Source: a virus. Taken from it: a stretch of DNA of 40,300 bases. Below, in pieces: positions 1 through 40,300 of this stretch. Every line of letters begins with the position of its first letter. The first letter of the stretch is position 1. Made by a program: the position numbers and the translations under genes. The DNA is taken from IMG/VR virus record IMGVR_UViG_3300031972_002359, positions 1 to 40,300 of that record; one strand, 5' to 3'. Under the pieces are notes generated by a model that saw nothing but the letters and a program-made list of their open reading frames with translations, ran no database searches and was not told where the DNA came from.

Positions 1-873
1 GGGGGTGGTGAGGTCGAGTCCTTGGACGCGGATCTCGATGCGGAGGAGGTCGGGGTCGAGGTGGGGGGTTTGGATGCGCAGGGGCCGGTATTGGCGTCTG
101 GATTGGCGGGTGGAGTTTTCGACGTCGATGTGGAGGACGCGTTGGGGGGTGATGTGGTCGCCGGTGAAGGGGTGGATGCCGGCTGCGGTGCAGACGGCGA
201 TTTGGCGGAGGAGGGTGGATTTTCCTGCGCCTTCGGCGGCGGTGATGATGACGCGTTCTTGGTGTTCGAGGAGTCCGGGGATGACCCAGTCGTAGGGGTC
301 GTCTTCGCCGGCGAGGAGGTCGTCGATGGTGGGGACGCGGATGGTGGCTTGGTGGCGGGGGCCGACTCGTGCGGCGACGTCGTCGAGGGTTTGGAGGCTC
401 TCGGCGAGGGCGTGGTCGAGGGTGTCGGGGGTGGCGGTGTTGCCGAGTTGGGTGAGGCGTTGGCCGGTGGTGGTGATGGCGCGTGCGCGTGCTGCGTTGC
501 GGATGATGGCGGCGTGGTATTCGGCGGCTGCGGGGTTGTGGCAGCTGGTGATGAGTTCGTGGAGGTAGGGGGCTCCGCCGATGCGGGTGAGGTCGCCGGT
601 GGTGGTGAGGTGGTCGGCTACGAGGACGGCGTCGGCGGGGATGCCGTGTGCGTCGTGTGCGTGGTGGATGGCGTGCCAGATGGTTTCGTGGCGTGGTTCG
701 TAGAAGTCGTCGGGGTCGATGTGGTCGCGGAGGTGGGGGGCGCGTTCGGGGTCGATGAGGAGGGCGCCGAGGAGGGCGCGTTCGGCGTCGGGGTTGTGTG
801 CGGGGGTGTTGCGGATGGGGGTGACGACACTGTCGTAGTAGGGGTCTTCTGGTGGGGTGTCGTCGTCGTTCAC
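1..873 (-). CDS. DnaB-type replicative helicase (3' end cut by window edge)
   Basis: Replicative helicase-like protein that should unwind DNA at the phage fork. The GTG start at 873 has a GGGAGGA Shine-Dalgarno about nine bases upstream, and the frame stays open for 291 codons to the window edge. Residues 25-130 resemble the DnaB N-terminal domain (NPDAERALLGALL, then a DDFYEPRHETIW stretch). From about residue 195 a RecA-like ATPase begins with the Walker A motif EGAGKST (214-220) and a possible Walker B strand near VLHIDVEN (246-253). The rest of the ATPase lies outside the window. Third codon positions are almost only C or A, with NNG nearly absent apart from TGG, unlike the next gene upstream. 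A RepA-like AAA_25 helicase is the alternative family name. Confidence 0.85.
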   Translation of the reverse strand, partial: MNDDDTPPEDPYYDSVVTPIRNTPAHNPDAERALLGALLIDPERAPHLRDHIDPDDFYEPRHETIWHAIHHAHDAHGIPADAVLVADHLTTTGDLTRIGGAPYLHELITSCHNPAAAEYHAAIIRNAARARAITTTGQRLTQLGNTATPDTLDHALAESLQTLDDVAARVGPRHQATIRVPTIDDLLAGEDDPYDWVIPGLLEHQERVIITAAEGAGKSTLLRQIAVCTAAGIHPFTGDHITPQRVLHIDVENSTRQSRRQYRPLRIQTPHLDPDLLRIEIRVQGLDLTTP

Positions 874-905
874 GGGGCTGGGTCCTCCCTGACGGATGGG
901 GGTGG

Positions 906-941
906 CCCGGGCCGCAGCGGTGGGGGTTGCTGCGGCCCGGG
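906..941 (-). terminator. 13-bp GC-rich hairpin between DUF2303 gene and helicase
   Basis: A perfect 13-bp stem (906-918 paired with 929-941) closes a 10-base loop. It lies between the stop of the DUF2303 gene and the ribosome binding site of the helicase gene. No T tract follows in either direction. It may act as a factor-independent actinobacterial-style terminator, an attenuator or an RNA-processing site. Confidence 0.5.
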
Positions 942-965
942 TGGTGTTGCTGTGGGGCTGGTTGG

Positions 966-1796
966 TCACTCGGGCCAGCCCATGAGGACCTGGTGCCCGT
1001 TCAGGTCGGCGGCGATGAGGGTGACGACGTCGGCGAAGGCTTCGCGGATGATGTCGGCGGGTCGCTCGAGGGCGTAGGAGAGGGCGAGGTTGCCGCCGTT
1101 GATGCGGTACCGGAATCGGGCTCGGACCTTGTAGGCGGGGGCGCCCTGGAAGGGGATGAGGCCGAGCTCGATGATCTCGGGGATCTCGAGGCGGCCGCGG
1201 TTGCCGGCTTTGGCGTCGATGGTCTCCTTGTACTCGAGCTGGCGTTCGCCGTTGGAGAGCCGCTTGGAGGACTCGAAGCTGACGCCGACGGTCGCGGTGA
1301 TGGACTGGGCGAGTTCGAGGACGTCGGCGCCGGAGGGCTTGGCGATGTCGATGGCGCGGTCTTCGATGTGCTCGGCGAACTCGTCCTGGCGCATCCACTT
1401 GCCGTCCTTGGCGAGCCACGCGTTCCAGGCGTCGGTTCGGCGGACGGTGAGGAGGGCGCGGTGGTCTGCCCAGCCGGCGTCGAGCTCGTGGCCTTCGTCG
1501 TTGGTTCCTTCGTGGGCGTTGATGACGGCGACGACGCGGGCGTTCTCCTCGTCGGCCCAGATCTCGGTGCCGGGGAGGCCGTGCTTGGTGACGTAGGTGG
1601 TGAACGCGTTGGCGTCGTGGGCGCGGATGGTGCCGGTCTTGCGGCGGGGGTGGTCGGCGTAGGTCTGCAGGTCGAGGATCCTCTGCTGCCCGCCAGCGGG
1701 GACGACGATGGAGTGGAGGTTGTCGCCGAGGTTCTGGGGTTCGGTGCTGGCCTGGGCGAGGTCGATGAGGGACTGGGTGTCGGTGAGTTCGGGCAT
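966..1796 (-). CDS. DUF2303 family protein
   Basis: A 276-residue protein that I recognise as DUF2303, a family of unknown function common in actinophage and proteobacterial phage early regions. Characteristic stretches are the early RRKTGTIRAHDANAF segment, the central WADHRALLTVRRTDAW segment, and FESSKRLSNGERQLEY followed by DAKAGNRGRLEIPE. No catalytic motif or membrane segment is visible. It starts three bases after the stop of the upstream 125-residue gene, so the two are probably co-translated. The early-operon position suggests a role around replication or recombination, which is inference only. Confidence 0.85.
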   Translation of the reverse strand: MPELTDTQSLIDLAQASTEPQNLGDNLHSIVVPAGGQQRILDLQTYADHPRRKTGTIRAHDANAFTTYVTKHGLPGTEIWADEENARVVAVINAHEGTNDEGHELDAGWADHRALLTVRRTDAWNAWLAKDGKWMRQDEFAEHIEDRAIDIAKPSGADVLELAQSITATVGVSFESSKRLSNGERQLEYKETIDAKAGNRGRLEIPEIIELGLIPFQGAPAYKVRARFRYRINGGNLALSYALERPADIIREAFADVVTLIAADLNGHQVLMGWPE

Positions 1797-1799
1797 GGG

Positions 1800-2177
1800 T
1801 CAGGCGTCCTTCTTCTCGGTGATTTCGCCGGTGTCGGTGTCGACGCCGGCGGGGTTGGGGACTTCGCGCAGCGACTCGAAGGAGAGCTGGCGCGGGTCGG
1901 ATCGGGTGAGGTTGTTGTTGTCGTCGGCGTAGAACATGGAGCCCTTGCGGTCGTGCTCGGGGAGCTTGAGCTTGATCTCGTCGGTGACGATGAGGACGTT
2001 GAGGTCGTCCTTGAGGGGCTTGACGGAGACGGTGAGGGTGAGGGTTCCGCCCTTGCCGGTGTCGCGGACTCGGGCGATGAGGTCGTGGAGGCTTTCGCCG
2101 AGTTCTTCGTGGGTGTCGCCGCTGGACTGTTCGCGGAGCCAGTCGGCGAAGGGTCGGATGGGGTGGTCGGTGGTCAC
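1800..2177 (-). CDS. Hypothetical early protein paired with DUF2303
   Basis: A 125-residue acidic protein starting at GTG 2177, which I do not recognise. The middle, about residues 43-75, reads as alternating beta strands (LTLTVSVKPL, LNVLIVTDEIKLKLP). The C-terminus is charged and probably disordered. There is no cysteine cluster and no membrane segment. It sits 12 bases after the small zinc protein and three bases before DUF2303, so it belongs to the same early transcript. Its product may work with the DUF2303 protein. Confidence 0.75.
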   Translation of the reverse strand: MTTDHPIRPFADWLREQSSGDTHEELGESLHDLIARVRDTGKGGTLTLTVSVKPLKDDLNVLIVTDEIKLKLPEHDRKGSMFYADDNNNLTRSDPRQLSFESLREVPNPAGVDTDTGEITEKKDA

Positions 2178-2189
2178 GGGTGTGCCCCT

Positions 2190-2411
2190 TCAGACGAGGG
2201 CGTCCTGGGTGGGCGCCGGGGGGGTGGGGGGGGGGGTTCGGGTGCAGTGGTGGAGGTGGTGGCCGCGGATGGTGACGTTGGCTTGTTGGCGTGGGGTGAG
2301 TTCGGTGCCGTCGGGGAGGTAGCGGCCGAGGCGCGAGCGGTCGGGGTTCAGAAGGCGGGTGCCGGTGTCGATGACGTCGTGGCGGCAGGTGGGGCAGGGG
2401 GTGGTGTTCAT
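2190..2411 (-). CDS. Small Cys/His protein with homopolymer-coded Pro tail
   Basis: A 73-residue protein starting at ATG 2411, whose start overlaps the upstream stop by four bases (ATGA). A CPTC knuckle at residues 6-9 and an HHLHHC cluster near residue 55 suggest a small zinc site. The C-terminal Pro-rich tail is coded by G7-T-G11 on the plus strand (2218-2236). A length change in that tract would alter the last residues. Function is unknown. Upstream in-frame starts exist, but the coupled start fits the operon pattern better. Confidence 0.6.
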   Translation of the reverse strand: MNTTPCPTCRHDVIDTGTRLLNPDRSRLGRYLPDGTELTPRQQANVTIRGHHLHHCTRTPPPTPPAPTQDALV

Positions 2412-2707
2412 GGCAACCACCGCGCCAGGGGTCGGACGTCGAGGCCGAGGGTCGTCGCGACGTGCCGCTCGAGCCGTGCGCCCTTCGACCTCTGCCACCA
2501 CGGCAGCAGTGCGACACCCTCGGCCGAGGCGACGTCGATCAGCGCGGCCCGCATGTAGTCCTGCCAGGTCCAGCCGTCGATGAGGCCGTGGCGGGCGGGG
2601 TTGAGCACACGGTGGCCGGCGGCGGCGAGCTGCTCCTCGGCCGCGTTGAACGCTGGGTAGTTGAACTCAGGGAGACCGGTCATGGGGCCGGCGACGTAGA
2701 CGATCAC
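2408..2707 (-). CDS. DUF4406 / nucleoside deoxyribosyltransferase-like protein
   Basis: A 99-residue protein starting at GTG 2707 inside the upstream stop (GTGA overlap). The N-terminus VIVYVAGPMTGLPEFN is the hallmark of DUF4406, a Rossmann-like relative of nucleoside 2-deoxyribosyltransferases. A later NPARHGL segment and ALIDVASAEGVALLPWWQRS match the family's second half. Family members are presumed to act on nucleosides or nucleotides, but the phage forms are not characterised. It lies directly downstream of the DNA methyltransferase gene, consistent with a nucleotide or DNA modification group. Confidence 0.8.
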   Translation of the reverse strand: MIVYVAGPMTGLPEFNYPAFNAAEEQLAAAGHRVLNPARHGLIDGWTWQDYMRAALIDVASAEGVALLPWWQRSKGARLERHVATTLGLDVRPLARWLP

Positions 2708-3456
2708 AGGTGACCTCCGAGCGCCAGGAGCCCAGCGAGCCGGTTGGCCGCCTGCTCGCACTGCTGCTCGCGCTTCTCGATCAGCACGGCGTGACGGCCG
2801 GTCATCTTCGCGACGACGCCCGTCACCCCCGAGCCCGAGAAGATGTCCACGACCAGCCCGCCGACCGGGCAGCCGTACTCGACCAGCGGCTGCATCAGCT
2901 GCTCCGGCTTCTCGGTCTCGTTGATCGCCCGACCGTGCATAGACCGGGCATAGATAACCGAGCGCATGAGGCGCGGACCGCCGTCCTCAGAGATGTAGTG
3001 CGCAGGCCCGCGTGCACCCTGGTGGTGCACGGGCTTGGCCTTGCGCCGCACGGTGCGGGCGGTCGCGTCATTTGTGGTTGGGGTGACGTGGTGGATCTCC
3101 GACCACGGCCCCCGATACCAGAACGACGCGAACTCATGGACGCGCTTGAACCTGTCGGCGTGCAGTCCAGACCCGTTGTGCTTCTCCCAGACAACTTCCT
3201 GGGAGAACCGCCAGTCGGCGAACTCGTCGCGTCGATTGAGGAACATGCGCATGGAGCCGAAGCACCACATCGATCGCGCGTGCTGAGCAGCGATCGACGG
3301 CCACCCGTCGGGCCAGCGGTCCCACGTGAGGCTCGTCTCGCCGTAGGGCGGGTCCGCGATCAGCAGGTCGACGTCAAGACCCAGCGACGGCAGCACCTCG
3401 CGGAAGTCGCCGTGGTGCAGCGTGACGGCGTCGTCGGAGTAGTAGGGCGTCGTCAT
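2704..3456 (-). CDS. DNA N4/N6 methyltransferase
   Basis: A 250-residue protein starting at ATG 3456 (ATGA overlap with the upstream gene). The catalytic motif IV, ADPPYG at residues 34-39, comes before the SAM-binding motif I, DIFSGSGVTG at about 204-213. This order defines the beta class of amino-methyltransferases that modify adenine N6 or cytosine N4. No restriction endonuclease gene lies beside it, so it is probably a solitary phage methylase that protects phage DNA or marks it for regulation. The target-recognition region is the middle third, from about 60 to 190. Sequence specificity cannot be read from the sequence. Confidence 0.9.
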   Translation of the reverse strand: MTTPYYSDDAVTLHHGDFREVLPSLGLDVDLLIADPPYGETSLTWDRWPDGWPSIAAQHARSMWCFGSMRMFLNRRDEFADWRFSQEVVWEKHNGSGLHADRFKRVHEFASFWYRGPWSEIHHVTPTTNDATARTVRRKAKPVHHQGARGPAHYISEDGGPRLMRSVIYARSMHGRAINETEKPEQLMQPLVEYGCPVGGLVVDIFSGSGVTGVVAKMTGRHAVLIEKREQQCEQAANRLAGLLALGGHL

Positions 3457-3692
3457 GCGGCCACCTGCTCGGGTTCGGGTTGCCAGTGCCAGACGAGGCC
3501 GCGCAGGACCCAGCGGCCGCCGTCGAGGCGGATCTCGTTGTCGTAGGTCGGTTCGGGTCTGGTGGCTGGCTTGCAGGCGCGGCAGTAGTAGTCGCCGCGG
3601 GTTTCGGTGCGTCGTCGGATGCCGCAGCCGTTGCAGGTGGCTTGGCGGGTGGTGCGGCCGCGGCGGGTTCGGTCTGGTCTGGTGGAGGGCAT
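3453..3692 (-). CDS. Small zinc-ribbon protein
   Basis: A 79-residue basic protein with one likely zinc ribbon: CNGC at residues 20-23 and CRAC at about 37-40. The N-terminus is Arg-rich. The last 30 residues contain three tryptophans (RWVLRGLVWHW). It starts in the TGATG overlap with the RuvC-like gene and ends in an ATGA overlap with the methyltransferase gene. It is probably a nucleic-acid-binding accessory protein, but function is unknown. Confidence 0.7.
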   Translation of the reverse strand: MPSTRPDRTRRGRTTRQATCNGCGIRRRTETRGDYYCRACKPATRPEPTYDNEIRLDGGRWVLRGLVWHWQPEPEQVAA

Positions 3693-4210
3693 CAGTACGG
3701 CGCTCCGTCCTGGGGTGTGGTGGTGGCGAGGAGGGTGTCGGCGGCGTAGACGGCGAGTGCGTATGCCTGCCAGATGTCGGCGCGGAAGCCGTGGAACCAG
3801 CCCGGGTTGGCCTTAGTGCCTTTGCCGCGGTTCGGTTCGCCATGTGCGAAGCGGTCGACGAGGGCTTGGACGATGTTGGAGTCTTTGGCTTTGGCGGAGT
3901 GGCAGTGGTGGAGCTTGATGGGGTGGCGCTTCACGAGTTGCGCGTCGCCGAGGTCTCGTCGGCCGGCTTCGGCGAACCGTCCGATCCACACGCAGGTCTC
4001 GAAGACGTCGGCGCCGACGGACATGCCGTAGGAGGCGACCATCTCGATCACGTAGTGGTCGGCTTGGACGCTCGGGTGGCGTGAGATGAGAGCTTCGCGG
4101 AGGTCATAGTTGTTGGTCTTGTCGAACTCGATCGGTCGGCGGGTTGCGATGTCGAGGAGGACCCAGCCGGATTCGGTGTTGCCGGGGTCGATGGCGAGGA
4201 GGGTGCTCAT
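3692..4210 (-). CDS. RuvC-like Holliday junction resolvase
   Basis: A 172-residue protein starting at ATG 4210. It has an RNase H-like fold start, LLAIDPGNTESGW (D8), a second acidic site VIEMVAS (E56) and a C-terminal acid in the RADIWQAYALA helix. This is the arrangement of RuvC-family junction resolvases, which cut branched DNA. In phages they resolve recombination and replication intermediates before packaging. Genes for a DnaQ-like exonuclease and a PD-(D/E)XK nuclease lie in the same transcript. A longer upstream in-frame start exists but would overlap the neighbouring gene more than the four-base coupling used here. Confidence 0.8.
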   Translation of the reverse strand: MSTLLAIDPGNTESGWVLLDIATRRPIEFDKTNNYDLREALISRHPSVQADHYVIEMVASYGMSVGADVFETCVWIGRFAEAGRRDLGDAQLVKRHPIKLHHCHSAKAKDSNIVQALVDRFAHGEPNRGKGTKANPGWFHGFRADIWQAYALAVYAADTLLATTTPQDGAPY

Positions 4211-4479
4211 CGGATCCGCTCCGTTCGGATCAGGCGCGGCACGACGTGGTAGATGTCGCGGCATTCACGGCATCGCGCCACGGAGCCGTTCATCACCATG
4301 TCGAAGTGGTGTTGGCACCAGAACGCCTCGACGGTGCGGTCGCGGCAGTGATGCTGGGCGAGCGCCCACCACGAGGCCGGTTCGGGACAGTCGGTCTCGG
4401 TGCGGTGGTTGTGCACGTGGCAGGCGATGTCGAACTTGAACTCGGCGAGGTCGAGGCGTTCGCGGGTGTTGGTGCTCAT
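4207..4479 (-). CDS. Small Cys/His-rich hypothetical protein
   Basis: A 90-residue protein starting at ATG 4479, overlapping both neighbours by four bases. Several Cys and His residues (CHVHNH, then CPEPASWW, HHC, WCQHH, CRECRD) form a likely zinc-binding scaffold, probably with two sites. I do not recognise the family. It is one of a string of small metal-binding proteins in this early operon. Such proteins in actinophages may bind nucleic acids or host factors, but nothing in the sequence shows which. Confidence 0.65.
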   Translation of the reverse strand: MSTNTRERLDLAEFKFDIACHVHNHRTETDCPEPASWWALAQHHCRDRTVEAFWCQHHFDMVMNGSVARCRECRDIYHVVPRLIRTERIR

Positions 4480-4736
4480 GCGTCGACCGCCTCTCGGTAC
4501 CAGCCGGGGAAGAGGTCGCGGCAGCCGTCTTTGATGCCGTCGTACCGGTCGACAGGCCCGGAGTAGGACAGCCCGTCCGGAGCCAGGCAAACGCGCCAGA
4601 ACTCGTGACGGGCTCTGCACGTGAAGCACCAGCGGATGCCGAGGGACTGGCGGCCGTACTCGACCATGCGGGTGCCGCAGATCGCCACGTCACCGTCATC
4701 CGCGCACCAGTCGGCGGACTGCTCAATGGCGCTCAT
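4476..4736 (-). CDS. Small Cys-containing hypothetical protein
   Basis: An 86-residue protein starting at ATG 4736. Cysteines at about residues 11, 20, 37, 40, 50 and 72 include a CFTC pair that could bind zinc. The rest is rich in Asp, Tyr and Trp. There is no signal peptide or membrane helix, and I do not recognise the family. It has ATGA overlaps on both sides, so its translation is coupled within the early operon. Confidence 0.65.
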   Translation of the reverse strand: MSAIEQSADWCADDGDVAICGTRMVEYGRQSLGIRWCFTCRARHEFWRVCLAPDGLSYSGPVDRYDGIKDGCRDLFPGWYREAVDA

Positions 4737-5116
4737 CCCTCCACCCCCGCGAGGATGGCGTCGGCGACGGCGACACTCTCCGGAGACGCAGGGAACATCG
4801 GCTTCCCGTCGAACGTGATGGATAGCCGGGCGCCGTGCACCAGGGCGGCCTCGCGATACAACCAGTCCGCCACGGCGAGCGCGACGGTCGGGTTCATCGT
4901 GGCGATCAAGGCGGCGTCGGCGATCTTCAATCCGTCATCGCCGTGCTCGCCGCCTCCGGGAGTGATCGGGTAGGGCGAGTCGGGATGGAACAAGAGGTGC
5001 TCATCCCAGTCAGACCATCCGTGCGGCGGCTTCGCCACCCACGGCCCAGGCGTCGCAGCCTCGGCCCTCTCCCGCAGCACCTCCGCTGCCCGTCGCAGCT
5101 TCTCGGCGGCGGTCAC
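4733..5116 (-). CDS. Hypothetical early protein (ATPGPW type)
   Basis: A 127-residue protein starting at GTG 5116 in a GTGA overlap with the exonuclease gene. It opens with a helix of about 20 residues (LRRAAEVLRERAEAATPGPW). It also contains IADAALIATMNPTVALAVADWL. These two phrases recur in small actinophage and Ea22-like proteins of unknown function. There are no cysteines and no membrane segment. The role is unknown, and position points only to early expression. Confidence 0.7.
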   Translation of the reverse strand: MTAAEKLRRAAEVLRERAEAATPGPWVAKPPHGWSDWDEHLLFHPDSPYPITPGGGEHGDDGLKIADAALIATMNPTVALAVADWLYREAALVHGARLSITFDGKPMFPASPESVAVADAILAGVEG

Positions 5117-5862
5117 GCTGCCACCGCCTCAGTCAGGCGCGTGTGCAGCGGCCAGCCGCCGTCGATGTCGCCGTACTGGTCCTCCTTGCCCGCTTTCTCC
5201 ACCCAGTCCCGGAACCGGCGCTGATCCTCACGCCGCCACGTCGACTGCATTCGGAACAGCTCCGCTGGCCCACGAGACGCTAGGTCCAGATCAGAGTCGA
5301 CGATCGCGGCCGCCACTAGGCCGGCACCGATCGCATCCGCGTGAGCGTCGTGAGACTCGGTGAAGGGCACCCCGTACCGCTTGCACAGGTCGGGCAGCTT
5401 GTAGGTGCGGCCTTTTCGGAACGCGCGGTTGACGGTGTCCAGCCCGCGGGCCAGGACCATCGGGTCGACGAGGGTGTGCCAGTCGTCGGGGTTGAGGGTG
5501 TTGGTGAGGGTGGGCTCGTTGTGGCGTCGGAGTTCAGCCTCGAGGATGGACAGGTCGTAGGCGGCGTTCATGGCGACCAGGGGGAGTCGGGCGCGTAGGA
5601 CGCCGGTGAGGGTGTTGGCGATGGCGCTGAGCGCTTCGGTGGGGTGGACGCCGTTGGCGCGTGCGTGGTCGGTGGTGATGCCGTGGACCTTGGTGGCGCC
5701 TTCGGGGATCTCGATGCCCGGGTCGATGAGCCAGGATCGGTGGTCGCCGGGGGTGCTGGCGGTGATCTTGATGATGGTGGCGGTGACGATGCGGTCGGTG
5801 TGGACGTCGATGCCGGTGGTTTCGGTGTCGAACGCGTACCAGGTGCCTGTTGTCCAGCTCAT
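5113..5862 (-). CDS. DnaQ-like 3'-5' exonuclease (DEDDh family)
   Basis: A 249-residue protein starting at ATG 5862. Exo I is FDTETTG (D12, E14), Exo II is NAAYDLSIL (D103) and Exo III is HDAHADAIG (H171, D176). All four metal-binding acids and the general-base histidine of DEDDh exonucleases are therefore present. Family members remove nucleotides from 3' ends, as proofreading subunits or in repair. The C-terminal 65 residues are charged and lie outside the nuclease core. It probably serves phage replication or recombination together with the helicase and nuclease genes nearby. Confidence 0.88.
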   Translation of the reverse strand: MSWTTGTWYAFDTETTGIDVHTDRIVTATIIKITASTPGDHRSWLIDPGIEIPEGATKVHGITTDHARANGVHPTEALSAIANTLTGVLRARLPLVAMNAAYDLSILEAELRRHNEPTLTNTLNPDDWHTLVDPMVLARGLDTVNRAFRKGRTYKLPDLCKRYGVPFTESHDAHADAIGAGLVAAAIVDSDLDLASRGPAELFRMQSTWRREDQRRFRDWVEKAGKEDQYGDIDGGWPLHTRLTEAVAA

Positions 5863-6251
5863 GCTGCACTTCCCTCGTCGTCGAGGTAGCGCCACTCGAT
5901 GCGAGTGACCTCGTCGTCGAGGGTCATCCGCTGTGCGTCGGTGAAGTACTTGCGAATGAACTCCGACGGGAAGTGCTCGGGGGTGCCTTCAGGGAACCCT
6001 TCGAGCGTCGTCTCCGCGAACCCGTAGTCAAGGTCGTCAACCATCGCGCGCAGTCGCTCTCGACGGATGTCAACGATCTGCACTTCGGTGATGCGCACGA
6101 GGGGCTCGGTCGGCTTTCTGCCCATGACCTTGCGGCACAGGGTGAGGCGGTCGCCGACCTTGGCGTGCTTCCAGCCGGCTCGTCGGGTGACGGTCTTGGT
6201 GCGGTTGCGGACCTGCTTCTCCGTGAAGGCGACGGACATGAGTCGGCTCAT
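5859..6251 (-). CDS. ASCH-like domain protein
   Basis: A 130-residue protein starting at ATG 6251, coupled by TGATG to the Gp3-like gene. The N-terminus has the pattern VRNRTKTVTRRAGW followed by KVGDRLTLC, and the end has DDEVTRIEW. These are typical of phage ASCH-like proteins, PUA-related folds thought to bind RNA. The middle contains a GFPEGTPEHFPSEFI segment. Function in phages is unknown, possibly RNA binding or modification sensing. Confidence 0.7.
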   Translation of the reverse strand: MSRLMSVAFTEKQVRNRTKTVTRRAGWKHAKVGDRLTLCRKVMGRKPTEPLVRITEVQIVDIRRERLRAMVDDLDYGFAETTLEGFPEGTPEHFPSEFIRKYFTDAQRMTLDDEVTRIEWRYLDDEGSAA

Positions 6252-7357
6252 CACGCGGCCCCCTGCCCCTGGAGCGACTGCAGGTATCCGGCGAGCTGCT
6301 CGGCGGTCGCATTGAACGGTGCGACGTCGTAGTCGGACTTGAGGCCGCCCTCGATGTCCCACATCGACATGCCCTGCTCGCCACCGACAGCGACGATCTG
6401 CTGCCAGAGTTCCTGAGCAGACGGACCGTCGTGTTCGTCGACGATCTCGCCGTCAACGGCTCCGTCTTCGTCCGGCTCCTGCGGTGCTGCAGCCGACGCG
6501 GCGGCGATCTCACTCGGCTGCTCGAAGGACTCCGCACGCCGGGTCAGGTGCGCCTTGAGCGCGTTGTCGAGGTGGCCGCTCGCTGACGCCTGGCGCCACA
6601 CATCACGCACCGCTTCGGCGTCGCCCGCCATCTCGGCGAGCGCGTAGTAGTCCGGGGTAGGTGCAGCTGCGATGGCAGGTGCGCTGCCGGTGGAAGGCAG
6701 TTCGGTCAGGCCGGCCTTGTCCGCGACGATCTCCCGCAGCTTCGCGGCACCGATCTTGAGGTCGAGGACCGGCACGACGAACCGGGACGTCTTGCCGTCC
6801 TTGACCGCACGCCGCTCGACCAGGTGCAGTTCGGCCGGCACGAGGTCGCCGACGAACTGCGCCAGCTCGGCGACGGCGGGGATCTCGGCGGCGGCGTTCC
6901 AGCCGTGGGACTCGAGCCGCCAGGCGCCGATGGCTTCGAGCTCGGGAAGCATGACGGACAGGCGGGTGGTGGGCTTGGCCTCGATGTGGGCGCGGTCGTT
7001 CTGGTCGCACGGCTCGTTGGTGAGGACGTTGACCTCGCCGTCGCAGCGGTGGATGCATCCGCCTCCGGACCAGGTCTCCATCCACTGCGACAGGCCGTTC
7101 TTGACGACGATGACGGGGATGGTGGTAGCGGTGGTGATGACCTCCCAGGAGGCGATGCCGTTGTTGTCCCAGGGCTTGGGGTCGCCTCCGTAGAGCGCGG
7201 CGAGGTCTCGGATGTAGGTCTCGGACACGCTCGTGAAGCGGAACTTGTCGAGCTTCGCGGGGCGGGTCTTGCCGGACTGGGTGGCCTGCTTCTGGCCGAG
7301 GCGGATGCGTCCGAGTTCGGCCTGGCGGCGCTGGAGGACGATGGGCTGGATGGGCAT
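6251..7357 (-). CDS. phiC31 Gp3-like (recombination directionality factor family) protein
   Basis: A 368-residue protein. The first 210 residues match the Gp3-like pattern: an N-terminal QRRQAELGRIRLG, then PAKLDKFRFTSVSETYI, YGGDPKPW, SQWMETWSGGGCIHRCDG, a Cys pair, TTRLSVMLPELEAIGAWRLESHGWNAA. In phiC31, Gp3 is the recombination directionality factor of a serine integrase. This phage has a tyrosine integrase, so that role is unlikely here. Its neighbour is a PD-(D/E)XK nuclease, and a part in DNA recombination or repair seems more natural. The C-terminal 130 residues are acidic, low in complexity and variable. Confidence 0.78.
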   Translation of the reverse strand: MPIQPIVLQRRQAELGRIRLGQKQATQSGKTRPAKLDKFRFTSVSETYIRDLAALYGGDPKPWDNNGIASWEVITTATTIPVIVVKNGLSQWMETWSGGGCIHRCDGEVNVLTNEPCDQNDRAHIEAKPTTRLSVMLPELEAIGAWRLESHGWNAAAEIPAVAELAQFVGDLVPAELHLVERRAVKDGKTSRFVVPVLDLKIGAAKLREIVADKAGLTELPSTGSAPAIAAAPTPDYYALAEMAGDAEAVRDVWRQASASGHLDNALKAHLTRRAESFEQPSEIAAASAAAPQEPDEDGAVDGEIVDEHDGPSAQELWQQIVAVGGEQGMSMWDIEGGLKSDYDVAPFNATAEQLAGYLQSLQGQGAA

Positions 7358-7360
7358 GGG

Positions 7361-8248
7361 TCAGGAGGCCTTCCGGGTGGTCGACGGCGCGTGGGGCGTG
7401 GCCGCGGTGGGCTTCGCGCCGTACTGGGAGTGGAGGTAGGTCGCGTTGGGCAGGGCGCCCTTGAACGCGGTGAACGCGTCGTCGAGTGACCCGCGCATGG
7501 GCATGGGGATGAGGGCGTAGGAGTCGGCGCGCAGGGCCAGGACGAACGCTTGGTGGATGCGGCCTGGCACCTCGACTTCGGTCCCGTCGTCGAGCAGTAG
7601 CGTTTCGCCGTTGGCGAGCGCCGCGAGCTGCATGCCCTGCTCGGGGTAGGCCGTCAACGCGGGCTTGGTCGCGCTGCTCTTGTAGTCGATGAGGCACAGC
7701 CGCTTGCGGGGCCAGCCGTCGAGCCGCAGGTTGAGCCACAGGTCACCAGTGCCGGCGTAGCCGACCTTGCGGTTGACGACGGTGGCCTCCGTGGCGACGA
7801 CATCCTTGGTGATGTCGACGCCGTAGTCGTCAAAGAACAGGAACAGCTGGTCGACGAACGGCTCGACCTGCGCGTCGGGGATGTAGTCGATGCCCAGGAC
7901 GCGGTTCTCGGCGGTTTTGTGGACGAGGGTGCCGAGGTCGGCTGCCTCGTCGCGAGCGTCGCGGTAGCCGCGCTTCAGCTGCTTGATGAGGCAGGGGCGG
8001 CAGGTGCGGCACTCGTCGGCGACGCGCTTGGGCTTGCACGGCGGGGTCATGGCGGCGGCGATGATGCGGGGCATCATCTGGACTGCCATCTCGACGGTGA
8101 TCTTCACTGCCCACGGCATGAGCTGGTGCTGCTTGGCGACGGACATGTCGAGGACGTTGGTGATGGACGGCCAGGTTTCGGCTGTCTGCGGGTGGACGTA
8201 CCAGCGGCCCTTGCCGGGGACGTCCTGAGCGTGGGTGGGGTTTGTCAT
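7361..8248 (-). CDS. PD-(D/E)XK nuclease (RecB/Cas4-like) with Cys cluster
   Basis: A 295-residue protein starting at ATG 8248, preceded by an AGGAGG-like site. Nuclease residues follow the RecB-type order: GTLVH (H110), TEATVV (E154), GTGDLW (D169) and IDYKSS (D188, K190). Four cysteines at 71, 80, 83 and 86 stand ahead of the nuclease core and could hold a metal or iron-sulfur cluster. They are spaced unlike the split cluster of classical Cas4 or AddB. Likely roles are 5'-end resection for phage recombination or DNA processing. It precedes the Gp3-like gene in the same operon. Confidence 0.82.
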   Translation of the reverse strand: MTNPTHAQDVPGKGRWYVHPQTAETWPSITNVLDMSVAKQHQLMPWAVKITVEMAVQMMPRIIAAAMTPPCKPKRVADECRTCRPCLIKQLKRGYRDARDEAADLGTLVHKTAENRVLGIDYIPDAQVEPFVDQLFLFFDDYGVDITKDVVATEATVVNRKVGYAGTGDLWLNLRLDGWPRKRLCLIDYKSSATKPALTAYPEQGMQLAALANGETLLLDDGTEVEVPGRIHQAFVLALRADSYALIPMPMRGSLDDAFTAFKGALPNATYLHSQYGAKPTAATPHAPSTTRKAS

Positions 8249-8523
8249 CACACGCCTCCTGCGAGCTCGAGTGCACGCTCGTTGACGCATGCCTGGCAGT
8301 TGTCGACGCACCCGTCGTGGTGGTCGCCGACGTCGACGCAGGTGGTGGCGTCGCGGGTGTGGTCGGGGCAGATGTAGTCCCCGCACACCTCGCAGACGTT
8401 CAGGTTGGGGCAGCTGGTGTTGGGGCAGCCGGCCTCGATGGCGACGGCTTCGGTGTGGTCGATCTGGGTGTTGGTGATGTACGCCTCGGGCGGGTCGATG
8501 AGGGGCATGTCGTAGCGCTTCAT
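8248..8523 (-). CDS. Cys-rich small protein, putative zinc finger
   Basis: A 91-residue protein starting at ATG 8523. Ten cysteines fall in residues 33-79: CPNTSCPNLNVCEVC, CPDH, then three more spaced by three to seven residues (CVDNCQAC). Together with several His residues they suggest two zinc sites. Coupled starts (ATGA upstream, TGATG downstream) tie it to the nuclease gene. I do not recognise the family. It may assist the adjacent nuclease or bind DNA or RNA. Confidence 0.7.
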   Translation of the reverse strand: MKRYDMPLIDPPEAYITNTQIDHTEAVAIEAGCPNTSCPNLNVCEVCGDYICPDHTRDATTCVDVGDHHDGCVDNCQACVNERALELAGGV

Positions 8524-8669
8524 CGGGGATCACCATCGTTCGCGACGTTGATGGCCGTGTCGGCGTGCTTGTCGAAGCCGTTGATGGTGACGCGCTCCGC
8601 CCAGCGGGCGACGATCACGAGGATCGGCAGGCCGAGCAGCAGGTTCAGCGCGAGCAGGGTGTAGGTCAT
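8520..8669 (-). CDS. Small single-pass membrane protein
   Basis: A 49-residue protein starting at ATG 8669 (TGATG overlap with the upstream stop) and ending in an ATGA overlap with the next gene. It fills the space between them exactly. Residues 4-21 form one hydrophobic helix (LLALNLLLGLPILVIVA), followed by a short polar tail, so it should be an inner-membrane peptide with a cytoplasmic or external tail of about 27 residues. Function is unknown. Its exact fit in the operon is the main support. Confidence 0.65.
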   Translation of the reverse strand: MTYTLLALNLLLGLPILVIVARWAERVTINGFDKHADTAINVANDGDPR

Positions 8670-8914
8670 CACGCGACCGCCTTGCCGGATGCCGTCGTGA
8701 ACAGCCCGAGGTAGGCGTCCTGCGCGACGGCGAATCCGTCGAGTGACGCCCGGAGGTGCGGGGGGATGTCGAGGCCGGCCTGGACGAGGTGGGCGAGCTG
8801 GATCGCGACGGTGACGGCGTGGGTGCGCATCACGAGCGCCTTGTGGTCGAGGTCGTCGAGGAACTCGGCGCTGGGCAGGTTGGGGGTGTCGCTGGTGGGG
8901 TCGGGCTGGTTCAT
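8669..8914 (-). CDS. Hypothetical early protein
   Basis: An 81-residue, mostly helical protein starting at ATG 8914 after a CAGGA-type site. There are no cysteines, no membrane segment and no motif I recognise. The central part (HAVTVAIQLAHLVQAGLDIP) is amphipathic. It is the first gene after a 91-base gap (8915-9005) downstream of the excisionase-like gene. That gap holds a GGGGTCGGCCCC inverted repeat but no obvious promoter. It continues the early operon leftwards. Confidence 0.6.
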   Translation of the reverse strand: MNQPDPTSDTPNLPSAEFLDDLDHKALVMRTHAVTVAIQLAHLVQAGLDIPPHLRASLDGFAVAQDAYLGLFTTASGKAVA

Positions 8915-9005
8915 GGGATCCTGGCTTTCTGACTTGGGGTCGACCTCTGTGCTTGTCCGGCTGGGGGTCGGCCCCGGTTTGTTGTGGACGGTGGTGAGCG
9001 GATGG

Positions 9006-9257
9006 TCAGGACGCGTTGGCGCGCTGGCGTCGCTTCTGATCGGCCGTCAGGAACTTCGACTGCTCCTCGGTCTCGGCAGGGGTGTTCGTGGCCCGCATGT
9101 AGCGGTCGAGGTCGGCGCGGAGGATCCACCAGGAGCGGCCGTGCTTGGCTGCGGGCAGGACACCGTCGCGGCATCGCTTGCGGATCGTGAACGCGGACTC
9201 GCGGGCGATCTGGGCTGCCTCGTCGACGGTGAGACGCTGGGGTCGGTCGGCGGTCAT
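9006..9257 (-). CDS. Excisionase-like MerR/HTH DNA-binding protein
   Basis: An 83-residue protein starting at ATG 9257, coupled by ATGA to the HTH gene upstream. Residues 8-52 match the excisionase-family winged helix pattern: LTVDEAAQIARES, FTIRKRCRDGVLPAAKHGRSWWILRADLDRYM. Its size and its position immediately behind the Cro-like gene on the lytic transcript fit an excisionase (Xis) that would steer the tyrosine integrase at 11.4-12.6 kb. A general transcription regulator is the alternative. Confidence 0.75.
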   Translation of the reverse strand: MTADRPQRLTVDEAAQIARESAFTIRKRCRDGVLPAAKHGRSWWILRADLDRYMRATNTPAETEEQSKFLTADQKRRQRANAS

Positions 9258-9520
9258 ACCGACACCTGCGCGTCGTTCTCGAAGTCGGGGATCTTGATGG
9301 CGATCTGCTCGACCTCGAGCACGTCGGCGGCTCGCGCGAGGAGCTTGTCGGTCAGCGGCTTACGGCCTGCCTCGATGTTCGAGAGGTAGGAGTAGGAGAT
9401 GCCGAGTGCCTGGGAGAACTGGTTGACGTCGTAGCCGCGTCGGGTGCGGTGCGTGCGGAGTGTTGCGCCGACGCGCTGCCGCTCGCGCTGTTCGCGGTCG
9501 GGGATGGGTGCTGGGGCCAT
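9254..9520 (-). CDS. Cro-like XRE helix-turn-helix regulator
   Basis: An 88-residue DNA-binding protein. The HTH lies at about residues 33-52 (NQFSQALGISYSYLSNIEAG), followed by a short dimerisation-like tail. It is the first gene of the leftward early transcript. Its ATG (9520) lies six bases past a TAGTCT -10 box paired with TTGACA, so the mRNA is probably leaderless. The promoter overlaps GGAACAT repeats that the divergent repressor probably binds. The arrangement is that of a Cro or early-lytic regulator facing the repressor gene. Which protein is the actual immunity repressor cannot be settled from sequence. Confidence 0.78.
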   Translation of the reverse strand: MAPAPIPDREQRERQRVGATLRTHRTRRGYDVNQFSQALGISYSYLSNIEAGRKPLTDKLLARAADVLEVEQIAIKIPDFENDAQVSV

Positions 9521-9526
9521 GCATGA

Positions 9527-9556
9527 AGACTAAGGAACATCAGGGAACATTGTCAA
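9527..9556 (-). promoter_or_regulatory. Leftward early promoter, leaderless
   Basis: On the minus strand a perfect TTGACA (-35, 9551-9556) is followed after 18 bases by TAGTCT (-10, 9527-9532). Six bases further is the ATG of the Cro-like gene, so transcription should begin at or next to the start codon. Two copies of ATGTTCC lie in the spacer, which makes this promoter a likely target of the phage repressor. Confidence 0.7.
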
Positions 9557-9700
9557 TGGGGAAACGGGAACTTGTCGGTACGACGACGTTGTCGCAGGTC
9601 AGAGCATGTGACAAGTGTGTAGTTATTCCCTTGTATTCCCGTCATTTCTGCCCTGCTGTTCAGGTTCGCGACGTTGATGTTTCCTGGTGTTCCCGAACAC
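9534..9700. promoter_or_regulatory. Immunity operator region with TGTTCCC-type repeats
   Basis: Repeated short elements cover the space between the divergent regulators. GGAACAT occurs at 9534-9540 and GGGAACAT at 9543-9550, both ATGTTCC on the minus strand, with GGGAAC at 9566-9571. On the plus strand are TTATTCCC at 9623-9630, TATTCCC at 9634-9640, TGATGTTTCC at 9675-9684 and TGGTGTTCCC at 9685-9694. The last overlaps a perfect inverted repeat, GTGTTC (9687-9692) and GAACAC (9695-9700), two bases apart. I infer operators for the HTH proteins on either side. Confidence 0.6.
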
Positions 9701-9731
9701 TGTTGGACCATGAGGAACAGGAAGGCAGTCG

Positions 9732-10127
9732 ATGCCGAACAACGAAGGGCGCACCAGGGCGCGCCTCGCCGTGGCCGCCGAGTTGGCGCACCGCGAGTGG
9801 AGCACCAGTCGCCTAGCGCGCGAGTCCGGGGCAGATCCGGGAACGATTGGGGACTTCCTCGGCGGCAAGCGTTGGATCAAAATCCCCACCCAGGGCAAGG
9901 TCGAGCGCGCACTCGGATGGCGCGCGGGCACCATCGCAGCCATCGAATCGGGCCAGGAGCCGCCCCAGATCGGAGACTCTGTCGGTGGCGACACCGAAGA
10001 TCCTGGTATCGCAACGATCAAGGCGAGGAAACCAGCGAACATGAGCGACGAAGACTTCAAGCGGCTGCTGAACGAGTACGAAGAAGAGATCGAGTGGAAG
10101 CTCAACCGCGCATCGCGGGAGCACTAG
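9732..10127 (+). CDS. Immunity repressor-like HTH protein
   Basis: A 131-residue protein starting at ATG 9732, with an AGGAAGG site about eight bases upstream. Residues 10-60 form a helix-turn-helix (LAHREWSTSRLARESGADPGT, then GDFLGGKRWIKIP). The C-terminal half is acidic and helical, ending in an EYEEEIEWKL helix that may dimerise. It is the first gene of the only plus-strand regulatory operon and is transcribed divergently from the Cro-like gene across the operator repeats. The ImmA-like gene starts inside its stop codon. It is best read as the lysogeny repressor. Confidence 0.75.
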   Translation: MPNNEGRTRARLAVAAELAHREWSTSRLARESGADPGTIGDFLGGKRWIKIPTQGKVERALGWRAGTIAAIESGQEPPQIGDSVGGDTEDPGIATIKARKPANMSDEDFKRLLNEYEEEIEWKLNRASREH

Positions 10128-10582
10128 TGACCACCTGGTGGGATCCCTACGCCTACGCCGGCGAACGGCACCCCGACTGGGTCATCCGCTTCGACTACCT
10201 CCGCGGGATCCCCGAAGTGATGTGCTGGCGGCGCAAGGTCATCCTCATCGACCCCGACTACAACGCCGAGTACTCCGGCAAGCACGGGCGCCGATCCTGC
10301 GTCGCGCATGCACTCGGCCACATCGAGCTCATGCACCAGGGCTCAGTCCTAGACCGCAAGGAGGAGCTGGCCGCCTGCAAGTGGGCGGCCGGCATGCTCA
10401 TCGGCGTCGAGCAGCTCGCAGACGCCGCGACGTGGCGAGGGTGGCAGGTTGGGGAAGACTTGGCACACGATCTGCGCGTCGACCTCGACACCCTCATCAC
10501 CCGAATCGGGATGGCACGCTGCCATCCAGCAGAGAAGTCCTATCTAGAGGCGCGCAGAGCGCAGATGGAGCACGTGGCATGA
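10127..10582 (+). CDS. ImmA/IrrE-like protein with altered zinc-protease motif
   Basis: A 151-residue protein starting at GTG 10127, whose first base is the last base of the preceding TAG. ImmA/IrrE metalloproteases cleave phage or ICE repressors to trigger induction. The zinc helix here reads SCVAHALGHIELMH (residues 57-70), so the usual HExxH is HALGH (61-65). The two His ligands are kept and the catalytic Glu is replaced by Ala (codon GCA). Upstream strands around VMCWRRKVILIDP fit the fold. It may be a non-cleaving partner that binds the repressor, or it may use another acid such as E67. Confidence 0.75.
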   Translation: MTTWWDPYAYAGERHPDWVIRFDYLRGIPEVMCWRRKVILIDPDYNAEYSGKHGRRSCVAHALGHIELMHQGSVLDRKEELAACKWAAGMLIGVEQLADAATWRGWQVGEDLAHDLRVDLDTLITRIGMARCHPAEKSYLEARRAQMEHVA

Positions 10583-11136
10583 AGCGGACCCTGACCCTGG
10601 TCGCCGTGGCCGTCCTGACGGTGACCGGCTGCAGCGGCGGCAGCAACGACGACACCGCAAGCGACAACCCATCTCCGTCAGCCGAGGCGAGTGAAACGAC
10701 AGACCCGTTCGCCCCCAACCTCGACGACCGCGCGCTCAGGGTCGGCCAGTCCCGTGTCGGGCAGGACGTCACCACCACCCTCGCTGAGGTCAAAAACCCC
10801 TACCCGCCCGCCGAGTACCGCGTGCCACAGGACGGCAACCAGTTCGTCGGTCTCCGCCTCGAGCAGTGCGTCAAGAGGGACGTCGAGGGACAGCCCGAGT
10901 CGACGTTCAACGGCGACTGGGCGGCCATCACCCCATCCGGCGACGAGTACACCGGCAACGGTTCCTCCTGGAACGACTGGCCCTCACCGAAGTTCCCCGA
11001 GCTCGTCGGCATGATCCCCGGCCGCTGCGTCAAGGGCTGGCTGCAGCTCGAGGTGCCCAAGGGCACCCAGATCGACCGGCTCATCTACCGACCGGGCGGC
11101 ACCCCCGTCGCGGAGTGGGTCCTCGCCAACTCCTGA
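10579..11136 (+). CDS. Lipoprotein of the lysogeny operon
   Basis: A 185-residue protein starting at ATG 10579 in an ATGA overlap with the ImmA-like gene. The signal peptide MKRTLTLVAVAVLTVTGC ends in a lipobox with Cys18. A Ser/Asp/Thr-rich linker follows to about residue 45, then a beta-rich domain (about 50-185) with one pair of cysteines, resembling DUF4352-type immunoglobulin-like lipoprotein domains. It should be anchored on the outer face of the cell membrane and expressed from the prophage with the repressor. Superinfection exclusion or surface change of the lysogen is plausible but unproven. Confidence 0.75.
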   Translation: MKRTLTLVAVAVLTVTGCSGGSNDDTASDNPSPSAEASETTDPFAPNLDDRALRVGQSRVGQDVTTTLAEVKNPYPPAEYRVPQDGNQFVGLRLEQCVKRDVEGQPESTFNGDWAAITPSGDEYTGNGSSWNDWPSPKFPELVGMIPGRCVKGWLQLEVPKGTQIDRLIYRPGGTPVAEWVLANS

Positions 11137-11168
11137 TCCTGTCGGCACCCACGCCTACCGTTGAACCC

Positions 11169-11432
11169 ATGAACGCACCCGCCACCATCAGTGACACCGA
11201 CCGGGCCATGCTCGACCTCGAGCGTCAGTGGTGGCAGTATGCCGGCGCTAAAGAGGCCCGCATCCGCGAGACGTTCGACATGTCTGCCACGCGCTACTAC
11301 CAGCAGCTCAACAAGCTCATCGACCGTGACGACATTCTCGCGTTCGACCCGTTGCTCGTGCGGCGGCTGCGCCGCCTGCGCTCCCAGCGGCAGCGCAGCC
11401 GGTCGGCGCGGCGGCTCGGCATCGTCGACTAG
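11169..11432 (+). CDS. DUF3263 family protein
   Basis: An 87-residue protein starting at ATG 11169. The central stretch LDLERQWWQYAGAKEARIRETFDMSATRYY marks DUF3263, an actinobacterial sigma-70-region-4-like HTH family. The C-terminus is strongly basic. No Shine-Dalgarno is present, but TACCGT at 11156-11161 lies seven bases before the ATG, which suggests its own leaderless promoter. Its stop overlaps the integrase stop on the opposite strand (CTAG). Family function is unknown, but the fold suggests DNA binding. Confidence 0.82.
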   Translation: MNAPATISDTDRAMLDLERQWWQYAGAKEARIRETFDMSATRYYQQLNKLIDRDDILAFDPLLVRRLRRLRSQRQRSRSARRLGIVD

Positions 11433-12601
11433 CTGACCACCGACAGGCTGGGGCGCGTCCGCCGGTTCCAGATCGTGCTCATCGCCTCGACCGCCTTGTC
11501 CTGCGCGCCCGGCAGGAGGTGGGAGTAGAGATCCATCGTCGTCGTGATCGACTCGTGCCCTAGGCGCTCCTGGACCACCTTCATGTCGACGCCAGCGCCG
11601 ATCAACCACGACGCGTGCGTGTGTCGCAGGTCGTGGATCCGGGGTCGCGGATCGAGCAGCCCTGCGCGAGTGCACGCTGGCACCCACACGTCCTCCCAGA
11701 TGACCTTGTGGTTCAGTTGGCCGCCGCGGGCCGCGCGCACGAGCAGGTCGTCGCCGTGACGGTTGTGGGCCATCTCCTCAAAGATCGCGCAGAGGTCGTC
11801 GTCCAGGCCGATGGTCCGCCGGGACTTGCGGGTCTTGACGGGTCCGATGACGCGTCCCTTGCCCTTGCCGGCGTACTTCGCTGCGCGTGTGATGCGCAGG
11901 GTCTTGCGGTTGGGGTCGAATGCTCTGACCTGGACGGCCTCGATCTCGCCCCATCGGATCCCGGTGCCGACCAGGACTTGGAGGATCGGGCGGTGGTGGA
12001 GTGTGGCTGCGTCGTGCAGGGTCCAGAACTCGTCCTCGGTGAGGAATCGCTTCTCGGTGTCGTCGTGCTCGGTGCGTCGGGGGAGACGGATCTGCGCGCA
12101 GGGTGAGGCGTCGATGAGTCGGTCTTGGACTGCGGTGGCCATCATCGCGGAGAGCAGGCCGTGCTGGTTGGCGATGGTCTTGTCCGAGTAGCCGTTGCCT
12201 TCTCGTCCGCCCGTGCGGGTGAGGCGTGCGAGAGCGGTGGCGACGGTCTCCCGGTCGATCTGGTCGAGCCGCAGGCTGCCGAGGATGGGCGAGAAGGAGT
12301 GGGCGTAGCTGGATCGGTAGCCCGCCTTGGTGCCGTCGGAGGCTCCGGTGAGCGATTCGATGTACCGGTCGGCCCACGCGTCGAGGGTGGGGAGACGGTT
12401 GGGCTCTGCGGCAGTGGTTTGTTGTTCGCCCTCGAGGAGTTTGAGGGCGCGGTCGGCGCCGAGGGTGTCGACCCACGTGCAGAAGGTTTGGGCGCCGTCG
12501 GGGTCGTAGAAGGTGCGCGAGAGCATGCGGCCGTTGACGCGAAATCGGACGCGCCAGGTGGTCTCCCCGGTGCTTGAGGTGCGCTGTTGGGGGGTCGGCA
12601 T
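11429..12601 (-). CDS. int: Tyrosine integrase
   Basis: A 390-residue site-specific recombinase. The N-terminal arm-binding region resembles AP2-like domains (WRVRFRVNGRMLSRTF), then comes a SAM-like core-binding domain (about 70-170) and the catalytic domain. Catalytic residues are R216 (GTGIRWGE), K257, H323/R326 (HDLRHTHASW), H349 (LGHESITTT) and the nucleophile Y359 (DLYSH). I use ATG 12601 because TATCGT (complement of 9-14 in 12609-12614) lies seven bases upstream, as expected for a leaderless start. GTG 12610 is the alternative. It should recombine the attP just upstream with a host tRNA site. Confidence 0.93.
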   Translation of the reverse strand: MPTPQQRTSSTGETTWRVRFRVNGRMLSRTFYDPDGAQTFCTWVDTLGADRALKLLEGEQQTTAAEPNRLPTLDAWADRYIESLTGASDGTKAGYRSSYAHSFSPILGSLRLDQIDRETVATALARLTRTGGREGNGYSDKTIANQHGLLSAMMATAVQDRLIDASPCAQIRLPRRTEHDDTEKRFLTEDEFWTLHDAATLHHRPILQVLVGTGIRWGEIEAVQVRAFDPNRKTLRITRAAKYAGKGKGRVIGPVKTRKSRRTIGLDDDLCAIFEEMAHNRHGDDLLVRAARGGQLNHKVIWEDVWVPACTRAGLLDPRPRIHDLRHTHASWLIGAGVDMKVVQERLGHESITTTMDLYSHLLPGAQDKAVEAMSTIWNRRTRPSLSVVS

Positions 12602-12644
12602 GACGTCCACGATAGGGGTGGGGTCGGACCTTTGTGCGATTTTT

Positions 12645-12827
12645 GTGTGACCGTGGGTGTGACCACGGGTTTGCGGCCTGTCGGCGTTTGGTCGTTCTGC
12701 GCTGCGCTGGCAGCGTTCCTGCTTGGTACCCCCTACGGGATTCGAACCCGATTCCTAGCCCTTGACAGGACGGGCCAAAGGGGACGGATTGCTGCAATCA
12801 CGGCGTTTCGATGTTGCGTGATGTTGC
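12645..12827. other. Candidate attP: tRNA 3'-end-like core with flanking direct repeats
   Basis: The 256-base gap upstream of the integrase contains, on the minus strand, sequence resembling the 3' end of a tRNA gene. It has a T-arm hairpin CGGG-TTCGAAT-CCCG (12736-12750) and then AGGGGGTACCA ending at 12724. No D-arm or proper anticodon stem precedes it, so it is not a complete tRNA gene. One side carries the direct repeat GTGTGACC (12645-12652 and 12657-12664), the other GATGTTGC (12810-12817 and 12820-12827). Both look like integrase arm-type sites. The core presumably lies within 12724-12770. The host tRNA identity is not resolved. Confidence 0.6.
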
Positions 12828-12866
12828 TGTGCGAGCGGGTCTGAACAGGGCGTCTGTGACCACCGG

Positions 12867-13178
12867 TCACGCCTCTGCTGGCCGCACGTCCCGCTCGCTG
12901 ACCCACACGTGGCTCATGGTGACCCTGCGGTCGCCGACGTGGACGTACAGGCACCCGTTCGCTCGGCGGTGGACTGTGCCGGGGAGGATGTCCCAGCCGT
13001 CGCGTGCGAAACGCAGGCGGACGCAGACTGGGTAGCGCTGGTCGATAGGCAGGTCGGGGATGCTGCGGGCGTGGGGGCCGTTCTCGTCGCGCTCAGGCCA
13101 TTCGGAGTTGAGCACGGTCTGCCAGTAGTTCGAGGGCATGGCGTTACCCGTGTTCGTGTGATGCGGGATGCCGGCCAT
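12867..13178 (-). CDS. Hypothetical protein next to attP
   Basis: A 103-residue protein starting at ATG 13178, coupled by TGATG to the small gene upstream. An internal Met at 13139 (MPSNYWQTVLNSEWPERDENG) could be the real start. The second half looks like a small beta domain (VCVRLRFARDGWDILPGTVHRR, LYVHVGDRRVTMSHVWV). I do not recognise the family. It is the last minus-strand gene before attP, separated from the tail genes by the plus-strand HTTM gene. Confidence 0.6.
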   Translation of the reverse strand: MAGIPHHTNTGNAMPSNYWQTVLNSEWPERDENGPHARSIPDLPIDQRYPVCVRLRFARDGWDILPGTVHRRANGCLYVHVGDRRVTMSHVWVSERDVRPAEA

Positions 13179-13348
13179 CAGAGCCGCCGCACAGCGATGA
13201 GTCGCCAGCCGTCAGGGAGCTGTTGCTCGAGCCGGGTGTAGGCGGTGTCGTAGTCGTCGGCCTCGGCGGTGAGCTCGTCGAGTGGCATGTCGGTGTCGCT
13301 GGTCGCGCCTGGTGCTGGGGTCTGCTGGATGACGCCGTGGAGGATCAC
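13178..13348 (-). CDS. Small acidic hypothetical protein
   Basis: A 56-residue protein read from GTG 13348. No clear Shine-Dalgarno is present, and ATG 13285 would give a 36-residue form. The C-terminal part, DDYDTAYTRLEQQLPDGWRLIAVRRL, looks like the end of a genuine small actinophage protein: an amphipathic helix and then a beta hairpin. Its stop shares a base with the start of the 103-residue gene (TGATG), which supports translation of both. Function is unknown. Confidence 0.5.
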   Translation of the reverse strand: MILHGVIQQTPAPGATSDTDMPLDELTAEADDYDTAYTRLEQQLPDGWRLIAVRRL

Positions 13349-13468
13349 CCGTCGAGGGTAGGTGGCGGGTCGGACGTTCTACGCCCTCGCGGGTCATATG
13401 GCACCGAGAGTGGCCGATGTCTTACGGGGTGGCGTGCGCGTTCATAACCTGCTCACAACGCAGAGAAC

Positions 13469-13501
13469 GCCCCCGCCCAGCCGGGATGGCTGAACGGGGG
13501 C
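13469..13501. terminator. Two-part hairpin in the intergenic region before the HTTM gene
   Basis: A stem GCCCCCG/CGGGGGC (13469-13475 with 13495-13501) encloses a second stem CAGCC/GGCTG (13478-13482 with 13488-13492). The structure separates the minus-strand genes below 13.35 kb from the plus-strand unit above 13.57 kb. No strong T tract follows in either direction. Apart from this structure I see nothing recognisable in 13349-13568. Confidence 0.5.
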
Positions 13502-13568
13502 TTGCGTGGGAAAACGCCACGCCTGCTGTTGCGGTGCGCAACGATGGGGCGATGAAGGCATATAGGCG

Positions 13569-13691
13569 ATGGATGCGGCGCAGGCGCTGCCGTCGGAAGT
13601 ACGGCGTTGGCGCATGCCCGCACGCCGAGAGGCACTGATTGCTGCCGAACGAGACCTAGAAGCGCTGCTCGCTTGTAGCCTTCTGCGGTGA
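13569..13691 (+). CDS. Candidate 40-residue leader peptide coupled to HTTM gene
   Basis: An ATG at 13569 opens 40 codons that end at a TGA sharing GTGA with the HTTM start. The product is Arg/Ala/Leu-rich with an amphipathic helix (REALIAAERDLEALLACSLL). An in-frame TAG lies six bases upstream of the ATG, so no longer form is possible. TATAGG sits just before it, but no ribosome binding site is visible. About 60% of third positions are G or C, lower than in surrounding genes. It may be a coupling leader for the downstream start, or chance. Confidence 0.35.
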   Translation: MDAAQALPSEVRRWRMPARREALIAAERDLEALLACSLLR

Positions 13692-15316
13692 CGCGCGCTC
13701 TATCGACGATCAGCCGAGGCTATGGCCAGACGGCCGAGTCGCTGTCGATCTACCGGATCCTGTTCGCGCTGTGGGGTCTGGTGATCCTCGGTCCGACACG
13801 CATGGGTGTCGGACAGGCGTCGGCTGAGCTAGGCGGCCTGCCCGACGGCCTCTACCACCCGCCACTCGGGCCCGCGATGATCCTGTCGGGGTGGCCCCCC
13901 GCCGAGGTGATCCTCGGCCTCGAGATCCTGCTCGCTGCGCTGCTCGTGGCTCTGCTGATCGGCTGGCGTGTCCGCCTGGTGTCGATCCTGCTGGCCCTCG
14001 TCGGGCTCGTGCTGAGCTGCCTGCTGTTCAGCGAGGGCAAGGTCGACCACACGATCCTGTGGGTCGTCGTCGTGCCTCTGGTGATGGCGTGGTCGTCGTG
14101 GGGGGATCGGTGGTCGGTCGACGCACATCCCGATTGCGACGGCGTCAGCGTTGTGCCGGTGGAGGTCGTCGCGATGAGCCTCGGGGTGATGTTCGCTGCG
14201 GCTGGCATCATCAAGGCGCTAACTGGTTGGTTGGACCCGGGCACGTCGTCGACGCTGGGCTGGGCCTTCGCGCAGGACGTTCAAGCCGGCGTCCCGATCA
14301 CCGTTCCCGCTGGTTTCGACATGATCCCGACCGCAGTGTGGGCGGTAGCGGACTACGTCACCGTGCTGTTCGAGCTCGGCTTCTTCGTGGCGGCGCTGCG
14401 CCGCAGTTGGCTCGTGCCCTACCTGGGCGTCGCCGTGATCTTCCACTTCGCCGCGGGCATGTCCGGCTTCCCGGCCTTCTTGGACATCGGCATCGTGTAC
14501 CTGCTGTTCGTCCGTTACGACGGGCTCGCAGCCCGGTGGTCGTCCAGTCTGCTGAAGGTCGAACGGTTCATGCGCGATCACCGCATCTTCGTGATGACGG
14601 CAGCTGCGACCGTCACGGTCGTGTACGTCGCGTCGTCGATCATGCTCGACGGTCCGATGACCGTCGCACGCATGCTGGCGCTGCTGGGTCTGCCCCTGGT
14701 GTACGCCTGGCCAGCTGCGCTGATGGTCGCGCTGGTCCTGTGGTGGCGGTCGCGCCGGCGGCGGGAGACTCGACCTGGCGAGAGGATGCCGGCACGATTC
14801 GCGCTGGCAGGCCTGGTGCTGCTGGTCGTCCAGGCGGTCACGACTGTCTTCGTGAGCGAGCCGTACCCGTCGCTCGCGGGCCCGCTGTTCATGGGCAACT
14901 TCGACAACGGCCGCACGATCAACATCGTGCGGCAGGAGTTCGCCGTCGACGGCAAGCCGATCGAGCGCACCGACCTGTTCGACATGCCTGCGGGAGCCGC
15001 CACGCAGATAGGCAGCGCCCGGTTCCCGGCGCCGTACCTCGCCGCCGACGGCGAGATCATCGACGACCCGTCGCTGCTGCAGGTCCTCGCCGGCCAGTAC
15101 CACCAGTTCAGCGCCCGCCACCTCGGGAAAGCTGCTGTGACGCTCTCAGCGGACGAGCGACGGTGGTTCCGACGTAACGCGGAGACGGCAGGTGCGGACT
15201 GCTCGGTTGGCTGCACCCTCGAGGTCTCTTGGCGCCGCGTCACAATCGACCGTGCGACCGGGACCGTGGTCCGTGATCGCGTCGTGCACTCGCAGTCATT
15301 CGATCTACGCCCCTGA
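13688..15316 (+). CDS. HTTM-type membrane protein (accessory cargo gene)
   Basis: A 542-residue integral membrane protein read from GTG 13688. About eight hydrophobic helices fall at roughly residues 20-38, 72-92, 95-115, 122-136, 160-180, 218-238, 242-275 and 300-355, then one near 370-390. A soluble domain of about 150 residues follows. The N-terminal YRILFALWGLVILGP and the following helices match the HTTM domain known from vitamin K-dependent carboxylase relatives. It is the only large plus-strand gene in the phage and converges on the tail fibre gene with an 11-base gap. The placement is that of a cargo gene expressed in the lysogen. Function is unknown. Confidence 0.75.
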   Translation: MTRALSTISRGYGQTAESLSIYRILFALWGLVILGPTRMGVGQASAELGGLPDGLYHPPLGPAMILSGWPPAEVILGLEILLAALLVALLIGWRVRLVSILLALVGLVLSCLLFSEGKVDHTILWVVVVPLVMAWSSWGDRWSVDAHPDCDGVSVVPVEVVAMSLGVMFAAAGIIKALTGWLDPGTSSTLGWAFAQDVQAGVPITVPAGFDMIPTAVWAVADYVTVLFELGFFVAALRRSWLVPYLGVAVIFHFAAGMSGFPAFLDIGIVYLLFVRYDGLAARWSSSLLKVERFMRDHRIFVMTAAATVTVVYVASSIMLDGPMTVARMLALLGLPLVYAWPAALMVALVLWWRSRRRRETRPGERMPARFALAGLVLLVVQAVTTVFVSEPYPSLAGPLFMGNFDNGRTINIVRQEFAVDGKPIERTDLFDMPAGAATQIGSARFPAPYLAADGEIIDDPSLLQVLAGQYHQFSARHLGKAAVTLSADERRWFRRNAETAGADCSVGCTLEVSWRRVTIDRATGTVVRDRVVHSQSFDLRP

Positions 15317-15327
15317 TTCAAGCCCGG

Positions 15328-17181
15328 TCAGACGACCAGCCAGAGCACACCGTCACAGATCAGCCGAAGCGTGGACCCGGGCGTCACGGTGACGTTGTCG
15401 ATTTGCGCTGTCGTGTAGAGCTTGTCCGTCCCGGCGCACTGGACGGTCAGATCGCCGGACCCGCGGTTCTTGATGAGGAACTCGACGCCTTCGTGTCCGG
15501 CGACGGCGGGGAGAGTCCAAGTAGCGGTGGAGCCGGACGCGACGGCCAGCGCCATCTCGCGGGTCAGGGTGTACGTCGCTCCAGCCTGGACCGTCACGCG
15601 CTTCGTGACCGTCGGGGACAGGAACAGGACGTCCCAGGAGGAGCCGGCGGGAACCAGCACGGCGGTCTGTCCGGGCTGAATGGTGAGCGTCGACGGCGTG
15701 AGCGCACCGTAGAAGAAGGTGCCGCCGGAAAGGACGAGCTTGCGAGCGGTGTCCCGGACCTTGATCACGTAGAGCTGCCCGTCGGGGCGGCCCTGCGCTG
15801 GTGCGGCGAGGGTCCACGCGCCGTCGTTGCTGGTGGCGGCGTAGACCCAGGTGCCCGACTGCGTGACGTGCGCGTCGGCGTCGATCACCTGGAACGCGGG
15901 GAACGCGGCGCGGGTCGAGGCGGGCGGCTTGTTGCCCAGCGTGTGGCGGATGGCCTCGGCGATGACAGGCTTGACAACGGCTTTAAGGAGCGCGTTGCCA
16001 GCGGCGTTGGGGTGGATGCCGTCCGACTGCGACTCGCTCGTCATTTGGGTCTGTCCGCCGGTGACGGTGCCGGAGACGGCGGCCGCGGTGTCGGCGATCA
16101 GGATGCCCTTGCGGGCCAACTGCTCCGTGTTGTAGTCGCGTCGGATTGAGTCGCTGGCGCCCCAGTTGTTGACGGCGGTGTTCACGGGAAGCATCGTCCA
16201 GAGCACGACGGGGACGCCTGCGCGGCGGGCTGCGGCTTCGAGGCGGGCCCGCTTGGAGCGCCATGTTGCGAGGTGCGCGGCGGTGATCGTCGAGTTGCCG
16301 GGGTCGTTGGGTGAGCCGACGGGCATGACGAGGATGTCGGGTCGGACGACGTCGGACTCGAGCGCGTCGATGGCCCGCTCGGCGAAGGTGTTCATGGCCT
16401 GCCCGGACCAGCCGATGTTGGCGTACTCGACGGCCAGGTCGGTGGCGGTCAGTTCCTCGACGGCAGGAAGGATGAAGCCTTCGCCCAGGTAGGTGGAGCG
16501 TCCGTCGGTGATCGAGTCTCCGACGCCCATGACGGTGACGACCTTGCCGCGGGCGAGGTACTGGATGCCGACGATGGGCGACTGGGAGACGTTCGTCGTG
16601 GAGGTGAAGTTGGAGGGAGTGTTGACGGCCTCGACCTGCTGGCGGCGGGCGATCCACTTCCGACCGTCCGAGCGCGTGGCCCAGTTGGTGAAGTCGTCCG
16701 TGCCGTTGCCGTAGACGGGGATCCCGCTGCCCGCTGCGAAAACGGCGCGGATGGTGACGAGTGGCTTGGCGCCAGGGGTGTCGGTGCGGGGCACGGAGGC
16801 GACGGGGATCCAGTCGGTGGTCGTGTACGCAACGCGCTCGGCGGCGGCGGGGGCTCCTGCAAGGTAAATGCGGGTCTGGCCGCCCTTCGTGCCAGAGGTC
16901 CAGGATCCAGCGGAGTTGTTCGCATCGGCGACGGTGGCCGGTGCGGATGCTGCGACGAGGCGGGCCGCGCGAGAGAACGCCGGGTCGGTGTTCGCGAAGA
17001 TCGGGCGGACGGCGTCGAAGTCCGTCTGCAGCTCCGCCGTCACCTGCTCGGTTCCGAGCCCCGCAAGCGTGAGCGTGCCCATGCGGCCACCGAAGATGCG
17101 CGTGGCGATGTTGCCACGCTCGTGGGCGGCGTACTTCTTGCGCGCGTCGGTCTGTGCTGCGCTGAGCGTCACTGCATCCAT
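15328..17181 (-). CDS. Tail fibre/tip protein with SGNH hydrolase domain
   Basis: A 617-residue protein starting at ATG 17181. The central domain, about 210-410, is an SGNH/GDSL hydrolase: block I VGDSITDG (S223), an oxyanion block at GSPND (289-293) and block V SDGIHPN (D387, H390). Such domains cleave ester bonds, often acetyl groups on cell-wall polymers. The N-terminal 200 residues probably form a beta sandwich attached to the tail. The C-terminal 200 residues are beta-rich and may bind the host surface. Being the last gene of the tail module suggests a receptor-degrading or receptor-binding tip protein. Confidence 0.85.
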   Translation of the reverse strand: MDAVTLSAAQTDARKKYAAHERGNIATRIFGGRMGTLTLAGLGTEQVTAELQTDFDAVRPIFANTDPAFSRAARLVAASAPATVADANNSAGSWTSGTKGGQTRIYLAGAPAAAERVAYTTTDWIPVASVPRTDTPGAKPLVTIRAVFAAGSGIPVYGNGTDDFTNWATRSDGRKWIARRQQVEAVNTPSNFTSTTNVSQSPIVGIQYLARGKVVTVMGVGDSITDGRSTYLGEGFILPAVEELTATDLAVEYANIGWSGQAMNTFAERAIDALESDVVRPDILVMPVGSPNDPGNSTITAAHLATWRSKRARLEAAARRAGVPVVLWTMLPVNTAVNNWGASDSIRRDYNTEQLARKGILIADTAAAVSGTVTGGQTQMTSESQSDGIHPNAAGNALLKAVVKPVIAEAIRHTLGNKPPASTRAAFPAFQVIDADAHVTQSGTWVYAATSNDGAWTLAAPAQGRPDGQLYVIKVRDTARKLVLSGGTFFYGALTPSTLTIQPGQTAVLVPAGSSWDVLFLSPTVTKRVTVQAGATYTLTREMALAVASGSTATWTLPAVAGHEGVEFLIKNRGSGDLTVQCAGTDKLYTTAQIDNVTVTPGSTLRLICDGVLWLVV

Positions 17182-17182
17182 G

Positions 17183-17701
17183 TCAGGCCACCGTCGATCC
17201 GGTCAGTCGCCCGGAGGCGTCGTAGGTGTAGGTCTTCGTTTTGCCGAGGCGAGTTTCCGTGGCGATTGACCCATCAGCGTTCCAGGTGTAGGTCGTGGCG
17301 ATGCCGCCCTCGGTTGACGTCGCGATGGTGCCGTCGGCGTTGTAGGTGAAACCGTCAGGAAGAAGTCGCACCCTCTGGGCGGATACCGCATCCGCTACTG
17401 TGCCGCCGCCCTCGATATCGGACACGATCAGAGACTTCGTCGCAGCACCCGACAAAGAACCCGCAGTGGACAGGTAGCCAGCCACGCCAGCGTCCGTGCC
17501 CCCAGGTGCGACAGGGAGCGCGCCGAGGTCGTTCTCGGTGCCGTCGGTGTGGATCGACCACAGGTGGCCCGACCGGACATCGAGGCTGGCGATCGTGTTG
17601 TTGACCGCCTGCAGGAGGGTCAGCAGCGCGGCAGTGTTCTTCCCGCCCCACTGATCGAGGCCGGGGATGATCTCCGGCAGGTCCAGTTCCAGCGGCGGCA
17701 T
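17183..17701 (-). CDS. Tail protein with three YD-type repeats
   Basis: A 172-residue protein starting at ATG 17701 (TGATG overlap with the small gene upstream) and ending one base before the SGNH gene. Residues 1-110 contain a helical stretch and a fibre-like VAPGGTDAGVAGYLSTAGSLSGAATKSL segment. Residues 118-168 hold three YD/RHS-like repeats with a period of about 20: FTYNADGTI, TYTWNADGSI and TYTYDASGRL. In RHS proteins such repeats build a beta-rich carbohydrate-binding shell. Here they probably form a short tail-tip tip domain that contacts the host or links to the SGNH protein. Confidence 0.72.
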   Translation of the reverse strand: MPPLELDLPEIIPGLDQWGGKNTAALLTLLQAVNNTIASLDVRSGHLWSIHTDGTENDLGALPVAPGGTDAGVAGYLSTAGSLSGAATKSLIVSDIEGGGTVADAVSAQRVRLLPDGFTYNADGTIATSTEGGIATTYTWNADGSIATETRLGKTKTYTYDASGRLTGSTVA

Positions 17702-17868
17702 CAGATCTCCTTGGCGAGAGTGGCCCGCTCGCGCGTGCCAGAAGGGATGAGATCGAGTCGGTCACACAACCGCTCGCAGACGGCGTCACACGCAGCAGAA
17801 CCGAGACCGAGCCAGTCGCCCACGAGGTCGACCAGCCCGATCGCGGCGGACAGAAGCTCCCGGCGCAC
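17701..17868 (-). CDS. Small amphipathic protein after holin
   Basis: A 55-residue protein read from GTG 17868, three bases after the holin stop. A short GGGGA precedes it. The N-terminal ELLSAAIGLVDLVGDWLGLG is amphipathic and three cysteines follow (residues 27, 31 and 35). It fills the gap between holin and YD-repeat gene exactly, with overlap TGATG downstream. Position in the lysis region suggests a membrane-associated lysis accessory, but no family is recognised. Confidence 0.55.
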   Translation of the reverse strand: MRRELLSAAIGLVDLVGDWLGLGSAACDAVCERLCDRLDLIPSGTRERATLAKEI

Positions 17869-17871
17869 GAT

Positions 17872-18219
17872 TCAGTCCCCGAGCCTGTGCTGGCCGGGCT
17901 TGTCGAGCAGGTCGTCGTCCGGGTTCTCCTCGACGACAGGCGCCTCGGGATGCAGGTCGACGTCGCCGGGCAGTAGGCCAGGGTCGGCAGGCACGAGCGC
18001 TGTGGGCGTGACCTTCGCGCGGGCGCTCAGGGTCAGTGCGGCGGGGATGATGACACCCGCCAGCGTGAGGACCATGTTGGCCCAGCCAGGCAGTTCGCCG
18101 GTGCCGATGCCGCCGAGCGCGAGCGCGGCGAAGATTGCCGACACGAAGGTGCGGACGGCGACCGGCTCGTAGCCGGCTGCGGCCCGACGGATGAAGTTGA
18201 TGAGGTGTCGCATGGTCAT
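17872..18219 (-). CDS. Holin-like membrane protein
   Basis: A 115-residue protein. ATG 18219 overlaps the endolysin stop by four bases, and a second ATG six bases on is an alternative. Two hydrophobic helices, about residues 26-42 (VSAIFAALALGGIGTG) and 48-66 (MVLTLAGVIIPAALTL), are joined by a short turn. A long acidic Pro-rich tail (residues 75-115) follows. Size, two helices and direct coupling to the endolysin gene are typical of phage holins, which open the inner membrane at lysis time. Confidence 0.72.
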   Translation of the reverse strand: MTMRHLINFIRRAAAGYEPVAVRTFVSAIFAALALGGIGTGELPGWANMVLTLAGVIIPAALTLSARAKVTPTALVPADPGLLPGDVDLHPEAPVVEENPDDDLLDKPGQHRLGD

Positions 18220-18947
18220 GCCTTCCGGAGTCGTCGATCGGGGATCCAGCCGCCCTGGCTGCCCTTGCGCCACAGGTCGCCTGCCTTGGAGCGGCGGGAG
18301 TCGACCATGACGACGCGGGTGCCGTGGGCGAGTGCGCGGGCTGCGCCGGTGCGGGTCTTCTGGGCGGGGTACTCGTGTCCAGGTCCGGTGCGCACGACGA
18401 CCGTCTGGCGCAGGAAGTCACCCGGGTCGCGGGCCACGAACACGGTGTACGCGACGCGCTTCGGCTTCGGCGGCTTCTGCCGGTTGCGGGCCCAGCGGAT
18501 GCCGGCGGTCCATGTGCGCAGTGCGCGCGGTTCTGGCCCGTCGTCGCCACCACCCTGGCCGAGGTAGCCGAGCCCGTTGAACCCGTTGCGCAGCGCCGTC
18601 ACCTGGTAGCGCGCTGGACTGTTGTGCGGGCAGCCGTTCAGGACGAGGTGGCAGTGCGGGTCGAATCCCTGCGCCTTCGTGCGCGCCCACGCTGCGGCGC
18701 CCATCTCGCGGGCCACCTTGATCGTGCGGGAGTCGCGCTGCCAGACGTCCGCCGCGCCACCTTGACTGTGGGTGCCGCCGGACGCGGACGCGCCGCCAGT
18801 CAGCTGTGCGATGTCGATGGACTGCTTGATGACCCCGAGGCGCTTCAGCTCGGCCTCGAAGACTGGCAGCCAGGCGCGCAGGCAGTCGCAGGCGACGCGG
18901 CCACGGAACAGTCCGTAGCCGCGCGTCTGGGCAGTGGGCATGACCAT
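18216..18947 (-). CDS. Endolysin, M15-type peptidase with SH3-like C-terminus
   Basis: A 243-residue peptidoglycan hydrolase starting at ATG 18947 behind a GGAGG site. The metal motif HxxGxAxD is present as THSQGGAADVW (H60, D67), with the second part at PHCHLVL (H98/H100), as in M15 D-Ala-D-Ala-type or L-Ala-D-Glu peptidases. Residues about 168-243 resemble a cell-wall-binding SH3 domain (VVVRTGPGHEYP, GTRVVMVD, LWRKGSQGGWI). It is followed directly by the holin gene. It probably cuts peptide stems during lysis. It has no signal peptide, so export should depend on the holin. Confidence 0.82.
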   Translation of the reverse strand: MVMPTAQTRGYGLFRGRVACDCLRAWLPVFEAELKRLGVIKQSIDIAQLTGGASASGGTHSQGGAADVWQRDSRTIKVAREMGAAAWARTKAQGFDPHCHLVLNGCPHNSPARYQVTALRNGFNGLGYLGQGGGDDGPEPRALRTWTAGIRWARNRQKPPKPKRVAYTVFVARDPGDFLRQTVVVRTGPGHEYPAQKTRTGAARALAHGTRVVMVDSRRSKAGDLWRKGSQGGWIPDRRLRKA

Positions 18948-19004
18948 GAGTGCCTCCTGGGCAGGTTGAAGTGCCCGCCGAGGCGGGTTCAGGTGGGCGG
19001 TTGG

Positions 19005-19670
19005 TTACGGCGTCTCGGTCGGCGTCGGGACCGGCTCGAGCTCGCCGCACGTGACGGTCTCGGTCGTGCCGTCGGAGTAGGTGAACGTGAACGTGATGGG
19101 CGTCAGACCGCCGGTGCAGACGATCGACGCGATGCCGCGGCCCGGCGAACCGTCACGGCCCGGGCTTCCGTCCTGGCCCGCAGGCCCGGGTTCGCCCGCT
19201 GGACCCTGCGGTCCCGGGACGGTCGAGTCGGCGCCTGCAGCGCCGGTGGCTCCCGCAACTCCCGCGGCTCCGTCTTCGCCGTCCTGGCCGTCTCCGCCGG
19301 GAAGCCCACGCAACCCGCGAGGACCAGCCGGGCCCGGAATCGGGACGTAGCGCGTCTGCAGCGGCGCGGCCACAGTCGGGGCCTTTGGCTCGACCGGCGC
19401 GTCCTTGATCGTCTCGCGCGTCCGGTCAGCCTGAGCGCACGCGTTTGCCGCGCGCAGTTCCTTCGCCGCGTCGCCGCCAGCGCGGCACGCTTCCTGCACC
19501 CGCGCGGCCAGGTCATCACCCTCGGTCGCGACGACCTCGCCGCCAGCGACGGCGGCTGCGGTCTTCTCACGCTGATCCAGGAACTGGATGCCCGAGTACA
19601 CGCCCAGCGCGGTGACCAGCGCCAACAGAATGCCGACCGCCACCCACAGCTTCGGTTCAGTCCTCTTCAT
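19005..19670 (-). CDS. Membrane-anchored collagen-like protein
   Basis: A 221-residue protein starting at ATG 19670. Residues 8-28 are one membrane helix (LWVAVGILLALVTALGVYSG), followed by a charged helical segment with two cysteines. Residues 112-179 are Gly-X-Y repeats (GPAGPRGLRGLPG onward), interrupted once around 146-151, which should form a trimeric collagen-like stalk. The tail, 180-221, is a small beta domain with cysteines at 185 and 208. It lies between the tail and lysis genes. A spanin-like, cell-surface or virion-associated role is possible, and none is proved. Confidence 0.75.
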   Translation of the reverse strand: MKRTEPKLWVAVGILLALVTALGVYSGIQFLDQREKTAAAVAGGEVVATEGDDLAARVQEACRAGGDAAKELRAANACAQADRTRETIKDAPVEPKAPTVAAPLQTRYVPIPGPAGPRGLRGLPGGDGQDGEDGAAGVAGATGAAGADSTVPGPQGPAGEPGPAGQDGSPGRDGSPGRGIASIVCTGGLTPITFTFTYSDGTTETVTCGELEPVPTPTETP

Positions 19671-19851
19671 CGGGATCGCCCCCCAGCGACTTGACCTTCT
19701 TCCGCAGCCGAGTGACCACGGCCTCGAGAGCGACGATCCGGGCCCGGTCCTCGCTCTTGACGATCGACACCCACACGCCAGCGAGCACGCCAGCCAGGCC
19801 GAGCACGCCCGTAATCCCGGTGCTGACAACGAGCGCGATTCCCGGATCCAC
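19657..19851 (-). CDS. Small membrane protein with charged tail
   Basis: A 64-residue protein read from GTG 19851, which overlaps the upstream TAG by one base. Residues 4-28 form a hydrophobic helix (IALVVSTGITGVLGLAGVLAGV). Residues 33-55 form a charged amphipathic helix and the end is acidic. It overlaps the collagen-like gene by 14 bases. The organisation resembles small phage holin-associated or XhlA-like peptides. Which of the membrane proteins here is the true holin is not settled by sequence. Confidence 0.6.
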   Translation of the reverse strand: MDPGIALVVSTGITGVLGLAGVLAGVWVSIVKSEDRARIVALEAVVTRLRKKVKSLGGDPDEED

Positions 19852-20153
19852 TACGCCCCCTCATGCCGACGACCTCCGAGCTGCAACAGCACCAGCGCGA
19901 CGATGATGGTGAGCGCCGAGACGCCACCGAAGTAGGTAAGCGCGTTCACCGGGACGCTGTACGCCGCGGCCTTGATCTGCCCAGCCGTCAAGTACGCGAG
20001 CGCGGCGAGAAACCCGACAGCGAGCAGATTCGCTGGACGACTGCGGGCCTGCCACATGCGGCCCACGTTCCAGCAGTAGAGCAGGAACGCCACCAGGAAC
20101 AGCACCAGCATCCCGAGCCGCTGCCACTCGAACATCTCGAAGAACCCGGTCAT
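19851..20153 (-). CDS. Three-helix membrane protein, possible holin
   Basis: A 100-residue protein starting at ATG 20153, coupled by ATGA to the S74 fibre gene. Hydrophobic segments are at about 12-30 (LGMLVLFLVAFLLYCWN), 42-62 (NLLAVGFLAALAYLTAGQI) and 72-92 (FGGVSALTIIVALVLLQL), and a short basic tail follows. Class I holins have three such helices, so this is a second holin candidate. It is separated from the endolysin gene by two further membrane protein genes. Confidence 0.62.
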   Translation of the reverse strand: MTGFFEMFEWQRLGMLVLFLVAFLLYCWNVGRMWQARSRPANLLAVGFLAALAYLTAGQIKAAAYSVPVNALTYFGGVSALTIIVALVLLQLGGRRHEGA

Positions 20154-21244
20154 GGGGTGACCCCGAGCTTCTTGAGCGCGGCCGTGACCTTGTCCAGCCG
20201 CAGCCCCAGGGCCGTGTTCGCGTCCTTCAACGCCGCGATCTCCTGCGACTGCGCCTCGACCTTCGCCTGCAGCGCGACCGTCTTCTGCCGCTCGACCTCA
20301 GCGCGCTTCTCCTGCAGCTGGATCGTCGACACGACGCCCGCCACCATGCGGTCGTAGTTCAACGAGTCCGGCCGCCCCTGAGCGTCGTACAGGACGAACT
20401 CGGGCGAGACCTCCGCGACCTCCTCGGCGATGAACCCGATGTGCGTCTTCGCGTTGTCGCCGATCGCCTTAACTTCGGAGATGTCGCGCCACACCTTCGG
20501 CTTCCACGACAGCGCGGCGGAGGCGTTGATCGGGGCGTCCTTGATGTCCTGCTTGTAGCGACGCGACGACGTGATGTACGCCAGGGACCACTTCCCGCCG
20601 ACCGTGCCCAGGTGCAGGTTCGCGCCGGCCGAGGTGGTCGGGAGGCCGTAGATCGGCATCTCCTCGGCCGTGGTGTTGAGAACCACGCTCGCGCCGCGCA
20701 CCGTGTTCGACCCGACCGAGGAGGAGTCGATCTGCGAGCCGGCCAGGTAGACGCTGCCGTCGGCGTCCAGCAGGTAGCCGCCGTCGGTGTAGACCCATAC
20801 CATGCCGGTCTGGTCGTCCGTCTTGCCGCGCATCGTGAACGACGTCTCGAGGCCGCTGCCGGTCTCGTGCGGCGGGAACAGGCGCATGTAGTTTCGGCCG
20901 GCGCCCTGGTCGACCATGACCTGGCCTGCGATGGACTTGTCACCTTCGCTGCCGCCCAAGTCCCAGAAGTAGATCCGACCGCGGTCGACCATGACCTTGC
21001 CGTCAACGTCCGGGTTGAAGAACTCGCCAGCGCCGCGCGCGAAACGTGTCAGCAGTCGGCCAGCCTCGTCGAGCATTGTGATGGCGCCAGAATCCTTGAG
21101 CGTGATCCCACGCTGGCCGACAGTCGCGTTCTCGAACGTGCCGGCCGATGAGCGGATCTGGTCGATCTGCTGCTGCATCCCGACGAGCACCCTCTGGATG
21201 ATCTCCAGTTGGCTGCCCGGTGACATCGACGGCAGTGTCGTCAC
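20150..21244 (-). CDS. Tail fibre protein with S74 intramolecular chaperone
   Basis: A 364-residue protein starting at GTG 21244 (GTGA overlap). The first 220 residues are beta-rich fibre sequence. From about 226 the peptidase S74 (chaperone of endosialidase) domain begins with SSRRYKQDI. It includes HIGFIAEEVAEVSPEFV and LNYDRMVAGVVSTIQ, and ends in a coiled coil (about 325-360). S74 domains fold a trimeric fibre and then cut themselves off at a Ser next to the domain start, here probably within ITSS (224-227). The mature fibre should therefore be about 226 residues. Confidence 0.83.
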   Translation of the reverse strand: MTTLPSMSPGSQLEIIQRVLVGMQQQIDQIRSSAGTFENATVGQRGITLKDSGAITMLDEAGRLLTRFARGAGEFFNPDVDGKVMVDRGRIYFWDLGGSEGDKSIAGQVMVDQGAGRNYMRLFPPHETGSGLETSFTMRGKTDDQTGMVWVYTDGGYLLDADGSVYLAGSQIDSSSVGSNTVRGASVVLNTTAEEMPIYGLPTTSAGANLHLGTVGGKWSLAYITSSRRYKQDIKDAPINASAALSWKPKVWRDISEVKAIGDNAKTHIGFIAEEVAEVSPEFVLYDAQGRPDSLNYDRMVAGVVSTIQLQEKRAEVERQKTVALQAKVEAQSQEIAALKDANTALGLRLDKVTAALKKLGVTP

Positions 21245-22338
21245 GCGTCCTCCTCCGGATCCCACATGACCGGGGTGGCCTCAGTGATGAGGTGCCCTTC
21301 CACGGTCGCCCGCCAGCCGATGACCCTCGCCGTCCCATACCAGGACGCCGGGTCATCCTCAGTCGGATCGAGCGACATCTGCACCCGATCGCCGACGTCG
21401 AACCCGGACACAATCCGCGGCGCCCACTCGTCGGTCTGCGACAACGACAGCTCCCACGTCCCGGTCCCGTTGCGGTAGCGCGACGCGGCAGCAGCAGCGA
21501 TCCGGTCCAGGCCCGCCTCGTCGTCAATTGACGGCGCCGGCACCCGAAGCTGCCATGGCGGCACACCCGCATCGATCGCAGCCTGGTCGATGACCGGCTT
21601 CGACATGGGCCGCGAGTCCCCGACGCCGTCACCGGTCGCCGTGACTCGGATACCGATCTTCGACCACGAACGGTTCCGCACACGCTGCGTGAGGTGCCGG
21701 TTGCGAAATACGGTGTCGGTCATGTCGCGGCCGACCTTCGGGCCGATCTCAAGCGTCTTGATGAACCGCCGATGCGTCTGGTCGGCCCAGCGCACCCTCG
21801 TCACCCACTCCACGCCCTGCTCTTGCGACGCGAGGTCGGACAGTGCGGAAGCGACGGTCCGGTCCTCATAACGCGAGTAGGTGTGGTCGCCGCCCTTACC
21901 GGTCTGGGTGACTGACAGTTCAAAGCCGCATCCGGTGATGACCTCGGCGAGCAGCCAAGCGGCCACGTCCGCCTCGTCGTCGGTCTCGGTGAAAGTCCGC
22001 TCGGTCTCGTCGCCGTAGTAGGTACCGTCGACGCAGTAGAACCGCTCCGGGACGGCCTCAAGTGAGACGAGGGTGAGAGCGGTGGTCGGGTCGCCGATGT
22101 TGGCGCCTGCCTCGACCATGAATCCGCCAAGTGGCGTGTCGCCGTCGACCGGGACGATCAGCGACCTGTCGGGGTTGATGACCTCGTCCCAACCGGGCGG
22201 CACTGTCCGGTCCTTGACGTCAAGCTCAACGCTGATGGAAGACCGCACACCGACCGTGCGCTGCAGGCTGGACGTGCGGAGCGGCACCTTGTCGACGAAG
22301 TCGCCCGTCACGAAGTCGGCGACGTACCAGGTCAGCAT
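21241..22338 (-). CDS. Minor tail protein
   Basis: A 365-residue protein starting at ATG 22338, which shares one base with the upstream stop (TGATG). It opens with WYVADFVTGDFVDKVPL and continues with beta-rich stretches and a conserved-looking WYGTARVIGWRATVEG end, without catalytic motifs. The position after the distal tail protein and the size suit a tail-tip/baseplate hub component, comparable to the ReqiPepy6 Gp37-like proteins of actinophages. The exact family is uncertain. Confidence 0.72.
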   Translation of the reverse strand: MLTWYVADFVTGDFVDKVPLRTSSLQRTVGVRSSISVELDVKDRTVPPGWDEVINPDRSLIVPVDGDTPLGGFMVEAGANIGDPTTALTLVSLEAVPERFYCVDGTYYGDETERTFTETDDEADVAAWLLAEVITGCGFELSVTQTGKGGDHTYSRYEDRTVASALSDLASQEQGVEWVTRVRWADQTHRRFIKTLEIGPKVGRDMTDTVFRNRHLTQRVRNRSWSKIGIRVTATGDGVGDSRPMSKPVIDQAAIDAGVPPWQLRVPAPSIDDEAGLDRIAAAAASRYRNGTGTWELSLSQTDEWAPRIVSGFDVGDRVQMSLDPTEDDPASWYGTARVIGWRATVEGHLITEATPVMWDPEEDA

Positions 22339-23456
22339 CAGAGCGAGCCGACCCGTCGCACTTCCCACCGGTTCGTCTCGGTGCTGGAGGCGATGGTCTG
22401 CGTTGACCCGGACACCTGGCGCAGCATGATCTGCAGGCTGTCGCCTGCGTTCAGCGGCATGTGGCCGGTGAAGTTGATGTGCCCGACGCCGCCGGAGTGC
22501 TTGTCCGAGCGGTCGTAGTCGAACGTCGTCTCGCCGTTCAGGGCGACGCCGATCGTCCAGATGATGTTCGAGGCCAGCCGCGGGACGATGAACCGGACGT
22601 CCACGTAGTAGAGGCCGTCCTGAGTGACGGTCAGCGTGCCGCCGGACAGGGTGATGCCCGATGCGTTGCCGCCGTCGCCGTTGCGGGGATTGAGGGCCGA
22701 CGTGATCTTGAGGTTCGTGGCCGTGGCGATGCTGATGTCAGCACTGCTGTCGGACGACGGGCCGCGGCTGAGCAGGCGACGCGCGTTCGGGACGCCGCCG
22801 GGCAGGAAGATGCTCTCGTTGTAGACCTCGAGTTGCTTGCTGGTCGTGTTGTAGAGCGTGAATCCGGCGTACAGCGCGCCGGCGGCAGCGAGCGCGTCAC
22901 GTCGGGTCGTCGACATCGGGACGACGCCACCCGCAGACGCCGTGCGGTCCGTCGTCGGCGCGACGGTGATCGCCGTGCCCGACGCGGGGACCGTGAGCGT
23001 CGCCAGGCGCAGGTAGACCGCATTCTCGTCGGGCGGCGTGGGATCGGACGGGCTGCTGCCAGCCGACCCGGCCCACCGCTCGAGCTTGATGTCCTTCTGC
23101 GTCCCAAGCCCGGAGTCCGTGTCGTAGAGACGGGCCACGACCCAGTCGATGCGCGACTGCCCCGACCCGGGGCGGGAGATCTCGCCCGCGACCGTCACCG
23201 ATTGCGGGATCTCAAACGTCCACACGCCAGCATCGGAGCCCGCATCGACGATGACGCCGCCGCCAGCAGTCACCGAGACCTGCTCAGGAGTGCCCGCGAT
23301 CGACACGACCAGCCCGGCCCCGTTGACCCGCTTTCCCGGCAAGCCAGAGAACGGACCGGTGCCGCCCGGGGCGACCATCACCGAGTCCAGACGTCGCTCT
23401 TGCGCCCCGTCGTACTGGACGCCATTCCACCGACGTGCGTAACCGTCAGACACCAT
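22338..23456 (-). CDS. Minor tail protein with jelly-roll-like C-terminus
   Basis: A 372-residue protein starting at ATG 23456, with GAGGAG upstream. Residues 1-130 have the layout of upper baseplate proteins of actinophages (GPFSGLPGKRVNGAGLVVSIAG, then repeated beta strands). Residues 240-372 look like a C1q/TNF-type jelly roll (DGLYYVDVRFIVP, MPLNAGDSLQIMLRQVSG), a fold often used for host binding. It sits between the distal tail and the Gp37-like genes. Confidence 0.7.
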   Translation of the reverse strand: MVSDGYARRWNGVQYDGAQERRLDSVMVAPGGTGPFSGLPGKRVNGAGLVVSIAGTPEQVSVTAGGGVIVDAGSDAGVWTFEIPQSVTVAGEISRPGSGQSRIDWVVARLYDTDSGLGTQKDIKLERWAGSAGSSPSDPTPPDENAVYLRLATLTVPASGTAITVAPTTDRTASAGGVVPMSTTRRDALAAAGALYAGFTLYNTTSKQLEVYNESIFLPGGVPNARRLLSRGPSSDSSADISIATATNLKITSALNPRNGDGGNASGITLSGGTLTVTQDGLYYVDVRFIVPRLASNIIWTIGVALNGETTFDYDRSDKHSGGVGHINFTGHMPLNAGDSLQIMLRQVSGSTQTIASSTETNRWEVRRVGSL

Positions 23457-23474
23457 CTCGACTACTCCTCACGA

Positions 23475-24377
23475 TCACACCCACGTCGGGCACCACTCAG
23501 CAGTCACCAGCGCGCCGGCACCGACCGACGAACCTCCGAACTTCACCTGCGACCCACCCGGCGCGATGTCGAACCAGCGGCCATAGGTGTTCGACGTGCG
23601 CGTGGCGTAGATGTCGCCCTGCGCCCACGCGCGCTCCGTCTCGCTGTCGAGCTCGATGTACTCCCCGGCGGCGAGACTCAGGGTCGTGCGCAGCGTCCGA
23701 CCGGTTGCCACGTCGATCAGGTACGGGTCGACGATCGGGCCCTGGATGCGCCACTTCACCGACGCCGGCTCGAGCCCCTCGTTGTCGAGCTCGAGCAGAC
23801 CGGACGAGACCTGCGCATCCCACGCCGCAGGCCACTGCGCCGGCCACGACAGGCCGCCGACGGACGCCGCGGGGCCGGTCGACGCCGCCTGCAGGTCGCC
23901 CCGGATCAGCGGGTCGTCAGCGACCAGCACCAGTGACGCGGTTGCTGTGTTCGGGGAGGTCTCGCTCCACTCGAGGCTGCCGCGGCGACGGAAGTCAGCC
24001 CAGCGGCGGCCGAAATGCGGCTCGTCGACGACCACGCGCACCGGGTCGATCCCGCACACCGCGGCGAGGCGGTGGCGCGCGAGATGCAGTTCGGTGTGCT
24101 CGCCGAAGACCTGCAGGCTGATCTGCCACTCACGCGACTCGTAGTAGCGGGTCGCGTTCCATGCGCCGTGTGCCCGGACACGTGGTCCACTGACCTCGCG
24201 CGGTGGGGGAGAGTTGCCGAACGGGTCGGAGCCGCGCTGCAGAGACCAGCGGATCCCGCGGACGTCGGTCTGACCGAGGACGATCCCGTCGCCCAGATCG
24301 GCGGTCGCCTCAAGGGGGCCGCCGGCGCCGATCCCGTACAGGCCGATGCCGTAGTGCCCGAGACCGTAGGCCGTCAT
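23475..24377 (-). CDS. Distal tail (Dit-like) protein
   Basis: A 300-residue protein starting at ATG 24377 in an ATGA overlap with the tape measure stop. Being the first gene after the tape measure defines it as the probable distal tail protein that forms the ring between tube and tip. After a Gly/Tyr-rich leader (YGLGHYGIGLYGIGAGG) it has two beta domains joined near residue 165. The second contains IDVATGRTLRTTLSLAAGEYIELDS, a typical phage tail galectin-like domain stretch. A longer upstream frame exists but overlaps the tape measure gene. Confidence 0.78.
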   Translation of the reverse strand: MTAYGLGHYGIGLYGIGAGGPLEATADLGDGIVLGQTDVRGIRWSLQRGSDPFGNSPPPREVSGPRVRAHGAWNATRYYESREWQISLQVFGEHTELHLARHRLAAVCGIDPVRVVVDEPHFGRRWADFRRRGSLEWSETSPNTATASLVLVADDPLIRGDLQAASTGPAASVGGLSWPAQWPAAWDAQVSSGLLELDNEGLEPASVKWRIQGPIVDPYLIDVATGRTLRTTLSLAAGEYIELDSETERAWAQGDIYATRTSNTYGRWFDIAPGGSQVKFGGSSVGAGALVTAEWCPTWV

Positions 24378-27300
24378 AGGAGCACCTTCACCATCTGCTG
24401 ACCTGCGTCCAAGTGGTGCTGCACGAGGCGTGCAACTTCCTTCTTGAGTGCGCTCTCGTCGAACTTCATCGTGACCGTCTGCTCGAGCTTCGTGACCTGC
24501 TGACGCTGCGCAGCCGACAGATTCCCCGACCAGCCCCGGGCGGCCATCCACGCCGGGTCAGTCGTCAACTGGCCGTAGGCGCCAGCTACTCCCTGCAGGG
24601 TCGCGACCTGGGCGTTGACGCGCCGCAGCGCGTTCGCGTCGGACAGGTAGTGCCGGGCCAGCTTGATCGCCGACTTCGACGGGCCTGCCGCCTGCAGCTG
24701 CTGCAGCAGCCATGGGGCCGCGCCACGCTTCTTCAACTGGAACAGCAGGCTGGTCAGTGTCGCCATGTCCGCGATCGACCGGTCCAACGCCCGCTCCACC
24801 TGCTCGGGCGTGGACAGTCCCTCGATCGACGTGTTGCTGCTGATGAACGACTCGGTCGCCTGGCGGCGGTCCTCGCGCAGCTGGCGGCGCTGCTCGGCGC
24901 GGTTGTCGCGGTACTCGTTGTACTCGTCCGGGCTCATGCCACGGCGACGGGCATCCCGCGACGCGCGCAGCGTGCCCGCGTACTCGCGGCGGGTCTCGAT
25001 CAGATCCTGCCGCGCCTCAACCCGGTCCAGGCCACGCAGCACGTACCGCGTCGGGCGGGTGTCCTTGCCCTTCGGCTTCTTGCCGTACTTCTCCCGCTCG
25101 TTCAACGACCGCTGCAGGTCCCGCATGCGGATCCGCAGCCGGGTCAGCTCGAGCGAGGAGACCGCGTCGACCTGTCCACCCGACGCGAACCCGGGGACGT
25201 CGCCTAGCAGGTCCGACAGGTTCAGACCAGCGTTGATCGCAGCCAGCCACTGGTCGTTCTCGCGCGAGGACCGCTCGTTGATGATCCACTCACCGGAACG
25301 CACCATGAGCGTCTTCCCGGCAGGGCCACGAGCGATGACGTTGTCCAGCATCGGGTTCGACGGGGGCCGCCCGGGAACCACGCCACCGGATGCGTACCCG
25401 GCCGGCACCCGGCCGCCCATCCACCGGCCAGCCGGGTCGGTGAGCATGTCGGCGAGCGAGTTCGACGACGGCGCCTGATCGGAGTAGGACCGGCGGATGT
25501 TCTGCTCCACCGTGACGGACACGCTCTTGCTCCGCACACCCGCCAGCAGGCCGATGACCCGCTTGAGACCGTCCTCCGCCGACCGGGTCAGCGCGTTGAC
25601 CGTGGCGCGTGCCTTGCGCCGGTCGATGCGGTCCGCCAGGCCCAGAATGTCCCGCATCTGCTCGGCCGAGAAGTCGGCACCGGACAGGGAGATGATCGTG
25701 CGCACCAGGTCCGGGGTGAGCTCGTACTTGCGGACCAGCGCCTCGATGTCGGCAGCCGAGTCCAACGCGCCAGGCGTCAGGATCCGGGTGATGACCTCCG
25801 TCGGAAGCCCCATCAGCTCGGTCTTGTACTCGTCCAGGCCGGCCGCAGAGATCAGCCACGCGTTCGCCGACAGCCGCTGCTGCTCGGCGCGCTCGACGGC
25901 CTTCTCGCTGGCGGTATCGAGTTCGTCGGTCAGGTCACGCAGAGCCGACCGGAACTCGTCGATACGGCCGCTCTGCGTCTCCACGAACGGCAGGTCGGAG
26001 AACACCGAGGACGCGCGGCTGTACTTCTCGTCCAGCCCCGCCAGTACCTCTTGCACGTACTCGCCCTGCGAGCCGCTCTTCTTGAGGCTGGCCGCGAGCT
26101 TGTCGAGGTCGATGCCCAACGCGCCGGCGTTCTTCCCGATCCGGCCGTCGGAGAACGCCTTCATCAGCGCGTCGACCGTGCCGGCCGTCGATTTGCCGTC
26201 GTCGGTGAACGTCTTGGACAGTTCGTCGCTGCTGTCGCGCGCCTGGCTGAGGAACCGGTTGAGGTTGTCGAGCTCGTTCGACGCGCCCTGCAGCGCGACG
26301 ATCCCGATCGTGATGCCCGCGAACCCCTTGAGTGAACCGACGAGCCCGTCGATCTTGCTGACGCTGCCCTTGGCGTCGTTTCCGGCGCTGCGTGCGTTGC
26401 CGCCGAACGTCAGCAGGCCGCCACCAGCCGCCTCTGACACGCCAGGCAGAACACCCAGGCGCCGGCCGAGCACCTGCGCGCCGCCGGCCAGGATCAGAGC
26501 CTGCTGCGCCGATTCGGGCAGCTGGTTGAACGCGTCCACGAACGGGGTGACGACGTCCGCCGCCAGCTCGAGGACGTCCACGACGGTGCTACCGGCGGTC
26601 GCGAGCGCGGGCAGCGCGGACCCGGACAGGTCCCGCAGGCTTGCCGCGAGGGGAGCGAGCTCGTCGAGCAGCTCCACGACAGCCTCGCCCGCGTCCCGGC
26701 CGAACGCCTCGAGGTCGCCGCTGCCGGCCACGTCCGAGAGCCGGTCTGCGACCTCGACGATCGCGGGCGCCAGACCCTTGCCGAACTGGATCTTGGCGGT
26801 TTCGATCTGCCCGGACAGGTTCTCCAGTGCTCCCGAGGTGCCTGACATCGACGCGTCCGCGAGACGCTGCGCCGCGCCCAGGTCCGACGTCTGCCGGATG
26901 TAGTCCTCGAGGCCGTCGGCGCCCTCCTGGATGAGGATGTTCGCCGCGCGGCGGGCGTCAGCACCGAAGATGGTCGTCAGCGCGGCCGTCCGCTCCTTCG
27001 CGGACATGCCACCGAAGGTGCGCTGCAGCCGCTCGGCGATCTGCGTTGCGGACACGAACTCGCCGTTGCTGTCGGTGAACGTCAGCCCCAGCTCGGCCAT
27101 CGCCTGAGCCTGTTCCTTCGTCTGCGGCACCAGACGCGTCAACATGGTCCGCAGGGTCGTGCCCGCGTCCGAACCCTGGATGCCGGCGTTTGAGAACGCC
27201 GCCAGGATGCCCGTGGTCTCCTGCACCGACAGGCCCGCCGAGTTGGCCTCCGTGCCGGCCTGAGCGAGCGCCTGCGTGATGTCCGAGACGTCCGCGCTCG

Positions 27301-27844
27301 AGGCGTTCGCGGCGCCCGCGAGAGCCGACACCGCCTCGTCGGTCTGTGACGCTTCCAACCGGAACGCGCCCATCGTGTTGACGACCGAGTTTGCCGCTAC
27401 GTCCAGGTCGAGGCTGCCCGCGGCCGCCAGGGTGAGCGAGTTCTTTAACGCGCCAGCCTGGATCTGCGCCGGCGACAGGCCACCCTTCGCCAGCTCGAGC
27501 ATCGCCGACGCGGACTCTTGAGCGGAGAACACGGTGTCGGCGCCGAGCTTCATCGCCAGGTCGTCCAGTTCGGCCATCGCAGCCTTGGGCGCCTTCGTCT
27601 GCTGCGCGACCTGACGCATGGTCCGCGAGTACGCGGCCTCCAGCTGCACCGAGTCCTTGACGAGCTTGGCGATGCCGACCGTCGCGACCGACCCGGCTGC
27701 GACCTGCATCGCGTTGCGGATCTGAAACCCTGAGCGCTGCCCCTGTGTCCCGAGCGCCGCAGTGTCACGGGACGCCTGCTGCAGAGTGGTCTTGTACTGC
27801 CCAGCATCGAGCGTCAGAACGACCCTGAGAGACCGGTCGGCCAT
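24374..27844 (-). CDS. Tail tape measure protein (TP901 family)
   Basis: A 1156-residue protein starting at ATG 27844 behind GGGAGG, the longest gene in the window. It sets tail length. Residues 60-330 match the TP901 core (MLELAKGGLSPAQIQAG, TMGAFRLEASQTDEAV, AGTEANSAGLSVQETTGIL, GTTLRTMLTRL, TIFGADARRAANILIQEG). The rest is helical with Ala/Leu-rich segments and a charged C-terminal coiled coil (about 900-1000). At roughly 3 residues per nanometre-scale turn of known phages, a tail of about 170 nm is expected. That length is inferred from the usual 1.5 angstrom per residue. Confidence 0.92.
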   Translation of the reverse strand: MADRSLRVVLTLDAGQYKTTLQQASRDTAALGTQGQRSGFQIRNAMQVAAGSVATVGIAKLVKDSVQLEAAYSRTMRQVAQQTKAPKAAMAELDDLAMKLGADTVFSAQESASAMLELAKGGLSPAQIQAGALKNSLTLAAAGSLDLDVAANSVVNTMGAFRLEASQTDEAVSALAGAANASSADVSDITQALAQAGTEANSAGLSVQETTGILAAFSNAGIQGSDAGTTLRTMLTRLVPQTKEQAQAMAELGLTFTDSNGEFVSATQIAERLQRTFGGMSAKERTAALTTIFGADARRAANILIQEGADGLEDYIRQTSDLGAAQRLADASMSGTSGALENLSGQIETAKIQFGKGLAPAIVEVADRLSDVAGSGDLEAFGRDAGEAVVELLDELAPLAASLRDLSGSALPALATAGSTVVDVLELAADVVTPFVDAFNQLPESAQQALILAGGAQVLGRRLGVLPGVSEAAGGGLLTFGGNARSAGNDAKGSVSKIDGLVGSLKGFAGITIGIVALQGASNELDNLNRFLSQARDSSDELSKTFTDDGKSTAGTVDALMKAFSDGRIGKNAGALGIDLDKLAASLKKSGSQGEYVQEVLAGLDEKYSRASSVFSDLPFVETQSGRIDEFRSALRDLTDELDTASEKAVERAEQQRLSANAWLISAAGLDEYKTELMGLPTEVITRILTPGALDSAADIEALVRKYELTPDLVRTIISLSGADFSAEQMRDILGLADRIDRRKARATVNALTRSAEDGLKRVIGLLAGVRSKSVSVTVEQNIRRSYSDQAPSSNSLADMLTDPAGRWMGGRVPAGYASGGVVPGRPPSNPMLDNVIARGPAGKTLMVRSGEWIINERSSRENDQWLAAINAGLNLSDLLGDVPGFASGGQVDAVSSLELTRLRIRMRDLQRSLNEREKYGKKPKGKDTRPTRYVLRGLDRVEARQDLIETRREYAGTLRASRDARRRGMSPDEYNEYRDNRAEQRRQLREDRRQATESFISSNTSIEGLSTPEQVERALDRSIADMATLTSLLFQLKKRGAAPWLLQQLQAAGPSKSAIKLARHYLSDANALRRVNAQVATLQGVAGAYGQLTTDPAWMAARGWSGNLSAAQRQQVTKLEQTVTMKFDESALKKEVARLVQHHLDAGQQMVKVLL

Positions 27845-27917
27845 GCGGAACCTCCCGGCGTGTCGTCGTTGTGCAGTTCAGGGAGGCCCGCGCGTGGGGG
27901 CCCGGAGCCAGGCGTGG

Positions 27918-28346
27918 TCAGGCCGGCGGATCAGCAGTGACAGGTGTCGCGATCCGCGCCGCGTAAGACAGCGACTCGGGCAGGTCGAACCCGTCCTGTT
28001 CGTTCGCGCGCCGCTTGCGCAGCAGCGCCGCGGTCACGTGGCAGCGTTCGACATCGACGGACACGTTCCCGTCCATGGCCGCTGCCCGGCATTGCTCGGT
28101 CGGCAGGCCGCAGAGTTCGCAGGTCAGCGCACGTCGCACGTGCGCGAGCGCGAGCATCCAGTCCCGTTCGACGTCATCCCATTCGGGCTCGAGCGTCGAA
28201 TGAGTGAGGTGGCCGTGCTGGTCGCGGTGGTAGGTGGTGGTCGGTTCCCACCCGTTCAGCCGTTTGAGGCTGATGCCGAGTCGTTCGGCTAGCTCGAGCT
28301 CTCCTCGGAGTACCGGGTCATCAGCGACGCGTCGCGCGAGAAAGGG
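27918..28346 (-). CDS. Tail assembly chaperone, -1 frame extension
   Basis: This second chaperone frame is read mainly as a -1 frameshift extension of the upstream chaperone. Fusing at CCCTTTC (28340-28346) joins residue 166 of the first product to this frame and gives a 306-residue protein. The sequence just after the slip, VLRGELELAERLGISLKRLNGW, is the typical start of the second chaperone domain. A CELC ... CHV cluster further on may bind zinc. No good start codon or ribosome site lies at the head of the frame. Such fusions bind the tape measure protein during tail assembly. Confidence 0.85.
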   Translation of the reverse strand, partial: PFLARRVADDPVLRGELELAERLGISLKRLNGWEPTTTYHRDQHGHLTHSTLEPEWDDVERDWMLALAHVRRALTCELCGLPTEQCRAAAMDGNVSVDVERCHVTAALLRKRRANEQDGFDLPESLSYAARIATPVTADPPA

Positions 28347-28837
28347 GCGCCACCACCGCCGCGGTTGATCTCGAACAACTTGATCGCGAACTTCGAGAAC
28401 ACGCCGTCGGTCATCTCGTTGGCGAGCTGCTGCCACTCGGTGGCGGCGTCGAAGGCGACGGGCTCGCTGGTGACCTTGTTGGTGACGCCGACGATCGTGG
28501 GGGTGTTGCTGTAGACGTCGTCAACGAAGGTGGCGACGTGCACACCGAACGCGGTGTCCATCTGGACTTCCTTGTCGGCGGGGTGCTTGGCCTCAAACTC
28601 GTTCCACTGCTTGCGGTTCAGGGCCTCGAGCTCGAACACGACGGTCGACTCGGCCATGCTGTCCTCGAGGGCGGTGATCTCGTGGGCCTTGGCGGTCAGG
28701 ACCGGGTCGCCGAGGCGACGGTCGGGGTGCTGCTTGAGCTGCTGCAGTTCGCTGGTGCGCCGCTCCCACTCGGTCTGCAGGGCCATGTCGGTGCAGAGTT
28801 CGATGGTGCCGCGGGTGCGCTTGATGGTGATGGACAT
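28289..28837 (-). CDS. Tail assembly chaperone (first frame)
   Basis: A 182-residue protein starting at ATG 28837 with GGGAGG upstream. The earlier in-frame start at 28915 would add an unlikely leader. Location between the major tail protein and tape measure, overlap with a second frame and the slippery heptamer at codons 165-166 identify it as the siphophage tail assembly chaperone (lambda G-like). Most ribosomes should make this 182-residue form. A minority should slip to make the 306-residue G-T-like fusion. It is probably not in the mature virion. Confidence 0.85.
   Translation of the reverse strand: MSITIKRTRGTIELCTDMALQTEWERRTSELQQLKQHPDRRLGDPVLTAKAHEITALEDSMAESTVVFELEALNRKQWNEFEAKHPADKEVQMDTAFGVHVATFVDDVYSNTPTIVGVTNKVTSEPVAFDAATEWQQLANEMTDGVFSKFAIKLFEINRGGGGAPFSRDASLMTRYSEESSS
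28340..28346 (-). promoter_or_regulatory. -1 programmed frameshift site CCCTTTC
   Basis: On the minus strand the first chaperone frame reads C CCT TTC, an X XXY YYZ heptamer. Slipping one base back re-pairs the tRNAs on CCC and TTT and enters the second chaperone frame. Codon phases of both frames fit: 920 bases plus one gives 307 codons. Just downstream is the self-complementary GCGACGCGTCGC, a possible stimulatory stem. Confidence 0.85.
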
Positions 28838-28942
28838 GCTGGTGTTCCTCCCGGTGTACTCCCGGTGTGACGACAGGCGTTCCCCGTGGGAGGGGTCGCG
28901 GGACGTGGACGGCACCGGGAAGGCCGCCCACGCCCCGCGAGA

Positions 28943-29440
28943 TCAGGAAGCGATCTCGAGATCGGTGGTGACACCGCCGGCGCCGATGAACGCCTTCTGC
29001 GCGATCTTCTGCTTCTCGTTGGCGGGCGTGTTCTGCCGGTTCTGCACGCCGGCCGCGAACTGGATGACGTCGACGACGTCACCAGCGACGAACGGCTGGT
29101 CGAACGGCTTGCCGTAGCGGACGAGGTAGTAGCCCTTCACGCCACGCTTGAGCGTGTCGTAGAGGATGTAGTCCTCGGCGTTCTGCTGGTCCCAGACGTA
29201 GATCGTCTCGAGCGTCTCGCTGTACCGGCCGGGCTCCTCGCCGTCCTGCGTGGTGCAGAGACGCTCGTCGGTGACGGTCGCCTCGTTCACGCCTCGGTTG
29301 AAGCCGTCCGCGGTGAACTCGCAGGTCACGTCCTCGGCTGCGTTCGCTGCGGTCGCCGTGAGCGATCCGCTGAAGGTCGTCAGCAGGGCCACCTTCATCA
29401 TGCCGTCGCCGACGACGCCAGGGGGCATCACCATGGTCAC
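28943..29440 (-). CDS. Major tail protein
   Basis: A 165-residue protein starting at GTG 29440 in a GTGA overlap, with a GAAGGAG site upstream. ATG 29434 is a close alternative. It is beta-rich (VALLTTFSGSLTATAANAAEDVTCEF, YSETLETIYVWDQQNAEDYILYDTL, YYLVRYGKPF), as expected of the tail tube fold. The gene directly precedes the chaperone frames, as in most siphophages. It should form the stacked hexameric tail tube. Confidence 0.82.
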   Translation of the reverse strand: MTMVMPPGVVGDGMMKVALLTTFSGSLTATAANAAEDVTCEFTADGFNRGVNEATVTDERLCTTQDGEEPGRYSETLETIYVWDQQNAEDYILYDTLKRGVKGYYLVRYGKPFDQPFVAGDVVDVIQFAAGVQNRQNTPANEKQKIAQKAFIGAGGVTTDLEIAS

Positions 29441-29826
29441 TCATCTCCTTCGCCGGCGGCGCCGGTCTCGTGGTCGGGGTTGTTCCCGTCGTCCGGCCCC
29501 GGGACGGAGTCGGAAGCGTTGTCGTCGGCGATGAGCGCGGCGATGAGGTCTGCCTTGCGGTCGCTGACGGGTTCGACCTGTCGGCCTTCGTCGATGCGGA
29601 CGCTGATCGCGTCCTGCAGCTCGGCGACGGTCTGCTTGTCGTAGGGGGTCCGCTGGACCGGGTTGCCGGCCTTGTCGGTGAACGGCTTGGGGTCGCGGGC
29701 GACGCGTCCGATGTGCTCCGGCGCGCCGTCGACGAGGGTGACGCCCGGGCGAAGCGGCTTGCCCTTGGGCCAGTCGAACTCGCCGGTGGCGTCCTGGACG
29801 CGGATCCAGGTCGGGAAGACGGGCAT
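29437..29826 (-). CDS. Hypothetical protein between tail terminator and major tail protein
   Basis: A 129-residue protein starting at ATG 29826 behind GAAGGAG. The N-terminal FPTWIRVQDATGEFDWPKGKPL resembles the opening of other small actinophage structural-module proteins. Residues 65-100 (KQTVAELQDAISVRIDEGR, RKADLIAALIAD) look like a small HeH/LEM-like helical motif. The end is acidic and Gly-rich. No enzyme motif is visible. Confidence 0.65.
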   Translation of the reverse strand: MPVFPTWIRVQDATGEFDWPKGKPLRPGVTLVDGAPEHIGRVARDPKPFTDKAGNPVQRTPYDKQTVAELQDAISVRIDEGRQVEPVSDRKADLIAALIADDNASDSVPGPDDGNNPDHETGAAGEGDE

Positions 29827-29836
29827 GGGTGCTCCT

Positions 29837-30277
29837 TCAGGTGGTGAGCTGGTAGATGAGCGGGGTCCAGTAGCGGGCGGGGGACTCGTTGTCGTCGCGG
29901 CGGCTGGGGCCGGGGTCGTTGAGGAGGTGGAGGCGGCCGACGATGGTGTTGGCGTGTTCGCCGGTGAACGTGGGCCGCCAGTTGTCGAGGCGGGTGGTGA
30001 TGGCGTCAACGACGGGCTCGAGGGCGTCTGGGGTGCCGGCGACGACGGTCAGCTGCGTCGTCCAGGTGAGGCCGTTGCGGGTGCCGCCGAGTCGGACGTC
30101 GTCGGTCATGCCGGGGCTGGGGTGCTGGACGACGTAGGGGCGGACCCGCTGGTCGGTGTCGCTGATGGTGGGCGGTTCCGGGTCGACTGTGCGGAGGTAG
30201 ACGGTCAGGTTGGGGATGGTGTCGAGGCGGTCGTTGACCGCGGTGACGAGGAGGCGCCGGGGGACTGTGACCGTCAT
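29837..30277 (-). CDS. Tail terminator / minor tail completion protein
   Basis: A 146-residue protein starting at ATG 30277 with GGAG eight bases upstream. Its place after the HK97 gp10-like gene and before the major tail protein is where siphophages keep the tail terminator (lambda gpU-like). The sequence fits the usual size and mixed alpha/beta pattern: VPRRLLVTAVNDRLDTIPNL, RPYVVQHPSPG, TWTTQLTVVAGTPDALEP. It should cap the tail tube and join it to the head. The longer upstream frame to 30586 is a shadow of the neighbouring gene. Confidence 0.72.
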   Translation of the reverse strand: MTVTVPRRLLVTAVNDRLDTIPNLTVYLRTVDPEPPTISDTDQRVRPYVVQHPSPGMTDDVRLGGTRNGLTWTTQLTVVAGTPDALEPVVDAITTRLDNWRPTFTGEHANTIVGRLHLLNDPGPSRRDDNESPARYWTPLIYQLTT

Positions 30278-30290
30278 GCGGGCGCTCCGT

Positions 30291-30647
30291 TCAGGCGATG
30301 TCGGTGGCGATCTGCGCGGCAGCGGCTTCGATGGCGGGCGCGTTCCGGTCGAACGCGGGGCCCATGTACGGCTGCGGAGCCTGGGTGGAGGTGCCCAGCT
30401 CCTGGTAGATGCCGTACTCGGCGGTCGGGCCGACTTCACCGGTGACGCTGGTGGCGGTCTCGGTGATGTCGCTGCCGATCGAGGCGCGCAGGTTCCCGGT
30501 GTCAACGGGCGCGAGGATCTTCGCGTCTCGTTCGATGTCGGCGGTCCCCTTGCGGACCACGGTGCGCATCTTGGGCAGCGCTTCACTGCTGGCCTGCTTG
30601 AGGTCGACGGCGAAACGGTTGAGGTCGGAGAAGTCGAAACCGCTCAT
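30291..30647 (-). CDS. HK97 gp10-like head-tail connector protein
   Basis: A 118-residue protein starting at ATG 30647 (ATGA overlap). The typical HK97 gp10/minor capsid pattern is present: helix IERDAKILAPVDTGNLRASIG (about 38-58), then GPTAEYGIYQELGTSTQAPQPYMGPAFD (about 73-100). The PVDTG...YG.Y.E.GT...P.P.. signature is characteristic. These proteins sit in the head-tail joining region of many siphophages. Confidence 0.9.
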   Translation of the reverse strand: MSGFDFSDLNRFAVDLKQASSEALPKMRTVVRKGTADIERDAKILAPVDTGNLRASIGSDITETATSVTGEVGPTAEYGIYQELGTSTQAPQPYMGPAFDRNAPAIEAAAAQIATDIA

Positions 30648-31108
30648 GCTGCGGTGCTCCTGCGCGTCTGGTCGTCAACCGCGTACACGTCGCGCTCCAT
30701 GCGAATCGACCCGCGCGTGACCCGCGCGATCGTCATCCACGACAGCGTCACGTCACTGCTCTGCGTGACCTCGATCCGGTCACCGCGGCTGATGTCGCCA
30801 GCAGCATCCAGGTCGAGGACGACGCGGTAGACCGTGACGGTCTGGAACTCATCGCCGAACAGCCGCTGCACTTCAGTACGGGCGAGTTCCTGCAACCGCA
30901 TCCCGCCCTCGTACAGGGCACTGGCGGGACTGGCGGGCGTGTAGGACAGGTCGTCATTGATCGTCGCTGGGACGGTGGCAGCAGGCCAGACGCGGCCTGT
31001 TGCGGTGAACGACAGGGCGATCGCTTGGGCGTGGTCGCGTTCGAAGTTGACGGGCACGACCCGCGTGCCGGGGCGGCCGTGCGAGCGGTTGGGGCGCGGC
31101 ACCGTCAC
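30644..31108 (-). CDS. DUF6093-like head closure protein
   Basis: A 154-residue protein read from GTG 31108, which sits in the upstream stop (GTGA). A longer in-frame start at 31144 exists but would overlap the connector gene more. The C-terminal half (GDISRGDRIEVTQSSDVTLSWMTIARV, SIRMERDVYAVDD) has the small beta-barrel layout of head-closure proteins, and the order of genes agrees. Family DUF6093 is my best match, though not certain. Confidence 0.7.
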   Translation of the reverse strand: MTVPRPNRSHGRPGTRVVPVNFERDHAQAIALSFTATGRVWPAATVPATINDDLSYTPASPASALYEGGMRLQELARTEVQRLFGDEFQTVTVYRVVLDLDAAGDISRGDRIEVTQSSDVTLSWMTIARVTRGSIRMERDVYAVDDQTRRSTAA

Positions 31109-31473
31109 CACCAGCCGGTGGGACGCTCGGTGAGCTCGGGCCAACGGCCCGGGGCGTCGACGACCTCGAACCAGCCGTCGTCTTCGTCGGCGACCGCGTT
31201 GGCGTGCTGCTCCCGCAGGGCCTGAGCGTGCTTGCGGAGCGCGTCGGCGGCCTTGGCGCCGTCGGTCTGCCAGTCCTGGGAGCGGAGCACCTTGGACGCT
31301 AGGACCTCGTTGGAGGCGTTCGTGTCGATGGCCTGCGCGGCGGCGAGCTTGACGTGGCCGCCCTCGAGGGCGAGGAAGTCGTTGATGTCGGCGTCGGTGA
31401 AGACCTGTGCGGCTGGGTCGACGTCGTTGAGGAGGAGGCGGACCTGCCGGATGCTGGTCGTGTCGTCTGCCAC
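31105..31473 (-). CDS. Gp6-like head-tail adaptor
   Basis: A 122-residue protein starting at GTG 31473 with GGGAGG upstream. The earlier in-frame ATG at 31518 is less likely. The opening IRQVRLLLNDVDP, then QVFTDADINDFLALEGGHVKLAAAQAID, is the typical helical start of phage head-tail adaptor (HK97 gp6-like) proteins. It should bind the portal and start the neck. It is the first gene after the 31.5-31.7 kb stem-loop block, so it may open a new transcript segment. Confidence 0.8.
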   Translation of the reverse strand: MADDTTSIRQVRLLLNDVDPAAQVFTDADINDFLALEGGHVKLAAAQAIDTNASNEVLASKVLRSQDWQTDGAKAADALRKHAQALREQHANAVADEDDGWFEVVDAPGRWPELTERPTGWW

Positions 31474-31508
31474 CGTGTCCTCCCTCGGGCTTGTGTGTGG
31501 GGCCGCGC

Positions 31509-31688
31509 CCTGGCGCAACAGGAAGGACAGTTGCTGCGCCAGGGGCGGTCTTCCAGGGGTGACGGGCTGCTGAACCCTCGACCCAGGGGGTTCAGTCCCC
31601 GTCGACGTCGACCCTGTCCGGGGTCGACGGAGCGGACGGTGATCGCGTCACCACCAGGCCGCACCCACGGTCCAGCGTGGGTGCGGCC
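31509..31688 (-). terminator. Cluster of four stem-loops between capsid and neck genes
   Basis: The 229-base intergenic region holds four hairpins in 180 bases. In leftward order they are GGCCGCACCCAC/GTGGGTGCGGCC (12 bp, 31657-31668 with 31677-31688), CGTCGACC/GGTCGACG (31606-31613 with 31622-31629), TGAACCC/GGGTTCA (31571-31577 with 31588-31594) and CCTGGCGCA/TGCGCCAGG (31509-31517 with 31535-31543). The first, 14 bases past the 104-residue gene, is a good transcription terminator. The others could attenuate or process the mRNA. Confidence 0.65.
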
Positions 31689-31702
31689 CAGAAGCGAGAC
31701 GA

Positions 31703-32017
31703 TCAGTCGCCGGTCACCACGTTGGTGCCGGTGGACTTGCTCTTGTCGATGGCCGCGAGGCGGTCGGCCTTGTTCGACGCGCCACCGAGGTCGATGTTCT
31801 CGGCCTTCGCGAAGGCGTCGAGCTGCGCGTTGGTCCAGTCCTCGGTGGGGTCACCCTCCGGGATCTCAACCTTCTCGCTGGACGAGCTCGCCTTGCCAGC
31901 CTTCTTCGCCCCGGCCGGCAGCAGGTCGGTGCCGACCCACGCCTTGGGGAACGAACCGAGAGGCTGATCGTTCTCGTCGACGACGTCGACGAGATCCTTG
32001 TCCGTGTATGCGGGCAT
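31703..32017 (-). CDS. HeH/LEM-like small head-region protein
   Basis: A 104-residue protein starting at ATG 32017 behind GGAGAGGAGAG. Residues 1-25 (MPAYTDKDLVDVVDENDQPLG) form a typical N-terminal phrase for small actinophage head-region proteins. Residues 68-95 (WTNAQLDAFAKAENIDLGGASNKADRLAAI) match a HeH/LEM-like helical hairpin, a nucleic-acid-binding-like fold. Between them lies a Lys/Ser/Glu linker. It is the last gene before the stem-loop block. Its role in the head is unknown. Confidence 0.7.
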   Translation of the reverse strand: MPAYTDKDLVDVVDENDQPLGSFPKAWVGTDLLPAGAKKAGKASSSSEKVEIPEGDPTEDWTNAQLDAFAKAENIDLGGASNKADRLAAIDKSKSTGTNVVTGD

Positions 32018-32034
32018 GGTCTCTCCTCTCCCGA

Positions 32035-33159
32035 TCAGCCGAGGCCGTCGGAGGCGTAGGTGAACTTCGGGTCGCCATGCGCAGCGCCCACGATGTGACG
32101 CACCCGCCAGTAGACGCCGTCCACGTCGAACGAGCCGTCGTCGACGCCGACCTGACCGCCGCCAGCGCGCGCACCCTGGTCCGCCTTGTAGCGGATGTCG
32201 GGCGACTCCCAGCCGCGCAGGAACGCGGTGTAGAACGCCGGCCGGGGAGCCGTCGGAAGCGGCAGGACGAACCAGGCGGTGCCGGGCAGGTTCTCCAGCA
32301 CCGTCAGCGTGACGCGGCCGCGCAGCGGGTTCGGCTCGACCGTGGTGGTATCGCCCGTCGTGACGCGCACCTCGGTCTGGTTGATCAGACGCTGCGCGAT
32401 GAACGACAGCGCCGGACCGACGATGAGCTGCAGCGGCCCAGGCGTCAGGAGGTTCCCGTCGCTGTCGCGCTTGGTGGAGACCGTGGTGACAGCTGCCTGC
32501 AGGTTGTCCTGGTTGAGCAGCCCGGTTCCGAGGTTCCCGTTGCCGACGTTGAAGAACGTCGTGTTGGGGGCCCCGGTGAGCGGGTTGACCATCAGCTGCA
32601 GGGACAGGTAGTCCTCGGTCAGGCGGGCGGCGTTCGCGAACTCGCCGGGGACCTGGGCGAGCTCGTCGAGCTCGTCGTTGATCTTCGCCTCGAACGAGTA
32701 CCCGAATCGGCGACCGTACTTCTTGACCGCGATCGACCGCTCGCTGATCGCGTAGTCGGCCGAGGGGTACTCGGTCAGCTCCGGGACGAGCTCGAGGCGG
32801 TTGCGGGCGCCGGACAGGTCGCGCAGCTGCTTGGGCTTGAAGTTGCGGACCGAGGTGCGGGACGAGAACTTGCTCCACTGGGGCGGCATGGCCTCGTACT
32901 GCGCGAGCATCTCGCGGTCGAGGACGTCGCCCGTGGCGGACTTGAACAGGTCCGAAGTGGACAGCGCCTCCTCGACGAGGGCGCCGGCGATCCGGTTGCC
33001 TCCCCATGCCTGCTCGAGGAGCTTGGCAGCCTCGACGATCTTCGCGCCGCGGCTGGCCACGGCTCGCTGTCGGTTGACGGCGACGCCGGTGCCGGCCAGG
33101 ACGCCGTCGGAGTTGAGGCCGAACGACTCGGAGACGTCGGCGATGTTGAGCGTCTTCAT
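32035..33159 (-). CDS. Major capsid protein
   Basis: A 374-residue protein starting at ATG 33159 behind GAGGAGG. It resembles the Mu gpT-like/HK97-fold major capsid proteins: the N-terminal helical arm, KYGRRFGYSFEAKINDELDELA (about 148-169), and a C-terminal FYTAFLRGWESPDIRYKADQ stretch. The order protease-scaffold, decoration, capsid supports the call. An earlier in-frame start at 33375 runs through the decoration gene and is not used. It should form the icosahedral shell. Confidence 0.88.
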   Translation of the reverse strand: MKTLNIADVSESFGLNSDGVLAGTGVAVNRQRAVASRGAKIVEAAKLLEQAWGGNRIAGALVEEALSTSDLFKSATGDVLDREMLAQYEAMPPQWSKFSSRTSVRNFKPKQLRDLSGARNRLELVPELTEYPSADYAISERSIAVKKYGRRFGYSFEAKINDELDELAQVPGEFANAARLTEDYLSLQLMVNPLTGAPNTTFFNVGNGNLGTGLLNQDNLQAAVTTVSTKRDSDGNLLTPGPLQLIVGPALSFIAQRLINQTEVRVTTGDTTTVEPNPLRGRVTLTVLENLPGTAWFVLPLPTAPRPAFYTAFLRGWESPDIRYKADQGARAGGGQVGVDDGSFDVDGVYWRVRHIVGAAHGDPKFTYASDGLG

Positions 33160-33170
33160 GGTGGTCCTCC

Positions 33171-33530
33171 TCAGACCTTCCCGAGGCGGACGTGCACGCT
33201 GCCCGCTCCCGACGACTTGGTTCCGCCGATGCCTTCGGCGGAGTGGACGGTGCGACCGAACAGCGTGTTCCCGCTGGACGTCGTGGTGATGGCTCCGCCG
33301 GGCGTCAGGTAGAGCTTGGTGCCCTCGCTGCTGACGGCGTCGGTCGTGGACAGCGTGAACACGCCGACCGTCCACACGGATGCGCGGCCAGCGATATTGC
33401 CGCCCTCGCCTTCCTTGGTGGCGGTGACGCCGGGGACGTCACCCAGGATGATGACGGGCTTGCCGGACTCGGTGCCCGACGCGACGGCGGCGCTGATGCG
33501 CTCGCCTGCGTTGAGTCGCTCGTTGCGCAT
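33171..33530 (-). CDS. DUF2190-like capsid decoration protein
   Basis: A 119-residue beta-rich protein starting at ATG 33530. It has the DUF2190 layout: ASGTESGKPVIILGDVPGV (about 17-35), WTVGVFTLSTTDAVSSEGTKLYLTPGG, and an end VHVRLGKV. DUF2190 proteins decorate or stabilise capsids in several phages. It lies four bases after the protease-scaffold gene and eleven bases before the capsid gene. Confidence 0.82.
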   Translation of the reverse strand: MRNERLNAGERISAAVASGTESGKPVIILGDVPGVTATKEGEGGNIAGRASVWTVGVFTLSTTDAVSSEGTKLYLTPGGAITTTSSGNTLFGRTVHSAEGIGGTKSSGAGSVHVRLGKV

Positions 33531-33533
33531 GGC

Positions 33534-33998
33534 TCACGCCTCCTTGATCTGGCGGCCGGTCGCTGCGGCGATGGCCTTGTCGATGTCGCTCTCGGTGACG
33601 GTGGCGCCGCTGCCGCTCTTGCCGAACCCGCTGGGGATGCCAGCGCCGGCGTTGGCGGCGAGGCTGGCGAGGTAGGACTCCTCGGCCTCGCGTGCCTTGT
33701 CGGTGCGCTCGTTGAGGGCGTCGGTGTCCAGCTCGCCGTTCTCGGTGAGCGGGACCTCCCGCAGCGCCTCGGCGACGACGCGGTCGACGGTCGCGGATGC
33801 GAGGTCGGCGTTCTCGGCGATGACGCGGGCGCGGGCGACGGACGCGGCAGCGAGGCGTGCCTCGGCGACGTTCGCGCGTCGCACGGCCTCCTCGGCCGTC
33901 TTGGTCGCGGTGTCGCGCTCTGCCTCGAGCGTCGTCACCCGGCCGGCCGTCTCGCGGAGGCCGGAGAGCTCCGACTCCTCGATCTGGGTGGTTGCCAT
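33534..33998 (-). CDS. Scaffold protein from internal start (nested)
   Basis: Inside the protease gene a strong AAGGAGG lies five to six bases before an in-frame ATG at 33998 (codon 280). Starting there gives a 154-residue protein beginning MATTQIEESELSGLRE, which is only the coiled-coil scaffold. This is the arrangement of lambda C/Nu3. A codon-neutral Shine-Dalgarno of this quality inside a gene is unlikely by chance. The separate scaffold would line the procapsid in excess over the protease fusion. Confidence 0.75.
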   Translation of the reverse strand: MATTQIEESELSGLRETAGRVTTLEAERDTATKTAEEAVRRANVAEARLAAASVARARVIAENADLASATVDRVVAEALREVPLTENGELDTDALNERTDKAREAEESYLASLAANAGAGIPSGFGKSGSGATVTESDIDKAIAAATGRQIKEA

Positions 33999-34835
33999 GG
34001 TGTCCTCCTTGGACTCCTGGGTGGTGGACCCGGCCGGGCTGACCGGGACGTACTGGGTGGACACGCGCACTTCGGTGCGGTCTCCGGTGAGGGTGTCGGC
34101 GAGGCCGTCATCGCTCTTGGTGTAGGTCTGCTGCCAGACGGCGGCGCCGTCGTTGTCCTCGACCTCGAACCAGGCGGTGGTGTCGTCGAAGTCCCGCAGC
34201 CACACCCACGTGTTGTCAGCGTTGTAGGCGTCGCGCAGCAGGTTCGACAGGGCTTCGCGCTGGTCGTTGACTGTCGCCTCGGACACGCCCCGGCGGACTG
34301 CGGACTCAAGCACCATCGACGGCTGAGCGGACTCCAGCGCAGCCCCGAACGCGCCGCCGCGGCCGGCGTGGGTGACGAAGTCGACGGAGGTCGTGTTGGA
34401 CGGGACCAGGCGTTCGATGATGGGCCCGGTCCGACCGTCCTGCTCGCCGGCGGACACCTCGGCGGCCGCGACGATCGAGACTCCGACTGCCTTCTGGAAC
34501 ACGGTGTCCTCGAGCAGCTCCCGGTACGGGGCGATCGGGTCTGCCTTGGCGGCGAGACGGGTGCCGTCCCAGGTGGCGTCCTCGCGGAGGACCGCCCCCA
34601 GGCGCAGGGTTGACCGTTCCGGCAGCTCCTGCCGCTCGGTGGCGGTGGGGTGGTCGAAGTACATGTGCGTGCCGGCCGGGAACACCTTCTCCTCGGCTGC
34701 GGCCTCGAGCACGCTCTCGGCGTAGTAGCCGGACGATCCCCAGCCGGGGGTGATGATCTGGATGTCGAGGCCATCGCTGCTGTCGCTGGCGATGGACGCG
34801 GTCAGGGCGGCGGTCTCGCGGATCGTCTTGGACAT
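33534..34835 (-). CDS. Capsid maturation protease with C-terminal scaffold
   Basis: A 433-residue protein starting at ATG 34835 with GGAGG upstream. The earlier in-frame ATG at 34931 would give an unlikely leader. Residues 1-200 look like a prohead protease of the S78-related type: a catalytic His in YFDHPT (H62) and a Ser in AVGVSIVAA (S120). Residues 280-433 are the scaffold: a long coiled coil (LRETAGRVTTLEAERDTATKTAEEAVRRA) and a disordered end. Fusion of protease and scaffold in one gene is typical of HK97/lambda-like head modules. Catalytic residues are assigned by pattern only. Confidence 0.78.
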   Translation of the reverse strand: MSKTIRETAALTASIASDSSDGLDIQIITPGWGSSGYYAESVLEAAAEEKVFPAGTHMYFDHPTATERQELPERSTLRLGAVLREDATWDGTRLAAKADPIAPYRELLEDTVFQKAVGVSIVAAAEVSAGEQDGRTGPIIERLVPSNTTSVDFVTHAGRGGAFGAALESAQPSMVLESAVRRGVSEATVNDQREALSNLLRDAYNADNTWVWLRDFDDTTAWFEVEDNDGAAVWQQTYTKSDDGLADTLTGDRTEVRVSTQYVPVSPAGSTTQESKEDTMATTQIEESELSGLRETAGRVTTLEAERDTATKTAEEAVRRANVAEARLAAASVARARVIAENADLASATVDRVVAEALREVPLTENGELDTDALNERTDKAREAEESYLASLAANAGAGIPSGFGKSGSGATVTESDIDKAIAAATGRQIKEA

Positions 34836-34872
34836 GAGCGGGACGCCTCCTTCGGCAGGTAGATTCGGTCGG

Positions 34873-35052
34873 GTGGGCGTCGACGACGAGAACGTTGGTG
34901 GCCCGGGCGAGTGCCCGGGGCATGAGTTCACGCTTGAGCGTCTAGTCGCGGTCAGTGAGCCGGGACGACTGTTTCCCGGTCTGGGGATCGAGTACGGCTG
35001 CCGTTGGTGTCCCGCAGTGGCCTACGAGCCTTCGCAGATCGAGGGCCGCTAG
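34873..35052 (+). CDS. Small antisense-oriented Cys protein in head module
   Basis: A 59-residue plus-strand gene starting at GTG 34873, with GCAGGTAG about ten bases upstream. It fills the gap between two minus-strand head genes. Its TAG overlaps the stop of the MuF-like gene by two bases (CTAG). Residues ECPGH near 13-17 and YGCRWCPAVAYEP near 42-54 could form a small zinc site, a pattern seen in short actinophage proteins. Its promoter must lie inside the protease gene. Function is unknown. Confidence 0.6.
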   Translation: MGVDDENVGGPGECPGHEFTLERLVAVSEPGRLFPGLGIEYGCRWCPAVAYEPSQIEGR

Positions 35053-36089
35053 TTCAGGCTGGGGGCCGCTGCAGGAACCCACGAGTCGCGCCATCCGACG
35101 GTGCGACGCTTGGTGGCCCACTGCGACATGGGGAAGTCGCCAGCACGCCAGGCGTCGTACCCGCGGCCGCCGAGCACTTCGCGCTGCTCGACGGGAGACA
35201 GGGCCTGGAAGGCGTTGTCGGCGTCGGGTGCTAGGGACGCTGGCTCGTCGAGGTCGAATCCGAGCTCGCGCCACGTCTTGGTGCGAGGTGCACGCGTGCA
35301 GCGGCAGTTCTGGTGCCCCTCCGGACCTGGCTCGTCCAGGGAGAACTCGCGGCCGTTCATGCTCCAGCAGGCGGGACAGGTGCGGGCCGACAGGGTCGCC
35401 ATCCACGTCCATCCGGCGAGGAGGTCGGCGTTGGCTTGGTCCTGGAGCGCGGCCGCTGCCCGGTGTGCGTCGAGCATCTCGGTACGAGCGATCGTCAGCG
35501 CACGGCCAAGGCCGCCGTTGAACAGACCCTCGGTCTGCTTGACCATCCGCGCGGCTACCGCCCGGGGATTCTCGCCGACGGCGACGCCGCGAACTAGCTG
35601 ACGCCGCATGGAAGCGGTCGCCTCGTCCGAGAGCGGGTAGGAGAGCTTGGTGATCTGCGTCGACGCCCGGGCGACGATCGTGTCGACCGCAGCGGGCGAC
35701 ACCCGCGACCAGGCCGTGATCTCGCTAGCCGCGCTGGGAGGCAGTTGGGACGCGATCAGACGTTCCTGCATGGCGCCGGCGTAGTCGATGACGTCACCCA
35801 GAGCGTCGACGATCGCAGACGAGGATCCGTCGACGAGCGACGCGAGGCGGCCCTGGATGACCTCAAGCGCGTTCTGCAGCCGCGCGGAGCGGATCAGGTC
35901 GTTGCGTCGCAGCCGCCCGTCGGTCGCTTGCAGCACTAGTTCGTTGAGCGCCGCTTCCAACTCGGGGGCGATGTCGTCCCACGCCCGCACCCACAAGGCT
36001 GTCTGCTCGCGGGTGTGGACATCGGTGATGCGGGCGAGTTGCTCGCGCATCTGCGCCAGGATCTGATCGGACTCCGAGGACCAGGCCAT
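35049..36089 (-). CDS. MuF-like minor head protein
   Basis: A 346-residue protein starting at ATG 36089, three bases after the portal stop. Residues 195-270 form a MuF (SPP1 gp7-like) domain: TIARTEMLDAHRAAAA, then WMATLSARTCPACWSMNGREFSLDEP and GHQNCRCT. The C-terminal LSPVEQREVLGGRGYDAW repeats in many actinophage homologues. Minor head proteins of this type sit beside the portal and are injected or stay inside the head. No toxin domain is fused at the C-terminus. Confidence 0.85.
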   Translation of the reverse strand: MAWSSESDQILAQMREQLARITDVHTREQTALWVRAWDDIAPELEAALNELVLQATDGRLRRNDLIRSARLQNALEVIQGRLASLVDGSSSAIVDALGDVIDYAGAMQERLIASQLPPSAASEITAWSRVSPAAVDTIVARASTQITKLSYPLSDEATASMRRQLVRGVAVGENPRAVAARMVKQTEGLFNGGLGRALTIARTEMLDAHRAAAALQDQANADLLAGWTWMATLSARTCPACWSMNGREFSLDEPGPEGHQNCRCTRAPRTKTWRELGFDLDEPASLAPDADNAFQALSPVEQREVLGGRGYDAWRAGDFPMSQWATKRRTVGWRDSWVPAAAPSLN

Positions 36090-36092
36090 CGC

Positions 36093-37727
36093 TCAGGCCA
36101 GCGTGGAAGCGGGGTCTTCGCCGCGGCGGAACGCGTTGGCCGCAGCCTGGCCGGCTGACACGGCTCGGTCGATCCAGTTGCCGTCCGCGTCGGTGGCCTT
36201 CTCGATCAGCTCGTCCATGTCGCGGATGTTGAACGCGTTCAGTAGCAGCTTCATGGTCTCGATCTCGGGCATCTTGCCGGTGTCGTCGGCGGCCACGATC
36301 GCGTCGACGAGATCCTTGAGGGACGTCTCGGTGAGGTCGGGCCAGACGATCTCGATGGTCCGGTCGGTGTCGCCGGCCAAGGTGACGGTCTCGCGCCCGG
36401 TGACCTTGTCTCGGGTCAGGCTCTTGCGTCGCAGGCTGCCCTGCGGCGCCTTTGCGGACGCGTCGATGACGTGCCCCAGGATTCGGGTGTAGAACTCGGC
36501 CCAGACCTCGCGACGCAGGTTGGCCATGTTCTCGGTGGGCGTGTCGAGCGTCTCTGCTGTTGCGCGTGCCCCGGAGACGCCCGGGTCGGTCAGCAGCATC
36601 GTGACGGGCACCTCGAGGCCGGAGGCGATCATCGCGGCCAGAGGCTTGCCGGACTCGCTGTCGATCGTCGCGCCGGTCTTGGGGATGGCCTCGAGGTTCT
36701 GTCCGGGGCCCAGGTGCACCGTGCCGCCGGCTGTTGAAGATCGGGGGCCGGGGATGCCGGTTCCGTCGACGACGCTGCGGGCATCGGCGGCGCGCTGCGA
36801 TGCGGCCGCCTGGCGTGCCTTGCCGGTCTTGTCGGAGGTCGCTCGGAACGCGAACCGCGACAGCGCCTTGACGAGCCGGGCCCAGTCGGTGAGGAATTCG
36901 CTGTACGCCTTCGCCCAGGGGATCGAGGCGTAAAGGTCGCCGATGCCGAAGTCCCACCCTTCGAGGTCGTTGACGTTGACCTCGGCGACGGGAGAGTCCC
37001 AGGCGACTGGGATGCCGGCGACGGTTGCCGGGCGGGTGGCTGGCTTGTAGTCCAGTGCCGGGTAGAGCACCTTGCGGACCTCGGAACGCTTGCGGAATCC
37101 GCCGCCGTAGAGCGGTTCGGTGACGACCTGGGTCCACGAGCGGACGTAGAACCAGCGGTCGATGCGGTCCTGCCCCGAGGTGATGACGTCGTCGATCTCG
37201 TCGTTGGGGACGATGCGGGGTCGCACGTCGCCGGTGAGGGGGTTCGTGACGAGCGCGACGTGCAGGGTGCCGTCCGTCGCGAGGGTGCGGTCGTTGCGTT
37301 CACGCGCGCTGGCCCCGGTGAGCACCTTGCGGGTGTCCGGGTTGTCGAGGAACGCCTGCACGACGGTGTTCACGTCCTGCTCAAGCGGGTTGGCAGTGTT
37401 GCTGCCGGTCGCTCGGGCCTGGATCTGCACGCCACGCGCCCACACGTAGGCGGTGCGCAGGGCGACGCCACGCTTGAGGAGCGGGTTGGCGATGAGCATG
37501 AACCGTGCACGCTTCGCGGCGTCTCGCAGTCCCTGACGGGTGAACGTCATGTCCGCGGCGAAGCCCATGCGAGCCCAGCCCTGGTCCTCGGCGTGCAGCT
37601 GCTCGAGGTCGGCGAACGACTCCTGCATGATCTCGAGCTCGTGCGCGAGAGCACCGAACGCTTCGACGAGCTGTCGTTCCTCGTCGGGGGTCAGTCCGGT
37701 CTGGTCCTCGGTGAGCGCGACGGTCAT
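36093..37727 (-). CDS. Portal protein
   Basis: A 544-residue protein starting at ATG 37727 behind GGAGGTG. It has the sequence order of actinophage portals: ARFMLIANPLLKRGVALRTAYVWARGVQI near 75-103, the wing and stem region, LEVPVTMLLTDPGVSGARATAETL (about 375-398) and a C-terminal crown (DLVDAIVAADDTGKMPEIETMKLLLN). It forms the dodecameric ring through which DNA passes. It follows the terminase gene with a 21-base gap. Confidence 0.9.
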   Translation of the reverse strand: MTVALTEDQTGLTPDEERQLVEAFGALAHELEIMQESFADLEQLHAEDQGWARMGFAADMTFTRQGLRDAAKRARFMLIANPLLKRGVALRTAYVWARGVQIQARATGSNTANPLEQDVNTVVQAFLDNPDTRKVLTGASARERNDRTLATDGTLHVALVTNPLTGDVRPRIVPNDEIDDVITSGQDRIDRWFYVRSWTQVVTEPLYGGGFRKRSEVRKVLYPALDYKPATRPATVAGIPVAWDSPVAEVNVNDLEGWDFGIGDLYASIPWAKAYSEFLTDWARLVKALSRFAFRATSDKTGKARQAAASQRAADARSVVDGTGIPGPRSSTAGGTVHLGPGQNLEAIPKTGATIDSESGKPLAAMIASGLEVPVTMLLTDPGVSGARATAETLDTPTENMANLRREVWAEFYTRILGHVIDASAKAPQGSLRRKSLTRDKVTGRETVTLAGDTDRTIEIVWPDLTETSLKDLVDAIVAADDTGKMPEIETMKLLLNAFNIRDMDELIEKATDADGNWIDRAVSAGQAAANAFRRGEDPASTLA

Positions 37728-37748
37728 GCGTTCACCTCCGAAATCGGG

Positions 37749-39239
37749 TCAGATGAGGACGGGCCGGTAGTCGGCGAGTTCTTCGTCGAGGTCGTCCGCT
37801 TCGAGCAGGAGCGACCCGTCGACGAGGGGCTGCAGCAGGATCCGGTTGAGGCCTTGGCTGAGGGCGTCGACTTGGTCGTCGTGTTTGCCTGCGGGGAACG
37901 ATGCAGCTTCCTCGATGAGGTCGTCGACCCAAGGCGCCAGTTCCGAGGCGGGGATCCAGACGTTGCCGGCTTCGATCAGCGGTGAGACGGCGGACGCTCT
38001 GGCTTCCTTCGAACCTTGAGGCTCCTCGGGCACGATCCCTGGGACGCTCCGCGACAGCGATGCGATCACAGCGGGCCCGTTGGCCTTGTCCTCGATGAGC
38101 TTGAGAGTGGCTTGCGGCCACTTCGCGGCCAACGCCCGGACGGCTGCGAGTGTGGTCGGGAAGTCCATCCGGGCTCGGACTTGATCGAGCAGGATGGCGT
38201 CGGCGTCGCGACGCATCCACACCTGGCCGACGACGTAGTCGCTGCTCTTGGTGTCCTTGAACGTGAGGTCCCAGGAGAGGAGCATGTCGTCGTAGTCGGT
38301 GACGATGCAGGAGCCGTCGTTGCGGACCAGGTGCTGTGGGGTCTCGTAGCGGCGCCACCAGTCGCGCTTGAGGATGTCGCCCTCGCCAGGCGACGGACGC
38401 CCCTGGTACAGCGACGCCCACGTGCGCGACCCGGCCGTCTTGCGCCGCAACTCCCACTGCGAGTAGCTGCGTCCACGCGCGGAGACCATGTACTCGCCCG
38501 GCTCGCGGCCCAGCGGGTCGGTCTCGCCCTCGGCGGGGTTGTGGTCGGCCTGCGCGGGGATGTTGATGACCCGCCAGCCGGCGTGCGCGTCCTGCTCGAT
38601 GAGGCGGGCTGCGAGGTCGTCTTCGTGCCAGCGCGTGAGGATGAGGATGACAGGCGCGCCGGGGGAGAGGCGGGCGGACAGGGCATCGGTCCACCAGTCC
38701 CAGCAGGTGTCTCGGATGACCTGGGAGTCGGCTTCGGCGCGGTCCTTGAGGGGGTCGTCGATGATGAGGACGTCTGCTGCGCGGCCGGTGACGCCTGCGC
38801 CGCGGCCGACGGAAAGCATCCCGCCGCCGTGTCCGGCGATTTCCCATTCGGATGCGGCGCCGTTGTCGGTGGCGATGGTGAGTCCGAGTTCGGGGTGGGC
38901 GGTGATGGTGTTGCGGACGGTGCGGCCGTTGCGGTTGGCGAGTCCTTGGGCGTAGGAGCCGGTGACGATGCGGAGGCTGGGGTTTTGGGTGAGTGCCCAG
39001 ATGGGGAAGATTTGGCTGGCTCGGGTGGATTTGCCCTCTTGTGGGGGCATGCTGATGATGAGGCGGCCGTCGGGCTGGTCGAGGACGTCGACGAGTGCTT
39101 GGTCGATGAGGTCGAGTGCCGGGGTTTGGATGGTACGGCGGTCGATGGCTTGGGCGAGTTCGCCGGGGGTTGTCCATCGGCGGGTGGGGGTTTCGAAGGT
39201 GCGGGCTGCGAGTTCGAAGGGGTCGAGGGTGACCGACAT
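37749..39239 (-). CDS. Terminase large subunit
   Basis: A 496-residue packaging motor. ATPase: Walker A SMPPQEGKST (63-72), Walker B VLIIDDP (157-163), a coupling TRWHEDD (202-208). Nuclease: SWDLTFKDT (D324), IEDKANG (E383/D384) and HDDQVDAL (D454/D458). I use ATG 39239 because CAGGTG lies eight bases before it. GTG 39248 has its GAGG too close. From the start to about 38720 codons avoid NNG, and after that GAG and CAG are common, which suggests a recombination joint inside the gene. No small terminase is seen in the window. Confidence 0.92.
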   Translation of the reverse strand: MSVTLDPFELAARTFETPTRRWTTPGELAQAIDRRTIQTPALDLIDQALVDVLDQPDGRLIISMPPQEGKSTRASQIFPIWALTQNPSLRIVTGSYAQGLANRNGRTVRNTITAHPELGLTIATDNGAASEWEIAGHGGGMLSVGRGAGVTGRAADVLIIDDPLKDRAEADSQVIRDTCWDWWTDALSARLSPGAPVILILTRWHEDDLAARLIEQDAHAGWRVINIPAQADHNPAEGETDPLGREPGEYMVSARGRSYSQWELRRKTAGSRTWASLYQGRPSPGEGDILKRDWWRRYETPQHLVRNDGSCIVTDYDDMLLSWDLTFKDTKSSDYVVGQVWMRRDADAILLDQVRARMDFPTTLAAVRALAAKWPQATLKLIEDKANGPAVIASLSRSVPGIVPEEPQGSKEARASAVSPLIEAGNVWIPASELAPWVDDLIEEAASFPAGKHDDQVDALSQGLNRILLQPLVDGSLLLEADDLDEELADYRPVLI

Positions 39240-39266
39240 GCGGGTCACCTGCCTCGGGAACGACGA

Positions 39267-39295
39267 AACCCCGCCGGTTGGAAGTCGGCGGGGTT
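39267..39295 (-). terminator. Intrinsic terminator ahead of the terminase gene
   Basis: A perfect 10-bp stem (AACCCCGCCG at 39267-39276 with CGGCGGGGTT at 39286-39295) and a nine-base loop are followed, in the leftward direction, by TTTCGTCGTT. On the plus strand a TT run also follows, so it could work both ways. It separates the HNH gene from the terminase gene, so the head genes need a promoter between 39249 and 39266 or read-through. Confidence 0.7.
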
Positions 39296-39386
39296 CCTGA
39301 TTTTGGGGTCACTGAAGGACCAGGGCTAGTAGACCACAAAGATCATGTGGCCCGCAATGCGTCACGCCGAAGATGACTCAGAAGGA

Positions 39387-39893
39387 CTAAGCGGCTTTTG
39401 ATCGGTCGAACGAAACGTGGCACGGCACGCACAAGGGGATGTAGTGCGCAGGATCGACCGAATAGCGAAGCTTTCCCTCGATGCGCTCGTCGGGGTCTTG
39501 TTGGTCGTACGCCCACTGTTCTGCCTGCCCAGGGCAGTGGGCACACGCCTGCTTCGACGCGGGTCCATGCGCGCGATAGATGCGCTTGTGGAGCCCTTGA
39601 TAGGTGATGGCGGCACCCGACCAGTTCCAGTGGTCTTCGCCGGCGGGCATCTGTTTCTCGCGCGTCACGTCTCCGAACTGAACCTGGCGCTTGTAGTGCA
39701 GGTGGCAGAAGCCTAGGCCGTGGCGTGGTCGATCGCAGTCGTCTAGTTCGCAGGTAGCGGCGTGCTCGTACCGGCGGATTGCGGTCTCGGGAACCTTGCC
39801 TGTCCGCAGGAACCGCGCGTAGTGGGCGTGGCAGAAGCCCCGTGCCCTGACGGGCCTGTCGCAGTCGGCAACGGCGCACGTAGCATCGGTCAT
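39387..39893 (-). CDS. HNH-type protein with tandem zinc knuckles
   Basis: A 168-residue protein starting at ATG 39893, five bases after GAGGAG. The GTG at 39899 is too close to it. Two copies of a C-x4-C-x9-C-x2-H knuckle are present (C6, C11, C21, H24 and C48, C53, C63, H66). They precede an HNH-like core: CAHC at 117-120, then VDPAHYIPLCVPCHVSFD (H150, C155, C158, H159). HNH proteins beside terminase genes often cut DNA at cos sites or help packaging. The tandem knuckles could bind the target. Confidence 0.82.
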   Translation of the reverse strand: MTDATCAVADCDRPVRARGFCHAHYARFLRTGKVPETAIRRYEHAATCELDDCDRPRHGLGFCHLHYKRQVQFGDVTREKQMPAGEDHWNWSGAAITYQGLHKRIYRAHGPASKQACAHCPGQAEQWAYDQQDPDERIEGKLRYSVDPAHYIPLCVPCHVSFDRSKAA

Positions 39894-39960
39894 GTTCACT
39901 CCTCATCCGAGTGGGCCAGACCCCGGGACGTTGGCGCGTCGCCGGGGTCGCTTCTAGCCC

Positions 39961-40296
39961 TCATCCTACTGCTGAGGATGGCGCCTCCCCGTCCTCCCAG
40001 TCCGAGTTCTCGGCACGGATGTGGTCCGCCAGCAGGCCGATCGTCCCGCTGTCCCACCCTTCACCGCACTCGACGCACATCGCGGTCTGCGCATCCAGGC
40101 GGACCCGCAGGCCACCCTTGACCGTGCACAGCGGGCACGTGTTGTCCGGCCGCCACGAAGGGGAGTCCCAGCCGGTGACGGTGCGGGCGCGGATCCACCA
40201 GGAGCGCAGGTCGCGGCTGATGGTGTCGCCGGCGTTGGCGGCTGCGGATCGGACGAGGGTGCGGACGTCGAGCTGGTGGCCGGTGCGCTTGTCCAT
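39961..40296 (-). CDS. DUF7341-like zinc-ribbon protein (may extend beyond window)
   Basis: A 111-residue protein whose ATG at 40296 is four bases from the right edge, so a longer form or the ribosome site may be cut off. A CPLC/CVEC pair (about 57-60 and 77-80) forms a zinc ribbon. The flanking WWIRARTVTGWD and GLLADHIR helices match DUF7341, a family of small actinophage proteins of unknown function upstream of terminase genes. The end is acidic. Confidence 0.65.
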   Translation of the reverse strand: MDKRTGHQLDVRTLVRSAAANAGDTISRDLRSWWIRARTVTGWDSPSWRPDNTCPLCTVKGGLRVRLDAQTAMCVECGEGWDSGTIGLLADHIRAENSDWEDGEAPSSAVG

Positions 40297-40300
40297 GGTG

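What the first reader, a model, noticed from the sequence alone, without database searches (positions are those of the whole stretch)
13569..15316. HTTM-type membrane protein carried as a plus-strand cargo gene in a phage
Seen: a 542-codon gene on the opposite strand to all structural genes, sitting between the last tail gene and the attP side, preceded by a 40-codon ORF coupled by GTGA. Known: HTTM proteins are membrane relatives of vitamin K-dependent carboxylases and are mostly chromosomal in actinobacteria. Inference: it is expressed from the prophage and changes the lysogen's membrane, for example as superinfection exclusion, or alters host growth. I know of no phage HTTM gene with a described role.
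Basis: partly seen in the sequence, partly recalled or inferred. Interest (0 to 1): 0.65.

Follow-up and report, generated by a model that had tools for sequence, protein, structure and literature searches.

The report
Phage-borne vitamin-K-carboxylase-like membrane protein
A virus of actinobacteria carries, beside its integration site, a gene for a membrane protein built like the human vitamin K-dependent carboxylase with the two essential active-site residues conserved; its bacterial relatives mostly sit among genes that build sugar coats, so it probably alters the host's surface.

Summary
The gene is real and correctly placed: 542 codons, 13688-15316 (+), convergent with the last tail gene and about 0.9 kb from an attP that I located (12724-12749, a tRNA-Glu 3' end). 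No Pfam, PHROG or NCBIfam model matches the protein, but its nearest chromosomal relatives are HTTM proteins (PF05090, E to 6e-14). A profile of the group finds only gamma-glutamyl carboxylase (GGCX) in the PDB and places H121 and K176 on its essential His160 and Lys218. A second, diverged phage contig in an Aeromicrobium MAG carries a 51% identical full-length homologue in the same place, which refutes the artefact reading. New: the protein is a fusion. Its C-terminal extracytoplasmic domain ('EPYP') is a separate gene just upstream of HTTM in all ten chromosomal split loci examined, and in none of 13 loci of other HTTM proteins. Seven of eleven chromosomal loci lie in surface-polysaccharide clusters. 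Best reading: a lysogenic-conversion gene whose quinol-driven membrane enzyme modifies an exported surface glycan, plausibly the receptor, giving superinfection exclusion. Family, fusion and position are shown; substrate, activity and exclusion are inferred. The 40-codon leader ORF is probably not a gene. No HTTM relative was found in 50,697 phage records.

The parts
13688..15316 (+). fused HTTM-EPYP membrane protein gene, 542 aa, GTG start
   Evidence: (51% identical, same length, in the C379 phage)
13733..14512 (+). HTTM domain, aa about 16-275, with H121 and K176 aligned to GGCX His160 and Lys218
   Evidence: nearest relatives match PF05090
14798..15313 (+). anchor helix (aa 371-389) plus extracytoplasmic EPYP domain (aa 390-542); a separate upstream gene in chromosomal relatives
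13569..13691 (+). 40-codon ORF overlapping the start by GTGA; probably not a gene
   Evidence: GC3 0.60 and no counterpart in the homologous locus
12724..12749 (-). attP core, identical to the 3' end of tRNA-Glu(TTC)
11429..12610 (-). tyrosine integrase
   Evidence: PF00589 E 2.3e-23, phrog_1 E 6.9e-72
15328..17181 (-). last tail gene, with GDSL/SGNH esterase domain (possible glycan esterase)
   Evidence: PF13472 E 4.3e-10

Best explanation
It is a lysogenic-conversion (moron) gene of a temperate actinophage, probably of Aeromicrobium or a near relative. It encodes a multi-helix HTTM membrane protein fused to an extracytoplasmic EPYP domain. Proposed working: the HTTM part uses reduced quinone (menaquinol, the bacterial vitamin K2) and oxygen, with K176 as base and H121 assisting, to make a strong base at the outer face of the membrane; the EPYP domain presents an exported substrate; in the prophage this changes a surface glycan and thereby lowers adsorption of related phages. 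Shown: family, fusion, position, conserved residues, glycan neighbourhoods of chromosomal relatives. Inferred: catalytic activity, quinol use, glycan substrate, exclusion.
For: HTTM: nearest chromosomal relatives (E 2.6e-29 and 2.2e-22) match PF05090 at E 6e-14 and 2.1e-13, another at 6.8e-9; the group's profile finds only GGCX in the PDB (E 0.006-0.008), with H121 on His160 and K176 on Lys218, both essential in GGCX (PMC9146348). Phage cargo: the diverged C379 contig has collinear head genes (38-63% identical) and the homologue between an integrase-like gene and the last tail gene; attP; window ends join through contig L003. Fusion: EPYP gene upstream of HTTM in all ten chromosomal split loci (L112 weak and frameshifted), three of which (L122, L152, L153) were outside the profile that found them, and in none of 13 other HTTM loci; one fused chromosomal copy (L119); the fused trio is a clade, 96/96. 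Glycan link: neighbours include glycosyltransferases (GT2 in 4, GT1/4 in 3 proteins), pyruvyl transferases (3), sugar transferases (2), flippases (2), UDP-glucose dehydrogenases (2), acyltransferase-3 (2); none of these families is among those shown for control windows; L152 and L153 also lie beside glycan genes (my reading). EPYP predicted outside by the positive-inside rule.
Against: No direct test of activity, expression or exclusion. Four of eleven chromosomal loci (L108, L109, L110, L121) show no glycan genes. Controls were only five windows, and only the first 25 families are listed. No glycan-synthesis gene was recognised in the phage itself. Only two phage copies are known, one of them in a MAG contig. 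No promoter or terminator match. The GGCX match is weak (E 0.006) and covers only the first half of the domain.
Confidence: 0.45

Rival explanations
1. It matures an exported peptide, as SdpA plus SdpB (HTTM) do for the B. subtilis SDP toxin, or as HTTM proteins of linaridin clusters are assumed to do; the phage would arm or modify a host-encoded peptide.
For: Same layout: a one-helix protein of 150-200 aa upstream of an HTTM gene, as sdpA-sdpB; HTTM genes occur in linaridin clusters. The fusion suggests an obligate partnership.
Against: No precursor-like gene was recognised beside the phage gene; EPYP does not align to an actinobacterial SdpA (hhalign probability 0.2%) or to any Pfam or NCBIfam model; the SdpB read here lacks the GK-x-DH motif; neighbourhoods point to glycans.
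Confidence: 0.2
2. It is a non-catalytic membrane exclusion protein that blocks DNA entry or a receptor, like SieA or Imm.
For: Large membrane protein next to attP and opposite to the late genes; phages use membrane proteins of this kind for exclusion (PMC11436027).
Against: The residues matching the GGCX active site are conserved between the two phages and in chromosomal relatives that are not in phages, which suits an enzyme better.
Confidence: 0.15
3. It is a passenger gene caught from a chromosome, with no benefit to the phage.
For: Rare: a close copy in 1 of 49 genomes holding related portals and in none of 50,697 phage records.
Against: Open and conserved in two phages at 51% identity, with differences concentrated at third codon positions (0.40/0.28/0.54), in the same place and orientation, which indicates purifying selection.
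Confidence: 0.1
4. Assembly or integration artefact: host DNA joined to the phage contig.
For: In IMG/VR only this contig was found to cover the gene.
Against: Homologue at the same place in another phage contig; window ends join through L003; attP is intact and no complete tRNA is present, so there is no attL or attR junction.
Confidence: 0.02

Closest known systems
[quoted passage not shown]
   Same: HTTM membrane domain; residues matching His160 and Lys218; soluble part on the non-cytoplasmic side.
   Different: No detectable match beyond the first half of the membrane domain; EPYP profile does not find GGCX; substrate unknown; no carboxylation shown.
Split EPYP + HTTM gene pairs of actinobacterial chromosomes (unnamed; described here)
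   Same: Both domains, homologous; same conserved residues; same extracytoplasmic partner.
   Different: Two genes in the order EPYP then HTTM; the phage has one gene in the order HTTM then EPYP.
SdpA/SdpB of the SDP toxin operon
   Same: Small one-helix protein plus HTTM protein.
   Different: EPYP not detectably related to SdpA; no SdpC-like precursor recognised; the SdpB read here lacks the GK-x-DH motif.
Phage O-antigen conversion genes (gtrABC of P22, oac of D3)
   Same: Proposed role: a prophage gene that changes a surface glycan and excludes relatives.
   Different: Different proteins; the role is only inferred here.

Membership tests
HTTM (PF05090) | score above the Pfam cut-off | tested here: not met
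   the window protein itself has no match
HTTM (PF05090) | homology to accepted members | tested here: met
   E 2.6e-29 to a Nocardioidaceae protein that matches PF05090 at 6e-14
HTTM (PF05090) | GGCX-type essential His and Lys | tested here: met
   H121 and K176 align with His160 and Lys218
vitamin K-dependent carboxylase | quinol-dependent glutamate carboxylation | not testable with these tools
   needs enzymology
SdpA/SdpB system | partner protein homologous to SdpA (PF17418) | tested here: not met
   no Pfam match; hhalign probability 0.2%
SdpA/SdpB system | SdpC-like precursor gene nearby | tested here: inconclusive
   none recognised among the neighbouring ORFs; not searched by profile
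temperate-phage lysogenic-conversion gene (moron) | accessory gene near att, opposite to the late operon, absent from most relatives | tested here: met
temperate-phage lysogenic-conversion gene (moron) | expressed in the lysogen and changes its phenotype | not testable with these tools
   needs RNA and plating tests

The most novel reading that the evidence does not exclude
A phage carries a working quinol-driven, vitamin-K-carboxylase-like enzyme that performs carbanion chemistry (for example epimerisation or carboxylation next to a carboxylate, as in a uronic acid) on an exported surface glycan: a new chemistry for bacterial glycans and for lysogenic conversion.
Probability: 0.2. Interest if true: 0.9.

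Novelty: new variant of a known kind. Interest (0 to 1): 0.6.

Why it matters
To my knowledge most bacterial HTTM proteins have no known role. A fusion that names the partner domain, genomic company that suggests the substrate, and GGCX-type residues kept in place make a role for this subfamily directly testable. It would also be the first HTTM gene found in a phage among the collections searched here.

Tried and rejected
Weak matches to aa 31-130 in dozens of Nocardioidaceae genomes looked like chromosomal HTTM proteins; those read through on the coding strand were ABC-2 transporter permeases, so they were discarded. Single-sequence AlphaFold2 of the whole protein (pLDDT 46) and of the EPYP domain (pLDDT 59) was poor, and the fold search of the latter gave nothing. 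Scans of IMG/VR with the protein and with alignments A2 and A5 found no further copy. EPYP as an SdpA homologue: not supported. Weak PHROG matches of relatives were judged chance: short stretches, a different family each time.

Full report
The ORF at 13688-15316 (+) has 542 codons, a GTG start and coding-type composition. It is convergent with the last tail gene and lies between it and the integrase side. The 40-codon ORF with its GTGA overlap exists, but has GC3 0.60 against 0.86 and no counterpart in the homologous locus, so I do not treat it as a gene.

The replicon is a phage. Portal, terminase, tape measure, protease and a tyrosine integrase are recognisable. A second IMG/VR contig (L003) joins window base 1 to base 40300 through about 6.6 kb, so the full genome is about 47 kb and the window ends are not host junctions. 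The attP core at 12724-12749 (-) is identical over 26 nt to the 3' end of tRNA-Glu(TTC). Of 150 Nocardioidaceae genomes, 24 match with up to one mismatch and none matches the reversed control; 10 of the 12 exact matches lie in genomes also listed as the genus of the Aeromicrobium MAG, so an Aeromicrobium-like host is likely. After integration at this site the gene would lie at the prophage end opposite the integrase.

Identity. Pfam, PHROGs and NCBIfam give nothing, and PF05090 gives no match up to E 10. Relatives give the answer. Nocardioidaceae proteins matched at E 2.6e-29 to 2.1e-12 hit HTTM at E 6e-14 to 6.8e-9. [quoted passage not shown] both are essential in GGCX (PMC9146348). Weak matches at aa 31-130 in many genomes were ABC-2 permeases where read, and are ignored.

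A second phage. The contig JALRKU010000250.1 of an Aeromicrobium MAG (G028:C379) carries a 51% identical full-length homologue. Its head genes are collinear with the window's (MuF 61%, adaptor region 63%, portal 47%, two further head genes 38-39%), and the homologue stands between an integrase-like gene (my reading) and the last tail gene in the same orientation. Differences between the two genes are concentrated at third positions. The other 48 genomes with related portals lack a close copy, so the gene is a sporadic accessory gene. No relative of it, of two chromosomal relatives, of a generic HTTM protein or of an SdpB was found in 50,697 phage records.

The fusion. In chromosomal relatives the HTTM gene is directly preceded by a gene of about 150 codons for one helix and an extracytoplasmic domain with the motif EPYP. 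This domain is the C-terminal part of the phage protein. A profile recovers it in ten split loci, three of which (L122, L152, L153) were not used to build the profile that found them; the L112 copy is frameshifted and weak. It appears in none of 13 loci of more distant HTTM proteins. One chromosomal copy is fused like the phage's (L119), and the three fused proteins form a clade (96/96). The charge pattern puts the EPYP domain outside the cell, if the helix seen at aa 242-255 is counted as membrane-spanning.

Neighbourhoods. Seven of eleven chromosomal loci (L111, L112, L119, L120, L122, L152, L153) lie among surface-polysaccharide genes; in L111, L122 and L152 the gene before the pair reads as an O-antigen polymerase or ligase, and L119 and L153 have acyltransferase-3 or SGNH neighbours (the polymerase and SGNH readings are mine from the sequences). 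Pfam counts on 70 neighbours from nine of the loci show glycosyltransferases, pyruvyl transferases, sugar transferases, flippases and UDP-glucose dehydrogenases; the families shown for 57 proteins of five control windows include none of these. The phage's adjacent tail gene has a GDSL/SGNH domain, and the second phage's adjacent tail gene reads like a beta-helix tailspike (my reading), so both may act on surface glycans.

Conclusion. I read the gene as lysogenic conversion by an HTTM-EPYP enzyme acting on an exported glycan, probably to exclude related phages, on the model of phage O-antigen conversion (PMC11436027). Family, fusion, conserved residues and position are shown. Activity, quinol use, substrate and exclusion are inferred. 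The main rival is maturation of an exported peptide, as in SdpA/SdpB (PMC6818787).

Noticed in passing
window ends (1 and 40300) and L003 129-6765: The record is incomplete: L003 joins the two ends through about 6.6 kb not in the window, giving a genome of about 47 kb; three other IMG/VR contigs share 99.9-100% of the head region.
   Followed up: partly
window 6710-7387: About 80% identical DNA in Microcystis phage MinS1, whose portal is 50% identical to the window's; relatives of that portal are otherwise mostly phages and prophages of actinobacteria, so the recorded cyanobacterial host of MinS1 is odd.
   Followed up: no
L108-L112, L119-L122, L152, L153: A conserved, unnamed actinobacterial gene pair (EPYP + HTTM) without a model for EPYP in Pfam or NCBIfam.
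   Followed up: partly
L010 23130-25103: Arthrobacter phage TripleJ also ends its tail operon with a lysophospholipase L1-like esterase followed by opposite-strand genes before the integrase, so this position may be a cargo site.
   Followed up: no
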